Shown here piece by piece: positions 1-64,000 of a stretch of 64,000 bases of DNA. Source of the DNA: Planctopirus ephydatiae (GTDB lineage: Bacteria; Planctomycetota; Planctomycetia; Planctomycetales; Planctomycetaceae); NCBI RefSeq assembly GCF_007752345.1, contig NZ_CP036299.1:3435501-3499500 (forward strand), given 5' to 3'. The notes beneath the pieces were generated by a model. It saw only the letters and a program-made list of their open reading frames with translations. It did no database searches and was not told where the DNA came from. Made by a program: the position numbers and the translations under genes. The number at the start of each line of letters is the position of its first letter. The first letter of the stretch is position 1.

Positions 1-3000
1 CTTCCCGCAGCATCTGCAATCCGTCTGGACAGCAGGCAATGGGATCATTGCAGGAATCCAACCCGAGCTTCTCAAGAGTGCCCTGGAAAAAGGCATTCCG
101 CTGTTATCTCGAGTGATTTTCGATGAAACACTGTTCGAAGCTTTCGCCAACGATCTCAGAGAACAAACACGGCAGATCCCCTGGACAGCCACAGAACTTC
201 TCGCCATTCAGACAGCCCTCTTGAGATCGCTGGCTGAGGTGGAAGCCCATCGCTGGAATGCCTTCCGGCAAAAAACGTGGGAACTGGCATTGCATCGGCT
301 CAGCCAGATTTTGCTACATTCTTCGGGTGCTGCAAAGCCGTCACTGGCTACAGACAGGCTGGCACATGCTGATCACACGGATGGCATACAGACTCAAAAC
401 CACACAAGAGAAGCAACATCCAACAGCTCGATTCCCTACACATCACCAACCAATCCATTGACTGACTCCACCTCTCAACAATCCGAACTGAAGCCCCAGG
501 ATCCGACCATGACGACCGCACAAATTCTCGATCAGATCGCTCATTCAACCAATGGCATTGCCCCTCATGATCTGGCTCGTACAGAATCAAGTCGTATGCT
601 CGTTGAAGCCGCACCTATGGGCCTTATGCATATTAGCAAGAGTGGGCAGATCATTACGATGAATCATCGCTGCCTCGAAATTCTGCGATCGATTGCTGCT
701 GATTTACAGCTTGTTCCCGATGAACTGCTCGGTGGTCCGGCAGCACATTTGTACGACCGCTTGCCCCAATTGGGACAGCTCTCGGCCAATCTTTATACCT
801 CCCAGCGATTCATCCACCGAACTTCAACGAAAATGATTCAGGTTGATATTCACCCTGCCACTGCTCCTGGGGGTATCCGCGATGGTCAAATTGTCAGCTT
901 TCAGGACATCACCGAAAAGAGACGACTTGAAATCGCTGCTGCTGAAGCAGAGGAGCATCAGCTTGCGACCAATCGCGTCCTGATTGAACTGCAAACTGCG
1001 GAAAGTCCTGAAGATGCTGCCCGAAAAGCACTGGAAGCGGTTCAGAAGGGTTTTGGCTGGGCCTACGGTTCGTATTGGGCCATGGATCGATCTGCCAACG
1101 TGCTGCGATTTGCTCAGGAATCTGGGACTGTGAATCCCGAATTTGCCAGCCTGACACAGACCACAACTTTTGCTGAAGGCGTGGGGCTTTGTGGACGTGC
1201 CTGGCGACAGCGGGAATTGATCTTTGTTCGCAATCTGGCACAAGTCCCGGATTGTGTGCGTGGCCCGGTGGCTATGCGTGCCGGTGTGAAATCGGGTGTG
1301 TGCTTTCCGCTGATTGTCGACGATCAGGTCGCCGGCACAATGGATTTCTTTGCCATGGAAGAACTGGAACTCTCAACGGCGAGAATTGAAACTTTGCGAT
1401 CCGTCGGCCGGATGGTCTCTAACCAGGTCCAGCGTTTGAAAACAGCGAATACTCAGGCTGAGATCACGAAGAACGTCGAAGCAACCAATCGCGTTCAACT
1501 GGCACTTTCAGTGGCGACATCACCTGCAGAAGCCGTCCAGATCGCCTTGAAATCTGTGAAAGATGTCTTCGGTTGGGAGTATGGCTCTTACTGGGCGATC
1601 GATAACAAAGACCAGGTTTTGAAATTCTCAGCCGAAGATGGAACCGTTTCGCCGGAATTCCGTCGTGTGACAGAGACGTCCAGTTTTGCTCGCGGGGTGG
1701 GACTAAATGGTAAGGCGTGGCTGAACAAAGATCTGGTTTTCGTTCAGAACCTGGCAAGCGTGACTGATTGCGTCCGGGCACCATCTGCTCAAATCGCGGG
1801 TGTCAAGTCGGGCGTGGCTTTACCCATCACCATGTATGGGGAAGTGATTGGCACGATCGACTTCTTTGTCACTCGTGAAATCACCTTGTCTAAAGAACGT
1901 GCCGAAGCCTTGCGGACAGTAGCTAGAATTCTTTCCAGCACATTGCAGCAACTGGATGCCTTCCGCATGAAGTGCATGGTCGAGTCCATGCCTTCGAACA
2001 TGATTCTGGCGGATTCCAACTTTAAGATCACTTACCTGAATCCGGCATCGATCAATCTTCTGCGGACTTTGGAAAAGTATCTCCCAGTCAAGGCGGATGC
2101 GATCCTGGGGCAAAGCATTGATATCTTCCATAAAGATCCTGCCTACCAGAGAAATATCCTGAACAACCTCGGTGGAAAGTCGCGGCAGGCTCAGATTCAG
2201 GTCGGGCCGGAATGGCTGAATCTGGTCATCAGCCCCGTAACGGATGCTTCAGGCAAATCGGTCGGCTCAATGATTACCTGGGATGTCGTGACCGAGAAAC
2301 TTCGCATGGAAAACGAAGTCACCCGCATTCAGAACATGATGGAGAATATGCCCATCAATGTCCTCATGGCCAGCAGCGAAGGGGTGCTGGAATACTTCAA
2401 TCCCGCGGCCTCTCAAAATCTCAAGCGGCTGGAAAATCAACTTCCACGTAAGGTGAGTGAACTCAAGGGCAAGCCTTTCGATCTCTTCTCCCGACAGACG
2501 GAACTGCAGTCTCGAATTCTCGGGAACCCCGGCAATCTGCCTTTCACCACCAGAGTCCAACTAGGCACAGATCATCTCGATGTCCAGGTGAATGCCATTT
2601 ACGACAAAAAGGGGGACTACGTCGGGCCGATGGTGACCTTCACCATTATCACCGAACAGGTTCAGATGGCGGATACCTTCGAGAAAGATATTCGCGGAAT
2701 TGTCGAGATCGTGACTTCATCAGCAACAGAAATGCAGGCCAGTGCCAAGTCTCTCGCGGCGACATCTGACGAAACGGCACGACAGGCACAGGTTGTTGCT
2801 GCTGCCAGTGAGGAAGCCACTCGCAATGTCGAAACAGTTTCTTCAGCCTCGGAAGAACTCAGTAAATCCATTTCCGAGATCGCCAGACATGTTCAGGATG
2901 CATCGAAAATGACAGCCACCGCTGTTCATGATGCTGAAAAGACGAATGCCACCATTCGAGACCTGGGGGTCTCCAGCAACGAAATCGGGCAGGTTGTCAA

Positions 3001-3493
3001 AGTCATTACTTCAATTGCTCAACAGACCAACCTGCTCGCTCTGAACGCAACCATCGAAGCAGCCCGTGCAGGAGAAGCCGGCAAAGGCTTCGCTGTGGTG
3101 GCCAATGAAGTCAAAGAACTGGCGCGACAGACGGCCAAGGCAACAGAGGAAATCAGCCAGAAGATCAACGCCATTCAGAATGCAACGGGTGTTGCAATCA
3201 CTGCGATTGGTTCAATTGGTGAATCGATCCGGAAGATCAACGAGATCAGCACCACGATTGCCAGCGCGGTGGAAGAACAATCAGCGGCAACCAACGAAAT
3301 TTCCCGTAATGTCTCAGAAGCAGCCCGTGGAACAGCCGAAGTCTCTTCCAATATTGCCGGGGTTTCACAAGCTGCCGACGAAGGTGGCAAGGGAGCCGGG
3401 GATATTCTCACAGCGGCTGAAGGCCTGGCAATCGAATCGAATCGGCTCGATCAGGCCACGACTCAATTCCTCCAGAAATTGCGATCCAACTAA
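1..3493 (+). CDS. Soluble methyl-accepting chemotaxis protein with PAS and tandem GAF domains (5' partial)
   Basis: The reading frame is open from the first bases of the window, so the apparent GTG start at 113 is probably internal and the N-terminus lies upstream. Order seen: unassigned helical N-terminal part, low-complexity linker (about 310-520), PAS (about 590-930), two similar GAF domains (about 970-1400 and 1480-1930), two PAS domains (about 1970-2310 and 2320-2660), then the MCP signalling domain to the end. The signalling hairpin tip carries the classic [19 protein letters not shown] core near 3018-3075. No transmembrane segment is visible, so this is a cytoplasmic receptor sensing through PAS/GAF ligands. 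It precedes cheY-cheB-cheR and should feed a CheA/CheW complex outside the window. The two GAFs share the motifs GSYWA and AGVKSGV, suggesting internal duplication. Confidence 0.9.
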
Positions 3494-3501
3494 CAGGTGA
3501 C

Positions 3502-3556
3502 AACTGCCGGGGAACATTCTCGCTCAAACTCTGAGAGTGTTCTCTGGCGGTTTTGA
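3502..3556 (+). terminator. Intrinsic terminator after the chemoreceptor gene
   Basis: Arms 3502-3521 and 3533-3552 pair over 20 positions, all Watson-Crick or G-U, with an 11-nt loop. The 3' end of the stem runs into TTTT. It starts 8 nt after the chemoreceptor stop and separates that gene from cheY. Confidence 0.75.
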
Positions 3557-3653
3557 TTGACTTTGAAAAATTGCATACGTCGATGACCACGAGATTGAAA
3601 TTCAGGCTTCTCCAGAGAAACAGGATGCTTGCTGCCCTGAAAAGGTCTGCTCT

Positions 3654-4022
3654 ATGAAAACCTTGCTTCTAGTCGATGATTCGCGCGCCGTTCGTCTGGC
3701 AACCAAACGCATGGTGACCTCTTTGGGGGTTAACATTCTCGAGGCAGAAGATGGCAGTCAGGCCTGGGAACGTGTGCAGAGTCATCCAGAAATTGATGCC
3801 ATTCTGCTCGACTGGAATATGCCGGTGATGGATGGCATTACGTTCCTTCGTAAACTGCGCGAAGATAAGTCGCAGCCTCAACCAGCTGTCATCATGTGTA
3901 CGACCGAGAACGACCTGCCACGCATTCTCGAAGCGATGCAGGCGGGTGCTAACGAATACATTATGAAACCGTTCACGGAAGAAATCGTGCGCGAAAAACT
4001 TGCCGGAACAGGGATTCTATGA
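3654..4022 (+). CDS. cheY: CheY-like single-domain response regulator
   Basis: A 122-residue stand-alone receiver domain, the usual CheY length. The acidic pocket Asp8/Asp9, phospho-acceptor Asp53 (in LLDWNMP), Thr83 and Lys105 (in MKPF) are all present, so it should be phosphorylatable. It would carry the signal from a CheA kinase to the flagellar motor or another target. AAAAGG lies about 8 nt before the ATG. Its stop overlaps the cheB start in ATGA, so the two are translationally coupled. Being followed by cheB and cheR strongly supports chemotaxis rather than another two-component role. Confidence 0.9.
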   Translation: MKTLLLVDDSRAVRLATKRMVTSLGVNILEAEDGSQAWERVQSHPEIDAILLDWNMPVMDGITFLRKLREDKSQPQPAVIMCTTENDLPRILEAMQAGANEYIMKPFTEEIVREKLAGTGIL

Positions 4023-5176
4023 GTTTACGTCCAGTGAAAATTCTGGTCGTGGATGACTCCGCCGTGATCCGTGGCCTGATGGCCAAAGTCATTGAATCGA
4101 CCGAGGGTTTGCAGCTTGCTGGAACAGCGATGCATGGCGAAGCCGCCCTGGCATTTCTGAAACGCAATCCTGTAGACATTGTGGTCCTCGATGTCGAAAT
4201 GCCTGTGATGAATGGACTCGACGCCTTGCGTCAGATCCAGATTCAGTTTCCCCGCACACATGTGATCATGGCTAGTGCTCTCACGACGGCCGGGGCGAAA
4301 GTGACTGTTGAAGCATTGGCGCAAGGTGCTGCAGGCTGTGTTGCGAAACCTCAGGCAAAGTCGGCGTCGGATGCGATCCAGCAGGTCGGAGCCGAACTTG
4401 TACCACTCATCCGGGCTCTGACGAACAAACCTGAGGCAAACAGTCCGGATGCGGCGATCGATGCCGAGACCGAGATTCGTTCACACTCCGAATCCAACGT
4501 ATCCCGTACGAACATTGCGTATCATACTCCGTCGAAAACCGAGACGGCCACTCGATCAACCGGCAGTTCGGTACTACGCAGAATGCCTCGGCCCGTGCAG
4601 GCCATTGTGATTGGCACCAGCACAGGTGGCCCCAAAGCTCTGAGCCAGATCATGTCGAGCATTGATGACACGATCTGGCAACCCATACTGATCGTTCAGC
4701 ACATGCCGGCGGCATTTACACCGATGCTGGCCAAGCATCTGGGAAGTGATTCCCGCAGAGTATGTGTCGAAGCTCAGACGGGCATGCCTATTCTCCCCAG
4801 GCAAATTTATGTAGCTCCTGGTGATTTTCATCTGGAAGTTGTTCGCAAAGGTGCGGATATCGTTGCCCAACTTCATCAGGCAGCACCGGAACATTATTGT
4901 CGCCCATCGGTGAATCCGCTCTTTCGGACAGCAGCCGATGTCTGGGGAAAACACCTGGCAGCAGTCATGTTAACCGGTATGGGTGATGACGGAATTGAAG
5001 GGACACAGGCCGTCCATCAGGCGGGTGGTTACATATTGGCACAGGATGCTGTCTCGAGTGTGGTTTGGGGAATGCCGGGAGCTGTCGTGAAAGCAGGCCT
5101 TCACGATGAGATGCTCTCGCTGTCCGAGATTGCAGGTCGTCTCCGGCAGATTGCATTGTGGAAAGGGGCAGCATGA
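4019..5176 (+). CDS. cheB: Chemotaxis response regulator protein-glutamate methylesterase CheB
   Basis: A 385-residue protein with an N-terminal receiver (Asp12/13, phospho-acceptor Asp58 in VLDVEMP), a variable linker around residues 125-185, and a C-terminal methylesterase domain. The catalytic triad can be placed at Ser201 (GTSTGG), His228 (QHMP) and Asp324 (GMGDDG). CheB demethylates or deamidates glutamates on chemoreceptors, opposing CheR during adaptation. It overlaps cheY by 4 bp upstream and cheR by 4 bp downstream, so the three genes form one tightly coupled operon. The linker is longer than in the enteric protein. Confidence 0.95.
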   Translation: MSLRPVKILVVDDSAVIRGLMAKVIESTEGLQLAGTAMHGEAALAFLKRNPVDIVVLDVEMPVMNGLDALRQIQIQFPRTHVIMASALTTAGAKVTVEALAQGAAGCVAKPQAKSASDAIQQVGAELVPLIRALTNKPEANSPDAAIDAETEIRSHSESNVSRTNIAYHTPSKTETATRSTGSSVLRRMPRPVQAIVIGTSTGGPKALSQIMSSIDDTIWQPILIVQHMPAAFTPMLAKHLGSDSRRVCVEAQTGMPILPRQIYVAPGDFHLEVVRKGADIVAQLHQAAPEHYCRPSVNPLFRTAADVWGKHLAAVMLTGMGDDGIEGTQAVHQAGGYILAQDAVSSVVWGMPGAVVKAGLHDEMLSLSEIAGRLRQIALWKGAA

Positions 5177-6009
5177 CCATTGATTCCAACGACTATGATT
5201 TCCTATCGGCTCTGGTCGCAAGACGATCAGGTTTAGCCCTGGGAAGCGGAAAAGAATATCTCCTCGAAGCTCGTCTCATTCCCATTGCCAATTCGTTGGG
5301 TATGCCCAGCCTCGTTGAACTGGTTCGTCATCTCAGAATTCGCCGGGATGAAAATCTCGAGGCCACCATCACGGAAGCGATGACGACGAATGAGACATTA
5401 TTCTTTCGAGATAAGACACCTTTTGATGAACTCAAAGAACGGATTCTTCCGGAGTTGATTGCGAATCGGCAAACCAGCCGCAGGCTGCGGATCTGGTCCG
5501 CGGCAGCTTCCACTGGCCAGGAAGCTTATTCGCTCCTGATGACGATTCGCGAGTCCTTTCCACAATTGTCGACATGGCGTATCGAAGTCATTGGAACCGA
5601 TATCAGCCAGCAAGCGTTGTCTAAAGCCAGGCAGGGAACCTACTCGCAGTTCGAAGTTCAGCGAGGTCTGCCCATTCAACTGCTGGTCAAGTATTTCCAG
5701 CAGGTACCAGAAGGTTGGCAGATTTCCCAAGATCTGCGAAATGCCGTCACCTTCAAGCCACTCAACCTGCTGGAGAATCTCTCTTCGCTGGGTGAATTTG
5801 ACATTATCTTCTGCCGCAATGTTCTCATCTATTTTGAACAAGCCAATAAGACCACCATTCTCGACCGTATGGAACGACAACTCCGGCCGGATGGTTACCT
5901 GGTGCTTGGTGCTGCAGAGACTGTCCTGGGTGTGACGAATCGATTTCAGAGAGTTCGAAGCTGTAAATCTGCCGTGTATGCACCTTCCAGACAGTTTCAG
6001 ACCGTTTAA
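5173..6009 (+). CDS. cheR: Chemotaxis protein methyltransferase CheR
   Basis: A 278-residue SAM-dependent methyltransferase that methylates receptor glutamates. The motif SAAASTGQEAYS matches the CheR SAM-binding loop, and CRNVLIYF is the conserved C-terminal-domain motif. A GTG at 5158 is in frame, but AAGGGG at 5163-5168 sits just before the ATG at 5173, and that ATG forms an ATGA overlap with the cheB stop, so 5173 is preferred. Third gene of the cheYBR operon. No CheR-type TPR extension is present. Confidence 0.95.
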   Translation: MTIDSNDYDFLSALVARRSGLALGSGKEYLLEARLIPIANSLGMPSLVELVRHLRIRRDENLEATITEAMTTNETLFFRDKTPFDELKERILPELIANRQTSRRLRIWSAAASTGQEAYSLLMTIRESFPQLSTWRIEVIGTDISQQALSKARQGTYSQFEVQRGLPIQLLVKYFQQVPEGWQISQDLRNAVTFKPLNLLENLSSLGEFDIIFCRNVLIYFEQANKTTILDRMERQLRPDGYLVLGAAETVLGVTNRFQRVRSCKSAVYAPSRQFQTV

Positions 6010-6453
6010 TCGTCGTTCACATTGGTGAAACTCTCAGTGATTGCGGTGGAGTTTTCCCCACACATCTGGCAGATGATGTTCGCTGAACGTATTGCTTGCG
6101 GCCGGTGTATGAGGCAAGCGAGCAAGCGTGTCATCGGCTCGTTCGCCCGTTCTGAAGAAGCAGGAAATTGACTGAGTGACAGTTGATGCTGCCATCAATT
6201 CGAACACTTCGCTCGTTACTTCAAGAATGGAGAATTCACCACGAAGGTCGGGAAGGGCACTAAGGTGACGGTTTTCTCAATACGAAGTTAATGCCTGAGT
6301 CAGTCACCCGCGGCTTAATCCCGTAGTGGCGCTAAATTCTAATGTGCTCCCGATTCACTTTTTCGAGAAGTTTGCCATGCAAATATTTCACAAAGTCGGA
6401 TACTCTAATATGAGTTGTTTGTGATTATTCGTGGTTCAGTAAAAGGGTGATTC
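6010..6453. other. Intergenic region, 444 bp
   Basis: Between cheR and the next sensor gene. No convincing gene, RNA or strong hairpin was seen. The last bases (6441-6450, AAAAGGGTGA) are the ribosome binding site of the following GTG-started gene. Confidence 0.5.
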
Positions 6454-8154
6454 GTGGCTGTTCCTGAACGTGTGGTGGTTCTCGGAGCAAGCAGCGAGCA
6501 GCACGAGCAGATTCTGCAGCATTTGCGTGGCTTCCCGGTGGATGTTCTCCCTCCAGCGACGCCATTTTCCCACTTCTCGAATGATGATCTACCGGATGGA
6601 GTGCTGGTCATCGGCACGATGGCTTCCCTGGCCATGCGGCTGAATGAAATTAACGCGCTGGTTCAGCATCTTCCCGACGGGCTTGTGGTACTCAATCATC
6701 AGCAACAGGTTCTCTGGTGGAATCGCCGGATCGAAGAGCTGGCGGGAACGAACGATCTTTCGGGGCGGGATTTCTTTGGAATTTTACAAAACCCGCAAAT
6801 CGAAGGGCCCGATTTCTCACCTCTTAATCAAGCTCTGGCCACCAGCGAAACCACTCGAACAAAGCTGCGGTTGAGCGACAAACAGTATCTTGAAATTCTC
6901 GTTTCACCGGTCCTTGACGATCATAATGAGCTTCCTCTGGGACTGGTCGTTACGGTTCATGACATTTCGAACGATGTCCTCGAACGCGAAAAACTCAATG
7001 CGATCCATCAGGCCGGTCGAGAACTGGGTGATCTTTCTGCCGAAGAACTCATCGAGATGTCGGTGGAGGATCGCATTGAACTTCTCAAACAGAAGATCAT
7101 TCAATTCACGCAGGATACGCTCAATTACGAAACGATCGAAATCCGTCTGTTGGATCGCAATACGAAATCATTAGATCCCTTGCTGCATGTCGGGATGACT
7201 GAAGAAGCTTCTCACCGGAAACTGTTTGCCAATGCGACGAATAACGGAGTGACAGGTTTCGTGGCAGCTACAGGGAGCAGCTATCTTTGCGAAGAAACTT
7301 CGAGCGATCCTTTGTACTTGCCTGGTGCGCTGGGAGCTCGAAGTTCGCTGACAGTGCCCTTGATTCTGCACGATGAAGTGCTGGGAACTTTCAATGTCGA
7401 AAGCTCGAAAGCGGGAGCATTCTCCCATCGCGATCTGCAATTTCTGGAGCTGTTTGCACGCGAAATCGCGATATCGCTGAATACACTGGAGTTGTTCGCC
7501 GTTGAGAAAATGACGGCGCAAAGCGAGAGTATGAATCTCGTCCTGAGAGAGATTCATCGTCCGCTCTCTGAAATTCTGGGGGATGCCAACTGGATTCTCG
7601 ATGGGTTTATTGGTCACCAACCCGAGATCTGTGAGCGATTGCAGCGAGTGATCAATCACACCCGTGGTATTCGTGATCTGATCATGAAAATCGGAGAAGC
7701 TGCTCAACCGGCCCTTCCTCACGCACCAGTGGCCTATCAACCTGCCGCCCAAAGAGCACGCATTCGCGGCAAGCGAATTCTTGTCGTCGACCAGGATGAT
7801 ACGATTCGCCAGGCCGCAAATGATCTTCTTGTTCGGTTTGGTTGTGTGGTGGAAGCTGCCAGCAGCGGCATTGAGGCTGAACGACTTGTGCGTGGATATC
7901 ATTATGACGCTGCCATTATTGATATCCGTCTCCCTGACATGACAGGGTTCGACGGCTTCGTGCGAATTCGACAGTTGAATGAGCATCTGCCTGTCATCCT
8001 GATGACAGGTTTCGGCTATGACCCTTCGCATTCGATCGTCAAAGCCAGACAGATGGGTTTGAAATCAGCACTCTACAAACCATTCCGCCTTGAGCAGCTT
8101 TTGAGTGAACTGGAAAAGGTGATGACTCCTCCAGCCGAACCCACCGCTTCGTGA
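6454..8154 (+). CDS. PAS-GAF-receiver sensor protein with HisKA-like helix but no ATPase domain
   Basis: A 566-residue soluble protein with a GTG start preceded by AAAAGGG. Residues 1-60 resemble a degenerate receiver. A PAS domain follows (about 65-180), then a coiled linker, a GAF domain (about 210-355), a helical segment with IHRPLSEILG resembling a histidine-kinase dimerisation helix (about 365-430), and an intact receiver domain (about 440-560; Asp in IIDIRLPD, Lys in YKPF). No HATPase_c N/G boxes are present, so it cannot phosphorylate itself. It may be a phosphorelay intermediate or scaffold, possibly for the adjoining chemotaxis block; that role is inference. Confidence 0.8.
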   Translation: MAVPERVVVLGASSEQHEQILQHLRGFPVDVLPPATPFSHFSNDDLPDGVLVIGTMASLAMRLNEINALVQHLPDGLVVLNHQQQVLWWNRRIEELAGTNDLSGRDFFGILQNPQIEGPDFSPLNQALATSETTRTKLRLSDKQYLEILVSPVLDDHNELPLGLVVTVHDISNDVLEREKLNAIHQAGRELGDLSAEELIEMSVEDRIELLKQKIIQFTQDTLNYETIEIRLLDRNTKSLDPLLHVGMTEEASHRKLFANATNNGVTGFVAATGSSYLCEETSSDPLYLPGALGARSSLTVPLILHDEVLGTFNVESSKAGAFSHRDLQFLELFAREIAISLNTLELFAVEKMTAQSESMNLVLREIHRPLSEILGDANWILDGFIGHQPEICERLQRVINHTRGIRDLIMKIGEAAQPALPHAPVAYQPAAQRARIRGKRILVVDQDDTIRQAANDLLVRFGCVVEAASSGIEAERLVRGYHYDAAIIDIRLPDMTGFDGFVRIRQLNEHLPVILMTGFGYDPSHSIVKARQMGLKSALYKPFRLEQLLSELEKVMTPPAEPTAS

Positions 8155-8215
8155 TGGCGGATCTCTTGGCAGGTAGAAGTTTCTCTCAACCTTGATGCGT
8201 CAATTTTCTGTGTCT

Positions 8216-8256
8216 CAAACAAAAATCACCCGGCAAGCAATGGCTCACCGGGTGAT
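8216..8256 (-). terminator. Intrinsic terminator of the BBP7 gene
   Basis: Perfect 9-bp stem ATCACCCGG (8225-8233) with CCGGGTGAT (8248-8256). On the minus strand it is followed by TTTTTGTTT. It lies 45 nt past the minus-strand stop at 8301. Confidence 0.85.
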
Positions 8257-8300
8257 CTGAATCTCAGTACTCGAAATTCTTCGTTAAGAATCAATTGGGC

Positions 8301-9827
8301 TTAGTAATTCCACTCGACACCGAAACTCCAGGCTTGTGTCCAGAACGTGCTTCGGCTGTCACCAATGGTAGTCTGGAGTGGAGCACCCCGCCAGACGATA
8401 TTCTCTTCTGGCCGGTAAACTTCTCCCAGCATGGTGAAGGTATAACCGAACTGGAACTGAGCCTGCTCGAAGAACGCCATGCGTTTAATCAGTGGAACAT
8501 AACTGAGAAGTGGTGCTCTCAGCAGGACAGATTGTTCGAGCATGGGTGAAACAATGGTGGTCGTATCGGAGTCGTTAAAGACCTGATCCACGCCTGTCGC
8601 GGGAGGCACGTTTCCCGAACCTGTCTGATTAAAAATATTTTTGTATTCGATGGATCGCTTCGAATGGTTGGCCAGGAGACCGAACTTTGTATTCGAGATG
8701 ATCTTGAATTTGTCTTTTCCCAGATCAATCCGGAAGCCGACTTCGGGACCCGCAAACTGCGATTGAACGACCGACCGGAGAGTTGAATCCAGCAGCAGAA
8801 CATCTGTGGGATTATCTGGAGCGATAATCGCTGCTGGGCGTGGTCGACCAGTGGTCGTTTCAACGGCGAGGTCAGTCGTTCCCGTCGTATAGTTCAAACC
8901 ACTGTCGATACCATGAAAACCAAATGTTTCACGCAGACCGAAGTAGCGAATCCCGTAAGTGGGCCGGATACGGAATCCATCTCCCTCTTTCCAGGGATTA
9001 GCCACACCACCAATATTCGCGCCATAAAACTGACTGGTGTGGTTGATCTCGAACAACAGATCGTACTTTTGGACACCGGTATTGTTGGCGTTATTAAGAT
9101 TGGTATCACCATCAAACAGCGGGAGAGCACCAACAATCTGCAGTCGATCAACAATCGGAATGGTATAGCTGGGTGTTGTGGTCACCGAAGTGGGTGGAGG
9201 AGTGGCGATTCGCTGTTCGCCAGTCGCACCTTCATCCAGGAAGAACCCTGACAACGTCCAGCCACTTTCGTCCGCCTGTTCACCTTCGAGAGTCAAGCGG
9301 ATACCACCCGAGGTCGCGTCATTCAGAATTCCAGTATAGGTGAATGGAGTGATGTTACTCGTCGTAGCACCTGTCCCAGTCCCTGTACCAGTTCCCGTCC
9401 CTGCAGTTGTTGTGGGACGGTATACCGGGAGAATTCCTTCGGATCCCATCAGTCGATTGTTGGGCTTCTTGTAAACTCCATAGAGCCCTTCGACTGTGAA
9501 GGACATCTGTGATGGCCCCCACTTTGAGTTATCGAACCAGAAGCCGTTTTCCTGCTGAATCTGCTGGAAAGGGGGCCCCTCAAAGGGAGAAACTGCCGGC
9601 CAAGGGTTCATCCCCGGCTGGAAAGATGGAGGTGCCATTCCCGGCCCATACCCTTCCGGCGCATATCCTCCAGGCATGGGCTGATAGCCTGCCGAAGGAT
9701 AGTAGCCGCTCAAATCCGGGTTCATGGGACCATCTTGTCCCATGGTGACCGAGCCCGACGCCAGCATCAGCCCGCCAAGCAGGTATTTGAAGCCGCGAAG
9801 TTTGTTAAACCAGTGCCGTGTCTGCAT
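8301..9827 (-). CDS. BBP7 family outer-membrane beta-barrel protein
   Basis: 508 residues. The chosen ATG at 9827 has TCCCTG (AGGGA on the coding strand) about 7 nt upstream; an in-frame ATG at 9869 is less likely. An N-terminal hydrophobic signal segment ends near a Gln-containing cleavage region. It is followed by a Pro/Gly/Tyr/Met-rich linker of about 60 residues, then alternating beta-strand sequence with aromatic girdle residues. A Thr-Gly repeat tract occurs near 9375-9405. The C-terminus ends in an aromatic strand (FGVEWNY), typical of barrels. The BBP7 family was described from planctomycetes; its transport function is unknown. Monocistronic, with its own terminator. Confidence 0.75.
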   Translation of the reverse strand: MQTRHWFNKLRGFKYLLGGLMLASGSVTMGQDGPMNPDLSGYYPSAGYQPMPGGYAPEGYGPGMAPPSFQPGMNPWPAVSPFEGPPFQQIQQENGFWFDNSKWGPSQMSFTVEGLYGVYKKPNNRLMGSEGILPVYRPTTTAGTGTGTGTGTGATTSNITPFTYTGILNDATSGGIRLTLEGEQADESGWTLSGFFLDEGATGEQRIATPPPTSVTTTPSYTIPIVDRLQIVGALPLFDGDTNLNNANNTGVQKYDLLFEINHTSQFYGANIGGVANPWKEGDGFRIRPTYGIRYFGLRETFGFHGIDSGLNYTTGTTDLAVETTTGRPRPAAIIAPDNPTDVLLLDSTLRSVVQSQFAGPEVGFRIDLGKDKFKIISNTKFGLLANHSKRSIEYKNIFNQTGSGNVPPATGVDQVFNDSDTTTIVSPMLEQSVLLRAPLLSYVPLIKRMAFFEQAQFQFGYTFTMLGEVYRPEENIVWRGAPLQTTIGDSRSTFWTQAWSFGVEWNY

Positions 9828-10200
9828 CAGATCGTCCCTGACGATGCACCGTAAATTGAAGCGAGGCAACCACCGTTGCTTCCGCTGCTCATCGGCGAAT
9901 GCCGCCGATAATGAACCATCGCGCTGGATGGGCCTGCCGGTAGTATCGGTTCGGCAAGTTGGCAGACTGTATCGATTGTGACTTTGGTAGCGGGAAAACC
10001 GGTTCTGTCGCGTTTAACGACCAGCAACTTTCGCCATTCGAGCAGGGAATCCCTGCGGTTGATTAGCCTCAGGCGACTTTTACCGGTGTCTGACAACGCC
10101 TGCTCATAGAGACTTGAAGTATTTCCTCTCCGGAAATCGCTGGATGCGAAGCATGCCCAGAGCCGGGAAGAATCGTGATTTTCTTATCTGACGAACGGAT
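9828..10200. other. Intergenic region, 373 bp
   Basis: Upstream of the BBP7 gene and downstream of the sigma-54 regulator. The BBP7 promoter must lie here. No recognisable gene or strong hairpin was seen. Confidence 0.45.
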
Positions 10201-11604
10201 TTACGACATCATCAGATGACGTTCGAAGCTGATGCCGAACTTCTTCATCTTTTTGTAGAGCGTGGTGCGGTTGATCCCTAAGGCTTCAGCCGTCAATTGC
10301 CGGTTCCACCCATGTGATTCCAGAGCATCGATAATGAGCTGCTTTTCGGGAGAGGCCAGCGCCGTTTTCAGGCTTGATCCCGCAGAGACATTCGTGACGG
10401 CCCCCAGCAAGGCAGCCGGTTCGTCGCGACGCATATTTTCTGGCAGATCCTGCAGGCCAATAACAGTGCCCTTACACAGAACCACTGCACGTTCGACGAC
10501 ATTCACGAGCTCTCGAACATTCCCTGGCCAACGATAACGAGCCATCGCAGAGAGTACCTGCTCACTGAAACCGGTCACATTCTTGCCTGTCTGTGAGACA
10601 AATTCTTTCAGGTAATGCTCGGCCAACAGGGGAATATCGCTGATTCGTTCACGCAGCGAAGGCTGTGTCAAAGTCACGACATTGATTCGATAGTACAGAT
10701 CCTGTCGGAACTCACCCTTGGCGACAGCTTCTTCGAGATCAACATTGGTCGCCAGAATCAGCCGCACATCGACTTTGTGGGTTTTGTTTCCACCGACGGC
10801 TTCAAACTCGCGATCCTGGAGCACGCGCAAAAGTTTAACCTGCAAACTCGGCGATGCCGTCGCAATTTCGTCGAGGAACAATGTTCCTCCATTAGCCTGC
10901 AGGAATTTCCCCGCTCGATCGTGCGAGGCCCCGGTAAATGCACCCGCCACGTGGCCGAAGAGTTCGCTCTCCAGCAAAGTATCGGGCAGTGCCCCACACG
11001 CGACTTCCACAAATGGCTTGTCTCGACGATTACTGAGTTGATGAATGGCTCGGGCAGTGAGTGTCTTTCCTGTTCCGCTTTCGCCAAGCACCAGCACGGT
11101 CGTTCGCGTGTCGGCGACGCTTTCAATAATGTCGTACATCTTGAGCATGCGGTAATCATGCCCCACAATATTTGCCAGGCCGAATCGATCATTCAGTTGC
11201 TGCTTGAGCTGCCGATTCTCAGCGACAATTTCCCGCTTGCCCAGCGCCCGCTGAATGGAGAAGTTCAATTCTTCATCGATCACAGGCTTGGTGAGATAGT
11301 CAAACGCCCCTAGCCGAATCGCATCCACAGCGCTTTCAATCGTGCCATAGCCTGTCAACAGAATGATTTCCGTGTCCGGGACAGCTTTGTTGGCCCATTC
11401 GAGTACAGCGAAGCCATCTTCATCGGGAAGATTGACATCACAGATCACGATGTCGAAGCGATACTCCTTCATACGGGCCATGGCATCCCGTGCGGTGAAT
11501 GAAGTCTCAGTCCGATGTCCCAGACTGCGCAGATAATCGGCCATCGATTCCGCGAGCTGTCGGTCATCATCCACGACAAGCAGGGATCCTTGAGTCATCG
11601 ACAT
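10201..11604 (-). CDS. NtrC-family sigma-54-dependent response regulator
   Basis: 467 residues: receiver domain (Asp12-14, phospho-acceptor Asp56 in VICDVNLP, Lys in LTKP), AAA+ domain with Walker A GESGTGKT, the sigma-54-contacting GAFTGA loop, Walker B GGTLFLDE, and a C-terminal Fis-type helix-turn-helix ([21 protein letters not shown]). It activates sigma-54 promoters by ATP hydrolysis when phosphorylated. It lies on the same strand as and downstream of the tad genes, but 318 bp away, so co-transcription is uncertain. It may control secretion or surface genes; the cognate kinase is not in the window. Confidence 0.93.
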
Positions 11605-11922
11605 TCTCTACTCCAGCACTCTATCTCAAAAGGAGGCATGGCTTCATCAGGAAGAATGCTCGCTGTATGTTCAGCGAACACGTCACCTGCCGGAAGCTGG
11701 TTGGTGGATTCAAACATCAGTCGAGAGCGGAGCATGTCGAGGGTATGCAAACCTAGGTTACAGGTTGTACAGCGTCAACAAATTCTCACGTCACTCAGTC
11801 GCTTTCACGAAACAAACCACTCGATTTTCCAACAAGCAAGGCAACAGATGCACCAACAAGTCACCATTCGTACCAGGGGTACAACATGATTGATCAACGT
11901 TTGGTTGCTTCCGCATTACCGA
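11605..11922. other. Intergenic region, 318 bp
   Basis: Separates tadC from the sigma-54 regulator on the same strand. It contains a small palindrome, TGTTC-AGC-GAACA, near 11668-11680, whose role is unknown. No gene was seen. Confidence 0.4.
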
Positions 11923-12861
11923 TCACGGCTTATTCAGCAGTTGATCCATCATCTTGATGGCAGCAGGGCCGACCAGCACGACGAAGATGCCTGGAAAAAT
12001 GAAAATCACCATGGGAAACAGCATTTGTACGGCTGTTTTTTGAGCTTTCTCTTCGGCAATCTGACGCCTTTTCACTCGCATGGAATCTGACTGCACGCGT
12101 AACGCCTGGGCGATGGAAGAACCAAACTTATCGGCCTGAATCATGATGGCCACGAGAGCCTTCACATCATCAACACCTGTCCTCACTCCCAGGTCATGCA
12201 GCATGTCCCGACGGTTTCGTCCCATCTGAAGCTGCAGGTTACACATCGCCAGTTCACCGCAAATCTCCGGCGCCGTATCCTTCAATTCTTCCGCAACACG
12301 CCGCAATCCGGCATCTAATCCCAGACCGGCCTCGACACAGACAACCAGCAGATCCAGCACATCAGGCAATTGAAGAAAAATCGCCTGCTTTCGCTTACTG
12401 ATGAGATAAGCCAGAACAGCTTCTGGAAGATAAAAGCCGGCACCAGCAGCGATGATTAATGTTGTCAAACCGGCTTGAGTTGTCCCATAGCGGTACATTC
12501 CCAACCCACCACCCAAAACCAGGCCCACGACCAGGCAAACGGTCTTTATAGCCAGATAAATCATGGGTGCCTCAGAGGAATGAAAGCCGGCATTCGCGAG
12601 GCGAATTTTCAGTTGGCTTTGTTCCAGCTCCGACTTAGGTTCCAACGCCTTCGATAGAGCCGGGGCGGCTTTCTCAAGAAGGTTGGACATGCCATTTTTC
12701 TGTCCTCGCTGCTGTTCTCTCAATAATGGATTGTTGAACTCATCCAGTCGCTGACTGGCACGGCTCTGCTCTCGGCTGAATAACTGCAGAGCAGCAAATA
12801 CTGCCAAGGTGATCGAGGCAAAGATTGCCAACGGGACAATCGTAGCGAAATCAATCATCAT
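11923..12861 (-). CDS. tadC: Tad/Flp pilus assembly inner-membrane protein TadC (type II secretion F domain)
   Basis: 312 residues from the ATG at 12861. A TTG at 12870 is in frame, but the GAGG upstream is spaced for the ATG. There is an N-terminal transmembrane helix, a cytoplasmic stretch, two transmembrane segments around residues 105-155, a T2SSF domain (PDVLDLLVVCVEAGLGLDAG is the family signature) and a C-terminal transmembrane hairpin. TadC pairs with TadB as the membrane platform on which the TadA ATPase acts. Directly downstream of tadB, with a 104-bp gap. Confidence 0.88.
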   Translation of the reverse strand: MMIDFATIVPLAIFASITLAVFAALQLFSREQSRASQRLDEFNNPLLREQQRGQKNGMSNLLEKAAPALSKALEPKSELEQSQLKIRLANAGFHSSEAPMIYLAIKTVCLVVGLVLGGGLGMYRYGTTQAGLTTLIIAAGAGFYLPEAVLAYLISKRKQAIFLQLPDVLDLLVVCVEAGLGLDAGLRRVAEELKDTAPEICGELAMCNLQLQMGRNRRDMLHDLGVRTGVDDVKALVAIMIQADKFGSSIAQALRVQSDSMRVKRRQIAEEKAQKTAVQMLFPMVIFIFPGIFVVLVGPAAIKMMDQLLNKP

Positions 12862-12965
12862 GATTGGCAAACCTCAAACGGGGCTCTAACAGAACTTCTT
12901 GAGTGACAAAATCCGACAAAATGACCACTGGCTGATGGAGGACTCTCCAGATAACCAGGAACGAT

Positions 12966-13931
12966 TTACACCTTGATGTCGATAATTTTCTTAATGGCGA
13001 CGGCGCCCAGAATCTGCATCACGATCCCGACAGCAATCATCTTTTTGCCCAGATCTGTGGTGAAGAGCACCATGACGTAGTTGGGATTCAGGTAATAGAC
13101 CGCAAAGAAGATGGCAATCGGCATGGCCATCAGCACGGCACCACTCAAGCGGCCTTCACCAGTCAAGGCCTGAACTGTTCCGAGGATTTTGAATCGCTCG
13201 CGGATCACTTCACTGATCTTGTCGAGAATCTCGGCCAGGTCTCCACCGGTTTGCCGCTGAATCGCTACAGCTGTCACAAAGAATTTGTAATCCAGGTTGG
13301 GCATTTTCTTGAGGGACTCTTTCAAGGCACTTTCGACGGGAACGCCAAGATTCTGAGTTTCATAAGCACTGCGAAAGACTTGTGAAATCGGTGGAGGCAT
13401 TTCATCACAGACCAGATGCAGACCTGATGCCAGGCTGTGACCTGACCGCAATGCCCGGCCCATCAACTCCATGGCATCGGGGAGCTGTTTGGCAAACTGC
13501 TTGAATCGTTTCTTGCGACGAAACGACAGCCAGATCAATGGAAATGTGGCAGTCAACAAACCAAATAACGGGAGGAGTGGAGTGGGTGCATTACCAATCA
13601 ATCCCAGAGCGGCACCTACAATTCCACAGGAAACACTGATCAGCAGAAATGATCTCAAACCGATTGGAGAATCGGCCTGTTCAAAAAAAAGACCGATCCC
13701 GCGAAATCGCTCCATCAGCAGACCCAAAGCACCATCAATCGTCTGAGAGCTAAGTTTAACAAGTTCATCCTTGGTGATTCTCGTTTGCTCTTCGCTGGTT
13801 TTCAGACCGGCAAGCACATCGAGACGGTCTTCTGCACGTTTGGAATTTCCCCCCATGAGCAGTGAAGCGATGGCACCCACGAAGGCAGAAACACCCACGA
13901 AAACGGTCAGCGATATCATTAGTGGGCTCAT
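12966..13931 (-). CDS. tadB: Tad/Flp pilus assembly inner-membrane protein TadB (type II secretion F domain)
   Basis: 321 residues from the ATG at 13931, which has GAGGGA about 8 nt upstream; the longer frame to 13961 lacks a site. An N-terminal transmembrane helix, two central membrane segments and a T2SSF domain are visible (LPDAMELMGRALRSGHSLASG; QRQTGGDLAEILDKISEVIRER), followed by C-terminal membrane helices. It forms the inner-membrane platform with TadC. It sits between tadA and tadC in the usual A-B-C order. Confidence 0.9.
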   Translation of the reverse strand: MSPLMISLTVFVGVSAFVGAIASLLMGGNSKRAEDRLDVLAGLKTSEEQTRITKDELVKLSSQTIDGALGLLMERFRGIGLFFEQADSPIGLRSFLLISVSCGIVGAALGLIGNAPTPLLPLFGLLTATFPLIWLSFRRKKRFKQFAKQLPDAMELMGRALRSGHSLASGLHLVCDEMPPPISQVFRSAYETQNLGVPVESALKESLKKMPNLDYKFFVTAVAIQRQTGGDLAEILDKISEVIRERFKILGTVQALTGEGRLSGAVLMAMPIAIFFAVYYLNPNYVMVLFTTDLGKKMIAVGIVMQILGAVAIKKIIDIKV

Positions 13932-14076
13932 AAGACAATTCCCTCGGAGAAACTCAATCACGCACGAAATGGGCAGACAAACCTTTGTTCAACAACCTGG
14001 ATCGAAGCTTGTTCAAGACAGTCCATATCTTCAGTCGGGCCAATCACTGGTTCACTGGCGGAATCATTTCTGATGG

Positions 14077-15414
14077 TTACCGCCCGCCGAGTGCTCTCTG
14101 CTGGAAGATGTTGGCCGGCAAACGAATACCAGCCTGCTCCAGTCGAGACATGAAAGACGGCCTGACTCCCGTGGACTCAAAGTGGCCAAAAGCTCGACCC
14201 GTCTCGTCAATTCCATCCTGCACGAAGACGAAAATGTCCTGCATCACCACGGTGTCCTGCTCCATGTTTAGGACTTCTGTGATGTGTGTAATCTTGCGTG
14301 GCCCACCCTGGAGACGATTCGTCTGAATGATCAGATCGACTGCCGCGGCAAATTGCTGGCGGAGTGCTCGCAGAGGAATTTCAACACCACCCATCGCGAT
14401 CATCGTTTCCAGTCGCGAGACAGCATCGCGCGGTGTATTGGCATGGATCGTAGTCAGCGATCCTTCGTGGCCGGTATTCATGGCCTGGAGCATGTCGAGA
14501 GCTTCGGCTCCACGGCATTCCCCAATAATCACTCGGTCGGGCCGCATACGCAGTGCGTTTTTCACAAGATCAGTTGCCGTGATTCGTCCCTTACCTTCGA
14601 TATTGGCAGGACGTGTTTCGAGCCTCAGCACATGTTCCTGCTGAAGCTGAATTTCGGCAGCGTCTTCAATCGTGATGACACGCTGATCATTCGGAATAAA
14701 GCTCGACAATGTATTAAGAAGAGTGGTTTTACCAGAACCCGTACCTCCACTGATGATGCAGTTGAGTCGAGCCTTCATGGCTCCTTCTAAAAGCATGACC
14801 ATCTCGGGTGTAAAGGCACCGAATTTCAGCAGGTCTTCCAGAGCCAGTGGTTTGGAACCAAATCGACGAATCGTGAGCGATGGGCCGTCAAGGGCCAGTG
14901 GAGGAATGACGGCGTTGAGTCGTGAACCATCCGGAAGACGGGCATCGACCATCGGGCAGGTTTCATCAACGCGTCTCCCCACACGGGAAACGATGCGGTC
15001 GAGAATCTGCAGCAGATGATCGTTATCGCGGAAGGTGACTTCCGACTTCTGAATCCGTCCACCTTTCTCAATAAAAACATTCTTCGGGCCGTTGATCATG
15101 ATGTCAGCCACGCCAGGTTCTTTGAGAAGAATCTCCAGCGGACCAAAGCCAAAGGTTTCGTCAAGAACTTCTTCAATCAGCCGTTCACGTTCGGAACGAT
15201 TGAGCAAAGGGTTCTCGGTGTCGCATAAGTGCTCGACAACCAGGCGGATTTCTCGGCGAAGAGTATCCCCCTCGAGGTCTCCCAGGCGGGAAAGATCGAG
15301 TTTTTCCACGAGTTTGCCGTGGATTAATCGCTTGAGTGCTTCGAAATCCTGCTCCGAGGATAAACCGCTGCGGCTGCGTGGGGGATTGAAAGTGGCAGGG
15401 GGCATTTGACGCAT
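14077..15414 (-). CDS. tadA: Tad/Flp secretion ATPase TadA (CpaF)
   Basis: About 445 residues. An N-terminal helical domain is followed by a GspE/VirB11-type ATPase with Walker A GGTGSGKTT, an Asp box (VITIEDAAE), Walker B region RVIIGECRGAEA and His box TTIHANTPRD. It powers assembly or secretion of Flp-type pili. The start is uncertain: GTG 15417, ATG 15414 and ATG 15405 are all in frame, with GGAG just upstream. It is the first gene of the tadABC run. No prepilin, secretin or prepilin peptidase gene is present nearby, so the rest of the machine must be elsewhere. Confidence 0.93.
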   Translation of the reverse strand: MRQMPPATFNPPRSRSGLSSEQDFEALKRLIHGKLVEKLDLSRLGDLEGDTLRREIRLVVEHLCDTENPLLNRSERERLIEEVLDETFGFGPLEILLKEPGVADIMINGPKNVFIEKGGRIQKSEVTFRDNDHLLQILDRIVSRVGRRVDETCPMVDARLPDGSRLNAVIPPLALDGPSLTIRRFGSKPLALEDLLKFGAFTPEMVMLLEGAMKARLNCIISGGTGSGKTTLLNTLSSFIPNDQRVITIEDAAEIQLQQEHVLRLETRPANIEGKGRITATDLVKNALRMRPDRVIIGECRGAEALDMLQAMNTGHEGSLTTIHANTPRDAVSRLETMIAMGGVEIPLRALRQQFAAAVDLIIQTNRLQGGPRKITHITEVLNMEQDTVVMQDIFVFVQDGIDETGRAFGHFESTGVRPSFMSRLEQAGIRLPANIFQQRALGGR

Positions 15415-15760
15415 CACTCCGAAATCAAGAGACAGCTTCCCAAGATTGGCAGACTGATCCGACCATCAGTCATAGGAAACTTAGCTCAGAAATTCCGTGT
15501 GTGACGATCAGTTGCCAGAAATCATCAAATGCTGTTTTTCAGAGACAGATCCATCACCAATTGATGGCGAATTCCATCTCTTCAAAAAGAGGGAGCCCAT
15601 TGAAGCTCTACCAAAAAGAGCAGCAGGTCTTAAGACAAAGCTGTCTTAAGACCTGCTGATGGAGAATCGATCGATGGCGAGCAAGACAATTTCGAGTGGT
15701 TGTGCTCAGCTTGTGATAACCGTTACCACCCGAAGAATCGATAACTTCGTGCTATCCGGA
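15415..15760. other. Intergenic region upstream of tadA
   Basis: About 345 bp holding the terminator of the GH57 gene (15612-15658) and presumably the tad promoter. No gene was seen. Confidence 0.5.
15612..15658 (-). terminator. Intrinsic terminator of the GH57 gene
   Basis: Perfect 17-bp inverted repeat (15621-15637 with 15642-15658, 4-nt loop). On the minus strand it is followed by CTCTTTTTGG. It lies about 100 nt past the GH57 stop and isolates it from the tad genes. Confidence 0.88.
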
Positions 15761-17971
15761 TCAAACCGTCAGTGAAATAGAGACTGGTCGCCTGGCGTTT
15801 TCTTCATGCAATGCTCGAGCATGGGCTACTGAAGTATCAATGGACAGTTTCAAATCGACTGACCAGCAGCCATCAGCCGGAGCAAAGAACTCCCAATGAG
15901 GTACAACGGATGTACTCTGGTGGACGAGTTCGAAGCCTCCTTCAGATTGACTGACGGTTTGTACTGGCATGATCCAGAACTCGGCTGGCATCGTCGTATC
16001 CAGATTGACATCGATCCCGAGCCACTCATCGACCAAACCCATCGATTTTCCCGCGGGTAAACTGTGAGTTGAATCGAGAGTACCAATTGATCGACCAGAG
16101 GCATCGTACAGGTAGCGATCCGGTGCCGACCCCGCGAGCCCGGCAAAGTTGAACTCCACGCCAAAGTGCAACGGCAGATTCAACGGGAGATTCGATAGTT
16201 CATAGCGAATCTGAATTTCACCTGGGCATGATTCATTCATCGCAATGATTTTGCGGACAGTGGCCTGATGAGGACCAATGTGTCCATCACGAGTCATGAT
16301 TGCTTCCACATGGGAATCGGATCGTCGCACAATCGCTTTATAGGCACCATGCGCAAAGTCCCCTGCGATCCCTTCTCCATTGGCGAACGATTCGACAGCC
16401 AAACCTGGTTGCAGAAAGTGATCGACCAACGACTTGCGAGCCCACTGATCGTATTGCAGCTTCTGATCAAGCCCCGCCTGCTTGAAGCTCACACCGCCAT
16501 TGGGATCCACGCCACCACCATGTTCTGTCACATGGGCTGAGCCTGCGCACTGTCGAATCTTATGGTGATAGGGCTCAAAGCGACGATTCAATGTCGAAAG
16601 CAGGTTATGTCGAACAGCCGTGACATCGAGTTCGTACATCTGACCACCTTGTGCGGGTGCCAGAAAAGCCTTGAGTTTGTCACTTTTCAGACTGATCTCG
16701 AACTTTGAATCGCAGTTGTAATCGTCAATGGTCACTTCTACCCACGGATGTGATTTCCCGGCAATCTGGTCGAGCTTGTGATCGGCAGCAATCAGATGGC
16801 TATAGACGGCATTACGCAAATGGGGCAAATAGAGACCACCAAAGGCACCATGCCAGTAAGGACAATTGCACTGGGCTCGATAAAGATCAGCGCGGGCTGC
16901 TCGAAGATCCGCCACGTGTTCGTTATCGCCGTAAAGTTCTTCGTACTCGGCTAATCGTTGACTGACCCCGAGCATGCGTGTGTACATTTCGTTGGTTTCG
17001 GGATACTTCACCAAAAAGTTTCGCCAGAAACCGGCCCTGACAAATGAACCCAGTTGTGGCCAGTCGTGATGCTGGCGATAGCCATTCATGGCGTCGTGGT
17101 ATTGAACCTGACGCTCAGCAGGGAGTGCCCACTCCATCATCTCGCGATAACTTCCATCGGGCAGATATGTTCGCCCCAGCGGAGAAACATTGCGGACTGT
17201 TTCATCCATCGTGGTCACTTTCAGCCAACTCGATTGCTCTCTGAGTGCCGTGAAGAATCGACGCATCCAGCCATTGGTGTAAACGTGATCCCACGAGCCG
17301 GGCCAGACACCAAATTTTTCGCCATCGTCGCCGAATGTCAGCACAGCTCCCGGATGTTTCTCGGCCACCTGACGGCAGTGCTCGATGATCTCATGAGGAT
17401 CGGCATAGGGCAGCAGGTAACGTAAACGCTCACTTCCAGGGAACAGACAAAGCTTTCGACCGGCATCTTCAGTGAAGTAGTAGCCATGCAGATCTTCATT
17501 CGAAATCCCGGCGGCCCGGAAATGGGCATCATCGAGCAGTATGTACTCGATACCTGCATCGATCAGGTCGGCAGCAAAGGACTGCTCCCAGACGCGCTCT
17601 GGGATCCAGGCACCACGCACGGGTGAATCGAATCGTCGTTCCAGAAACTTTTTGTAACTGGCGGTTTGCCCAACCCGATCTCGCCTCGGAATAGCGGCCA
17701 GAATGGGTTCAAAGTACGGCCCACCCAGCAATTCAATCTGCCCGTTATCCACGAAAGCCGCCAGTCGCTCGATATAGCCGGGCTCATGCTTCATCAGCCA
17801 GTCGATCAGACTTCCCGAGTTATGCAGGACAACTGCAATTTCCGGGAATTCTTCCAGCAGATCGAGTAACGGAAAATAGGCCTTCTCACAGGCGTGCCTG
17901 ATGACATGATCAAAATTACCAACCGGCTGGTGATTGTGAATGGCGAGAATCAGACGGGTACTGACAGGCAT
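15761..17971 (-). CDS. GH57 family alpha-glucanotransferase / alpha-amylase
   Basis: 736 residues from the ATG at 17971, which has TGGAG 6 nt upstream; an upstream in-frame start at 18025 is unlikely. The N-terminal GH57 barrel begins with the HNHQPVGNF motif, as in Thermococcus 4-alpha-glucanotransferase. The probable nucleophile is Glu125 (WIPERVWE) and the acid/base is in TFGDDGEKFG (Asp215/216). The remaining length matches the DUF1925 and DUF1926 beta-sandwich domains found in this subfamily. It should rearrange or hydrolyse alpha-1,4-glucans such as glycogen, in the cytoplasm since there is no signal peptide. Monocistronic. Confidence 0.88.
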   Translation of the reverse strand: MPVSTRLILAIHNHQPVGNFDHVIRHACEKAYFPLLDLLEEFPEIAVVLHNSGSLIDWLMKHEPGYIERLAAFVDNGQIELLGGPYFEPILAAIPRRDRVGQTASYKKFLERRFDSPVRGAWIPERVWEQSFAADLIDAGIEYILLDDAHFRAAGISNEDLHGYYFTEDAGRKLCLFPGSERLRYLLPYADPHEIIEHCRQVAEKHPGAVLTFGDDGEKFGVWPGSWDHVYTNGWMRRFFTALREQSSWLKVTTMDETVRNVSPLGRTYLPDGSYREMMEWALPAERQVQYHDAMNGYRQHHDWPQLGSFVRAGFWRNFLVKYPETNEMYTRMLGVSQRLAEYEELYGDNEHVADLRAARADLYRAQCNCPYWHGAFGGLYLPHLRNAVYSHLIAADHKLDQIAGKSHPWVEVTIDDYNCDSKFEISLKSDKLKAFLAPAQGGQMYELDVTAVRHNLLSTLNRRFEPYHHKIRQCAGSAHVTEHGGGVDPNGGVSFKQAGLDQKLQYDQWARKSLVDHFLQPGLAVESFANGEGIAGDFAHGAYKAIVRRSDSHVEAIMTRDGHIGPHQATVRKIIAMNESCPGEIQIRYELSNLPLNLPLHFGVEFNFAGLAGSAPDRYLYDASGRSIGTLDSTHSLPAGKSMGLVDEWLGIDVNLDTTMPAEFWIMPVQTVSQSEGGFELVHQSTSVVPHWEFFAPADGCWSVDLKLSIDTSVAHARALHEENARRPVSISLTV

Positions 17972-18113
17972 GAAGTGCTCCAGGAGATGGAGAGATGACG
18001 GCGGGAACAGCAGCGAGAGATTCATCGATCGATGTCAAATCGACTGCCGTTGTGTGTGCGGAATCTCTCTGGAATCATGCTTTGCGGTCAAGACCGTCTC
18101 ATGCGCGATTGAT

Positions 18114-18803
18114 TCAAAGTGGCTCAGTCAAGCCGGTTAAGGTGGCATATTCTGCTGGAGTATTGACATTGAACCATGGCGGAAGATCACCAGCGGCGAA
18201 ATCAGCCAGAGATTCGAGGATCAATTTCCCCTCGACAACAACTTTCGGACGAAACCGCAGTGCCCGAAAGAGAGACCTTTCTCCTTCTTTGACCAGCTGT
18301 GGAAGGCTGTTCAAAAACCGGCTCGAAATCAGGGCAGGGAAGGGGGCCATCTCATTTAGATCCAGCGAATCTGACAGGCGACAGCCAATCGCTTCCACTT
18401 CATCGAGGTGATCTCTCATTCGCGCAGCACCAATCTGCGACAATGTTTTCACAAACCGCTCATCCACCAGTGGAGTATCACAACCGACCACAAAGACCCA
18501 GGCACCAGGTGAGAGCGGATGGCGGGAAACGTGCCCACACAGGGCCATCAGCGGCCCTGCAAACGACTGCTGGTCGTAATCCACATGATGCGAGCATGGT
18601 TTACCAGAGGCTGATAAAACAGAAGTGGGGGCCTCACTCGCTAAAACCCAGATCGGTAGGCCTAAGGGCGACAGCGTACGAGTTAAGCGTTCCAGAAAAG
18701 TCTCACCATGGAAAACCAGATTCGCCTTGGAAATACCCATGCGCGATGACTTCCCCCCAGCCAGAATGATGATTCGCTGTAAATGGGAAGCCAGATCTTT
18801 CAT
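18114..18803 (-). CDS. mobA: MobA-like molybdenum cofactor guanylyltransferase
   Basis: 229 residues with the nucleotidyltransferase signature LAGGKSSRMGxxKA at residues 14-26 and a GCDTP metal-binding motif, both typical of MobA. It attaches GMP to molybdopterin to give the guanine dinucleotide cofactor. Other NTP-transferase proteins share the fold, but the length and motifs fit MobA best. No other molybdenum-cofactor genes are nearby. GGAG lies about 11 nt before the ATG. Confidence 0.78.
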   Translation of the reverse strand: MKDLASHLQRIIILAGGKSSRMGISKANLVFHGETFLERLTRTLSPLGLPIWVLASEAPTSVLSASGKPCSHHVDYDQQSFAGPLMALCGHVSRHPLSPGAWVFVVGCDTPLVDERFVKTLSQIGAARMRDHLDEVEAIGCRLSDSLDLNEMAPFPALISSRFLNSLPQLVKEGERSLFRALRFRPKVVVEGKLILESLADFAAGDLPPWFNVNTPAEYATLTGLTEPL

Positions 18804-18883
18804 AGTGGCACATGCTCCTGCGAATAATCGTCTTTGGAATTGTTCTTATGCTTGAAGACGCCTGAAAAGAGTCAGAGAAGACG

Positions 18884-18920
18884 AAAAGAGCCGCTCATCT
18901 TGAGGATGAACGGCTCTTTC
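18884..18920 (-). terminator. Intrinsic terminator of the glutamine synthetase gene
   Basis: Stem AAAGAGCCG (18885-18893) / CGGCTCTTT (18911-18919), continued inward by TCATC/GATGA after one mismatch, with a 5-nt loop. On the minus strand it ends in TTTTC. About 95 nt past the glnN stop. Confidence 0.85.
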
Positions 18921-19012
18921 GAAACTTACTCGTTCATTTTACCAGCAATCTTGAAACATGTACCAAGTGGAAGCCTGGGAACACAGTCTCGTGATCGCTG
19001 GAAAAATTGCTG

Positions 19013-21214
19013 CTACTTGATGAAGAGCATTTCCTGATAGGTTGGCAGTGGCCAGTGGTCGTCAGCGACGTAGGTTTCGAGCTCGTCCACAATTCCACGC
19101 AGTTCCACCATCAGAGGGATCACGCTGTTCTTGAGATAGAAAGCTGTTTCCTTGGGGTTAGCAACCCCGTGACCACCACCTCCCCCGTGAGATGCAGCTT
19201 CTTCGAGCTTGGCGACCGTTGCAACCAACGATTTGTTGAGGGCAACCACCTTATTCAAGAGTGTCGCGTCGAATTCGACTCCCACAGCCTTCAAGCTGGC
19301 ACCTGACGAAGCCAGTTCTCCCACATAGCGAGTTGATGCGGGATAGATCACTGTCTTGGCAATCTCGGCCATCAGATTGGCTTCGACGTTGATTGTCAGG
19401 CAGTACTGCTCGTAGTAAATCTCCTGGCGGCTGACGACTTCTTCCTTCGTCAGAACGGCGTACTTCTCGAACATGGCGATGTTTTCGGGAGTCGCAATGT
19501 ATTCAAGAGCATCAACAGTCTGCTTGAGGTTTGGCAGACCACGCTTTTCAGCTTCCTGATGCCAGGCTTCGGAGTAGCCGTCACCATTGAAGATCACAAC
19601 GCCATGCTTCTCAACAATGCTCTTGAGGAGCGTTTGAGCGGCAGGAGCGAGCTTGGCAGGATCGCCACCAGTGGCTTTTTCCAGTTCTGTGGCAATGTAA
19701 TCGATCGACTCGGCCACAATCGTGTTGAGAGCCACCAGCGGACCGGAAAGCGACTGATTGGAGCCCACAGCACGGAATTCGAACTTGTTACCTGTGAATG
19801 CGAAGGGGCTGGTCCGGTTGCGGTCACCCGCATCTTTGGGCAACTGTGGGAGAGTATCAACACCAACAGTGAGAGTTCCCTTACCCTTGGAAGATGTTGG
19901 GGCGCCACTCTTCTTGATCTGCTCAAAGACATCAGCCAGCATATCGCCCAGGAAGATCGAGATGATGGCTGGAGGAGCTTCGTTGGCCCCCAGTCGATGA
20001 TCATTCCCTGCATGAGCAATCACTGCGCGGAGCAGGGTGGAGTGGAGATGAACAGCACGAATCACAGCGCCACAGAAGAGCAGGAACTGCATGTTCTGGT
20101 GAGGTGTTTCGCCTGGATCAAGCAGGTTACCCTGAGCTGAGTTGCCCAAAGACCAGTTGAGGTGTTTGCCCGAACCGTTGACCCCGGCAAATGGCTTTTC
20201 GTGCAGCAGGCAGGACATGCCGTACTTGGAAGCGACATTTTTGAGTATCATCATGAGAAGCTGCTGGTGGTCAGCCGCGACGTTTGCGTTCTCATAGATT
20301 GGAGCCACTTCGTACTGGCTGGGAGCCACTTCGTTGTGACGGGTCTTGACAGGAATACCGAGCTTGTAGAACTCACGTTCGCACTCGAGCATGTAAGCCA
20401 GCACGCGTTCGGGAATCGCACCGAAATACTGATCGGAAAATTCCTGCCCCTTGGGTGGCTTGGCCCCGAAGAGTGTCCGTCCGGCATTCACCAGGTCAGG
20501 ACGGGCGAAGAAGAAATTCCGGTCGATGAGGAAATATTCCTGCTCAGGGCCACATGTGGCTGTGACCATAGGAATATCTTTGTGCCCCAGCAGTTTCAGC
20601 AGACGCTGAGCCTGAATGTTGAGTGCCTTCATTGAGCGGAGAACCGGGGTCTTCTTATCGAGAGCCGGACCTGTCCAGGAGACGAACGCAGTGGGAATAC
20701 ACAGGGTTGTGCCATTGGGGTTTTCGAGAATGTAAGCCGGGCTGGTCACGTCCCAGGCGGTGTAGCCACGAGCTTCAAATGTAGAACGCAAACCACCTGA
20801 TGGGAAGCTGGAGGCATCTGGCTCGCCTTGAATCAGCTGAGCACCAGAAAACTCGGCAATCGCTCCACCCTTGCCATCTGGCGAGAGGAAGCTGTCATGC
20901 TTTTCCGCAGTAATGCCCGTTAGCGGATAGAACACGTGGGCGTAGTGTGTGGCGCCTTTTGAAATTGCCCAATCCATCATGGCTGAGGCAACAACATCGG
21001 CAATGGAGTTATCGAGAGGTTCACCTTTCTCGATTGTTCTCTTGACCGACTTGAACACCTGCTTCGGCAGACGCTTCTCCATCTCAGTGATACTGAAGAC
21101 ATTGCAGCCATAAATATCGGCCGCAGGCGTCTCATTGAAGTTGAGAGCGGGAGTAATGGGCTTGTAATTCAAAACAGCGGAAATGGCCTGCTGACGAGCC
21201 TGGCTGCCACTCAT
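19013..21214 (-). CDS. glnN: Glutamine synthetase type III
   Basis: 733 residues from the ATG at 21214 (AGAGGA upstream), the length of GSIII; the open frame to 21388 lacks signals. Motifs seen include [10 protein letters not shown] (glutamate/metal site), [30 protein letters not shown] (ATP-binding His loop) and [14 protein letters not shown]. It makes glutamine from glutamate, ammonia and ATP in the cytoplasm. Monocistronic with its own terminator. GSIII is commonly nitrogen-regulated; the 525-bp upstream region leaves room for this, but no specific site was recognised. Confidence 0.95.
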
Positions 21215-21739
21215 AAGTCTTGATTCCTCTTTGGCACAAACAGTTTTGGAGCGACTGGGAAATTCCCACACGAATTGCTCTGCAATCGGTGTACCGAATC
21301 TGCATAGACTCCACAAGGGCCGGCATTCTCTTCTCGCCGCCCGGAGGTGCTCAACTACATTGCACAGCAGCCCAGTTTTTAGGCACAACTAGGTGCGAAA
21401 CTTTTTGCCTCCTGACTGGTTCAAGATTCTGGCGTTTCAAAGCAGAAACATTGTCAGCGAGATCCCCTCAACACCATTCTTCAAAATCAAATGCCTTTTC
21501 GATGCGCAAATGTTGCGTACGAAATCAAGAAAATAAAAAACTTACAAATATAGATGTACCTTTCGTGAAAATTTTGGAAGATTAGCGATTCGCCGTTCAT
21601 CAATGTCAGGTGTCACGTGGTTCGAGTACCAGGTGACGTCATCCCATCAATGGTACCTCTTCAGCAGGATGCCATCTGTCATTGCAAATCGCAGCCGGGT
21701 GGAGAGTTGAGATCAGCCCCTTGAGTTTGAAGGGATTTC
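21215..21739. other. Divergent intergenic region, 525 bp
   Basis: Lies between the divergent glnN and alpha/beta hydrolase genes and must carry both promoters. It has an AT-rich block at about 21480-21600 and an inverted repeat at 21612-21637. No gene was seen. Confidence 0.5.
21612..21637. promoter_or_regulatory. Inverted repeat, possible operator
   Basis: GTCACGTGGT (21612-21621) and ACCAGGTGAC (21628-21637) form 10-bp arms with one mismatch and a 6-nt spacer. It sits about 100 bp before the hydrolase gene at 21740 and has no T-run, so a protein-binding site is more likely than a terminator. The binding protein is unknown. Confidence 0.3.
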
Positions 21740-22783
21740 ATGACCGCGTTGGCCCGCACAATTCTCTGGATTCTGGCCTTTGGTGGCTTATGTGTTGTCG
21801 CGGGAACTTCTGCTCAGTGGTGGGAAAAGAACGTCCGGCTGGTGGGAGCAGATGACTTAGAACCACAGCGGTTCTTCTCTCTCGAGGTATCTCCGACCAC
21901 TCCGCCTTCACTCCCCGCACAAACACGAGTGACTGTCACGTATTGTGAAAGATCCACGGGATCTCTTCTGGCCGATATTCACGTTCCCACTCGGCTTCAA
22001 TGCCCATCAACAGGGTGGCCAGTGATCATTTCCTTTCACAGTGGCGGTTGGCGGAATGGTCATCGCGGTCATGCTCCGATTGCCGAACTGGTTGATCGCG
22101 GTTTTGCTGTTGTTTCGCATGACTTCCGCAGCTCGGATGTCGCAATTTTTCCGGCTCAGCTTGAGGACAGCATCGCACTGTTAAAATGGCTGGAAGAACA
22201 TGCCGGCGAACACCAGCTCGATCATCAACGGATCGCATTATTCGGTGCTTCCTCTGGCGGACATCTGGCTTTGCTCACCGGCCTCTGCCCAGAAGTTTCG
22301 TCTCAGGTTCAGGCCGTCTGCTCCCTTTATGCACCGACCGATTTTCAGTCCCTGGAATCTGGTGCAGGTTCTCAGGATGAAATGAATCACTTTGCCTTAT
22401 GGGCACCCGAATCACTGCTGCTCGGCGGGCCAATTCCGGAACATCCGGCGGAAGCCCAGTCAGCCAGTCCCTTGTGGCAAGCTGCACAGATCAAAAAATC
22501 GCCTCCCATTCTGCTGATGCATGGAGTGGATGACGATCAGATTCCGTTTGAACAATCGCTGAGTTTGAGTCGGTTGCTGCAGGAGAAGCATCAACCGGTC
22601 ACTTTATGGAAAATTCGATCTTTGCCTCATGGCACCTGGCCGACCAGTCGCATCCAATCGGGTGTCTTCAAGTTTTTCTCAAAGCACCTGCGAGTGACGA
22701 CGAAGTTGGATCAGGAATCGCAGACCGCGAGGTATCGAGCGATCATCAATGAGCCAAGTCTCCCCTACATCCCAATACGCTAG
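21740..22783 (+). CDS. Secreted or membrane-anchored alpha/beta hydrolase (esterase/lipase-like)
   Basis: 347 residues starting with a hydrophobic signal or anchor segment (about 5-26). The alpha/beta hydrolase features are an oxyanion motif HSGGW, nucleophile elbow GASSGGH, an acidic residue in HGVDDDQIP and a C-terminal His in LPHGTW. The layout matches acetyl-esterase/BD-FAE-like enzymes that deacylate sugars or small esters. The substrate is unknown. A second hydrolase of the same broad family lies 700 bp downstream. Confidence 0.75.
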   Translation: MTALARTILWILAFGGLCVVAGTSAQWWEKNVRLVGADDLEPQRFFSLEVSPTTPPSLPAQTRVTVTYCERSTGSLLADIHVPTRLQCPSTGWPVIISFHSGGWRNGHRGHAPIAELVDRGFAVVSHDFRSSDVAIFPAQLEDSIALLKWLEEHAGEHQLDHQRIALFGASSGGHLALLTGLCPEVSSQVQAVCSLYAPTDFQSLESGAGSQDEMNHFALWAPESLLLGGPIPEHPAEAQSASPLWQAAQIKKSPPILLMHGVDDDQIPFEQSLSLSRLLQEKHQPVTLWKIRSLPHGTWPTSRIQSGVFKFFSKHLRVTTKLDQESQTARYRAIINEPSLPYIPIR

Positions 22784-22995
22784 TACTTTCCTTAAGGGTC
22801 ATCTGAGTGCAGAGTTTATGCTGCACACAAACATACCACTTGACTGAATGACCTTATCAAACCCCTCACACAGACTGCTGAATAAAACTCAATTCTTCGA
22901 AATCACAACCGTGTTTATCTATCCTTTTCAAGACGCCGCCAACGTGGGATGATCGAAGCCGCTTCGAATTGACAATTCTCCCATTGGCTGAATCT

Positions 22996-23439
22996 ATGCA
23001 TAGCTGGCTTTATCTTCTGGCGGTCATCGCGGGGGCTGCAACTGCCGTTCAAGCGGCAGTCAACACACAATTAAAGGGGCATGTTCCTGTTCCGATGCAG
23101 GCCACGCTCATCTCATTTTCCACAGGTGCAGTTGTGTCCCTCTTGTACTGCCTGTTGACACGCGCTCCAACACCCGACTGGTCGAGGCTTTCTCAAGCCC
23201 CCTGGTGGGCCTGGACCGGTGGTACTCTGGGCACCTTGTTTGTATGGTCGAGTATGACAGTCGCACCTCGACTGGGAATTGCCCAGATGGTTACGATCGT
23301 CCTCTTCGGCCAGATGCTGACGGCGCTGCTTGTCGATCATTTCGGCCTTCTCGGAATGCAGGCGATTCCTCTGAGTTTCACTCGCATCCTGGGAGCTATT
23401 TTCGTCCTGTCTGGCATGGCGCTCTTCACCTGGCGTTGA
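22996..23439 (+). CDS. YdcZ-family (DUF606) DMT-type membrane transporter
   Basis: About 147 residues from the ATG at 22996; a TTG at 22969 is in frame but less likely. Four to five transmembrane helices fill the protein. The sequence pattern (QAAVNTQL near the start, WWAWTGGTLG and PRLGIAQMV in the middle) is that of the small YdcZ/DUF606 half-transporters, which probably dimerise. The substrate is unknown. It lies between two alpha/beta hydrolases on the same strand. Confidence 0.75.
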   Translation: MHSWLYLLAVIAGAATAVQAAVNTQLKGHVPVPMQATLISFSTGAVVSLLYCLLTRAPTPDWSRLSQAPWWAWTGGTLGTLFVWSSMTVAPRLGIAQMVTIVLFGQMLTALLVDHFGLLGMQAIPLSFTRILGAIFVLSGMALFTWR

Positions 23440-23474
23440 TCCCGTCCCATCCTAAAGTCAAAGATCGCATTCAA

Positions 23475-24434
23475 ATGAACAACTTCAAGACGCGCAACAC
23501 GACACAATTCCAACTCGGAATTCTGGCTTTCATCAAATCAAACGTGACTCTGGCTTTGCTCATTGGAAGTCTTGTTTTCAGTCCGATTTCAGTCATGGCC
23601 GGTGGGATTGATGATCAACCTCGAATCATTCTCTGGCCTGACGGAGCACCTGAAGCCAAACCAGGGACTCCAACTGACATCCCCTACTTATCCGTTTACA
23701 AAGCCGATCCCTCCAAAGCGACTCGATGTGCAATTGTTGTCTGTCCTGGCGGTGGTTATGGCGGGCTCGCCAAATCCCACGAAGGCCACGAAATTGGCCA
23801 GTGGCTGAATGAACTGGGAATCAGTGCTTACGTTCTCACCTACAGGCACGCCCCGGCTTATAAGGATCCTGTCCCACGCCTGGATGTCCAGAGAGCGATT
23901 CGTCTCGTCCGATCTCTGCACTCTCCACAAGCTGGGATGCACGATGCCGATAAAGTGGGCGTGCTGGGTTTTTCTGCCGGTGGACATCTGGCATCGACCG
24001 CTGCCACCCAGTTTGATCTGGGGCTATCGGATTCATCGGATACGATTGACCGGCTGAGTTCACGGCCTGATTTTGCGATCCTGTGCTATCCTGTGATTTC
24101 AATGGAACAGGGCGTCACTCATGCCGGTTCGCGAAGAAATCTCCTGGGCGAAAATCCTTCCGATGAAGATGTGCTCCGGATGTCCAACGACTTGCGCGTC
24201 ACGTCACAGACACCACCGACGTTTCTCTGGCATACTCAGGAGGATGCAGCAGTTCTTCCTGAAAACAGCCTGCGATTCTACTCCGCGATGGTGAAACACC
24301 GCGTGCCTGGCGAACTTCACATTTTCCAGAAAGGCCGCCATGGGATTGGCCTCGGGAAAGGGCAGGGAACCGCTGCCGCCTGGCCAGAACTTTGCGCCAA
24401 CTGGCTGAATTCACTGGGAATGCTCAAGAAGTGA
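23475..24434 (+). CDS. Secreted alpha/beta hydrolase, acetyl-xylan-esterase-like
   Basis: 319 residues from the ATG at 23475; the frame is open back to 23205, but that part overlaps the YdcZ gene and has no start signals. A signal peptide (hydrophobic about 22-40, ending VMAGG) is followed by an IILWPDGAPEA motif, common in secreted planctomycete esterases, oxyanion loop CPGGGYGG, nucleophile GFSAGGH, Asp in TQEDAAV and His in GRHGIG. It probably deacetylates polysaccharides in the periplasm; the substrate is inferred from family only. Confidence 0.82.
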   Translation: MNNFKTRNTTQFQLGILAFIKSNVTLALLIGSLVFSPISVMAGGIDDQPRIILWPDGAPEAKPGTPTDIPYLSVYKADPSKATRCAIVVCPGGGYGGLAKSHEGHEIGQWLNELGISAYVLTYRHAPAYKDPVPRLDVQRAIRLVRSLHSPQAGMHDADKVGVLGFSAGGHLASTAATQFDLGLSDSSDTIDRLSSRPDFAILCYPVISMEQGVTHAGSRRNLLGENPSDEDVLRMSNDLRVTSQTPPTFLWHTQEDAAVLPENSLRFYSAMVKHRVPGELHIFQKGRHGIGLGKGQGTAAAWPELCANWLNSLGMLKK

Positions 24435-24507
24435 TTGCCGCATTCACCCTCTTTGCCTTGAACACGTTCGAGGCAAAGAAATCTCACTCAGCAGAAATCT
24501 CATGATG

Positions 24508-24552
24508 ACAGTGGACTGACGAAAATGCTTTGTCAGTCCACTGTTTCATTTC
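24508..24552. terminator. Hairpin terminator between convergent genes
   Basis: Perfect 13-bp stem (24508-24520 with 24532-24544) followed on the plus strand by TTCATTT. It lies between the convergent hydrolase and folP stops and probably ends transcription from the left, perhaps from both sides. Confidence 0.65.
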
Positions 24553-25447
24553 ACTCTTGCTGAGGCGACTGTTCTGGATCGATATTCAAGGCCACAGCAC
24601 TATAGGCCAGCAGGCAATCCCTGTGTGCAGCCACATCATGGATCCTGAGAAAATCGACTCCCAATTGCGCCAGACCCAGACTGACACCTAACGTTCCATA
24701 TTCTCTCTCGTTGACATCACGCCCGGTGAGTTGCTTAAGAAACCTTTTCCGGGAATGACCCACCAGCAATGGTCGCCCAAGTTTTCGAAAGTGCGGTATG
24801 GCTCGCAATAACGAGAGATTATGTGCCGCGGTTTTGCCAAACCCGATCCCGGGGTCCAGACAGATCGATTCGGCTGAAATCCCGCCGTCGATCAACTGGT
24901 TGATTCTTCGTTCAAAAAACTCAAACACTTCCTGCACAACATCTGTGTAGACCGGATTGTGCTGCATGGTTTGCGGAGTGCCTTGAATATGATTGATGAT
25001 CACGCCGGCCTTAAAATCTCGGGCAACGGCGACCATCTCCGCATCAAACGTTAACCCGGAAATGTCGTTGATGATCAAGGCACCAGCTTCGAGGGCTTTC
25101 CTCGCCACCTGAGCTTTGGTCGTATCAACAGAAATTGCCTGCAGGGAATGTTTTCGAACTTCGCGAATCACCGGAATGACGCGTCTGATCTCCTCGTCCG
25201 CGGCGACGGGTAATGAACCAGGGCGTGTCGATTCACCACCGATATCCAGTATGTCCGCACCTTGACTGGCGAGACAAAGAGCCTGCTGAACCGCCGTTTC
25301 TGTCGAGAAAAATGCTCCTCCATCAGAAAAACTGTCGGGAGTGACATTCACAATTCCCATCAGTCGAGGCTGACGACTTTTTTCGAAGACGTGCTCGCAA
25401 CAATACCATCGCACGTCAGGAGAAGTGTACATATCCATCGTTCCCAT
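24551..25447 (-). CDS. folP: Dihydropteroate synthase
   Basis: 298 residues. The pterin-binding signatures are GIVNVTPDSFSDGG near residue 31, DIGGESTRPG, a central SVDTTKA and NDISG, DPGIGFGKT and the C-terminal GHSRKRFL and RIHDV. It condenses a dihydropterin pyrophosphate with p-aminobenzoate in folate synthesis, in the cytoplasm. Several in-frame ATGs lie at the start, so the exact N-terminus is uncertain; the first about 20 residues are not conserved in the family. Monocistronic. Confidence 0.95.
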   Translation of the reverse strand: MGTMDMYTSPDVRWYCCEHVFEKSRQPRLMGIVNVTPDSFSDGGAFFSTETAVQQALCLASQGADILDIGGESTRPGSLPVAADEEIRRVIPVIREVRKHSLQAISVDTTKAQVARKALEAGALIINDISGLTFDAEMVAVARDFKAGVIINHIQGTPQTMQHNPVYTDVVQEVFEFFERRINQLIDGGISAESICLDPGIGFGKTAAHNLSLLRAIPHFRKLGRPLLVGHSRKRFLKQLTGRDVNEREYGTLGVSLGLAQLGVDFLRIHDVAAHRDCLLAYSAVALNIDPEQSPQQE

Positions 25448-25869
25448 GCTTCAGGTACGCGCAAGAGGGCCATCAACCGTCAACGCACAGTTGATTATAA
25501 CAGACTGTCAATTCGACACTTGCGCGATTTTCTGACAAATTACGAATGATCCCGAATGATCGTTTACCCAGTCCCTCTGGTGTGCACAAAAAAATTGTCA
25601 TCAACGGCACGACAACATCATCCCAGACAATGTGTACCTCCCATTCATCCTAAACGTGTTTTTCGGTTCATTTCATTTGACATCCGTATCCTTCCCGCTA
25701 TCCTGCTTTGGCGTAACCGGAAGAGTTATCCAAAGTTACTCAATGTCAAAATGTTTCGCTCGAAAAGTCATTGATTGGCAGATTTTGCCGATCGACGGGC
25801 GAGTCACCAGGGGGGTCGGGGCTGTCTGCACCGACAAATCTCGTTCAACGTCTGAGGAGGTCTGTGAAG
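25448..25869. other. Divergent intergenic region, 422 bp
   Basis: Between divergent folP and the Cys-Ala-Pro protein gene. It contains a promoter-like sequence at 25677-25704 and the strong ribosome binding site GAGGAGG at 25854-25860. The open frames that run through it lack coding features. Confidence 0.45.
25677..25704 (+). promoter_or_regulatory. Candidate sigma-70-type promoter
   Basis: TTGACA (25677-25682), a 16-bp spacer and TATCCT (25699-25704), about 165 bp before the Cys-Ala-Pro protein start. The match to the -35 consensus is exact, the -10 weaker. Confidence 0.35.
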
Positions 25870-26502
25870 ATGGCTGGTATGTTCAAGTCTATGGCGGCTG
25901 CTGCCGTCGCTGTTGTCCTGTGTTGTGCAAGCGCTGCCGACGCCGGTCTGTTCCGTCGTTCAAGCGATTGCTGTGCTCCAGCTCCAAGCTGCGCTGCACC
26001 TGCACCAAGCTGTGCAGCTCCTGTTGCATGTGCACCTAGCTGCGCTGCTCCAGTTGCTTGTGCTCCTGCCTGTGAACCAACCCCTTGCTGCAAAGTGAAG
26101 AAGGTTCGTTGCAAGAAGAAGCGTTCCAGCTGCTGCCCAAGCGAATGTGCACCAAGCTGTGCAGCTCCTAGCTGCGCCGCTCCAGTCGCCTGTGCTCCTA
26201 CATGTGCCGCTCCTGCTCCAGCTGCTTGTGCACCAGCACCAGTCGCTTGTGCTCCAGCTGCTCCAACATGTGCAGCACCAGCTCCAGCTGCCTGTGCACC
26301 AGCTCCATGTGCTCCAACATGTGCTGCACCAGCAGTCGCATGTGCACCTGCTGCTGCTCCATGTGCTCCAGTAGCTCCATGTGCGCCAGTGGCTCCATGT
26401 GCTCCAACATGTGCTGCACCAGCAGCTCCTGTTGAAGCTGCTCCAGCCGCTCCTGTTGCTCCAGCTCCACCAGCCGAAGCACCAGCACCAGCTGCTAACT
26501 AA
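25870..26502 (+). CDS. Secreted Cys-Ala-Pro-rich repeat protein
   Basis: 210 residues from the ATG at 25870, which has GAGGAGG 9 nt upstream; a GTG at 25864 is too close to that site. A signal peptide (hydrophobic 8-21, SAADAG cleavage region) precedes a protein built almost wholly of short repeats such as CAAPxxCAP. One basic Cys-rich block (about residues 75-93: KVKKVRCKKKRSSCCP) interrupts it, and a Cys-free Pro/Ala tail ends it. Repeats of this kind suggest a disulfide-cross-linked structural or surface protein. The strong ribosome binding site and terminator suggest high expression. No homologue is recognised by name. Confidence 0.75.
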   Translation: MAGMFKSMAAAAVAVVLCCASAADAGLFRRSSDCCAPAPSCAAPAPSCAAPVACAPSCAAPVACAPACEPTPCCKVKKVRCKKKRSSCCPSECAPSCAAPSCAAPVACAPTCAAPAPAACAPAPVACAPAAPTCAAPAPAACAPAPCAPTCAAPAVACAPAAAPCAPVAPCAPVAPCAPTCAAPAAPVEAAPAAPVAPAPPAEAPAPAAN

Positions 26503-26557
26503 ATTTGTGCTGATTGGTTGATCTGCAAAGATCGCCAATTCACATGAATTCGTAATC

Positions 26558-26593
26558 GAGTGGGGAGTCTCAATGGCTCCCCACTCTTTTTTT
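26558..26593 (+). terminator. Strong intrinsic terminator after the Cys-Ala-Pro protein gene
   Basis: Perfect 10-bp stem GAGTGGGGAG (26558-26567) / CTCCCCACTC (26577-26586) followed directly by seven T. It lies 56 nt past the stop. Confidence 0.95.
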
Positions 26594-26853
26594 ATGCCAG
26601 GAACGACCCCGAATCATGAGACGCAATGACGAGTTTTCCGGCAGTGAATCACAAATTATTGTTCAATTTCAATGTTGAAAGTGACCAAGATCTGATTGCC
26701 CAGAGCAGCGTCAAGTTCGGCACTGAACACTCTAAATCAGATAAGAGCGAGTTTGCTCGATGACTCACTCGCAAACCCGCACGAGAACTTTCCATCCGCA
26801 AAATAATTGATGACGGTCATCGATGAATGCGACGTCATTCGACGAGAGCCGGA
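26594..26853. other. Intergenic stretch, nothing recognised
   Basis: With the terminator this makes about 350 bp between the Cys-Ala-Pro gene stop and the small ORF after bioB. No coding or RNA signal was seen. Confidence 0.4.
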
Positions 26854-27105
26854 TCAGGACGATGCTCTTCGTGATCCAGCCAAAAACCGTTGAAGATCGG
26901 TCTCACTAGCCATGATCGTCCGGCAAAAGCCAGTCGGCGTTCGATCATACCGAACCTGAGCTGCCTCAGAGGCATGTTCGTGCAACCACGAGATGAACTC
27001 AGGCCTGGCAAAATCACCGGGTGCAGCGATCTCATGACTCATCGCCGTGCGGATTTCCGTTACCAGAACATCCAGTCGGCTGTCAAAGCCATTCGGACTA
27101 GGCAT
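26854..27105 (-). CDS. Small hypothetical protein coupled to bioB
   Basis: 83 residues, not recognised. Its ATG lies inside the last codons of bioB (ATGCCTAG, 8-bp overlap), as expected for translational coupling. The composition is that of a soluble mixed-charge helical protein (EFISWLHEHASEAAQVRY), with no membrane segment and no Cys-rich motif. A second open frame on the same strand (26835-27035) overlaps it but lacks this coupling. It may be a spurious ORF; the coupling is the main support. Confidence 0.45.
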   Translation of the reverse strand: MPSPNGFDSRLDVLVTEIRTAMSHEIAAPGDFARPEFISWLHEHASEAAQVRYDRTPTGFCRTIMASETDLQRFLAGSRRASS

Positions 27106-28252
27106 GACAACCTGCCGCTGTTTTCTCAGGGGTTACACAGGTCGAAGTTCCCTCGCAGCAACTGGTCTTGGGCTGACTTTCCTGAACTGCCTTCCATGCG
27201 AGAAAAGAGTCATGATCACCGATCACGACTTCCATCCCCAGGTCGGCTACCATCTTGAAATCATCTTCAGCTGGCTGCCCTTTGGTCGTGAGATAATCGC
27301 TGACGAACATACTGTTGGCAGCATACAGGCTCATCGCCTGCATCGACCTCAGATTCACTTCGCGTCCGCCGGAAACTCTCAGTTCCACAGCCGGATTGGC
27401 AAAGCGGAACAGACACAAAGCTCTCAAGCACAGGCGGGGATTCAATTCCTGCCGAGCTTCGAGAGGAGTACCATCGATGGCATGCAGGAAATTGACCGGG
27501 GTCGATTCCACACCCAGTTCCCGCAGTTCAAAAGCGACATCGACCAGATCGTTCTGGGTTTCACCCATGCCGACAATCAGACCACTGCACAGCTCCATGC
27601 CGGCTTCACGAACCACCTTCAGCGTTTCCAACCTGTCATCATAGGTATGGGTTGTGCAGATCTTATCGTAAAACTCGCGACCTGTGTTCAGGTTATGGTT
27701 GATCCGATCAACCCCGGCTTCCGCCAATGTTCGGGCCTGATCGGGCGATAACAGCCCCAGGCAGCAGCAGATATGCAGCCCATAGGTCTCTTTGATTTTC
27801 TTGACAACGCTCGCCACATGTCCCACCTCCCGGTTGGATGGACCGCGTCCCGAAGCCACGATGCAATAGGTTCTGGCTTTGGCTTCAACGGCTCGTGCAG
27901 CTCCTTCCATGAGCTTGGCTTCATTCAACATGGCGTACTTGGGAATCTCAGTTTCTGCAATCTTGGATTGAGAGCAGTAACCGCAATCCTCTGGGCAGAG
28001 ACCACTCTTGGCGTTTTTCAGGAAGTAAAGCTGAACTTTATTCCCAAAATACTTACGCCGCACCTTGTAAGCAGCTGCCAGCAGATCCACGATTTCATCG
28101 TCTTCTGAATCGAGAATGGCTAGAGCTTCCTCACGGGTCAGCACGTGCCCGCCAATGACTTTGTCAGCCAGATCACTCCAGCCAATCTTTGTGGAGAAGA
28201 TTTCTTTCGAAGACCCGGTTGCAGACATGGAGACACTCTCGACAGCGGACAT
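27098..28252 (-). CDS. bioB: Biotin synthase
   Basis: 384 residues of radical-SAM enzyme. The 4Fe-4S cysteines are Cys86, Cys90 and Cys93 (CPEDCGYC). Further family motifs include YCSQS, NHNLNTGREF and VNFLHAIDGTPL. It inserts sulfur into dethiobiotin. The protein is longer than enteric BioB at both ends; the last about 30 residues are Cys-rich (SCCEGTSTC, AAGCHA), which is unusual. No other biotin gene is in the window. A small ORF overlaps its 3' end. Confidence 0.95.
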   Translation of the reverse strand: MSAVESVSMSATGSSKEIFSTKIGWSDLADKVIGGHVLTREEALAILDSEDDEIVDLLAAAYKVRRKYFGNKVQLYFLKNAKSGLCPEDCGYCSQSKIAETEIPKYAMLNEAKLMEGAARAVEAKARTYCIVASGRGPSNREVGHVASVVKKIKETYGLHICCCLGLLSPDQARTLAEAGVDRINHNLNTGREFYDKICTTHTYDDRLETLKVVREAGMELCSGLIVGMGETQNDLVDVAFELRELGVESTPVNFLHAIDGTPLEARQELNPRLCLRALCLFRFANPAVELRVSGGREVNLRSMQAMSLYAANSMFVSDYLTTKGQPAEDDFKMVADLGMEVVIGDHDSFLAWKAVQESQPKTSCCEGTSTCVTPEKTAAGCHA

Positions 28253-28480
28253 ACTGATTACCCGTCTCCGGAACTCTCGCCGGCTGGTGACACTGACCAG
28301 TCCGTGAAGACTTCCCGAGCCTGTTATGGTTGTTGAATCATCATTAATTCAGCCGACCCTCACGAGGATCAAGCTGACGAAGCTCGCCGATGGCGAATTC
28401 GCCCTTCACATTTCCCATCAGAGTGTAACTGGTTGCCCTCAGACAATGAATCCACGAGTCAGTCCGGGTGGTGCTGATGT

Positions 28481-29779
28481 TCACTTTGACTGGCTGCGAC
28501 TCGATGCGCGAATGGCGTAAAGATTGGAAAACGTTCTCAGGTAGAGAGTTCCGTTCGAAATCACAGGTGAAGACGAAATCGATTCCGGGATCTCGTTTTC
28601 AGCAACAACTTCAAATTTGCGGCCTGTTTTTACGACGGTCACTTTGCCATCGCGTGCCGTGAGATAGATATGGCCATCGGCATACACAGGCGACGCCCGG
28701 TGTCTTTGCCGATGTGTCCGCTCAAAGTAGACCTCTTTGCCCGTTTCCGCTTCCAGCACATTGAGATTCCCGTCGTGCATGCAGAGGTAAACCAGCCCAT
28801 CCAGAATCAGCGGTGAAGGAACATCCGGCGTTCTTTCCCATTGCCACAAATGGGCTTCGGTTTTGAAAAGGTCTTTGCCGGGCTTGGGCTTAATGCCCAT
28901 CACCGGGCCTCGTTTTGCCGTCGGAATGACCAGTAAATCACCGGCCGCAACGGGAGAGGCCACAAACCGAAGTGTGCGATCGTACTTTGCAGAGGGGTTC
29001 AGTCCGCTCATCCGCCAGACTTCACTCCCATCCGTCAGCCTGTGCCCTACGGTATAGTCGGCTCCGTGTGTCACCAGCACGGTTTCATCACCCTCTCCAA
29101 AAAATACCGGAGAGGCATAGGAATGTTCGTTTTCATCGCTGCCATCGCTCGGTCGATCGACAGCCCATTTTTCTGTGCCAGTCAGTGCATCCATAGCCAC
29201 GATGCGTGCTTCACGGGTTTTCGGATTCCCATCACCATGTAGCAGTTGGAGGTAAAGCACACCATTTCGTAAGAGTGGTGTGGAACTCATGCCAAATTGA
29301 ATGTTGAACTTCCCATATCGATCTTGAACATTGAATTTCCAGACTTCCTTGCCATCCACTGTCAGGCAGGCCAGCGTTCCATCACCAAAAAATGCCCAGA
29401 CATGCTGACCATCAGTTACGGGAGAAGGAGAGGCTGCGTTTCCTTCATCTCCGCGTGCTGTCAGAGTGCTATTGGACACAGTCTTCACCCATTGCACAGC
29501 ACCATCTTTGGTACTCAGACCCAAGACCTGAAGATCTCCACTCTCGGTGACCGTGGTGAGGAAAATCTGATTGCCCCAGATGACCGGTGTCGAACCCGCA
29601 GGCCCTGGCAGGGGAGTTTTCCACAAGACGTTCTTGTCCGCAGACCAGGTGGTCGCGATATTTTTTTCGGAAGAGATTCCGTTATTGAGAGGCCCACGCC
29701 AATTCGGCCAGTCTTCTGCAACAAGTGAAGCACCGCTCAGCAGCAGGACAACACTTGCCAGAGAGCCGAGTTTTGCCAT
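28481..29779 (-). CDS. Secreted PQQ-like beta-propeller repeat protein
   Basis: 432 residues from the ATG at 29779, which begins a clear signal peptide (MAKLGSLASVVLLLSGASLVAE); the frame is open to 29893 but that part looks non-coding. The mature protein starts with DWPNWRGPLNNGIS, the signature of planctomycete outer-membrane-assembly-like PQQ propellers, and carries repeated Trp-containing blades (WKTPLPGPAGSTPV, EVWKFN, EKWAVDRP). It probably acts in the periplasm as a scaffold or binding protein. Enzyme activity cannot be claimed. Confidence 0.82.
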   Translation of the reverse strand: MAKLGSLASVVLLLSGASLVAEDWPNWRGPLNNGISSEKNIATTWSADKNVLWKTPLPGPAGSTPVIWGNQIFLTTVTESGDLQVLGLSTKDGAVQWVKTVSNSTLTARGDEGNAASPSPVTDGQHVWAFFGDGTLACLTVDGKEVWKFNVQDRYGKFNIQFGMSSTPLLRNGVLYLQLLHGDGNPKTREARIVAMDALTGTEKWAVDRPSDGSDENEHSYASPVFFGEGDETVLVTHGADYTVGHRLTDGSEVWRMSGLNPSAKYDRTLRFVASPVAAGDLLVIPTAKRGPVMGIKPKPGKDLFKTEAHLWQWERTPDVPSPLILDGLVYLCMHDGNLNVLEAETGKEVYFERTHRQRHRASPVYADGHIYLTARDGKVTVVKTGRKFEVVAENEIPESISSSPVISNGTLYLRTFSNLYAIRASSRSQSK

Positions 29780-30319
29780 GCAGGAAGATCCAACTTGCGA
29801 GAAAAATGACAGGAGCCCACGATCAGTTTTGACGTACTTCACAGCAGAACCTTCTTCGAAGTGACAACATTTCGGCGTCATGCGTGTCCTCACAAATATC
29901 TCGAGACAAATATCTCAGATCTTTTTGCGATTCAATACATCAGAACGAGAATTCCCCTCAGATGAAAGCCGTCACTTCGCTGCCGTACAGGAGATTGCGT
30001 CCTGATGGCCTTCCGTGAACAAGTGACTTTTGCTTCTTTGATGACGACGAGCGAGTTTTTATTGATGAACATCTTGACGTTTGAGCACATTTGCCGGCTT
30101 TCGAGATCTTCAGGGAAAACCGAGGCAGTCATCGGTGATTTGAGCACTGATCCATTTGAGCACTGAATGGTTTCTGAGCAAATTCTTCACGGCTCGATAA
30201 CTTTTTCTCAATCGGAATGACCGCTGCGATCGATACATGCCCTACGGGGCGATCGGAAGTCACCCACTGAGCCGACAGGTTCAAAATCCTGTCTGGCGGC
30301 AGAAGAAGGATGGAATCGC
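29780..30319. other. Divergent intergenic region, 540 bp
   Basis: Between the divergent PQQ-propeller and YkgJ-type genes. It includes a 13-bp direct repeat, ATTTGAGCACTGA, at 30138-30150 and 30154-30166. A 71-residue minus-strand frame at 29932-30147 has no coding features. The last bases contain the site AGAAGGATGG for the next gene. Confidence 0.45.
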
Positions 30320-31003
30320 ATGAGTCCCTGCCAAAACTGCCATGCCGGCTGCTGTCGCAGTTTTGCAGTTTCCATCACGGGAGCGGATATCATCCGCATC
30401 GAACGTGAGCTCAAACTCAATTTCTGGGATTTCGTCTGTCGCTGGGAAGATCGCGAAGGGCTCATCACACGGGGACAGGCTCCTCAGTTTTATTTTGACG
30501 ATGAGCCAGAGGTTCCTTTTGCCATCTGCCTGATGCACAGCCAGAGCCAGTTTTTCCCACAATCGACCAAATGTCGATTTCTCATGGAAGGCGCACCGGA
30601 TCGAGATTTCCCTCTCGGTGAAGCCCGATGCGGTATCTATGGCTCTCGACCATCGGCCTGCCGTATTTTTCCGACGAGACTGAGTTCATCGGGACAGATC
30701 GCGGAAATTTACGACATCCCCTCACATGGTCGTCACGAACAGTTGCCCATTTACGAGCTGTGTCCACGCCCATGGATTCCCGCCGATCTTGACCCGGTTC
30801 AAACCGTGGAAGATCTGGTCATCGCGCGATTCGAACAGCTCTTTTTCCAACAGTTGGCCAGAGTCTGGAATAAGTCTCCACAAAGCTGGGCCTCGTTTCC
30901 GGATTTCATTCGCTTTGTTTATGAGAAAAGACTGATCCGAAAGACGGCCGACGACCTGGAAGCCGAAATTCCCGCCACGATCCCTTTCTTCCGGGCGGCG
31001 TAA
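30320..31003 (+). CDS. YkgJ-family cysteine cluster protein
   Basis: 227 residues beginning MSPCQNCHAGCC, then further Cys in CGIYGSRPSACRIFP. This is the YkgJ/CxxCxxCC pattern, thought to bind zinc or an Fe-S cluster. AGAAGGATGG precedes the ATG. The biochemical role of the family is unknown. The second half is helical and variable. It stands alone on the plus strand. Confidence 0.8.
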   Translation: MSPCQNCHAGCCRSFAVSITGADIIRIERELKLNFWDFVCRWEDREGLITRGQAPQFYFDDEPEVPFAICLMHSQSQFFPQSTKCRFLMEGAPDRDFPLGEARCGIYGSRPSACRIFPTRLSSSGQIAEIYDIPSHGRHEQLPIYELCPRPWIPADLDPVQTVEDLVIARFEQLFFQQLARVWNKSPQSWASFPDFIRFVYEKRLIRKTADDLEAEIPATIPFFRAA

Positions 31004-31196
31004 TCCATCAACTTCGCACCGGCAGGCGGCCATTTCGTGCTGATTGCTGCCGTATTGGGCTCACGCAGCCGCAGCGAGCTCATTCTCGCCAGTTGATGAT
31101 TCGACTCACTGTCGCATGCCAAAGCACGACATGTTGCAGGCAGGTATCGAAAATGTCATCCTTCCTGAATCTCAAATGAAAGGAAGGGAAGGGGAC

Positions 31197-31673
31197 ATGC
31201 CCGCACATCGATTTCGAGTAATTCCTGCATTTCTCATGGCGATCATCATGGGACTGACAGGATTCAGCCCACTTTTGGCAGAAGAACTTTCCAGCGAAGA
31301 AGAGTGCCGCCAGGCAGTGCAGCTCGCCATGAATGCTCTTCAGGAAGGTAATATCCGTGAGTTTATTGCTGCTATTGAGAATTCCACTGGTGACGTGAAC
31401 GAAGAAATGCGACTTCGATTTGATGCCCTCACACAAAAGATCCATCAGGAGAAGATCAAACTAGCGGCACGCTATGGTGAACCACTCGGTAAAGTCGAGT
31501 TGCTGAAGACTGAGAAAATCTCGGATCGATTCATCCGCTACACAGTTCTCGAATATCACGAACGCTCAGCAGCTGTCTTTCGCATTACTTATTACCGCCC
31601 ACGCGAAAACTGGACATTTCACTTCCTGAACTGGACTGACGATCTCAACTCGCTCTACGAGAAGGCTCCCTGA
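31197..31673 (+). CDS. Secreted protein of unknown function
   Basis: About 158 residues from the ATG at 31197, preceded by AGGAAGGGAAGGGG; the frame is open to 31044 and another ATG at 31176 is possible. A signal peptide (hydrophobic FLMAIIMGLTGF, LLAEE cleavage) precedes an alpha+beta domain with a helical first half (EECRQAVQLAMNALQEGN) and beta-rich second half (RYTVLEYHERSAAVFRITYY). The pattern recalls small periplasmic NTF2-like/DUF4019-type proteins. No function is claimed. Confidence 0.65.
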   Translation: MPAHRFRVIPAFLMAIIMGLTGFSPLLAEELSSEEECRQAVQLAMNALQEGNIREFIAAIENSTGDVNEEMRLRFDALTQKIHQEKIKLAARYGEPLGKVELLKTEKISDRFIRYTVLEYHERSAAVFRITYYRPRENWTFHFLNWTDDLNSLYEKAP

Positions 31674-31881
31674 ACGTAATCCATCACAATTGACGGCCTT
31701 CGAGACCACACAAAAGGCTTTCATCCGTGTGATTCGCCCTGTCCATTGGGCCAATCTTTCAACAGCCAATTGAACGTCATGACGAGTTCTGTTTACATAT
31801 TAGATTCATGCACATCGACGCTCGGCACGAAATCAAAGAATCTGATCTCAACAATCACATCTGATTATTAAGGGATATCGC

Positions 31882-33048
31882 ATGGGTGGAGGCGCACCTG
31901 CTGCGGCAGCCAAGTTCAGCACGATCCGATTGGGAGCGGGGGTCATCAAGGACTTCCCGATTAACAAACTGTTTCGGGCCATGGTCGATCTCAACAGCTC
32001 CGACTTGCACTTGCAGGTGGGCAAGCCCGCCATTCTCCGCATCAAAGGGGCATTGAAACCTCTGGATATGCCTCCCATCACCGAAGAGCAGATGAAGGAA
32101 CTCTGCTGGCCGCTGATGGACGAACGCAACCAGGAGATCTTCATGAGCACGGGCGGTGCCGACTATGCCCATGTCGTCGAGTACAAGGGTGAGCCGTGGC
32201 GTTTCCGCGTGAACATGTTCATCCAGACTGGGAAGGTAGGGATGGTCAGTCGTAAGATCGAGCGGTCGATCCCCAACTTCGAGGGGTTATACCTCCCGCC
32301 GATCATGGAGGATCTCTGCCGGTACGACCAGGGGATGGTGCTGCTCGCCGGCGTGACGGGTTCGGGCAAATCGACCACAATCGCGTCGATGCTCGACTGG
32401 ATCAATCACAACTTCGGCAAGCACATCCTGACGATCGAAGATCCCGTCGAATTCGTGTATACGGCCGACAAAAGCCTGATCAACCAGCGGGAAATCGGCC
32501 CCGATGTCTGCGATTTCCACACCGCGATGAAGCATGCCGTGCGGCAAGATCCTGACATCATGCTGGTGGGTGAGTTGCGCGACCGGGACACGTTCGAAAC
32601 CGCCATCCATGCGGCCGAAACGGGCCACTTGGTGTATGGCACGATCCACGCCTCGTCGGCTCCTTCGACGATCGGCCGTATTCTCGACCTCTTCCCCCAG
32701 AGCATGCACTCGGCGATCCGTTCGTCGATGGGCTTCAACATGAAGGCGATCGTCGCCCAGAAGCTGCTCCCCACGATTCGCGACAAACCCAAGCGCGTCC
32801 CCATCTGCGAGGTAATGCTGTTCAACGGCACCGTCCGCAAGCTGATCCTCGAAGAGCAGGATGAAAAACTGCCCGCCGCCATGCGGATCGGCAAGGCCGA
32901 CGGCATGCAGCTGTTCAACGACAGCCTGTATCACTTCATCACGCAGGAATACGTGAGCCGGGCGGAGGCTTTTGAGATCAGCCCCAACGTGGAAGAGCTC
33001 AAAATGATGCTCAAGGGGATCGACGTGAAGGGCCCCGGGATTCTCTAA
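31882..33048 (+). CDS. pilT: Twitching motility / type IV pilus retraction ATPase PilT-like
   Basis: 388 residues. An N-terminal PAS-like domain (SSDLHLQVGKPA) is followed by a RecA-like ATPase with Walker A GVTGSGKST near residue 157, Asp box LTIEDPVEF, Walker B DIMLVGELRD and His box GTIHASSA. It drives pilus retraction in type IV pilus systems. AAGGGATATCGC precedes the ATG. No other pilus gene is adjacent. Codon use differs from the neighbours, with many G/C-ending codons: about 60% GC in 32701-32760, which I counted. This may reflect high expression or a different origin. Confidence 0.88.
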   Translation: MGGGAPAAAAKFSTIRLGAGVIKDFPINKLFRAMVDLNSSDLHLQVGKPAILRIKGALKPLDMPPITEEQMKELCWPLMDERNQEIFMSTGGADYAHVVEYKGEPWRFRVNMFIQTGKVGMVSRKIERSIPNFEGLYLPPIMEDLCRYDQGMVLLAGVTGSGKSTTIASMLDWINHNFGKHILTIEDPVEFVYTADKSLINQREIGPDVCDFHTAMKHAVRQDPDIMLVGELRDRDTFETAIHAAETGHLVYGTIHASSAPSTIGRILDLFPQSMHSAIRSSMGFNMKAIVAQKLLPTIRDKPKRVPICEVMLFNGTVRKLILEEQDEKLPAAMRIGKADGMQLFNDSLYHFITQEYVSRAEAFEISPNVEELKMMLKGIDVKGPGIL

Positions 33049-33176
33049 GACCACGTCTGAGAGAGAAACGACAATCGTGCGAAGGTCATCACGACTCCTC
33101 GCCAGAATCGCTTCTTTCCCACGAAGTTCCGAAAGATCCGGGCCAGATGAACATCCACTGAACTCATGCGATTCCT

Positions 33177-34064
33177 GTGGAGTCGATTTTGATACTTCCA
33201 AAGCCGTCTGAAATCTCCCTTGAGACAGATCCTCGCTTTGCCTTTGGTGCCAACTGGTGGAGATTTCTTTCTCGCCTGACCGCACCGCAAATTGCCACCG
33301 CAGAACAATCCATTCAAAAGCTGTTCCATCGGGAACGGCTCGACGGCGTGACGTTTCTCGATGTGGGCTCGGGGAGTGGGCTGTTCAGTCTGGCTGCGAA
33401 CCGCTTAGGGGCCATTGTCACGTCCATCGACTTTGATCCTCAGAGTGTGGCGTGTGCCGAGGAATTGAGACGCCGATATGGTTCAGGAAACGGGTGGACG
33501 ATTCAGCAGGGCTCGGCTCGCGATCAGACGATGATGGCCAGCCTGGGGCAGTTCGACATCGTTTACTCCTGGGGTGTACTCCATCACACAGGAGATATGT
33601 GGTCAGCCATTGCGATCACGGCACAGGCCACGAGGCCCGGTGGTCACTTCTGCCTGTCAATCTACAACGATCAAGGCGCTGCCAGTGACCGCTGGAAGAT
33701 TGTTAAACAGCTCTATGTGGCTTCACCTTCGTTCGTCAGGCTGTTGATCGTCCTGGCAGTGGTCGTGGCCTACGAATGCTATGCCATTCCCGTGAACCTC
33801 TTCCGCAGCCTGATGCTGGTGATCCGCCTCAAGAACCCGCTCCCCATCTGGCAAGCCTGGTTCCAATCGCGGTTCGGCCAAAAAGAGCGCGGGATGTACT
33901 ACTGGACCGACATGGTCGATTGGGTAGGAGGCTGGCCTTTCGAAGTGGCCAAACCGGAAGAAATCTTCCGGTTTTTGCGAGATCGAGGCTTCACGCTGTT
34001 TGAGATGAGGACTGTTGGTGGCCGACTGGGCTGCAATGAGTTTGTCTTCCGCCGCAATGACTAA
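33177..34064 (+). CDS. Class I SAM-dependent methyltransferase
   Basis: 295 residues with a GTG start. SAM-binding motif I is LDVGSGSGLFS (about residue 61), motif II ends in TSIDFDPQS, and the post-motif IYSWGVLHHT-type segment (IVYSWGVLHHTGDMW) is typical of methyltransferase type 11/12 proteins. A hydrophobic segment after the core (LLIVLAVVVAYECYAI) could be a membrane-binding insert. The substrate is unknown. It is 128 bp downstream of pilT on the same strand; a functional link is not shown. Confidence 0.78.
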   Translation: MESILILPKPSEISLETDPRFAFGANWWRFLSRLTAPQIATAEQSIQKLFHRERLDGVTFLDVGSGSGLFSLAANRLGAIVTSIDFDPQSVACAEELRRRYGSGNGWTIQQGSARDQTMMASLGQFDIVYSWGVLHHTGDMWSAIAITAQATRPGGHFCLSIYNDQGAASDRWKIVKQLYVASPSFVRLLIVLAVVVAYECYAIPVNLFRSLMLVIRLKNPLPIWQAWFQSRFGQKERGMYYWTDMVDWVGGWPFEVAKPEEIFRFLRDRGFTLFEMRTVGGRLGCNEFVFRRND

Positions 34065-34100
34065 ACCGATCGGATCGCCATCCGCTGGTCAGTTCCGAGG

Positions 34101-35024
34101 TCACTCCTGAAAATCCGATAGTCGGCGACGGAGTTCCTGTGGCACCAGATGTCCGGCATTGAGATCGTCAAGATAAGCCGCAGCGTTGGCGGCCAGCTCA
34201 TCGTCTTCACAGGCACTCACCAGTTTGGTGAATCCACTCTCTTCTTTGAGATAGGCATGTGCCCATGCCGATTCCAACTGCACTTCCATTTCGGGATGCT
34301 GATCAGCCAATTCAAAAAGTGCAGGGCGGTAGGAGGCACTAATAAAGGGAATGGCACTGGCTGCGGCCTTGCCTGCCACACTTCGACTTTCCAACGGCAC
34401 TGATGGATCCAGCCATTCCGAAAGACGCTGGATTCCTTCTGGCGAATCATAAGGATGCGTGAGAATCTGATCGGCTCTTGCCAGTTGATTCAGCCAGAAC
34501 AAACTGGCGATAGCCGCTGTATCCTCTGTCGATTTTGGGGAGAGCAGTTTGACGAGCTTCGGGATAATCGGATCCTGTTCTCTCGGCCACTGAATAAAGC
34601 CATCCCAAACCCAGAGATTGCAAAGCCTGGCATCGCCGCTGGCAGCCACAATCGTATCCCAGCCTTCGGATGTCCCAAAGCGGGAAAAGAGCATCAGCAG
34701 ATAACCCAGCAGGTCATCATCGGAAGGGATCTTCTCAGAGATTTTTTCAAAAATATCGAGCAGGTGGGGCATTGCATGCCGGGCGAGATACATGAAAGCC
34801 TGAGTCGTCTCGATCCGCTCGAAAGCGACCAGAAGAGCCCGCACATCACCAAATTCAATCAATTGATCTTTCAGCCATTGTGCCTGCCGCTCCAGCAATG
34901 AAACCACCAGGGCTGCATCTGCAATCGTGGTGATTGCCGCTTCCGCAATTTCGGCTGCCGGGAATTCACCGCCATCATCCAGCCATTCATTGCAAAGTGC
35001 CTGCCACGTTGGCCTAGACATCAT
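34101..35024 (-). CDS. Helical-repeat protein of unknown function
   Basis: 307 residues, almost entirely amphipathic helices, resembling HEAT/ARM-like repeats with many Ala-Leu pairs (AALVVSLLERQAQWLKDQL; SASYRPALFELADQHPEM). No signal peptide or catalytic motif is visible. Its ATG overlaps the stop of the small Cys protein gene in ATGA, so the two are translationally coupled and may interact. No family is recognised by name. Confidence 0.65.
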   Translation of the reverse strand: MMSRPTWQALCNEWLDDGGEFPAAEIAEAAITTIADAALVVSLLERQAQWLKDQLIEFGDVRALLVAFERIETTQAFMYLARHAMPHLLDIFEKISEKIPSDDDLLGYLLMLFSRFGTSEGWDTIVAASGDARLCNLWVWDGFIQWPREQDPIIPKLVKLLSPKSTEDTAAIASLFWLNQLARADQILTHPYDSPEGIQRLSEWLDPSVPLESRSVAGKAAASAIPFISASYRPALFELADQHPEMEVQLESAWAHAYLKEESGFTKLVSACEDDELAANAAAYLDDLNAGHLVPQELRRRLSDFQE

Positions 35025-35233
35025 TCCACCCCCGCATCTCTTCCACCCTTCGGGTAATTGTTGAGCCCGTCCGGCTGAATTCTTACTTGAAAACCTGAAC
35101 AGGACAATCGCGGTTGTGGAGGATACTTGGCATAGGCCAGATCTTGGTGATGGCGAGTGCAGAGCCAGAAGACAGATTGTCTCCCGGAAACGATCTTTCG
35201 AACATGCTCACAGTCGTGACATAAACTCTTCAA
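35021..35233 (-). CDS. Small CxxC protein, putative zinc-binding
   Basis: 70 residues with a TTG start; no in-frame ATG exists and GGGAG lies about 11 nt upstream. The sequence has CHDCEHV near the start, a second Cys/His group (LCTRHHQDL) and YPPQPRLSCSG, making a four-Cys pattern consistent with a small zinc finger. Similar short proteins with a KYPPQP-like ending are known to me from planctomycetes, function unknown. The 4-bp overlap with the downstream helical-repeat gene argues it is real. Confidence 0.6.
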   Translation of the reverse strand: MKSLCHDCEHVRKIVSGRQSVFWLCTRHHQDLAYAKYPPQPRLSCSGFQVRIQPDGLNNYPKGGRDAGVE

Positions 35234-35482
35234 AATTCAGCAGTCTCCCACTCAGGGCTGACGAACCCATCGATTTTGAACCGTAATTGGAACCGAACGC
35301 CGCATCACGATCTACCGCCTGCACAAATTTCCTGTCGAAAAATGACAAACCATTTCGGCCGATGGCTTTTAGGTCGAATGGTGACGATGTTCATAATCTT
35401 TGTGTGAGGGATGCCCAATTTCTCTGCAAAACTCATATCATTCACGCTCAATTTCATCGATCAGTCAGTCTGGGAGCATCTG

Positions 35483-35929
35483 TTGACCAGCCAGGAACAA
35501 GCACAAGATAAACAACGCATCGCCCTGGCAATTCAACAGCCCTGGGCCGAACTGATTCTTCAGGGGAGGAAAACAATTGAAGTCCGCTCGACCATGACGA
35601 ATCAGCGAGGTCTCATCTACGTGTATGCATCCCGAAAACCCTCTCAGCTTCCTTGCGCTCTGGTCGCAGCCGCTGAACATCACCTCGAAATCGAACAACT
35701 CCCGAAAGGGGTGATCCTGGGGACCGTCGAATTGATGGATGCTCGACCAGCGACCGCCGCCGACGCCGTCGCTGCCTGCGTCCCGCCAGAGCTTCTCGTG
35801 AATCGGCAAGCCTGGATTCTGCAACATCCTTCCCGGCTCCCGCAGAAACTGTCACCGCGATTTCTCCCTTATGGCATCTGGTTCTATCCTTTCCAGAGGA
35901 AGTCGGCAGCGGGGGACTCATTGCTATAG
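35483..35929 (+). CDS. ASCH-domain protein
   Basis: About 148 residues from a TTG at 35483 with GGGAG 6 nt upstream; a longer start at ATG 35411 is possible. The ASCH signature LAIQQPWAELILQGRKTIEVRS begins soon after the start, followed by the RGLIYVYASRK strand and VILGTVELMDA. ASCH domains are RNA/modified-nucleoside-binding beta-barrels; some are amidohydrolases of acetylated cytidine. Which activity applies here is not known. It stands alone. Confidence 0.75.
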   Translation: MTSQEQAQDKQRIALAIQQPWAELILQGRKTIEVRSTMTNQRGLIYVYASRKPSQLPCALVAAAEHHLEIEQLPKGVILGTVELMDARPATAADAVAACVPPELLVNRQAWILQHPSRLPQKLSPRFLPYGIWFYPFQRKSAAGDSLL

Positions 35930-36010
35930 AATCCTTATCGAACTGGTCATGATGCGTACTGAATGACATCAACAGAATTAACATAAATTCCCGATGGGCT
36001 GACTCTCGAA

Positions 36011-36991
36011 ATGAACTCTCCGACCTTCGCTGTCAATACACCCATCGCCTGGCTGAATGGCGAATATCTTCTCGAATCAGCCGCTGCGCTTCCCGTAACA
36101 GACCTGGGTGTTGTCGGTGGTCTGGCGGTTTCCGAAATGTCGCGCACCTTTGCCGGTCAGATTTTTCGATTGAGCGATCATCTCGAACGATTGCGACAAT
36201 CTCTCGAACTTGTCGAAATTGCGTTGCCTTATTCTGAGAGTCAAATCTGCGAAACCTGCACGCAGGTGGTCACTCACAACTTCAAGGTCTTCAATACGCC
36301 AGAAGTCATCGATTCGAAAGAGATTCCGCAGGAATTAGGGGTCCTGATCTTCGTCACCGCCGGACCGAATCCCACCTACATGGGACAGGCGTATGCCAGG
36401 CAACATGGCCCGAGTGTTGGTATCCACACCTTCTGCCTGAGGCGGCAGGCTTACCAGATGATGTACCGGGATGGGGTCTCCCTCGTCTGCCCGCCAGTTC
36501 AGGCATTACCTGCCGAGATTGTTCCCCGAACGATTAAATCAAGAAGCCGTATGCACTGGCGGATGGGTGAACTTGCTGCGCGAAAAATTGATCCGCACGC
36601 TTTCAGTATTCTTGCTGATGATGATGGTTCATTGACCGAAACTGCGGCTGGGAATCTGGTTATCATCCAAGACAATTGTGCCATCTCTCCACCCGAAGGC
36701 CAGGCACTCGAAGGGATCAGCCTGAAAGCCACACTCGAGTTTTGCCACCATTCAGGGCTTACGGTCGAACGTCGGAAAATCTGGCCCAAGGATCTCATGA
36801 TGGCTCAGGAGGCGTGGCTCACCAGCACTCCCTATGGCATGGTTCCCGTCACGCGATTTGATGGGCATACGGTCGGCGCAGGACCAAAAGGCCCGTGGTA
36901 CCGGAAGATTCTCCATCAATGGAGCCAAGCCACGGGATGCGACCTTGCCCAGTGGCTGGGCAGTGAAAACCAAACTGAAATTGAGAGTTAA
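36011..36991 (+). CDS. Class IV PLP-dependent aminotransferase (IlvE/PabC-like)
   Basis: 326 residues. The fold-type IV pattern is visible: N-terminal [20 protein letters not shown], catalytic Lys176 in TIKSRSR, and cofactor-binding [10 protein letters not shown] near residue 210. Members are branched-chain or D-amino-acid transaminases or aminodeoxychorismate lyase. The substrate cannot be set from sequence alone. An insertion at about residues 95-110 is unusual. The 3' end overlaps that of the convergent argH gene by 4 bp. Confidence 0.82.
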
Positions 36992-38370
36992 GTTGACGCC
37001 AGCTTCTGTTTCCAGCGAGCCACCTGCTCGGCGACAGAAGCCGTTCCTCCGGAACCTTCACTGCGGAAGCGGCGGACAGCATTCACCACACCCAACGCTT
37101 CAAAGACATCCTGTTCGACCTGTGGTGCAATCGACTGAAAATCTGCCAAAGGCAACTGCGCCAGCGTGCAGGCCTTCGATTCAGCGAGTCTGACCAGTTT
37201 GCCCACAGTCTCATGGCCTGTCCGCATGGGGACACCCTTCTGGATCAGATACTCCATGAGCGTCGTTGCATCCAGAAACCCTTCTTCAATGCGGGCCGAG
37301 ATCGTCTCTTTTTTCAGTTCGGCGTGCTCAACAATAGCAGCAGCCAGTTCGAGACTCGCCTCAACCTGATCGAGGGCATCGAACAAGGCCACCTTATCTT
37401 CCTGCAGATCGCGATTGTACGCCAGGGGCAGGCCCTTAATGAGCACGAGGACATGCTGTAGATTACCGACCACTCGGCCTGCTTTTCCGCGAATCAGCTC
37501 CAGTACATCGGGATTTCTCTTTTGAGGCATGATCGATGAGCCGGTCGTGTAGGCATTCGGCAGTTTGATGAAGCCAAACTCGGTCGTACACCACAGAATC
37601 CATTCTTCGGCCCAATTGCTCAAATGCGTCGCAATCATGGTGAGATCAAAAACGGTCTCGGCGACAAAGTCGCGATCGCTGGAAACATCCAGACTATTGG
37701 CAGCCGGCCGGTCGAACCCCAATAGTTCGGCTGTCCGCTGACGGTTAATGGGCAACGTCGTGCCAGCGAGAGCAGCGGCCCCCAGGGGAGATTCATTGAG
37801 ACGCACGCGAGCATCCCGCAGGCGAGTTCGATCACGCTCAAATTTCTCGCACCAGGCACACCAATACTGTGAGGCGAGGACTGGCTGGGCACGCTGCAGA
37901 TGGGTGTAGCCGGGCAAAATTACCCCCTCATCTCGCTCCGCACGCCCAATAAAGGCACGCTGCAGATCAACGAGCAATCCATCAAGCCGATCAATTGCGT
38001 CTCGCACATGAAGCTTGAGATCGGTCGCCACCTGATCATTGCGACTTCGGCCCGTGTGGAGCTTACGACCGGTATCTCCTAACCGTTCGATCAAGGCCGA
38101 CTCAATATGCATATGGATGTCTTCCAGCTCGATTCGAAAGGGAAATTTCCCTGCGAGAATCGTGGCCAGAATCTCATCGAGTGCCGCGTGAATCTGGTTC
38201 TTTTCCTGCTCGCTGATCAGGCCGACTTCCGAGAGCATCTGCGAATGAGCCTTCGAGCCGCGAACATCGACTTCGGCGAGCCGGGCGTCGAAGCTGATCG
38301 ATTCGGTGAAACGTTCCACGCGAGGATCCGTCTGCCCATCAAATGCACCACCCCAAGCTTTAGCTGCCAC
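36988..38370 (-). CDS. argH: Argininosuccinate lyase
   Basis: 460 residues, the usual length, with a GTG start ([12 protein letters not shown]). The fumarase-superfamily signature [12 protein letters not shown] is present, together with the family motifs [12 protein letters not shown] and HLQRAQPV. It makes arginine and fumarate from argininosuccinate, the last step of arginine synthesis. It is convergent with the aminotransferase gene; the two stop codons overlap (36988-36991). Confidence 0.97.
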
Positions 38371-38717
38371 GTTCGCTACTTTCGACTGCCAGAATGAGTA
38401 TTGACAACCTGAGCCCGCTCGCGAACCTTCGGATGGAGTTCGCTGGTAATGACTGATTGGTCAAGTTGATTCTCTTCTCAGGCTCATATGTCATCTTAGC
38501 GGGTGGCAAGGCACTTTTCTCCCGGACGACGACAGCAGATTCAAGGTTCATTCGCCAACCCAAAGCACTTCAATTCCTGACCCGATGTGGCAAAAAATCA
38601 ACGGAAAACTGGTTCAGTCAGAATTTCTGGCTCCCCAACAGCTGTAAGAATGGGTAACTTAGGTGAAATCTATTTGACAAACTTCAGAACATCATTTCGT
38701 GAGTGGATCTCCACCAA
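38371..38717. other. Divergent intergenic region, about 347 bp
   Basis: Upstream of argH on one side and the Pro-rich secreted protein on the other. Both promoters are expected here. No gene or strong hairpin was seen. Confidence 0.4.
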
Positions 38718-39536
38718 ATGTATCATAAACTTCTGTGCTGCATAACTTTGTGCACGACGACACTTCTCTGGGCACAGCTTCCGGCTCAGGAAATCGCTCC
38801 CGAAGTCACTCCCCAGCCTGTCGTGGCACCACTCACACCGGCTCCCGTGCTTGTCGCTCCTGTTCTGCCTGACGCGATCTCATTACCACCAGCGTCCATC
38901 GCAAATTTACCGGCCATTGCTCCTGAAAATCAGCCAGTAGCCCCCCTTACGAATCAGGTCGGCTCGCCATCGAAAGAAATGTCCCCAACGAACATCGTCA
39001 CGGTGAACTACACACCAGATGGTTCAGCCGTCCATACGTTTGGAGCAGGGACTGCAGCCGAGTGGACAGTCACCATAACCCCCGGATTCTCATCGACTTC
39101 TGGAATGTCATCCCTCCCGGGCCGATTTGCTCCGAATACGCTGATGCCCCCAGCACCGGCGGCTCAATCAACACCTGCTGGCGGCGAAAATACTCCGGAG
39201 GTCGCTGACCATGCCTGTCTGAACTGCGATTTGCCTCATACAGGCACCGGTGCGCTGACTGGCGTCATTCGAGCCCATCACTACACCGAGGTGTACAATC
39301 AGATTCCTTTCAGTCGCTCGGAATACGATGCCAATCCTGCGTATCGCCATGATGCCACCATGGAACTGCTGCTGGGCCAGATCCGGCCAGTCACCTACCA
39401 GACAACCAACGTAAACGTCGCCACCGGGGGGTGGAGTCCATGGATCAATTATTACCGAGGTTTCTGGGGTTACCCTTGGGGTTATCAGCCTTTCGGTTAC
39501 TATGCACCCAGATATCGGACATACGTCCGCTGGTAG
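38718..39536 (+). CDS. Secreted Pro/Ala-rich protein of unknown function
   Basis: 272 residues from the ATG at 38718; a GTG at 38703 is also in frame. A signal peptide (hydrophobic LLCCITLCTTTLLWAQ, then LPAQE) leads into a Pro/Ala/Val-rich stretch of about 60 residues. A domain with CLNCDLPHTG and an aromatic C-terminal tail (YYRGFWGYPWGYQPFGYY) follow. The Tyr/Trp/Gly tail suggests a surface or envelope protein. No known family is recognised. It ends 27 bp before queC. Confidence 0.65.
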   Translation: MYHKLLCCITLCTTTLLWAQLPAQEIAPEVTPQPVVAPLTPAPVLVAPVLPDAISLPPASIANLPAIAPENQPVAPLTNQVGSPSKEMSPTNIVTVNYTPDGSAVHTFGAGTAAEWTVTITPGFSSTSGMSSLPGRFAPNTLMPPAPAAQSTPAGGENTPEVADHACLNCDLPHTGTGALTGVIRAHHYTEVYNQIPFSRSEYDANPAYRHDATMELLLGQIRPVTYQTTNVNVATGGWSPWINYYRGFWGYPWGYQPFGYYAPRYRTYVRW

Positions 39537-39563
39537 ACTGCAAAGTGATCGAAGGATCTCGGG

Positions 39564-40295
39564 ATGGCTCTCGGTAATCAGGAAGCAAGTGCTGCTCCTC
39601 CACAAAGAATGTCGCCACCCTGTGTGGTGCTGGTGAGTGGTGGGCTGGATTCCGCCACAATTCTTGCCATGGCCAAAGCTCAGGGGTTTTCTCCCTTTGC
39701 GATCTCTTTTGATTACGGCCAGAGACATCGCTTCGAGCTCGAAGCGGCCAAAAGAGTATGCGAAGCACAAGGCGTCGCCCGGCATGTCATCATCCCACTC
39801 GATCTACGATCGATTGGGGGATCGGCCCTGACGGCGAACATCGACGTTCCCAAAGATCGCACAGATGCCGAATTGACCAGCGGCATTCCCATCACCTACG
39901 TCCCCGCTCGAAACACGGTGTTCCTCTCGATTGCCTTAGGCTGGGCCGAAGTGATCGGGGCACAGGATTTGTTTGTCGGAGTGAACGCCGTCGATTACAG
40001 CGGCTACCCCGATTGCCGCCCGGAGTTTGTCGCTGCTTTTGAGAAGCTGGCGAACCTTGCCACCCAAACCGGCGTCGAAGGCCAGCCCTGGAAAATCCAT
40101 GCACCTCTGATTCACCTCACAAAAGCCGAAATCATCCGGCAGGGAGTCGCCCTGGGTGTCGATTATTCTTTGACCCATAGCTGCTATGATCCAACTTCCA
40201 CAGGACTTTCCTGCGGCCACTGTGACTCCTGTCTGATTCGCAAGAAGGGGTTCCTCGAAGCACACGTTCCAGATCCCACCCGTTATGCCGACTGA
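39564..40295 (+). CDS. queC: 7-cyano-7-deazaguanine synthase
   Basis: 243 residues. The PP-loop motif SGGLDS is at residues 25-30, and further family motifs are [21 protein letters not shown] and a zinc site CYDP...CGHCDSC at the C-terminus. It converts 7-carboxy-7-deazaguanine to preQ0 in queuosine synthesis, using ATP and ammonia. AAGGATCTCGGG precedes the ATG. It overlaps queE by 11 bp, so the two form an operon. Confidence 0.95.
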
Positions 40296-41067
40296 TCTTT
40301 CCACTCTTCCTTCTGCGACAAGAACAGGCCACAGTTCTGCGCGCCTGCGAATTGCCGAAACCTTCCTTTCGGTGCAGGGGGAGGGTGCGCTGACGGGAGT
40401 TCAATCGTTTTTTATCCGCACGACGGGCTGCAACCTGCGCTGCTGGTTTTGCGATACTCCGTATACCTCGTGGACAGCCGAGGGAACTTGGCAGACCATT
40501 GATGAGTTGCTGGCGCAGGCCCTCGCCAGTGGAGTACAGCACGTCATTCTCACCGGGGGAGAACCCCTCCTTCAGCCGGCGATTGTCGAACTCAGCCACG
40601 CACTGAAGGCCGCCGGGCTCCATATCACTGTAGAAACGGCGGGAACGGCCGACCGACCCGTCGTGGCCGATCTCATGTCAATCAGCCCGAAGCTGGCGAA
40701 TTCTGATCCTGCCTACGCTCTCGAAGATTCACGGTCTTCTGTGGCGACTCTCGACTTAGAGAGTACTGCCGCCCTCCAGCATGCTCATCTTCGCTGGAAT
40801 TTGAAAACTCTCAAACGGCTGACGACTGACTACCCGTATCAGCTCAAATTTGTGATCGATACTCCCGCCGATCTGGATGCTCTTTCAGAGGCTCTTGCCG
40901 AACTGCCGCACGTTCCGCCGGAACATGTGTGGCTGATGCCCCAGGGGATCACACAGGAAGAACTCGCCTCGCGCGGAGCCTGGCTCAAGCCCCTCGCCGA
41001 GTCGCAAGGCTACAACTTCTGCCCCCGCCTCCACATCGAATGGTTCGGCCACCGCCGCGGTGTGTGA
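40285..41067 (+). CDS. queE: 7-carboxy-7-deazaguanine synthase
   Basis: 260 residues of radical-SAM enzyme with a cluster motif Cys49-Cys53-Cys56 (CNLRCWFC), preceded by the QueE signature [20 protein letters not shown]. It forms 7-carboxy-7-deazaguanine, the substrate of QueC, from carboxytetrahydropterin. It overlaps queC. The cassette array begins only 14 bp past its stop. Confidence 0.95.
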
Positions 41068-41080
41068 AATTTTTCGCTCG

Positions 41081-41161
41081 GTAGGGCACTTCTTCCAGCA
41101 ATTACCTCTTATGCCGCTGGCACACAGGTACCTCGAAGACGAGCAACCTGTGCCACCCTGC
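41081..41161. repeat. 81-bp dispersed palindromic repeat, copy A
   Basis: Same 81-bp element as 49030-49110 and 49867-49947. Ends GTAGGGCAC and GTGCCACCCTGC pair imperfectly, and inner arms GGCACACAGGT / ACCTGTGCC pair too. It marks the left edge of the array, 14 bp after queE. Confidence 0.8.
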
Positions 41162-41202
41162 GAACGGTGTATGGCATAACATCTCAGAGTTCCCCGCTGC
41201 AC

Positions 41203-41293
41203 GCCGAACATCACGGTTAACCGGGCCGCCGCCACAAGGCCTTATTTTCAAAATCCATACAATCGGCGGCGCCGGTTCACCGCTTTGTTATTT
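41203..41293 (-). repeat. attC site 1
   Basis: 91 bp. Outer 7-mers GCCGAAC and GTTATTT; inner arms GGTTAACCGGGCCGCC and GGCGGCGCCGGTTCACC pair; central TTCAAAAT. Last attC of the array, following the GNAT gene. Confidence 0.8.
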
Positions 41294-41316
41294 GCATTAC
41301 GTGCTATTGAGAAGAG

Positions 41317-41853
41317 TCACCAGTATACAGGATCGTTGAGTGCGTTGACACAAGTGCAGACACCCGACAGTGCTTCAATGGACTGTCCATTGAGCGATCG
41401 ACCAAGCCAGCCTTCTGGTTGTGAAAGCCGAAAGGGGGCTCTAGTTTCCGTGGGAGATATTTGTTGAAAACCTACCTTCCGATAAAACTCCGGATCTCCA
41501 TACGTTAGCACGAAATCCACCCCTCGTTGCGTTAGGTCATTCAATCCATGGCAGATCAAATCCTGGCCAATGCCTTGACGCTGTCGGTCACTACACACGG
41601 CAACGGGAGCAAGGATGAATACAATGCGATTGTTGTCGAATTCGAGCCGCGTGAAGAAGATTGACGCAACCACGCAATCGCCGTCGACGGCTACGTAGTT
41701 GAATAAGTCGAGATGGTCCGTTGTCTCAAAAAGGTCTGCGGCGAGTTTGCCAATCAACGCACCTTCGGCTTCGCCTTCGGAATCGGCGAACACGGACGTG
41801 AAGAGATGCACGATGGCGTTTGCCTCTTCCGCGTTGTGGGGCCTGAAATTCAA
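41317..41853 (-). CDS. GNAT family N-acetyltransferase (cassette gene)
   Basis: 178 residues from a TTG at 41853 with AGAGGGG upstream; the frame is open to 42006 but that part is attC sequence. The GNAT acetyl-CoA loop reads RQRQGIGQDLI, and the C-terminal YGDPEFYRKVGF motif is common in YhbS-like acetyltransferases. It would acetylate a small molecule or protein N-terminus; the substrate is unknown. The start lies 17 bp from the core of attC 2 and the stop 24 bp from the core of attC 1, typical of a cassette gene. Confidence 0.8.
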   Translation of the reverse strand: MNFRPHNAEEANAIVHLFTSVFADSEGEAEGALIGKLAADLFETTDHLDLFNYVAVDGDCVVASIFFTRLEFDNNRIVFILAPVAVCSDRQRQGIGQDLICHGLNDLTQRGVDFVLTYGDPEFYRKVGFQQISPTETRAPFRLSQPEGWLGRSLNGQSIEALSGVCTCVNALNDPVYW

Positions 41854-41869
41854 TCGTTTCCCCTCTTGC

Positions 41870-41960
41870 ACATAATGACTAAGGTAACCCGGCCGCGGCC
41901 AGAAACCTTTGATTTCAGATTCCGCCCGATTCGCCGCTCGGGTTGACTGCCTTGTTCGGC
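41870..41960 (-). repeat. attC site 2
   Basis: 91 bp. Outer 7-mers ACATAAT (the conserved AAC is AAT here) and GTTCGGC; inner arms GGTAACCCGGCCGCGG and CCGCTCGGGTTGACTGCC. Between the GNAT and esterase cassettes. Confidence 0.72.
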
Positions 41961-42002
41961 TACGAAGTACGCGCAAATGCGAAATCGCTGGTCGGGCCTT
42001 GC

Positions 42003-42923
42003 TCACTTCTTGCGATCGGCATGAGTGCCTTTGAGAAAATCCAGTAATGCTTGCTCAGGGATTCCGCGCTCTGCACCATGCCCTTCATGCTGGACTTTGT
42101 AATGGATCACGTCGCCGTCGAGATAGCTGAAAACCTCCAAGTTGCCGCTGACTCGGGATGGCTCCGTGATCCTTTTCCCCTCATGTCCCATGTGACGGGC
42201 CCAAACAAACGTCGACTCTTCGGCGGCAACAAACGCCAGTTTGCCGTCTTTGCCTGGAATGGCTCTTGAAGGTCCGCCCATGTATGGAACGAGATCGTCT
42301 TTCAGACCCGAGATATTCATCAGTCGCTTGCCCTTAACGGGAGTCGCCGCAACTGTGTAATTGTTGTCATCGCCCTTGGCCTTGAAGTCCTTACCGTCGT
42401 ACTGCATCACATTAAGAGGACTGACGGCGCTGATGTAGTTGCGAACGTGTGACAGGTCGCTTTCGATCATCAGTTGATTCACCAGGGCTGATCCGTTGGA
42501 CGAGCCCATGATCGTAAAGTTCTCTGGATCGACGTTGTCCGCTTTGGCCAGCTTCCCAACAATCGCTTCGATGAATTCGCGATCATCAGCTTTGGATCGC
42601 TCGGCAACAATGTTCCAACTCTCGCGATAGCCCTGCGGAAACACTGTGATGTACTGGGACGCGATGGTCTTGCGGTGTCGGCCGAATCCTCGCATGGCTT
42701 CCCGTGCGTGACCGCCATTACCGTGTAGGAAGATGAAAACCGGAAGCCGATTCTTCCCGGCGTGTTCGGGAACATGGACGTAATACGGACGCTGAAAAGC
42801 CGTCTCCTGCGACCACGACTGAGTAATGACGTACTCGCCCGTGGTGACGGGATCGGCAGCGACAGATCCGGTTGCAGCAACGACGACAAATAAAACAGCA
42901 ATCCAGAGAGAATGAAACTGCAT
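42003..42923 (-). CDS. Secreted alpha/beta hydrolase, PHB-depolymerase/feruloyl-esterase-like (cassette gene)
   Basis: 306 residues from the ATG at 42923 (AAGGAAA upstream). A signal peptide (hydrophobic about 5-20, ending SVAA) is followed by an LHGNGGH oxyanion loop, nucleophile elbow MGSSNGS, acidic LKDDLVPY and a C-terminal HEGHG. The arrangement is that of LpqC/PHB-depolymerase-like esterases acting on exported ester substrates; the exact substrate is unknown. Cassette between attC 2 and attC 3. Confidence 0.75.
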   Translation of the reverse strand: MQFHSLWIAVLFVVVAATGSVAADPVTTGEYVITQSWSQETAFQRPYYVHVPEHAGKNRLPVFIFLHGNGGHAREAMRGFGRHRKTIASQYITVFPQGYRESWNIVAERSKADDREFIEAIVGKLAKADNVDPENFTIMGSSNGSALVNQLMIESDLSHVRNYISAVSPLNVMQYDGKDFKAKGDDNNYTVAATPVKGKRLMNISGLKDDLVPYMGGPSRAIPGKDGKLAFVAAEESTFVWARHMGHEGKRITEPSRVSGNLEVFSYLDGDVIHYKVQHEGHGAERGIPEQALLDFLKGTHADRKK

Positions 42924-43000
42924 GTTATGGTTTCCTTGCATTCATTACGGATGTTCCTGCTGTACTTTATCGTCATTGCAGTCAGAACTCGCTCCCGGCC

Positions 43001-43069
43001 AGCGAACGTGCGAGTTAACCGGAGCAGTGGGGCATGACCCACTGCTCCTGGTTGAACGAATGGTTAGGC
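43001..43069 (-). repeat. attC site 3 (short form)
   Basis: 69 bp, shorter than its neighbours. Outer 7-mers AGCGAAC and GTTAGGC; an 11-bp perfect stem GGAGCAGTGGG / CCCACTGCTCC; an unpaired T at 43049 splits the right arm, as expected for an extrahelical base. Confidence 0.82.
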
Positions 43070-43076
43070 GTCTCAC

Positions 43077-43550
43077 TCATGGAACAAGCGTGCTTCCGCA
43101 CAGCTCAACCCAATTTCGCCCACGAAATCTCGCTCCCAACGTGTGTTCCTCGTCCCACGGAACTCGATAACAAACTTCCGTCGCAAGCGCTCTGTCGAGT
43201 TCGACCACTACAACGGCCTCAACTTCTGCCATCCCGAGTGCCTCGCTACCATTGTGCACTTGCGGGAATCCGCTCGCTTCGATTTCGCCTTGGCGGGCTG
43301 CTTCAGCATACGGTTCATAGTGCTCGAATAACTCATGCATAAGCTGTGCTTCGACGCTCTTAAGGTCTGGACCAAAATTCTCTGCATGTCTGAGCGCGGC
43401 ATGATCTGGCCCCTTTCGCGTGCCTCCGATAATGAGCGGCACAACCGATCCATTAGGAAGCGCCATCTCACCGCGCCAGCAACCTCTAACCCACCTGAAG
43501 ACGCCAAGTGTGGGATGTTTGAAATCTTCTGTCTCGAATAGGCCGAACAT
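43077..43550 (-). CDS. Hypothetical cassette protein (DUF6985-like)
   Basis: 157 residues from the ATG at 43550, with GGAAGGG about 9 nt upstream. Two short beta strands (GVFRWVRGCWRGEMALPNGSV) precede a helical part (VEAQLMHELFEHYEPYAEAA) and a C-terminal strand-rich part. The layout resembles DUF6985-type proteins, often seen beside toxins as possible immunity proteins, but the match is by eye and weak. No signal peptide. Stop 8 bp from the core of attC 3. Confidence 0.6.
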   Translation of the reverse strand: MFGLFETEDFKHPTLGVFRWVRGCWRGEMALPNGSVVPLIIGGTRKGPDHAALRHAENFGPDLKSVEAQLMHELFEHYEPYAEAARQGEIEASGFPQVHNGSEALGMAEVEAVVVVELDRALATEVCYRVPWDEEHTLGARFRGRNWVELCGSTLVP

Positions 43551-43573
43551 TCGCAACTACCCTTCCCAGAGAC

Positions 43574-43664
43574 GCCTAACGACAGGTGTCACCCGGCCGC
43601 CGCCAAGTAACTCTCAATTCTTCACACACCCACCCGAACGGCGGCTCGCTTGCCCTGGTTCGGC
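43574..43664 (-). repeat. attC site 4
   Basis: 91 bp. Outer 7-mers GCCTAAC (a full RYYYAAC match) and GTTCGGC; inner CACCCGGCCGCCG pairs with CGGCGGCTCGCTTG imperfectly. Confidence 0.78.
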
Positions 43665-43824
43665 GATATCCAGCGTACACGACAGGTTCAGGTCGGTCAT
43701 TCCGGCTGTTGGTGCAACCTAGTAACCTAAGCCGCAGATGCGATCCAACGCCCATCTACTCCAGTGCTCCAACGCCCATAACTTCTTGAACTTGTATACG
43801 CTCTTGAAGTTGGACCGCCCGGAG

Positions 43825-44183
43825 TCATCCTTTGTACACGGTGAATGTTTCGACGACCAGTTCACCCTTCTCCTGACGGATCGTCAGGTGCGTGTCCTTG
43901 AACTTGTGGTCCCACGAGGCGGTGCCGTACTTCATCTCGGTGGCACCCGCCCAGTCATTGACCAAGCGCAACGTGACCTTACCCTGATCGAGCCGATCTC
44001 CGCGAAGGCCGCCCACGCCTGAACTTTCGTCCACCACTTACCCTTATTGGCGATCTCCAGGCGGGTCAGGCCGCGGGTCTTCTCATCAATGTTGACCCAC
44101 ATGCCCGCAAAGTCGTCGTCTGCGGCAGTCAACGACAAGCCGAGAAGCAGAGCGATCACGGACAGCGATAGGACGCGCTTCAT
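43825..44183 (-). pseudogene. Frameshifted gene for a small secreted protein (cassette gene)
   Basis: A start at 44183 with GGAGG 8 nt upstream gives a signal peptide (MKRVLSLSVIALLLGLSLTA) and DDFAGMWVNIDEKTRGLTRLEI. The frame is lost near 43975, and the other frame then continues DQGKVTLRLVND...HLTIRQEKGELVVETFTVYK to a stop at 43825. Restoring one base gives about 119 residues with an AW-x(8)-DQG joint of the right length for a family I know as xW(V/K)N.D..TRGITR...HAWG.C.P.DC.WG. So a single-base deletion is likely, either a real mutation or a sequence error. Confidence 0.72.
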
Positions 44184-44214
44184 CAGAATACCTCCGGGGT
44201 CAGTTGACTCCGTC

Positions 44215-44303
44215 GCCGAACGATCCATCTCAGCAGCCCCGCCCAGGGCGCTGAACTCAAAAACAACCTATGAGGCGGGGTCTGCTCCAGCGCCTGGTTC
44301 GGC
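44215..44303 (-). repeat. attC site 5
   Basis: 89 bp. Outer 7-mers GCCGAAC and GTTCGGC are perfect complements; arms CAGCAGCCCCGCC and GGCGGGGTCTGCT pair with one extrahelical base; central CTCAAAAAC. Confidence 0.82.
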
Positions 44304-44334
44304 CTCTTGGCGAGTCGCTGACTGGTTGCGAGCG

Positions 44335-45558
44335 CTATTTGACCGGCTTCGTTGCGACAAGTGCCTCGGCGAACGCTTGGCCGATGGGTGCCATAATCTT
44401 GGCCGCGCCGAGGTAGTGATAGCCGCCGTTGGAGACTCCTTTCAAGCGTTTCCATTCGTTCGCCGTGAAGTTCTCCGACATCAGCTTCATCTTGTTCTCC
44501 CACGCATCCGCCTTCGGATTCTGCTTCATCTCCTCGGCGACCTTCGCGTCCACCTTCGGCCAGTAGTTCTCCATCCGCTCCTGGAGCTTTCCGAGTTCGT
44601 CGTCCCAGAACGGGGCCGTTTCGACTGCCACCACGTTGCCCTTGAACTCGTCGAGTGCCGCCGCCTTCCGCTGGGCTTCGCGGAAGTGCTTCATCTCCCC
44701 CTTGTCGCCCTTCAATCCGTCGATGCCCATGACGCCGATGACGAACGGCAGCTTCGGGGCGGCCAGGTCTTTCCGCACGTCGCGGATGAAGTGGCCGAGC
44801 AGTTCGGCGTACAGGTCGTATCCGCCGGGTTGGTTCTGCTTGTCGTAGGTCCAGCCGGAAACGAGGTCGTTGAACCCCTGGAACCAGACGAACCCGGCCA
44901 ACTCGTACCCCTGTTTCTCGTCGTACTCGGGCACAACTCGCTTAATGTCCTTGAGGACTTTCTTGGTATGTGCGATCATCTCGCGGTAGATCATGCCGGT
45001 GGCTCTTTCCCTTTCAGCCTTTTCCTTCTTGAGATCGTCGCTGCGGTCCTTGTACTGTTCGAGTTCGTAATCACTCCACACATAAGGCCCCGCACTGGGC
45101 GGGAGGAAGTCGGTGTGCAGGCTCCGCCCACCCCATGAAGTCTTGATGATCAGCACCGGCTCCTTGAGGTGTTTCTCCATCGTGAGGCCGAAGGTGAACT
45201 CGGGCCCGATGTTGTTCTCGCCCCCCGCCCCGAACCCCGCGGTCAGCTTACCCTTCTGCTCCTTCATGTCGGCATAGGCGTCGCCGAGGCAGCCGACGGA
45301 GGTAATCCACACCTTCTCGCACACCGTCGGCTTTCCGTCCTTATCCCGCATCTCCTTGAGCAGAGGTGCGGTCTTCGGGTCGTCGGCCATTTCGTCGAAG
45401 GTCGACACGTTCGCGTGCCCCTGCATGTTCGACTGCCCGGCCAGGATGAACACTTTCAGAGGCTTGCCCGCGGCCCACGCACTGCTCGCGGTCGCGACTA
45501 GCACGAAGAAACAGAAACCGACAGTTATTGCGCGAAACCGGCTTTGTAACGGAATCAT
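44335..45558 (-). CDS. Secreted sialate-O-acetylesterase-like SGNH hydrolase (cassette gene)
   Basis: 407 residues; GAGG lies 7 nt before the ATG. A signal peptide (hydrophobic about 11-28, ASSAWAA) is followed by FILAGQSNMQG (SGNH nucleophile Ser), GGEN/IGPEFTFG, WFQGFND (block III) and a C-terminal GYHYLG (catalytic His). This is the DUF303/sialate acetylesterase family abundant in planctomycetes, acting on acetylated glycans. It is unusually long for a cassette gene. The base composition is richer in G/C than its neighbours: about 60% in 44881-44940, which I counted. This suggests a different donor. Confidence 0.85.
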   Translation of the reverse strand: MIPLQSRFRAITVGFCFFVLVATASSAWAAGKPLKVFILAGQSNMQGHANVSTFDEMADDPKTAPLLKEMRDKDGKPTVCEKVWITSVGCLGDAYADMKEQKGKLTAGFGAGGENNIGPEFTFGLTMEKHLKEPVLIIKTSWGGRSLHTDFLPPSAGPYVWSDYELEQYKDRSDDLKKEKAERERATGMIYREMIAHTKKVLKDIKRVVPEYDEKQGYELAGFVWFQGFNDLVSGWTYDKQNQPGGYDLYAELLGHFIRDVRKDLAAPKLPFVIGVMGIDGLKGDKGEMKHFREAQRKAAALDEFKGNVVAVETAPFWDDELGKLQERMENYWPKVDAKVAEEMKQNPKADAWENKMKLMSENFTANEWKRLKGVSNGGYHYLGAAKIMAPIGQAFAEALVATKPVK

Positions 45559-45618
45559 ACTAGTACCTCGCGAAAGGTGTGTAGATCAACGGGACGCTTG
45601 GGCCGGTCGCCTGCTGCC

Positions 45619-46431
<813 letters not shown>

Positions 46432-46435
<4 letters not shown>

Positions 46436-46522
46436 AACGACTGCCGTAACCGGGCACGCGCCAGTTCGGCCACCATGTCAAAAACGCCGGATCGCGTGCT
46501 CCGGTTCACGGCTTTGTTCTGC
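46432..46522 (-). repeat. attC site 7
   Basis: 91 bp. Outer 7-mers GCATAAC and GTTCTGC; arms CCGTAACCGGGCACGCG and CGCGTGCTCCGGTTCACGG; central ATGTCAAAAACG. Confidence 0.88.
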
Positions 46523-46934
46523 TACTGTCCTCGTTTGACGCTTCATTGTACCCAAGAAGTTTGATACGAACATCTTCGCTGTCGTCCGGGCTGTATGCGT
46601 GGTAGTGGTTCATGTCAGGAGTTCGTTGGACCCAAATGCGGCCGCAGCGTTCGCATTCCATGGTTGCCAAGGTTAGATCGAATAGGCGCGACGTTAAGAC
46701 ATCGTGAATCATGTGTCCCGCCGAAATGTCCAGCGGGTAAATATCATTGAAGTGTTTTCGTCGCCATCCAGCAATGTCTCCTCTTTCGGCATGCTGGAGA
46801 TAGTCATCAATCGTGTCGTGTATCGCAGTGAAGAACGCCTCGCCACTCTTGTCGGAGAGCAACCATCCGGACACGTCGTTCGGGCACTGCACGTCGGAGA
46901 TCACGTTACCGCAGGAGCAGGCGAGTTTGCTCAT
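46506..46934 (-). CDS. Hypothetical zinc-ribbon-like cassette protein
   Basis: About 142 residues from the ATG at 46934; a TTG at 46949 is also possible. Two Cys pairs (CSCGNV and CERCGRIW) suggest a zinc ribbon joining the ends. The middle is helical (AFFTAIHDTIDDYLQHAERGD). No family is recognised. The last five or six codons run into attC 7, so the C-terminus SSRTKP is encoded by the recombination site; cassette exchange at this point would change the tail. Confidence 0.62.
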   Translation of the reverse strand: MSKLACSCGNVISDVQCPNDVSGWLLSDKSGEAFFTAIHDTIDDYLQHAERGDIAGWRRKHFNDIYPLDISAGHMIHDVLTSRLFDLTLATMECERCGRIWVQRTPDMNHYHAYSPDDSEDVRIKLLGYNEASNEDSSRTKP

Positions 46935-46968
46935 TTGCGACTTGGCCAAATTGAGTGAAAAATTTGTG

Positions 46969-47060
46969 GCAGAACGTCAGCCATTACCCGGCACGCGCGA
47001 GCAACGCTTCCATGTCAAAAACGGCCGATCGCGTGCTCGGCGTGCATGGCTTTGTTATCC
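46969..47060 (-). repeat. attC site 8
   Basis: 92 bp. Outer 7-mers GCAGAAC and GTTATCC; inner CGGCACGCGCGAGC and GATCGCGTGCTCGGCG; central ATGTCAAAAACGG, nearly the same as in attC 7. Confidence 0.85.
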
Positions 47061-47068
47061 AGTCTGCG

Positions 47069-47533
47069 TCATCGCTTCAGGGTAAATGATGATACCTTTG
47101 TGCTGACGTCCGCGCTGGTTTCAAATGAGGTTGGCCTTTCACCCTTGCCCTCGGCAAGAAAGAGCTTTTCATCAACGATCTTGAAAATACACTTAAGTGT
47201 TCTTGTCTTTCCGTCACGATCCTTCTGAATCATATCGAGCTCATACGGTTCGGCCTTACCGCGTACGGCAATCCGACACTCAAATTTCATACCGTCCACG
47301 CGAGAGACGATCATCTTGTCGCCCTTGACAGTCTGCTCCATTCCCTGAAATCGAGTAGGAAGGCCATCTCCTTGGCGTTTTTCCCCTTCCATTTCTATTG
47401 ATTCCAGAATCCATGAGCCCTCGAGCTTGTGGAGTAAGACGTTCTGATCTTGATCGTCCTGGGCAGAAGCAAATGAAAAACAAAGCAAGACAACGGCAAA
47501 TTGGGCAGCGACGGCAATGAAACGCGAGTACAT
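47069..47533 (-). CDS. TIGR03067-family secreted protein (cassette gene)
   Basis: 154 residues from the ATG at 47533 (GAGG upstream). A signal peptide (hydrophobic FAVVLLCFSFASA) is followed by LEGSWILESIEMEGEKR, GDKMIVSR, PYELDMI and LKCIFKI-type segments, the pattern of the planctomycete TIGR03067 family with a lipocalin-like fold. Function unknown. The stop lies 9 bp from the core of attC 8. Its presence suggests that the cassette came from a planctomycete gene. Confidence 0.75.
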   Translation of the reverse strand: MYSRFIAVAAQFAVVLLCFSFASAQDDQDQNVLLHKLEGSWILESIEMEGEKRQGDGLPTRFQGMEQTVKGDKMIVSRVDGMKFECRIAVRGKAEPYELDMIQKDRDGKTRTLKCIFKIVDEKLFLAEGKGERPTSFETSADVSTKVSSFTLKR

Positions 47534-47568
47534 AGGAACCTCTTTCAGGCATGAGAATTTTCGGTAAT

Positions 47569-47659
47569 GGATAACGTCACGCATCACCGCGGTCGCGGCG
47601 AGTGATGCTCCATTGGAAAAACCGCCGACCCGCAGCTTAGGTGCATGCGATCATTATCC
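47569..47659 (-). repeat. attC site 9
   Basis: 91 bp. Outer 7-mers GGATAAC and ATTATCC (the conserved GTT is ATT). The pairing between the inner arms is weaker than in attC 6-8. It holds the stop of the next cassette gene. Confidence 0.65.
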
Positions 47660-48118
47660 GACGTTTTGCATCCACGGCGGAGGATCACCTCCTGGCTCAC
47701 GTGGTGCAATGTTGAACATGCGAAATGTGCAGCCATTTGCACAGTATACCCCAGGATGAATCCATTGGTCAGCCTTGAGTTGTTCGTCGCCAATCAATTC
47801 GGCGTAAGCGACAATTTCAGCACGTGTCGTTCTTCCGGGCAACGCCCAGAAAAGTTCCCCTCCACAGTAATCACAATGCGTCTGATTGAAGTCTAGAGGA
47901 TCAAATGTCCTATCGCGATGCTCGATTAAGCCCAGTCGCTCTAGAACCGTGTAGGCGCCAATTAATCCGCGATACTTTATCGTGAGAAAATCACGTCGGT
48001 CAAATGCAGATGATAGCGACCCCAAATTGCTGTTGACCCATTCACGCAGCGGTGGAACAGCCGGTGGCTTCTTTACGGCATTCTCTAGGTAGATGAGACA
48101 TTCGTCGCGAGTCAACAT
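47654..48118 (-). CDS. Hypothetical cassette protein with Cys pairs
   Basis: 154 residues; GTAGGAG lies 9 nt before the ATG. A helical N-terminal half (RDECLIYLENAVKK; FLTIKYRGLIGAYTVLERLGLIEH) precedes a CDYCGGELFW zinc-ribbon-like pair and a second pair GVYCANGCTF. The C-terminus is Pro-rich. No family is recognised. The stop TAA is in the core of attC 9. Confidence 0.62.
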   Translation of the reverse strand: MLTRDECLIYLENAVKKPPAVPPLREWVNSNLGSLSSAFDRRDFLTIKYRGLIGAYTVLERLGLIEHRDRTFDPLDFNQTHCDYCGGELFWALPGRTTRAEIVAYAELIGDEQLKADQWIHPGVYCANGCTFRMFNIAPREPGGDPPPWMQNVG

Positions 48119-48144
48119 TCAGTCGGCTCCTACAGTCGCATTTC

Positions 48145-48235
48145 GGTTAACCGCTAAGTTAACCCGGTGGTGGCCCAGAACCGTTAAGTTCAAAATCGGC
48201 CCGAGCCGCCGCTCGGGTTGACCGCCCTGTCAGTT
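48145..48235 (-). repeat. attC site 10
   Basis: 91 bp by analogy with attC 2. Outer 7-mers GGTTAAC and GTCAGTT (GTT is GTC here); inner AAGTTAACCCGGTGGTGGCC and CCGCTCGGGTTGACCGCC; central GTTCAAAATCGG. Confidence 0.7.
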
Positions 48236-48239
48236 GCCT

Positions 48240-48800
48240 TCACTTCTTCCTCGAGAGAACAAAGTTCTCCCATGCGGCGCCCTCTTTCAAATGCTTCTGA
48301 TAAAACGCTTTGAGCTCCTCAGTCGTGGCAGTTATGAGAAAGTCACCGTTGGGGAAAATCTGGTGCGTGATTACCGTTGGATCCGCTTTGAGCGTCCGCA
48401 ATAGCCACTGACGATTCAGAGTCCTGACTTGTAGTCTTGGCTGCCACTCGTCAACGACAATCGTGTTGTACCTTGGCACTTGCTGATTATTGTCCGCAGA
48501 TCCCAGGGTCAGGTATTGACTGTCTTCAATTCGGGACAAGAACGCGCGGCCTTCACACAAGGGCTCTTTTTGGTGCTCAGCGTTGACAACAAACCGGTAC
48601 GAGTTGTCGTCGTCAGACCACTTGCTGACGTCGAAAGTGAGCTTATGACGGCCCTCTACCGTTGTTTCCCATGTACCAACCAGCAAAGGTTCGTACACGA
48701 CTTCGTCTGGCATATGAATCGTACGTGTATGCGGAACACCACATCCTGTCAAAAGCAACACCACGCACACAGGCCATAGCCAACGAGTTGGTTTCGACAT
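48240..48800 (-). CDS. Putative lipoprotein (cassette gene)
   Basis: 186 residues from the ATG at 48800, with AAGGAGG upstream. The lipobox LLLTGC at residues 15-20 marks a lipoprotein signal peptide. The mature part is beta-rich (HKLTFDVSKWSDDDNSYRFV; LQVRTLNRQWLLRTL), with a final helical segment; it recalls lipocalin-like cassette proteins. The frame is open further upstream into the 295-bp repeat, but those codons match the repeat, not the gene. Function unknown. Confidence 0.72.
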   Translation of the reverse strand: MSKPTRWLWPVCVVLLLTGCGVPHTRTIHMPDEVVYEPLLVGTWETTVEGRHKLTFDVSKWSDDDNSYRFVVNAEHQKEPLCEGRAFLSRIEDSQYLTLGSADNNQQVPRYNTIVVDEWQPRLQVRTLNRQWLLRTLKADPTVITHQIFPNGDFLITATTEELKAFYQKHLKEGAAWENFVLSRKK

Positions 48801-48815
48801 CACGCCTCCTTGTAA

Positions 48816-49110
48816 CGCAGTGTGGCCCAGTTTGACTGTACTCAGTCTACCTGGGTGGCAATGCCACAAGAGGTTAACGAGATTGAGATGAGCTTGCCAA
48901 AAGTTTTTCAATCCATTGGCAGCGTGATCGAGGCTGAAACTCTGTTTTCTTACGAGATATCAAAGCCAAAATAAGGCTCTGACAGAGCGGCAACTCATAC
49001 AACAACCCACCTGAGAACCCGAGGAACCTGCAGGGCACTTCTTCCAGCAAAAACCTCGTCTGCCACTGGCACACAGGTCGCTCGACGACGAGCCACCTGT
49101 GCCTCCCTGC
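48816..49110. repeat. 295-bp direct repeat, copy 1
   Basis: Aligns with 49654-49947 from CGCAGTGTGGCCCAG to CCCTGC, about 80% identical by eye. It starts with a palindrome (GTGTGGCCCAG / CTGGGTGGCA) and ends with the 81-bp palindromic element (49030-49110). It fills the gap between two cassette genes where an attC would be expected. Confidence 0.88.
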
Positions 49111-49128
49111 AGTTGGTTCGGTCATGGG

Positions 49129-49641
49129 CTATTGTTTGGAGTTCTGTCTTGCGCGGATTGAAACGAGGAAGTCGTTATAGCTACGAAAGTCCGAGAACGA
49201 GTCGCCTTGGTTTGCAATCGCCTCAGCGATCTCGTCGCGAACCGGCAAATACTTTTCGCGATATCGGAAACCGCTTTGACTTACTTTCGCGTATTCATTC
49301 CATAACTGATTGATCTTTTGCCTATTCGGATGCTCAGCCGCTTCCTCGATCAGATTGTCGATCGTTCGCAGTGTTGACAGGTTTGCATGAACCTGCGGAA
49401 TCGAGTTGCAATGAAGGTTATGCGTCCAGTATACAATTGAGGCCCATTCCAGTTCCGATACATTGGAAGGAGGCGACAATGCCAGCATGTCGATCCTTTC
49501 CAGTAGTCGTTCACAATATCGCGCGCGGTAAATCTGGAATCCTAGAGCACCGACGACCAAGCTGACGGCAGTTAGCAGCAATAAGCCTCCAATTTGCAGT
49601 AGCCGTCTTCGCAACACAGCAACTCCTGACCAAACGACCAA
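49129..49641 (-). CDS. Hypothetical membrane-anchored cassette protein
   Basis: About 170 residues with a TTG start near 49641 (GCGGGG upstream); no ATG is available near the start. The open frame runs back to 50070, but that part is the repeat and flanking DNA. One N-terminal transmembrane helix (IGGLLLLTAVSLVVGALGF) precedes a soluble helical domain (LEWASIVYWTHNLH; LSTLRTIDNLIEEAAEH). No family is recognised. It lies between the two 295-bp repeats. Confidence 0.55.
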   Translation of the reverse strand: MVVWSGVAVLRRRLLQIGGLLLLTAVSLVVGALGFQIYRARYCERLLERIDMLALSPPSNVSELEWASIVYWTHNLHCNSIPQVHANLSTLRTIDNLIEEAAEHPNRQKINQLWNEYAKVSQSGFRYREKYLPVRDEIAEAIANQGDSFSDFRSYNDFLVSIRARQNSKQ

Positions 49642-49653
49642 GCTCAGCAACCC

Positions 49654-49947
49654 CGCAGTGTGGCCCAGGTTGGCTGTACTCGGTCTAACTGGGTGGCAAT
49701 GCCACAAGAGGTTAACGAGATTGAGATGAGCTTGCCAAAAGTTTTCCATCCTTGGGCACGGTGATCGAGGATGGAACTTTGTTTTCTTACGGGATGTCCA
49801 AGCCAAAGTAGGGTACTGGCAAAGCCGAAACTCATGCAACAACCCACCTGAGATCCCGAGGAAATTGCAGGGCACTTCTTCCAGCAATAACCTCTTGTGC
49901 CGCTGGCACACAGGTCGCTCGAAGACGAGCAACCTGTGCCACCCTGC
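49654..49947. repeat. 295-bp direct repeat, copy 2
   Basis: 294 bp aligned with 48816-49110; its last 81 bp (49867-49947) also match copy A at 41081. The copies differ by scattered substitutions, so the duplication is not recent. Confidence 0.88.
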
Positions 49948-49961
49948 GAACGACCCCAAGT

Positions 49962-50111
49962 TCAGCGACCGCGTTGCTGCGCGCGTATAGCGTAGGCAAT
50001 CGGAACGAGCATGATGGTCAGCGAGCCAAACATTGGAAACAGCATGACGGCGGCAAATGTGAGCGGACAAAGGACAGCTAAGAGCACAACATTAAAACGT
50101 GAATCAGACAT
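49962..50111 (-). CDS. 49-residue hydrophobic membrane protein (cassette gene)
   Basis: A short frame with an ATG at 50111 and a TGA at 49962. It encodes MSDSRFNVVLLAVLCPLTFA followed by a second hydrophobic run (LTIMLVPIAYAI) and a basic tail RAQQRGR. The layout is a two-helix membrane hairpin. No ribosome binding site is obvious. Position and strand agree with the other cassette genes. It could be a holin-like or stress peptide, but no function is assigned. Confidence 0.5.
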   Translation of the reverse strand: MSDSRFNVVLLAVLCPLTFAAVMLFPMFGSLTIMLVPIAYAIRAQQRGR

Positions 50112-50163
50112 GGGGTTGGTCTTCGTTGGTTTTGATGGTGGAAACGCGCCGTGATCTTTGAAT

Positions 50164-50255
50164 GCGAACGCTTCGGATCAGGCGACGGCGAGCGGTAAGC
50201 GTCGATGAAACGACAGACGCCATACGAGCCGTTGCCTGCATCCGTTTTGTTCGCC
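50164..50255 (-). repeat. attC site 11 (divergent)
   Basis: 92 bp. Cores GCGAAC and GTTCGCC; arms GGATCAGGCGACGGC and GCCGTTGCCTGCATCC pair with one extrahelical base. It lacks the GTTAACC arm sequence of the other sites but matches in length and geometry. Confidence 0.65.
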
Positions 50256-50304
50256 CTTGCGGGTTGGGTGGACTGACTAACGCGGTGCTGAGAGACGTTG
50301 ACAA

Positions 50305-50544
50305 TCATGTGCTTTTGTTCCGTTCGTTCTCGGTGGTAGAACCAGTCGGCTTATGAGAAGGCTTCGTCTTAGAGGTGCAGCTATCCATGGCTATGCCGAT
50401 AGTCATAAAGAGACAGATGAAAATCGCCATCAATCCCATGTCACCTGATGCCGCTCCAATCGCTACTCCGATAGCCAAAAACGTTCCGGTATAAACGCCT
50501 GAAGATGATGTGCTGTTTTCTTTTGATTCTGGCGGAGCGCTCAT
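50305..50544 (-). CDS. Small membrane protein (cassette gene)
   Basis: 79 residues: a polar N-terminus (SAPPESKENSTSSS), two adjacent transmembrane segments (GTFLAIGVAIGAA, MGLMAIFICLFMTIGIAM), and a polar Lys/Ser/Thr tail. No family is recognised. Between attC 11 and attC 12, same strand as the array. Small two-helix proteins are frequent integron cargo; function unknown. Confidence 0.6.
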   Translation of the reverse strand: MSAPPESKENSTSSSGVYTGTFLAIGVAIGAASGDMGLMAIFICLFMTIGIAMDSCTSKTKPSHKPTGSTTENERNKST

Positions 50545-50576
50545 GGTGGTTTTCAGGCTAGGATGTCTGTCGTCGG

Positions 50577-50666
50577 GGCGAACGCTGGCGTTAACGCGGC
50601 GGGCGCGTTGAACTATGACTTCAGGACCGGCGTGATCGCCCGCTCGCGTTCAACGCTTGGTTCTGC
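50577..50666 (-). repeat. attC site 12
   Basis: 90 bp. Outer 7-mers GGCGAAC and GTTCTGC; strong arms GCGTTAACGCGGCGGGCGCG and CGCCCGCTCGCGTTCAACGC; central GACTTCAGGACC. Confidence 0.86.
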
Positions 50667-50675
50667 CTCAAATTG

Positions 50676-51674
50676 TCAAGAGAGCCATGTGTAGGAGTTG
50701 TCGGCAGATTCAGGCATCCGTCCAGAACAAATCATATTGAACAATAGAAGTGCATTATTGACGTTCTTTTTCGTCGACATGATGCCGTATATGAGAGCAA
50801 AAGGATTCACAGCAAACGATCCGTTTTCATTCACAACGGCAGTAACGCCAGCTTTTCCCTTTCTTCCGACGCTTAGCCATCTCCATCGAGCCGCATTGCA
50901 CAAGGCTGCTCCCCATAGTGCCCCCAGCTCTATTGAGAGCTGGTCACGATCCATTGAGCGTGTTCTATCGGCGCGAGTTTGTTCAATGAAGTCATGAATC
51001 GCTTTTGCCGTTTGCTCAGGTTTCGCCTTCGGTTTCAGCTTCAGGGTACTTTGAGCAATCGAAATCGCAGTTTGGATATCAGACTGAACGTCAAAAGGCA
51101 GTTCGACTCCATCCAGTTGTGATGATCTTTTTCGTCGGGTTTCGGTTTCAGGGTATTTAACTATCCATTGATCTTCGATCAATCGCAGATTGCGATGGAT
51201 ACGCTTTATCAACGGGTTGTCCAGAATTGTTCCCTCTTTTCCCATGAAGCGAACTAATACGCCAAAACGTTTCGAGTTGTAAGTGTGGATAAAGTCTCTT
51301 GCGGATCGTGCAAAAGCAGAGTGTTCCCACGACTCGGGCACATTTTTGATGGCAAGCGTTTCCTCGGTAAAGGGAATTCCCTCGGGTAAGCGAGCTCGCT
51401 TCTTCCTGGTACCGGAGAAGAATTCTTGTAAGCGTTCAAACTCTTTTCTTCCGTGAGGATGCTTGAACATATAGACATTTACGAGCGTTACGCCGTCCCA
51501 TGGTTCCTTTGTGTCGCCCCAAAAGGTAATTGATACTTCACTTGGAGAAAGGCACACAAATGTTTCGCTCAAAGGCAATGAACTAGCGTGACTCAATTGG
51601 CAACAGCCAATACTGAGATCGGCCTTGAGACGAATCCCGGCCATGTCGATCTGTTTTGAGCGTTCCGAGGGCAT
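50676..51674 (-). CDS. Large hypothetical cassette protein
   Basis: 332 residues, not recognised. The N-terminal half is mixed alpha/beta (PWDGVTLVNVYMFKHPHGRKEF; RFGVLVRFMGKEG), then a basic linker (ETRRKRSSQ), a helical segment (IQTAISIAQSTLKLKPKAKPEQTAKAIHDFIEQTRADR) and a C-terminal part with RWRWLSVGRKGKAGV that resembles a small beta domain. No signal peptide or membrane segment. The stop lies 10 bp from the core of attC 12 and the start 23 bp from that of attC 13. Confidence 0.6.
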   Translation of the reverse strand: MPSERSKQIDMAGIRLKADLSIGCCQLSHASSLPLSETFVCLSPSEVSITFWGDTKEPWDGVTLVNVYMFKHPHGRKEFERLQEFFSGTRKKRARLPEGIPFTEETLAIKNVPESWEHSAFARSARDFIHTYNSKRFGVLVRFMGKEGTILDNPLIKRIHRNLRLIEDQWIVKYPETETRRKRSSQLDGVELPFDVQSDIQTAISIAQSTLKLKPKAKPEQTAKAIHDFIEQTRADRTRSMDRDQLSIELGALWGAALCNAARWRWLSVGRKGKAGVTAVVNENGSFAVNPFALIYGIMSTKKNVNNALLLFNMICSGRMPESADNSYTWLS

Positions 51675-51696
51675 CGTAAGAATTGATCCTGTTGAG

Positions 51697-51788
51697 GCAG
51701 AACGATCGCGTTGACCGGGCCGCGGGAAGAAAGGTTTCCATGTCAGAGCCGCCCGATCCGCGGCTCCGCTTCCAACGCTTTGTTCGTC
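51697..51788 (-). repeat. attC site 13
   Basis: 92 bp. Outer 7-mers GCAGAAC and GTTCGTC; arms GCGTTGACCGGGCCGCGG and CCGCGGCTCCGCTTCCAACGC; central CATGTCAGAGCCG. Confidence 0.86.
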
Positions 51789-51815
51789 AAGTCCTGCTGT
51801 TTTGTATGTGGAGTT

Positions 51816-52241
51816 TCAATCGACCTCGAGGTCCTCCACGGTTGCCGCTGCGATGAACTCAAAGATTGTACACTTCAATGGGCGTACTGCGCACTCGTCT
51901 GGCCGAAGCTTCCACATCGATAACTCTTCGGACGGGTCGGTGAACAAGATGTCGGCATTCTCGACGGCAATGGCGATAGAGCCAGCGAGCCGTTCGAGCG
52001 AAAACCTCGCCTTTTTTGGGCCCTCAGCATCAGTGGCACCATGAGTTTTGTACATCTCGACGAACGCCCGAAGTTGCGTTGCGTTCGTGGCTTTGAACTT
52101 ATCGATTCGCGTTGGGGCCTGAAGTTCATCGAGAGTATAGAACTGCCACTGATTCTTTTTGAAGGCCACGACATGCACGACCGGCAAGGCGGTAAGCCAT
52201 GCTACGTATTGCTCAGGTAAGGCTACAGCTTGTGTATTCAT
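51816..52241 (-). CDS. Probable SUKH-like cassette protein
   Basis: 141 residues from the ATG at 52241; the upstream open frame to 52403 looks non-coding. An LPEQYVAWLTALP opening, a WQFYTLDELQ strand-helix, then LAGSIAIAVENADILFTDP and a CTIFEFIAAA ending together resemble the SMI1/KNR4 layout, but the match is by eye. If correct it would be a second immunity-type gene in the array. It is the cassette nearest the high-coordinate end, where an attI would be expected. Confidence 0.55.
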   Translation of the reverse strand: MNTQAVALPEQYVAWLTALPVVHVVAFKKNQWQFYTLDELQAPTRIDKFKATNATQLRAFVEMYKTHGATDAEGPKKARFSLERLAGSIAIAVENADILFTDPSEELSMWKLRPDECAVRPLKCTIFEFIAAATVEDLEVD

Positions 52242-52251
52242 GTTTTGGGCC

Positions 52252-52327
52252 GACGAACAGGCATTCGACCGCCGAAGTACGGTAGAATATTGTTGCAGTT
52301 TTGCGGTGTGGCATGGACTTGTCAATT
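52252..52327 (-). repeat. Possible degenerate attC or array end
   Basis: GACGAAC at 52252-52258 resembles the left cores and is followed by CGACCGCC; a weak right partner GCGGTG...GTCAATT ends at 52327. The pairing is poor. It could be a decayed site, an attI remnant or chance. Confidence 0.25.
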
Positions 52328-52429
52328 TTGATGTGCCAGTAGGGCAGAGGCTCCCGCCTGCCTGTTCAACTACATTACACGTACGACACCAAATCACCCA
52401 CACACGTCATCTGACTCTAAACCAATCAG

Positions 52430-53059
52430 TTAATCGCCATCACCAGCCAACCCCGCATCCTCCGCCAAAGGGACTACATTCCAATCCTTCAGGAAGTAGC
52501 AATAACCCGAAGGATGCCAGTGCATATTCACACGGCCACCAATCAACATTCGTTGCCACAATGTCATCTCGCGGGTTCCCCATTCGGGATACCACTTACG
52601 CAGCAAACAACCTTCCAGCCTCAGGCGATCAACTCCCATGTATCCCGCAAGTCGCTTGCATTCATTGGTGGAGCCCGCAGGACGAACGAAAGTCCCATCG
52701 TTAAGTCGCAATCGGTATCCGAGGTGTGGATCATAGTCCACCACACCCTGCACGATCACGTTGCCACCTTCGTAACCGATGACCGTGTCACCGCTCTCCG
52801 TGCGGGGCAGGAGAGTCTGATCCAGGCTATCAATGTCGGTATGTACGACACCTGCGAATTCTTCGGCATGCCCCGAGCAATCCACCGTCCGGTACTTCAA
52901 TCGCCAGGACTCCATCGCCAGACGGCGTTGCCAATTCAGAAACTCAATTTGAATAACGCGCAGACCAAGACCACAGCAGATCGTGACCACCAGGATGATT
53001 ACGAGCCTGCGGCTGACAATGGCCGGCGGGTTTCGTCCTCGCCTGAGAGAGATGAACAT
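52430..53059 (-). CDS. Hypothetical membrane-anchored protein
   Basis: 209 residues with one N-terminal transmembrane helix (LVIILVVTICCGLGLRVI) after a basic start, so the bulk is probably periplasmic. The rest is mixed beta/alpha (NVIVQGVVDYDPHLGYRLRL; RMLIGGRVNMHWH). Not recognised. It lies just outside the array on the same strand; no attC was found between it and the next gene. Confidence 0.6.
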   Translation of the reverse strand: MFISLRRGRNPPAIVSRRLVIILVVTICCGLGLRVIQIEFLNWQRRLAMESWRLKYRTVDCSGHAEEFAGVVHTDIDSLDQTLLPRTESGDTVIGYEGGNVIVQGVVDYDPHLGYRLRLNDGTFVRPAGSTNECKRLAGYMGVDRLRLEGCLLRKWYPEWGTREMTLWQRMLIGGRVNMHWHPSGYCYFLKDWNVVPLAEDAGLAGDGD

Positions 53060-53145
53060 GGCGAAGCCCTAGGGAATGACATGAGCTGAATGATGAATCT
53101 GCATCAACGCTTTATTTCACAAAACGCAGCTTCGAACAACAAGCA

Positions 53146-53673
53146 CTATGCCTGACAAAGAGAGACTTCTCTGACCTTTTCCGCCATACGTTCTGTAAAC
53201 TCGCGAACCGTCGTGGGACACCAATACGGGTCGTGGCGATTACAACCCGAGGACGAGCCTTCGAACGCACACTGCAATATCTCTTCCCTTGAAAGTTGCC
53301 CCTTCAAATGAGGTTTTTGAAGGGCCATGGAAAATATCAATGGGGTCAAATCATCAAACGGCCCCCACCACAATAGGAACAGCGGGTCGTCCGGATGCAG
53401 ATAAGCGGTTTCGATCCACTTCTCCTCACAGACCGCCTGCGACAACGCCTTGACGATCTCCATCTCCACCGGATTGCTGGGCCATGCCGGATGTGGCGAG
53501 ATACGAGCTTTCAATTGCTCGACAATTTGAATCAGCAGGCCATCCAGCAACGCGTCATGCTGACTCCCCGTGAGAATCGCTCGCAACAATCCACCCAGCA
53601 GGGGAATCCGATCAAAGCGATCGGGTTCCCGGTCCGGCGGCGGCCAGGGCGTCGGATACTTCAGCGGCTCCAT
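53146..53673 (-). CDS. Hypothetical protein
   Basis: About 175 residues; in-frame ATGs at 53697, 53679 and 53673 are possible, and a GGGGG run about 8 nt before 53673 favours the last. Soluble, with Pro-rich ends (YPTPWPPPDREPDRF) and a helical core (LLDGLLIQIVEQLKARI; VEMEIVKALSQAVCEEKW). Not recognised. Convergence or operon links are not evident. Confidence 0.55.
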   Translation of the reverse strand: MEPLKYPTPWPPPDREPDRFDRIPLLGGLLRAILTGSQHDALLDGLLIQIVEQLKARISPHPAWPSNPVEMEIVKALSQAVCEEKWIETAYLHPDDPLFLLWWGPFDDLTPLIFSMALQKPHLKGQLSREEILQCAFEGSSSGCNRHDPYWCPTTVREFTERMAEKVREVSLCQA

Positions 53674-53770
53674 TGCCATCACCCCCGCTTCAATCATGAA
53701 TCTCCCGCCCCATCCGCTTTCCCACTGGCGAATAAGTCGCTTCAGCCCATCTAACTATATCTGAACACTA

Positions 53771-53795
53771 ACCAACTCCCAACTCCCAACTCCCA
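53771..53795. repeat. Short tandem repeat
   Basis: About three head-to-tail copies of a 7-mer (AACTCCC) in the intergenic DNA before the next plus-strand gene. Such tracts can vary in copy number. Confidence 0.6.
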
Positions 53796-53917
53796 ACATT
53801 CCATCAATTTCTGAATTGTCGTATTGTCCGATTCCCGAATTCCCGATAACTTCATCAACACAGTCGATTCGGAAACTGCTCTTCCGCCGTCGGCTTTGTT
53901 CAAGGGAAGCAGCCAAC

Positions 53918-54406
53918 ATGCGGAATTCGAGTCCACTCCTGACGAGTTGTTTACTCCTACTGCTCGCTGCTCCCTGGATACACCCGCAGATCCAGCAACT
54001 CGCAGCCTTCTGGAGCACTGCGGAAAATTCTGCGAATTACCTCTTCATCCGGCCTGAGCCTGCACCCGAGAATCCTGCTCTCTTCCAGCTCTTTGCGACT
54101 TCGTCTCTCATTGCCTCAGCCTCGAATACTTATGGCCGGGAACCTGCCGAGCTGGTCCATGATCATCAGCAGGGGAAGGTTCGTTTTGAACTCTGGTGTT
54201 TCGATCCGGCGACTCAAACGCCCCGTCAAGTTCGGGCCATTATTCAATCACAGGACGTCTCTTTGTGCCTGAGCCCCCTCGAAGTACTTCCTGATGATGT
54301 TCATTACGAAGCCAGACTTTTCTGGAGCAAACTGGTGGACGGGCAGATGTCAGTTCCTCTCCAGTTTGATTTTCCTCGTTTTGCGCCCCATGAGCTGAGA
54401 TTCTAA
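53918..54406 (+). CDS. Hypothetical protein with signal peptide or anchor
   Basis: 162 residues from the ATG at 53918 (AAGGGAAG upstream); the frame is open to 53816. A hydrophobic N-terminal segment (SCLLLLLAAPWIHP) is followed by a mostly beta domain (GKVRFELWCFDPATQTPRQ; DVHYEARLFWSKLVDGQM). Not recognised. It may be envelope-located. Confidence 0.55.
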   Translation: MRNSSPLLTSCLLLLLAAPWIHPQIQQLAAFWSTAENSANYLFIRPEPAPENPALFQLFATSSLIASASNTYGREPAELVHDHQQGKVRFELWCFDPATQTPRQVRAIIQSQDVSLCLSPLEVLPDDVHYEARLFWSKLVDGQMSVPLQFDFPRFAPHELRF

Positions 54407-54553
54407 CTAGACTTCAGCAGCCAATTAATCGGGATAGCCGGTGGCCTCCCGATTGTGCCGGGAAATCGGTAAGTTAATAATCAGGGTTCTTCGTACTTGA
54501 TGCCGCTAGACATCTCCCCTGGACAATGACTTACCAGACCGGGCCAGATTCGC

Positions 54554-55906
54554 ATGACGATCGAATTTTTGTGCGTCCACTGCCAAGCGCACATCCGCGT
54601 CCCTGATCGCGCCGGAGGGCGTGGTGGTGAATGCCCGCGTTGCCGCAAAAAGATCAAGGTTCCGAAAAAGTCCACACTCACAGCTTCTGCACCGGAAGCC
54701 GCACCGGCACCAGTTCCGGCCTCAGGCCCTGCCACAAAATCCTCTGCTGCGACCAAAACAACTTCGTCAGCCATACCTGCCGCTGCAAAAGCCACGTCCA
54801 TCCCCAAGCCCAACGAGCATGACGAACTCGAAATCGAGTTCTCATCGGTCGATGAAGCGACCGGCGAAGAAGTTTCTCCAACGGCTTCCAGGCTTGCGGC
54901 ACCATCCAGCGTAAGTGGCACAGTCTCACCAGTCGAAGTGCCACAGACAGCTTCCAAGAAACCAAGAACGGTCAAAGTTCGTCGTCGAGGCGACAGCAAT
55001 GGTCTGCTCATGGGGGTTGTGGCTGTCATTCTGGTGACCTGCCTGGGCGGAGCCGGCTATTGGTGGTCCACTCAAAAATCGATTTTAAAGGAACAGGTCA
55101 AAGCCTACGCACAAGCCCCAGAATCCCTCCCGAAGGTTTCTGTTCGGTCAACATCACTCATGGTGGATGAAGCGACTCGCGAGAAGGTGTTCAAGGCTTT
55201 GGAGCGAAACCAGCTCCCGCTGTTGAGTTCCGTCATGGAAATCTACATCTCTGCCAAGGGGGATGAACTCGACATTGCAGTCAATCGAGGCAAGCAGACT
55301 CAGTTCGTCGCCGTCGAAATTCCCACAGAATCTCCCATTCGAGAATACTTTCAGAAAAACTTCGAGACGCTCGCCAAACCTCAACTGGACCTGTTGAAAA
55401 CCTCCGGCAGCGAATTCGTCGAAGCGTATGGCCGTCAGCTATCGGGCAAGGGGACGCCCGGCGAAATTCCCCGCTTTCGAGATTCTTTCGCTTTGCCACA
55501 ACTTGTGGGGCCGCTGGGATTCCATCTCGTCGCGAAAACCGGCGATGGCAACTCATATCGCTGTGTGGCCGAGCAGGGGCCGCTCCTCTGGTTCCTCCTC
55601 CCCGCTGGTGTGAAAAACTTTAATGTCGAAGGCCGCCCGATTGGCAATCAGACGTTCTTGCCTGTTCAACTCCAGGTAACCGTGACCTCTGATCCACTTC
55701 CTGATTCCAAGGCAGAGCCCGTCAATCCTCCACCTGCAACTCAGCCTGCTCCGGGGAACATGGAGATGAAGGACGACGAAAAGGGAATGAAAGATCCCGA
55801 GGAGATGCCTGACAAAAAAGGGATGGTCATGGAGATGAAGCCCGATCCAGCGATGAAGTCCGATGCGGACATGAAGCCGGATCCCAAGACTTCTGCGGAC
55901 AAATGA
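54554..55906 (+). CDS. Zinc-ribbon membrane protein with Met/Asp/Lys-rich tail
   Basis: 450 residues. An N-terminal zinc ribbon (CVHC at 7-10, CPRC at 27-30; ECPRCRKKIKVPKK) of the kind seen in many planctomycete proteins is followed by an Ala/Pro/Thr-rich linker, a transmembrane helix (GVVAVILVTCLGGAGYWW, about 155-172) and an outer domain. The C-terminal about 55 residues are a low-complexity tail of Met, Lys, Asp, Pro (DMKPDPK-type repeats). The ribbon is inside and the rest outside the membrane if topology is simple. Function unknown. Confidence 0.7.
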   Translation: MTIEFLCVHCQAHIRVPDRAGGRGGECPRCRKKIKVPKKSTLTASAPEAAPAPVPASGPATKSSAATKTTSSAIPAAAKATSIPKPNEHDELEIEFSSVDEATGEEVSPTASRLAAPSSVSGTVSPVEVPQTASKKPRTVKVRRRGDSNGLLMGVVAVILVTCLGGAGYWWSTQKSILKEQVKAYAQAPESLPKVSVRSTSLMVDEATREKVFKALERNQLPLLSSVMEIYISAKGDELDIAVNRGKQTQFVAVEIPTESPIREYFQKNFETLAKPQLDLLKTSGSEFVEAYGRQLSGKGTPGEIPRFRDSFALPQLVGPLGFHLVAKTGDGNSYRCVAEQGPLLWFLLPAGVKNFNVEGRPIGNQTFLPVQLQVTVTSDPLPDSKAEPVNPPPATQPAPGNMEMKDDEKGMKDPEEMPDKKGMVMEMKPDPAMKSDADMKPDPKTSADK

Positions 55907-56080
55907 ACTTTCGTTGGCGATGAGAATCTTGCGTCTTCTCCTCTCGCTCTTGAACTCGCCTCGGGATAAACTCTGCCTGCACACTCAACCTATTTACCGC
56001 AAGTTTTCATATTCAGAGATCCAGTTCCTGATTCATGAACTTGCGGAAGACACGGATCCTGAGCAGGTCAATCCCACGTC

Positions 56081-56884
56081 ATGATTCCTTTGTATGATTC
56101 GATCTCAGCTCGTCGCCTGAGTGTGACCAATTACGGAATCATTGCGGCCTGTGCTGCCGTGTTTCTTATTCAGTTTTTTGCAGCCGGTCGTGATCAACAG
56201 ATCATTGAAGATTTCGGTCTCATGCCCATTCGTGTGACCTCTGGGAATCAGGCTTATATCGCCCGGATGACTCCCCTGACTGCGAATTCCACTGATGCGA
56301 TCGGTTCCACTCCCAAGCCCGATCTCGCCCCGATTGTGTTGACGATCGAGCCATCGCCGATTTCTCCACTGGCAACTCTCGTGACGAGTCTTTTTCTGCA
56401 TGCCGGCTGGCTGCAACTGCTCATCAATCTGTGGTTTCTGGCGATTTTTGGAGACAACGTCGAAGACCGCTTCGGGCATGTGGGTTATCTCTGCTTCTAT
56501 CTGTTGTGCGGTGTTTTTTCGGGCTTGCTGGTGCTGTTTATGGGAAGTGAGTCGGTGAAGCTCACGATTGGTGCTGCCGGTGCTGTGGCGGGTGTGATCG
56601 GCGCCTACATGGTGATTTTCCCGAGTGCCCAGATTGTCACTCTCACACCCTTCGGCAAGATGTTTCGCCGCATTCAGGTCCCGGCGATCTATCTCGTGAT
56701 TGTCTGGATCATTCTGCAATGGGCGCTTTCTCGAATCGGGCACTTCCCGCTGATTGAAATGACATGGTGGACTCACCTGGGTGGTCTCGTCAGTGGGGTC
56801 ATTCTCGCTGCAATACTGCGCGCGTTTGGCTGGCTGCAAGCCGGCGAACTCCACGATCCATGCGCAGAACGCGGTTACTTTTAG
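56081..56884 (+). CDS. Rhomboid-family protein lacking the catalytic serine
   Basis: 267 residues with six or so transmembrane segments. The rhomboid landmarks HAGWLQLLINLWFLAIFGDNVEDRFG and WWTHLGGLVSG (with His232) are intact, but the usual GxSG reads GAAG: residue 166, codon GCC at 56576-56578, is Ala where proteases have Ser. It should be a pseudoprotease that binds membrane proteins without cleaving them. An insertion of about 40 residues separates the first helix from the rest. It ends 11 bp before the Maf/YceF gene and is probably co-transcribed with it. Confidence 0.8.
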   Translation: MIPLYDSISARRLSVTNYGIIAACAAVFLIQFFAAGRDQQIIEDFGLMPIRVTSGNQAYIARMTPLTANSTDAIGSTPKPDLAPIVLTIEPSPISPLATLVTSLFLHAGWLQLLINLWFLAIFGDNVEDRFGHVGYLCFYLLCGVFSGLLVLFMGSESVKLTIGAAGAVAGVIGAYMVIFPSAQIVTLTPFGKMFRRIQVPAIYLVIVWIILQWALSRIGHFPLIEMTWWTHLGGLVSGVILAAILRAFGWLQAGELHDPCAERGYF

Positions 56885-56895
56885 AGCCGAAAACT

Positions 56896-57483
56896 ATGGC
56901 GCTTCCTCCGCCTCTCATTCTGGCCAGCACATCAAAGTACCGGCGAGAACTCCTCGAACGCCTGCAGATTCCCTTCACCTGCGAGCCACCGGGAGTTGAT
57001 GAATCTCGATGGAAAGAGCAACGTCTTGAGGCCTCTCGCCTGGCTCAGGAACTGGCGACTGCAAAATCTCAAGCGGTGTGGCAGAAACATCCCGATTCCA
57101 TCGTCATTGGCAGTGATCAAGTCGCAGAAGTCTCGGGCGAGATCCTCGATAAGCCGGGAAGCTTTGATCGAGCTGCCCAACAACTCCAATGGCTGGCTGG
57201 CCAGACTCATTCCCTGTGGACCGCAGTGGCCATTTCCTCTCCCGAAGGTTGTGAACTTTTCCTCGACCAGACGATCCTCACCATGAGATCACTCACGCAG
57301 GATGAGATTCACCGGTATCTCACCGCGGATCAACCTTTCGATTGTGCTGGCAGCTACAAACTGGAATCGCTGGGAATCAGCCTGTTCGAAAAGATCATCT
57401 CTGCCGACCAGACAGCCATTATCGGCCTGCCTCTCATGGCGACGGCGCATCATCTGCGCCGACGGGGTTATCAAATCCCCTGA
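56896..57483 (+). CDS. Maf-family nucleotide pyrophosphatase, YceF-like
   Basis: 195 residues from the ATG at 56896; the frame is open to 56764 inside the rhomboid gene. Motifs are LASTSKYRRELLERL, PPGVDES, GSDQVAEV (catalytic Asp74) and CAGSYKLESLGISLFE. The GSDQ and CAG forms are those of the YceF (7-methyl-GTP pyrophosphatase) branch rather than the YhdE branch. It cleaves modified nucleoside triphosphates. It follows the rhomboid gene at 11 bp. Confidence 0.85.
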   Translation: MALPPPLILASTSKYRRELLERLQIPFTCEPPGVDESRWKEQRLEASRLAQELATAKSQAVWQKHPDSIVIGSDQVAEVSGEILDKPGSFDRAAQQLQWLAGQTHSLWTAVAISSPEGCELFLDQTILTMRSLTQDEIHRYLTADQPFDCAGSYKLESLGISLFEKIISADQTAIIGLPLMATAHHLRRRGYQIP

Positions 57484-57496
57484 CGTCAAGGGGATT
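57474..57496. other. Near-perfect palindrome at the convergent gene ends
   Basis: AATCCCC and GGGGATT flank TGACGTCA, a palindrome that includes the Maf/YceF stop codon. No T-run follows, so terminator function for the convergent pair is only possible. Confidence 0.35.
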
Positions 57497-57533
57497 GCCC
57501 CAGGACGATTGGCGTCGAACTTTTTTCTGGCGA

Positions 57534-59357
57534 TTAGCCGACAATTTCGGCTGTGAGCTTGTCGAACTCTTCGACTTTTGCCGCCAGTACATCAATGCTG
57601 CGCGACCAGAATTCTGGCTGAGTGAGATCGAATCCGAACGATACCTTGACGGCGTCTTCAGCATCCATGCTTCCCGTACACTCCAGGAACTTCACAAAGT
57701 CCGCAGCGAACGCTGATCCCCGGCTTTTTCCTTCGGAAAAGAGCCCCAGAGAAAGCAGATATCCGAAAGTATACGGGAAGTTGTAAAACGGAATCCCCGT
57801 GAAATAGAAGTGGAGCTTCGAGGCCCAGAAACGAGGATTCCAGCCATCTTCAGCCAGGGCATCGAGGTAAGCCTCTTTCTGAGCAGCGACCATCAACTGG
57901 CTCAAATCGTTGGCGGCAAGTTCGCCATTCCGCCGGGCTTTGTGGAAGTTGTCTTCAAAGATAAACCTCGCGTGAATGTTCATCAGAAAGGCCACACCAT
58001 CAGCCAGAGCGGCATCAAGCTGGCACAACCTGTCGTACGGATGTTGAGCCTGCTGCATACGGGCATCTGCCAGCACTGCCTCAGCAAACGTACTGGCTGT
58101 TTCGGCAAGATTCATCGGGTAATCAGCGAGCAGATACGGGACATCTTTCAGCACATACGAGTGATAGGCATGCCCCAGTTCATGGGCCAGGGTCGACATA
58201 CTGTCGGCAGTCTCCGTGTATGTCATAAACATGCGGGATTGCCCCGCTGCCCGATATCCCGTGCAGAAAGCACCTTGCCGCTTACCAGCTCGATTGACAG
58301 CTTCCGACCAGCCATCCCTGAGTGCCATTCGCGCAAAATCCTGCATGTGCGGGCTGAATGAGCCAAAGGCACTCACGATCTGCTCACAGGCCGATTGATA
58401 AGGCAATTTTTCCGGCATCTGCCCCGGCTTACGAGGCAATGGAGCCGTCAGGTCGTACCACGCCAGCTTTTCCAAACCCATAAGACGGGCTTTGGCCTGC
58501 AGATATTTGAGGAGAACGGACTTCTTTTGAGTAATGACGCGCCACATCTGATTCAACGTGGCCCGGCTCATGCGATTCCACATCAGCGGCGAAACCAGAT
58601 GATCTTCGACACCTAACTGGTCATAGATCGTCAAGCGTGTTCCCGCGATATGATTGATCGCCTCGGCGCAGAGATTTTCGATCGATTTCCAGGCCACATC
58701 CGCAGCAAAGTAGTTTGATTGCCGTTCGGCACGATCAGGACTGTCGAACTGCACCTGGCTGCATGATTTTTCGACCAGCCGACCCTTTTCGAGCAACTGA
58801 ATCTTCAGTGCTCCCGAAATGCGATCGTACAGACGACCCCAGGCATGAAGTCCATCGACTGCCAGCTGATTGGCAAGATTTTCTTGAGCTTCGGGCAACC
58901 GCATGCGGGCAGCCCGCTGACGCAGTTTCCACGCATACGTCCGCTCCAACAGCCAGGGCTCCCTGGCCACAAAAGCAACGAGATCTTCCTCACTGAGCGT
59001 TCGAAAAGCCGCTTCAATCAACGCTCCCACCTGCTCACGCAAGGGAGCCAGTGATGAGAGTTCTGCCTCAATTCTTTGAAATTGGGCATTGGTCGCATCG
59101 CTCGCACAGTAGCATTCGACGTGGGATCGGAGATCCGAAATGGTGGTTTCCATGTCTTCAAACTGTGCCAGCAGTTGGCACCACACCTGGGCAGCATCGG
59201 GGGCGATCTCTGGCGCAGCACTCAGTTGTGCCACGAGATCTTCCAGACCTTTCTTGACACTGACGAGTTTCTGCTGAAATTCAGCCGTTCCTAAAGCTGG
59301 CAGCAGCGATTCCAGATCCCAGACTTCACTGTAAACCACTGTCTCTGAACCCGACAT
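57534..59357 (-). CDS. M3 family oligoendopeptidase (PepF-like)
   Basis: 607 residues, the usual PepF length. The zinc site AHELGHAYHS is near residue 390, with the downstream ETASTFAEAVL supplying the third ligand (Glu). The long helical N-terminal half is typical of the M3B/PepF branch. It cleaves short peptides in the cytoplasm; no signal peptide is seen. Convergent with the Maf/YceF gene. The MFS gene diverges from its other end. Confidence 0.88.
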   Translation of the reverse strand: MSGSETVVYSEVWDLESLLPALGTAEFQQKLVSVKKGLEDLVAQLSAAPEIAPDAAQVWCQLLAQFEDMETTISDLRSHVECYCASDATNAQFQRIEAELSSLAPLREQVGALIEAAFRTLSEEDLVAFVAREPWLLERTYAWKLRQRAARMRLPEAQENLANQLAVDGLHAWGRLYDRISGALKIQLLEKGRLVEKSCSQVQFDSPDRAERQSNYFAADVAWKSIENLCAEAINHIAGTRLTIYDQLGVEDHLVSPLMWNRMSRATLNQMWRVITQKKSVLLKYLQAKARLMGLEKLAWYDLTAPLPRKPGQMPEKLPYQSACEQIVSAFGSFSPHMQDFARMALRDGWSEAVNRAGKRQGAFCTGYRAAGQSRMFMTYTETADSMSTLAHELGHAYHSYVLKDVPYLLADYPMNLAETASTFAEAVLADARMQQAQHPYDRLCQLDAALADGVAFLMNIHARFIFEDNFHKARRNGELAANDLSQLMVAAQKEAYLDALAEDGWNPRFWASKLHFYFTGIPFYNFPYTFGYLLSLGLFSEGKSRGSAFAADFVKFLECTGSMDAEDAVKVSFGFDLTQPEFWSRSIDVLAAKVEEFDKLTAEIVG

Positions 59358-59662
59358 TATGGATGTATCCCAAGGTGGTGATGGCTACTCATCGTCTGCT
59401 TTGATCGAACGCGTAGATCGAAGCCGTTCCTGTTTAACATATTGTGGACAGAAACAGATTGAGCTGCCAGTGATCCCAATCAGAACTCGAGCAGACCTTC
59501 CGTTTGTGGAAGATCTGCAGAAGTAGTCCGGCACAGCTTTCAACGGCTGGTGAGTGGCACCGGCCCCCGGAATCAGACTACTCTTCGTCTCAGCGACTAC
59601 ACGAATTCGCTGATTCTCTCCGAGTTCCACTGTTTTCCACCGGATCTAAAGTTCTCCATACA

Positions 59663-60967
59663 ATGCCAACTGAAACCTCGACTGACTCATCGCCAGGCAA
59701 AAAAAGTTCTCGCTCTGCACTGGGAATCATCTTTCTGACGGTCTTTATCGATCTGCTCGGCTTCGGGATCGTGCTGCCACTTTTGCCCCGATATGCCGAA
59801 CACTTTCAAGCGACAGGCCTGCAGCTTTCAATGCTCTCGGCGAGCTTTTCTGCAATGCAGTTTCTCTTTTCGCCACTCTGGGGCCGGCTGTCTGACCGAA
59901 TCGGCCGTCGACCCGTGTTGATCTTTGGTCTCGCCAGCACGGCCTTTTTCTATCTGTTGTTTGGTCTCGTCACCCAATGGGGTGTGCATGGGACGATTCT
60001 TGGCCTTTCACCGCTGACCTGGCTCTTTATCACTCGCAGTGGTGCCGGGATCTCAGGTGCGACGATTTCCACGGCCCAGGCTTACATTGCCGACTGCACA
60101 GGCAAAGCCGAGCGTGGCAAAGGGATGGCCCTGATTGGTGCAGCCTTTGGGATGGGGTTTACCTTTGGGCCACTTTTGGGTGCCATGTTTGTGAGCAGTG
60201 ATCCGCAAAGTACGCCAACTCCGCTCCCGGCATTCGCTGCCGCATCGCTGTCATTCATGGCATTTCTGGCCGCTCTGTTTATGCTCCCGGAATCACTACC
60301 AGCGGCTGACCGTATCAATCATCTCGAAGCGACCGAAATCATCCCACTCTCCAAACGATTAACAGCAGTTCTCGCCCAGCCTGTTATTTTGATTTTACTT
60401 CTGACGAGTTTCATCGCGACCTTTGCGTTTTCCATCTTTGAGACCACACTTTCGTTACTCACTGAGCGATTGGGGTATTCCGACCGGGGTAACTTTTTTG
60501 TATTCGCCGTTGTGGGCATCACGCTCACGCTGGCTCAGGGACTTCTCGTGAGAAGGCTGTTACCGCGTGTGGGCGAGGTTCGGATGGCTGTTGCCGGAAT
60601 TGTTCTCATGGGCCTGGGCCTTGCGGGAGTTGCCATGAGTGGCCTGATCAGTCAACAGACATTGCTCTGGATTGCCATGCCGGTCGCCGTGATTGGGTTT
60701 GCTGCGACAACACCTTCACTCCAATCGCTGCTTTCACTTTCCGCTTCGAAAACAGAGCAGGGGGGAACTTTAGGGTTAGGTCAAAGTGCCTCTGCCCTGG
60801 CTCGTATCTGCGGGCCCTTTCTAGGCTTCCCACTCATCGAAATGAACATCTCTTCGCCTTACTTCGCTTCGACGTTGCTCCTCACGTTGAGCCTGTTCAT
60901 CTTCCTGCTGATCGCCTCGCGCTTACCGGACAGCACAGGTGATCGCAGTGCTCATGCCGCTCATTGA
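59663..60967 (+). CDS. Major facilitator superfamily transporter, TetA/multidrug-like
   Basis: 434 residues from the ATG at 59663; the open frame back to 59504 lacks coding features. Twelve transmembrane segments can be drawn. The motif A loop GRLSDRIGRRPVL after helix 2 and the motif near helix 4/5 (GAGISGATISTAQAYIADCT) match the DHA1/TetA group of proton antiporters. The substrate is unknown; drug or sugar efflux are the family's usual roles. No adjacent TetR-type regulator is seen. Confidence 0.85.
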   Translation: MPTETSTDSSPGKKSSRSALGIIFLTVFIDLLGFGIVLPLLPRYAEHFQATGLQLSMLSASFSAMQFLFSPLWGRLSDRIGRRPVLIFGLASTAFFYLLFGLVTQWGVHGTILGLSPLTWLFITRSGAGISGATISTAQAYIADCTGKAERGKGMALIGAAFGMGFTFGPLLGAMFVSSDPQSTPTPLPAFAAASLSFMAFLAALFMLPESLPAADRINHLEATEIIPLSKRLTAVLAQPVILILLLTSFIATFAFSIFETTLSLLTERLGYSDRGNFFVFAVVGITLTLAQGLLVRRLLPRVGEVRMAVAGIVLMGLGLAGVAMSGLISQQTLLWIAMPVAVIGFAATTPSLQSLLSLSASKTEQGGTLGLGQSASALARICGPFLGFPLIEMNISSPYFASTLLLTLSLFIFLLIASRLPDSTGDRSAHAAH

Positions 60968-61119
60968 ACCGATTTCATCATTTGGCATCACATACGATGT
61001 TTATGAGATGAGATAAAACTGCAAAAGAACTCGGCCCTCATCCCAGCCTTCTCCCACGAAGACGCGGGAGAAGGAGCAAGACGAGATGACATTCAGTGGA
61101 ACTTCGTTCCGAGGGCTTC

Positions 61120-61157
61120 AAAAAAAGAAGGCTCGACCAACGATGGGCCGAGCCTTC
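61120..61157 (-). terminator. Intrinsic terminator of the PVC dehydrogenase gene
   Basis: Perfect 9-bp stem GAAGGCTCG (61127-61135) / CGAGCCTTC (61149-61157); on the minus strand it is followed by seven T (61120-61126 are A or end in A). It lies 26 nt past the stop. Confidence 0.9.
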
Positions 61158-61182
61158 CTCATCAAGACTTTTCCTCTGGCAA

Positions 61183-64000
61183 TTACTGTTTGATCGATTC
61201 CAGATAGGCCATCAAAGAGGCCAGGTCTTTCACCGTCAGCTTACTCACCAGATCGACTGGCATCATCGAGAGTTCCAACCGAGTTCGCTCATCGATATCT
61301 GCTTTTTGAACGACAGTCGGCACCCCGGTGATGCTGCGGAGTTCAAGATCATCGCCGCCTTCCCTGGTCACGAAGCCACTCAAGGTTCGACCATCTGTCA
61401 GCAGGAATGACTGCGTCTCAAACCCTTGAGCAATCTTCTTACTGGGCAGAATGATCGATTCCGTAAGCTCCGCCCGGTTGTAACGTGCTGTGATTCCCGC
61501 GAGAAGCGGCCCCTTGATGGTCTCCTTACTCGAAACCGAATGGCAGGCTACACATCCCTGTCGTTTGAAAAGCCGGGCTCCCAGCTTGGCATCGCCTTTA
61601 TGCTTTTCTAAACCGGCAACCACATCTTCCATCGAAAGTGTGCCCACAAGGGGCTCATTAGGATCGACAGGCCGATCCAACTCCATCTTCTCAGAGGCGA
61701 ATCGTGCTGCTGCAGCAATGGCGCCATTCTCATTGGTTGTGAATTGCCGCACCTGAATCGCCTGAGACTCTGCCTGTGTTCGAGCCACAGCTTTTAACAG
61801 TTGAACAGTGTACTGCGGAGACGCATACGCCCGCTGAAAAGTCGCCAGGATCTGATCACGCACAGCTGCTGGTGTTCGCGAAGCTTCGACCAGCGAAAGG
61901 AGCACCGACCAGGCCACTTCCTGTTCGCCGGGCTGAGCATCAAATGCTCTTTCGGTCAGCAGAGGGACATTCTCGGCATGCCGGGCATCCTGCAGATACT
62001 CTGTCCACAAACTTGCCTGATCGTTGGGGAGTTCATCACTGGGAACGGTCTTACCAAAGCTTGCCAGCAAGCCCTTGGCGGCCTGAGGATCGGGAAGTCT
62101 GGCCATCAGGCCTCGAATCGCTGCCGATCGCGTGGCCCAGTCATTCGACTCAGAAATTGCAGCCCTCGAAAGCAGATCCAACGTAGGACTTGTTCGATCA
62201 TCGGTCGATGCCAGAAGTCGAATGGCCTGCGAATAAAAGTTGCGATCAGACTGAGCCAGTTTCAGAAGGGCTGGCACAATTCTGGGCGAAGGCACTCGAT
62301 GCCGCCTTAACTCTTTCACCAGATGCTTCAGCGTATCTCCAGAATCGGCTTCCAGAGCTGCCTCAAGTGCCGTGCGAATCTGATCACTTTGTGACCAGGT
62401 GACGGGTTTAAAGTAAGGCCCGGTGGTGTCAGGCCGTGTTCCCCACCATTTTTTATCCCATGGTGCTTCCTGGAAGTGCAGCCGACAGAGAGCTGTCCGC
62501 ACATGCTGCTGCTGTTGTTCTGTTCCACTCGAAACGAGTTCCAGAAGCCGATTGACAATCCTTGGATCGTGCAACCTTTTGGCCACGTCGATCACACCGG
62601 CAAACACCTGGGAATCATTGGTTCCAAGAGCATTGACGATCACGTCAATCGGTCGCAGTGAGACCAGAACTTCCTTCGCCACATGGGTCACAACAGCATC
62701 ATCGTTTGCGAGTACAGGAATGATCTGAGAAGCAGCAGCCGTCCATTGTTGCCTGCCGATGGCCGTCAGTGCTGCCCTGACCACTCGAGGATGACTCGAC
62801 GATAAACCAGCCACCACGAAGCCCTGGTTAGCCTTGGGCGAATCCCCCAGGGCCAGTAAAACGGCTTCCTGGCATTCTTCCTGAGTATACAGCTCTTCCA
62901 GAGCCTTGATGGCCTCAATAGTGTCGATCTGACCAAGTGTAAAAACTGCCGCCAGACGACCCGTTTTGGGCACGCTGCCAACTTGTAATGCCAGGTTTTT
63001 CAGTGCAGCCACCTGCTGTGAAGCTTCCGGACGCCGGAGCAATTCACGCTGAGCGGCCAGACGAGTCACACCTTGTTCATGGCCTACAAGTGCGACCAGT
63101 TCTTTCATCGAGAGTTTACTGAAGTCGAGTGATTCGCTTCGCTGTGCGCCTCGCGGAGTCAGCAGCAGCACATAGCCCACATCGGGTTTATCGAAGTCAA
63201 AGCCACCATTTTTCCAGCTGGCAATGTAGATCCTTCCGGAAGCATCAATCTCCATATCTGTCGGGCGAGGAACGTGCACAAATGGCTCTTGTTCCGCTTT
63301 GAAAGTGGACCCTGCCGGTGTCAATGGATGTCGGAAAATGATGCTGCGGCCCCAATCGCACGTATAGAAACTGCGCCCCAGCGGAGAGGGGAGGGCGGGA
63401 TCATCAATATAAACCGAACCACAGGGCGAGCCGCCTCCGAAATCGGCGAGACAATCGATACGGTCTTCGGGAAAGTTGATGAATTGTGAGGGATAGCCGT
63501 AGTTTCCAAACGGCACGACGTGCGAAAGTCTGACATTCCAGCCGCCGCCATCATTCGTATTGTCTCGGGTGAGCAAATTCATCTCAGGGTCGATGGCCAC
63601 GTCGTAAATATTCCGCTGACCACGCGAGACAATCTCCAGATCTGTGCCGTCGGGCTTAACCCTGACCACACCGCCACCATGCAGTTGCAAGGTTTTGCCA
63701 TCCTTGGTTTTCGCTTCGTAGAAGCCGTAATCACCCACGGCAATGTAAAGGTAGCCATCAATTCCCATCTGCATGCCGTTGGTGGTATGGTCTGCACCAC
63801 GGAACTTCAGATCAAAGCCAATCCCGTCGACCAGCACCTCACTCTTTTCAGACTTTCCATCACCATCGCGATCATGGAAGGCCGTCACAAAAGGAGGATG
63901 CTGCACGTACAACGTGCCATCATCCCACACGAGGCCACGCGGGCTGTCGAGTTCACAGAACGAGATGAATTCATCGGCCTTGCCATCGCCATTGGTATCG
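61183..64000 (-). CDS. PVC-type membrane-bound dehydrogenase/cytochrome with HEAT repeats (5' partial)
   Basis: The frame is open through the last base, so the N-terminus lies beyond the window; residues before 63930 read DTNGDGKADEF and SPRGLVWDDG, a good match to the family. Order seen: glucose-dehydrogenase-like beta-propeller (about 64000-63100; repeats such as DRDGDGKSEKSEV), HEAT-type helical repeats (about 63100-61750), and a C-terminal heme-c domain with CVACH near 61550. It corresponds to the TIGR02604/PVC-type cytochrome group, which is secreted and thought to oxidise sugars or similar compounds. It ends in a strong terminator. Confidence 0.88.
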   Translation of the reverse strand, partial: DTNGDGKADEFISFCELDSPRGLVWDDGTLYVQHPPFVTAFHDRDGDGKSEKSEVLVDGIGFDLKFRGADHTTNGMQMGIDGYLYIAVGDYGFYEAKTKDGKTLQLHGGGVVRVKPDGTDLEIVSRGQRNIYDVAIDPEMNLLTRDNTNDGGGWNVRLSHVVPFGNYGYPSQFINFPEDRIDCLADFGGGSPCGSVYIDDPALPSPLGRSFYTCDWGRSIIFRHPLTPAGSTFKAEQEPFVHVPRPTDMEIDASGRIYIASWKNGGFDFDKPDVGYVLLLTPRGAQRSESLDFSKLSMKELVALVGHEQGVTRLAAQRELLRRPEASQQVAALKNLALQVGSVPKTGRLAAVFTLGQIDTIEAIKALEELYTQEECQEAVLLALGDSPKANQGFVVAGLSSSHPRVVRAALTAIGRQQWTAAASQIIPVLANDDAVVTHVAKEVLVSLRPIDVIVNALGTNDSQVFAGVIDVAKRLHDPRIVNRLLELVSSGTEQQQQHVRTALCRLHFQEAPWDKKWWGTRPDTTGPYFKPVTWSQSDQIRTALEAALEADSGDTLKHLVKELRRHRVPSPRIVPALLKLAQSDRNFYSQAIRLLASTDDRTSPTLDLLSRAAISESNDWATRSAAIRGLMARLPDPQAAKGLLASFGKTVPSDELPNDQASLWTEYLQDARHAENVPLLTERAFDAQPGEQEVAWSVLLSLVEASRTPAAVRDQILATFQRAYASPQYTVQLLKAVARTQAESQAIQVRQFTTNENGAIAAAARFASEKMELDRPVDPNEPLVGTLSMEDVVAGLEKHKGDAKLGARLFKRQGCVACHSVSSKETIKGPLLAGITARYNRAELTESIILPSKKIAQGFETQSFLLTDGRTLSGFVTREGGDDLELRSITGVPTVVQKADIDERTRLELSMMPVDLVSKLTVKDLASLMAYLESIKQ

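Follow-up and report, generated by a model that had tools for sequence, protein, structure and literature searches.

The cassette array and the three genes between attC10 and attC11

The window analysed here is a 64,000-nt stretch (3435501–3499500) of a single-contig 5.21-Mb planctomycete genome, and coordinates below refer to the window unless stated otherwise. It contains an 11-kb cassette array on the reverse strand (41203–51788) with 13 attC sites, which were detected by AAC/GTT hairpin scanners and half-site HMMs and start at 41203, 41872 (HMM only), 43001, 43574, 44215, 45619, 46432, 46969, 47571 (weak), 48150 (weak), 50163, 50577, and 51697. The HMM-only site (41872–41960, halves of 8.6 and 12.8 bits) overlaps the start of the ORF at 41317–42006. 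A strict attC regular expression gave no matches because the attC cores of planctomycetes are degenerate. An intI gene beside the array, which would make it a complete integron, was not found: none of the six TIGR02249 matches in the genome exceeded the integron integrase cut-off (best score 80 bits versus 265 bits), and the array is thus an attC cluster without a detected integrase.

Three genes, all on the reverse strand, lie between attC10 (48150–48240) and attC11 (50163–50255). attC10 is degenerate and under the scanner threshold, its HMM halves scoring 3.7 and 5.1 bits; attC11 was recognised by both the scanner and the half-site HMM. The downstream gene (48240–48800) encodes a protein of 186 amino acids with a lipoprotein-like start, as judged by eye, and no Pfam family over cut-off. 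The middle gene (49129–49641) encodes up to 170 amino acids from an uncertain start, and the upstream small ORF (49962–50111, 49 amino acids) has no Pfam family at E 0.01. The three genes are those of the original prediction, which also stated that no attC separates them. In agreement with this, the attC scanner (score ≥27) found no complete site between 48240 and 50163, and the half-site HMM found between the genes only an isolated L'R' half of 4.3 bits (49631–49651). Promoters were not found by a scan of 48100–50300 (1.5 in shuffles), while four terminators were found in the same region (2.2 expected). A search of the window gave no Rfam family at the gathering score and no tRNA.

Both gaps among the three genes are filled by copies of one element, designated copy A (48816–49111) and copy B (49654–49948). 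The copies are in direct orientation and in register with a 1-nt indel, and the element is positioned 13–17 nt past the stop codons and approximately 12–15 nt ahead of the next gene. The 295-bp direct repeat was correctly recognised from the sequence, but its identity is 88% over 295 positions and not about 80%. A search with copy A matched copy B at E = 3.2e-103, far beyond chance. The palindromes noticed at the repeat ends are also real: the arms of copy B are inverted over 61 nt with 74% complementarity, and the ends fold as hairpins with z = −4.99 at 49889–49948 and z = −1.66 at 48816–48875, the latter being weak alone. A laxer early scanner reported a hairpin candidate at 49632–49744 that spans the left edge of copy B and is absent from the results of the later scanners. 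A third, truncated copy consisting of the right 80 bp of the element is located at one edge of the array on the reverse strand (41083–41162).

A dispersed family of paired hairpin ends

A search of the genome with copy A found 13 places, and the repeat is a dispersed family that is not confined to this locus. Ungapped alignment of 31 end regions defined a 60-nt unit, hereafter END, with the following layout: CGCAGGGTGGC comes first, followed by a hairpin of 12 bp in which a T·T mismatch is largely conserved, by a mini-hairpin (4 bp, loop of 3 nt), and finally by AAGAGGTT. The hairpin is covarying, as 92.1% of the cells are paired and two-sided changes occur in 7 of the 16 pairs, although these counts reflect few independent events because there are few END hairpin sequence types. 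The covariation score was 0.457, compared with 0.04–0.12 in slid structures. An END covariance model found at least 84 places in the 5.2-Mb genome at E ≤ 1, including at least 44 at E < 1e-7; these are lower bounds from the 150 of 1818 first-look candidates that were scored. At E ≤ 0.01, END matches were present in 29 of the 59 genomes searched, own genome included, and one exact type-1 END pattern had no match in viral contigs.

Four congeneric genomes yielded a set of 207 ENDs at ≥28 bits, which is complete only for the strong matches of the own genome. Neighbouring ENDs within 420 bp formed 65 +/− pairs, 3 −/+ pairs, and 4 same-strand pairs. The lengths of 61 of the +/− pairs were 141–225 bp (most 179–201 bp), and those of the other four were 295–296 bp. 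In copy A, the model designated R1 scored a plus-strand END at 48816–48875 (75.8 bits), a degenerate internal END at 48918–48977 (20.1 bits), and a minus-strand END at 49052–49111 (66.6 bits). The corresponding units of copy B are at 49654–49713 (71.8 bits), 49755–49814 (19.0 bits), and 49889–49948 (82.4 bits), and the truncated third copy retains an END at 41103–41162 (76.7 bits). The covariance model places the degenerate END approximately 102 nt inside both 295-bp copies, and the 295-bp form is the short element with an extra END.

An earlier, hand-picked set of 204 ENDs was used for the analysis of the base preceding the END, for the flank-repeat test, and for the comparison with genomic 60-mers, whereas the attC counts were redone on the 207-END set. 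The earlier set contains two ENDs below 28 bits, one of which (L187 3141) was chosen for touching attC, and five ENDs above 28 bits are omitted from it. The base preceding the END was G in 9% and a pyrimidine in 71% (n = 203).

ENDs bracket Y1 transposase genes

Three Y1_Tnp genes are present in the own genome with other repeats, and one of them (L035) lies between two ENDs that share the architecture but have other stems (25–30 bits). From 150 Y1 matches in 24 genomes, 87 loci were examined, of which 47 are the distinct loci among 52 sources (five being repeats) and 40 form a second batch. END matches at E ≤ 0.1 were found in 25 of these loci, within 500 bp in 20, and in nine loci the Y1 gene was bracketed by ENDs in the +Y1− arrangement. 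In contrast, no END was found in 16 loci of the same class that had been fetched for homologues of the middle gene. The NCBIfam cut-off for REP_Tyr_transpos (NF047646, 80 bits) was applied to two of the nine bracketed proteins, and both passed it (99.8 and 120.3 bits). The bracketing ENDs nearest to the window type belong to a 700-bp END-RAYT-END unit in another genome (G027, L163); their foot carries GGGTGGCCCCGGTTG and their tail CAAGAGGTT. None of the 87 Y1 loci examined had a RAYT accompanied by exactly the END hairpin types of the window. END-like units also occur in other arrangements in one genome (G039): at L282 they surround a Y1 gene in tandem runs with a period of approximately 62 bp, and at L076 their orientation alternates, the period being approximately 165 bp.

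The best reading of the 295-bp repeat is that of a REPIN-like or TIR-dimer element that is non-autonomous. With its two inverted ENDs, it resembles the elements that are mobilised in trans by RAYTs, which are Y1-type HUH transposases with folded single-stranded DNA as their substrate. A Y1 RAYT is a likelier mover than a DDE transposase, and ENDs of this type would then have been mobilised by a RAYT.

The family resembles REPINs (REP dimers) and their RAYTs in the dispersed inverted hairpin pairs, in the ends of like architecture on both sides of RAYT genes in relatives and of a Y1 gene in the own genome, and in the GTAG conserved in the hairpin strand of the ENDs used for the model (alignment columns 32–35 read CTAC, each at ≥90%). 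Unlike in REPINs, the GTAG is within the stem and not at its foot, and it is missing from those RAYT-bracketing ends whose sequences were compared. The unit is also longer (60 nt) with a second mini-hairpin, and the copy number is in the tens and not in the hundreds. RAYT genes have been described with REPs on either side or, in TIRtrons, with long TIRs, and so have TIR dimers and REP dimers inserted within palindromes (PMC3733652). A TIRtron has a RAYT-like gene (TIRYT) between long, partly self-complementary inverted repeats that are also dispersed as dimers (PMC3733652). The END architecture likewise combines bracketing at 9 of 87 loci with dispersed dimers, the exact window hairpin types not being among the bracketing ends. 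R. baltica is a planctomycete. It is listed among the hosts rich in TIRtron-type genes and repeats (PMC3733652). There is no literal match to the published GGGGWSAS motif, as the outer motif of the END reads GGGTGGC, and nesting in attC is not part of the TIRtron description in the available text of that paper (PMC3733652).

The middle gene and the remnants of its attC sites

Matches to the middle gene were found in 17 of 397 genomes, own genome included, and the relatives come from Planctomycetaceae, Pirellula, and Planctomyces records. At 6 of the 16 other homologue loci (L242, L243, L248, L251, L253, and L256) attC was detected by the scanner, with attC close on both sides of the homologue at L243 and L253, and at L249 it was detected by strong HMM halves only. 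The other nine loci are free of attC by the scanner and by strong HMM halves, L244 having a single 6-bit half. No END was found at the 16 loci, nor any of ≥14 bits with three further homologues, counted as three and not four as L306 and L241 are the same DNA.

The borders of the middle gene are given by its copy in Pirellula (L305, 79% identical). The alignment runs from GTTYGGTC before the gene to GACCGAAC after the gene and fades at both. These are complementary R' and R'' cores, i.e. cassette delimiters. In the window, the R'' core GACCGAAC is located at 49116–49123 on the reverse strand, where the Pirellula homology stops, and the edge of copy A is 4 nt further. The homology begins at the 5' border GTTTGGTC (49628–49635, reverse strand, cut G^TT). 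The L'R' half of the attC at copy B occupies 49633–49653 on the same strand; specifically, GGGTTGCTGAGCTTGGTC in front of the middle gene is the half recognised by the HMM, and it abuts copy B. On the copy A side, R'' and 4 nt of the attC are left, and no L'R' half was seen beyond copy A. Another motif in the copy A flank, AACAATAG, was considered as R'' and rejected, since the Pirellula alignment gives GACCGAAC.

With an R'' core 4 nt from copy A and an L'R' half at copy B, each element occupies the place of an attC body. The original wording, that the repeat takes the place of attC, is better put as an element sitting inside attC. A composite cassette was one of the possibilities raised from the sequence, and it is supported by the borders that the middle gene has in common with the Pirellula homologue and by the attC at the six homologue loci. 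By this alignment, the middle gene is a former single-gene cassette. A true empty site, i.e. an intact copy of these very attC, was not found in a close relative.

ENDs inside attC at other loci

At least four other ENDs of the genus are also found inside attC halves. On contig 376 of a congeneric genome (G002), a gene, an R''L'' half, a 295-bp element, GTTAGGC, and the next gene follow each other, as judged by eye. An END lies inside an R''L'' half at 757, 1234, and 4161 kb in another congener (G001) and at 1672 kb in the own genome (G000, 3.6 bits), and in three of these four cases it is 20–22 nt from the AAC. A second small cluster of attC candidates was seen in the own genome (L113, G000 1668000–1680000, locus positions 3124–6182). 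It contains two END units, and an attC half encloses one of the two.

R''L'' halves of ≥10 bits were present at 4 of 205 END flanks versus 0 of 4100 shuffles, with the END inside the half-site in three cases and beside it in one (L234). When 60-mers drawn from the genomic DNA of these attC-rich loci were taken as the reference, the hand-picked 204-END set showed a modest excess (4/203 versus 11/4000). Two other REP families of the same genomes served as a further control (60 loci from 30/58 and 30/39 places, both sides of each). At 3 bits, 13 of 205 END flanks versus 2 of 120 control sides had a match (one-sided Fisher p = 0.042), some of the 13 being beside attC and not inside (window 41103, L234) and some being weak matches. 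The counts were 8 versus 1 at 5 bits (p = 0.096) and 6 versus 0 at 8 bits (p = 0.061). The earlier, biased END set had given 14/203 with p values of 0.028, 0.063, and 0.060. Most ENDs are not in attC, and tolerance alone could explain part of the excess, as a large share of an array's non-coding DNA consists of attC.

We tentatively propose, while regarding it as doubtful, that RAYT-moved hairpin elements prefer the folded attC hairpin as a landing site. They would then join IS1111-attC elements and group II introns as a third type of attC invader, and by knocking out attC they would make fixed multi-gene cassettes out of single ones and would mark array edges. If RAYT elements favour attC, two systems of folded single-strand DNA, the integron and the RAYT, would meet at one substrate. 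TnpAREP acts on folded single strands and has been likened to IntI/attC (PMC8266576). IS1111 elements that target attC or REP are on record (cited in PMC11187229), and both IS1111-attC (PMC11187229) and group IIC-attC introns (PMC7923331) are, like the present element, mobile elements lodging in attC. They differ in being autonomous and in using other enzymes. IS1111-attC elements target one attC end (PMC11187229), whereas here a non-coding element of 180–295 bp lies within the attC hairpin. A literature search of titles and abstract openings found no paper that places REP or RAYT elements in attC, and on that basis alone REP/RAYT-type elements in attC are unreported.

Origin of the three-gene unit

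In the account that we consider likely, the 295-bp repeat belongs to the non-autonomous, hairpin-ended elements of the RAYT-moved kind, and two copies of it split two attC and turned three former cassettes into one composite. The two copies would have landed inside two attC, and the splitting would be due to insertion and not to recombination between elements. Two sites were probably lost when the elements inserted into attC, which left a composite cassette of three genes. As each copy would have split its attC, the three former cassettes would now be one composite between attC10 and attC11; the two outer genes may also have been single cassettes, and the composite would be expected to move as one unit.

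Alternatively, the 295-bp form could be an old resident of the array that was spread by cassette shuffling or by homologous recombination between elements, the genes between the copies having been gained by recombination and not enclosed by two transpositions. In the four congeneric genomes, all four 295-bp pairs are within 1.5 kb of attC versus 5 of the 61 other pairs, a contrast to be read with two reservations: the four are not independent, two being in one array and one in its syntenic partner, and attC near other pairs may be missed as 25 of the 65 pairs have less than 1400 bp of DNA on a side. The syntenic array in the congener G001 is short, with one attC nearby, and its 295-bp element lies between two genes other than the window's neighbours. 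At a second locus, G001 has element-gene-element (L198 5998–6933) where the own genome has a single orthologous element (L108 5342–5542) with the same right border. This comparison indicates that the element copy number varies between species, and it is not a clean empty site. Both arrangements would suit an old resident. Against it, the outer flanks of copy A show no relationship to those of copy B, as judged by eye, and each copy is at a different part of attC. On balance, we regard an old resident spread by recombination as a possible but unlikely origin.

The original prediction also raised a MITE-like element that jumped in twice. Its dispersed, non-autonomous nature and inverted ends agree with that proposal, but the mover is likely a Y1 RAYT and not a DDE transposase. 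If the repeat were a MITE derived from a classical DDE insertion sequence, with inverted repeats of 60 bp, this would account for the inverted ends, the few fixed lengths (most 179–201 bp, and 295 bp), and the location inside gaps. The ends, however, are covarying hairpins that also bracket Y1 genes, and the target duplications that had been looked for at the element ends were not a general feature of the 62 elements whose flanks were compared in the hand-picked 204-END set (median direct score 10, equal to the inverted score of 10). The sole exception is an imperfect direct repeat in the flanks of copy B (18 matches in 22 columns), which is the best among the 62 elements and outside what simple insertion predicts. 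The absence of target duplication and the Y1 link make a DDE MITE improbable.

The remaining proposal, a variant recombination site used by an integron integrase instead of attC, fits the position of the element where attC is expected, between the stop codons and the next gene, and its folding into hairpins, but it is very improbable and was rejected: the copies are dispersed through the chromosome, with no attC within 1.5 kb of 56 of the 61 non-295-bp pairs in the DNA examined, the ends have no paired R''/R' cores (by eye) and are linked to Y1/RAYT genes, neither the attC scanner nor the half-site HMM recognises the element, and no integrase exceeds the cut-off in the genome.

To our knowledge, the origin of multi-gene (composite) cassettes and the death of attC in arrays that lack an integrase are poorly documented. 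In the composite described here, the middle gene is flanked on either side by a former cassette border, and a transposase-type element is present at each border. Cassette finders that use attC only would score such a unit as one long cassette.

Other repeats in and around the arrays

Three REP-like families, namely END, GAGCCGGAAGCGTCAGCGACGGG, and GTAGGGTGGGTTAAGG, occur in the same islands at 427–435 kb and 1223–1241 kb of G001:C1 and at approximately 2171–2173 kb of the own genome (G000). In G001 these islands also contain attC arrays, and a Y1 gene is present at 434 kb. An 84-nt sequence (52256–52339), situated where the array of the window ends on its far side, recurs in G001, G002, and G003 with up to 98% identity. 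Several of its copies are in or near cassette arrays, some copies are approximately 130 bp from an END, and its fold is not attC-like. Just beyond the array, the 7-bp unit CCAACTC is repeated in tandem in 3.7 perfect copies (53772–53797).
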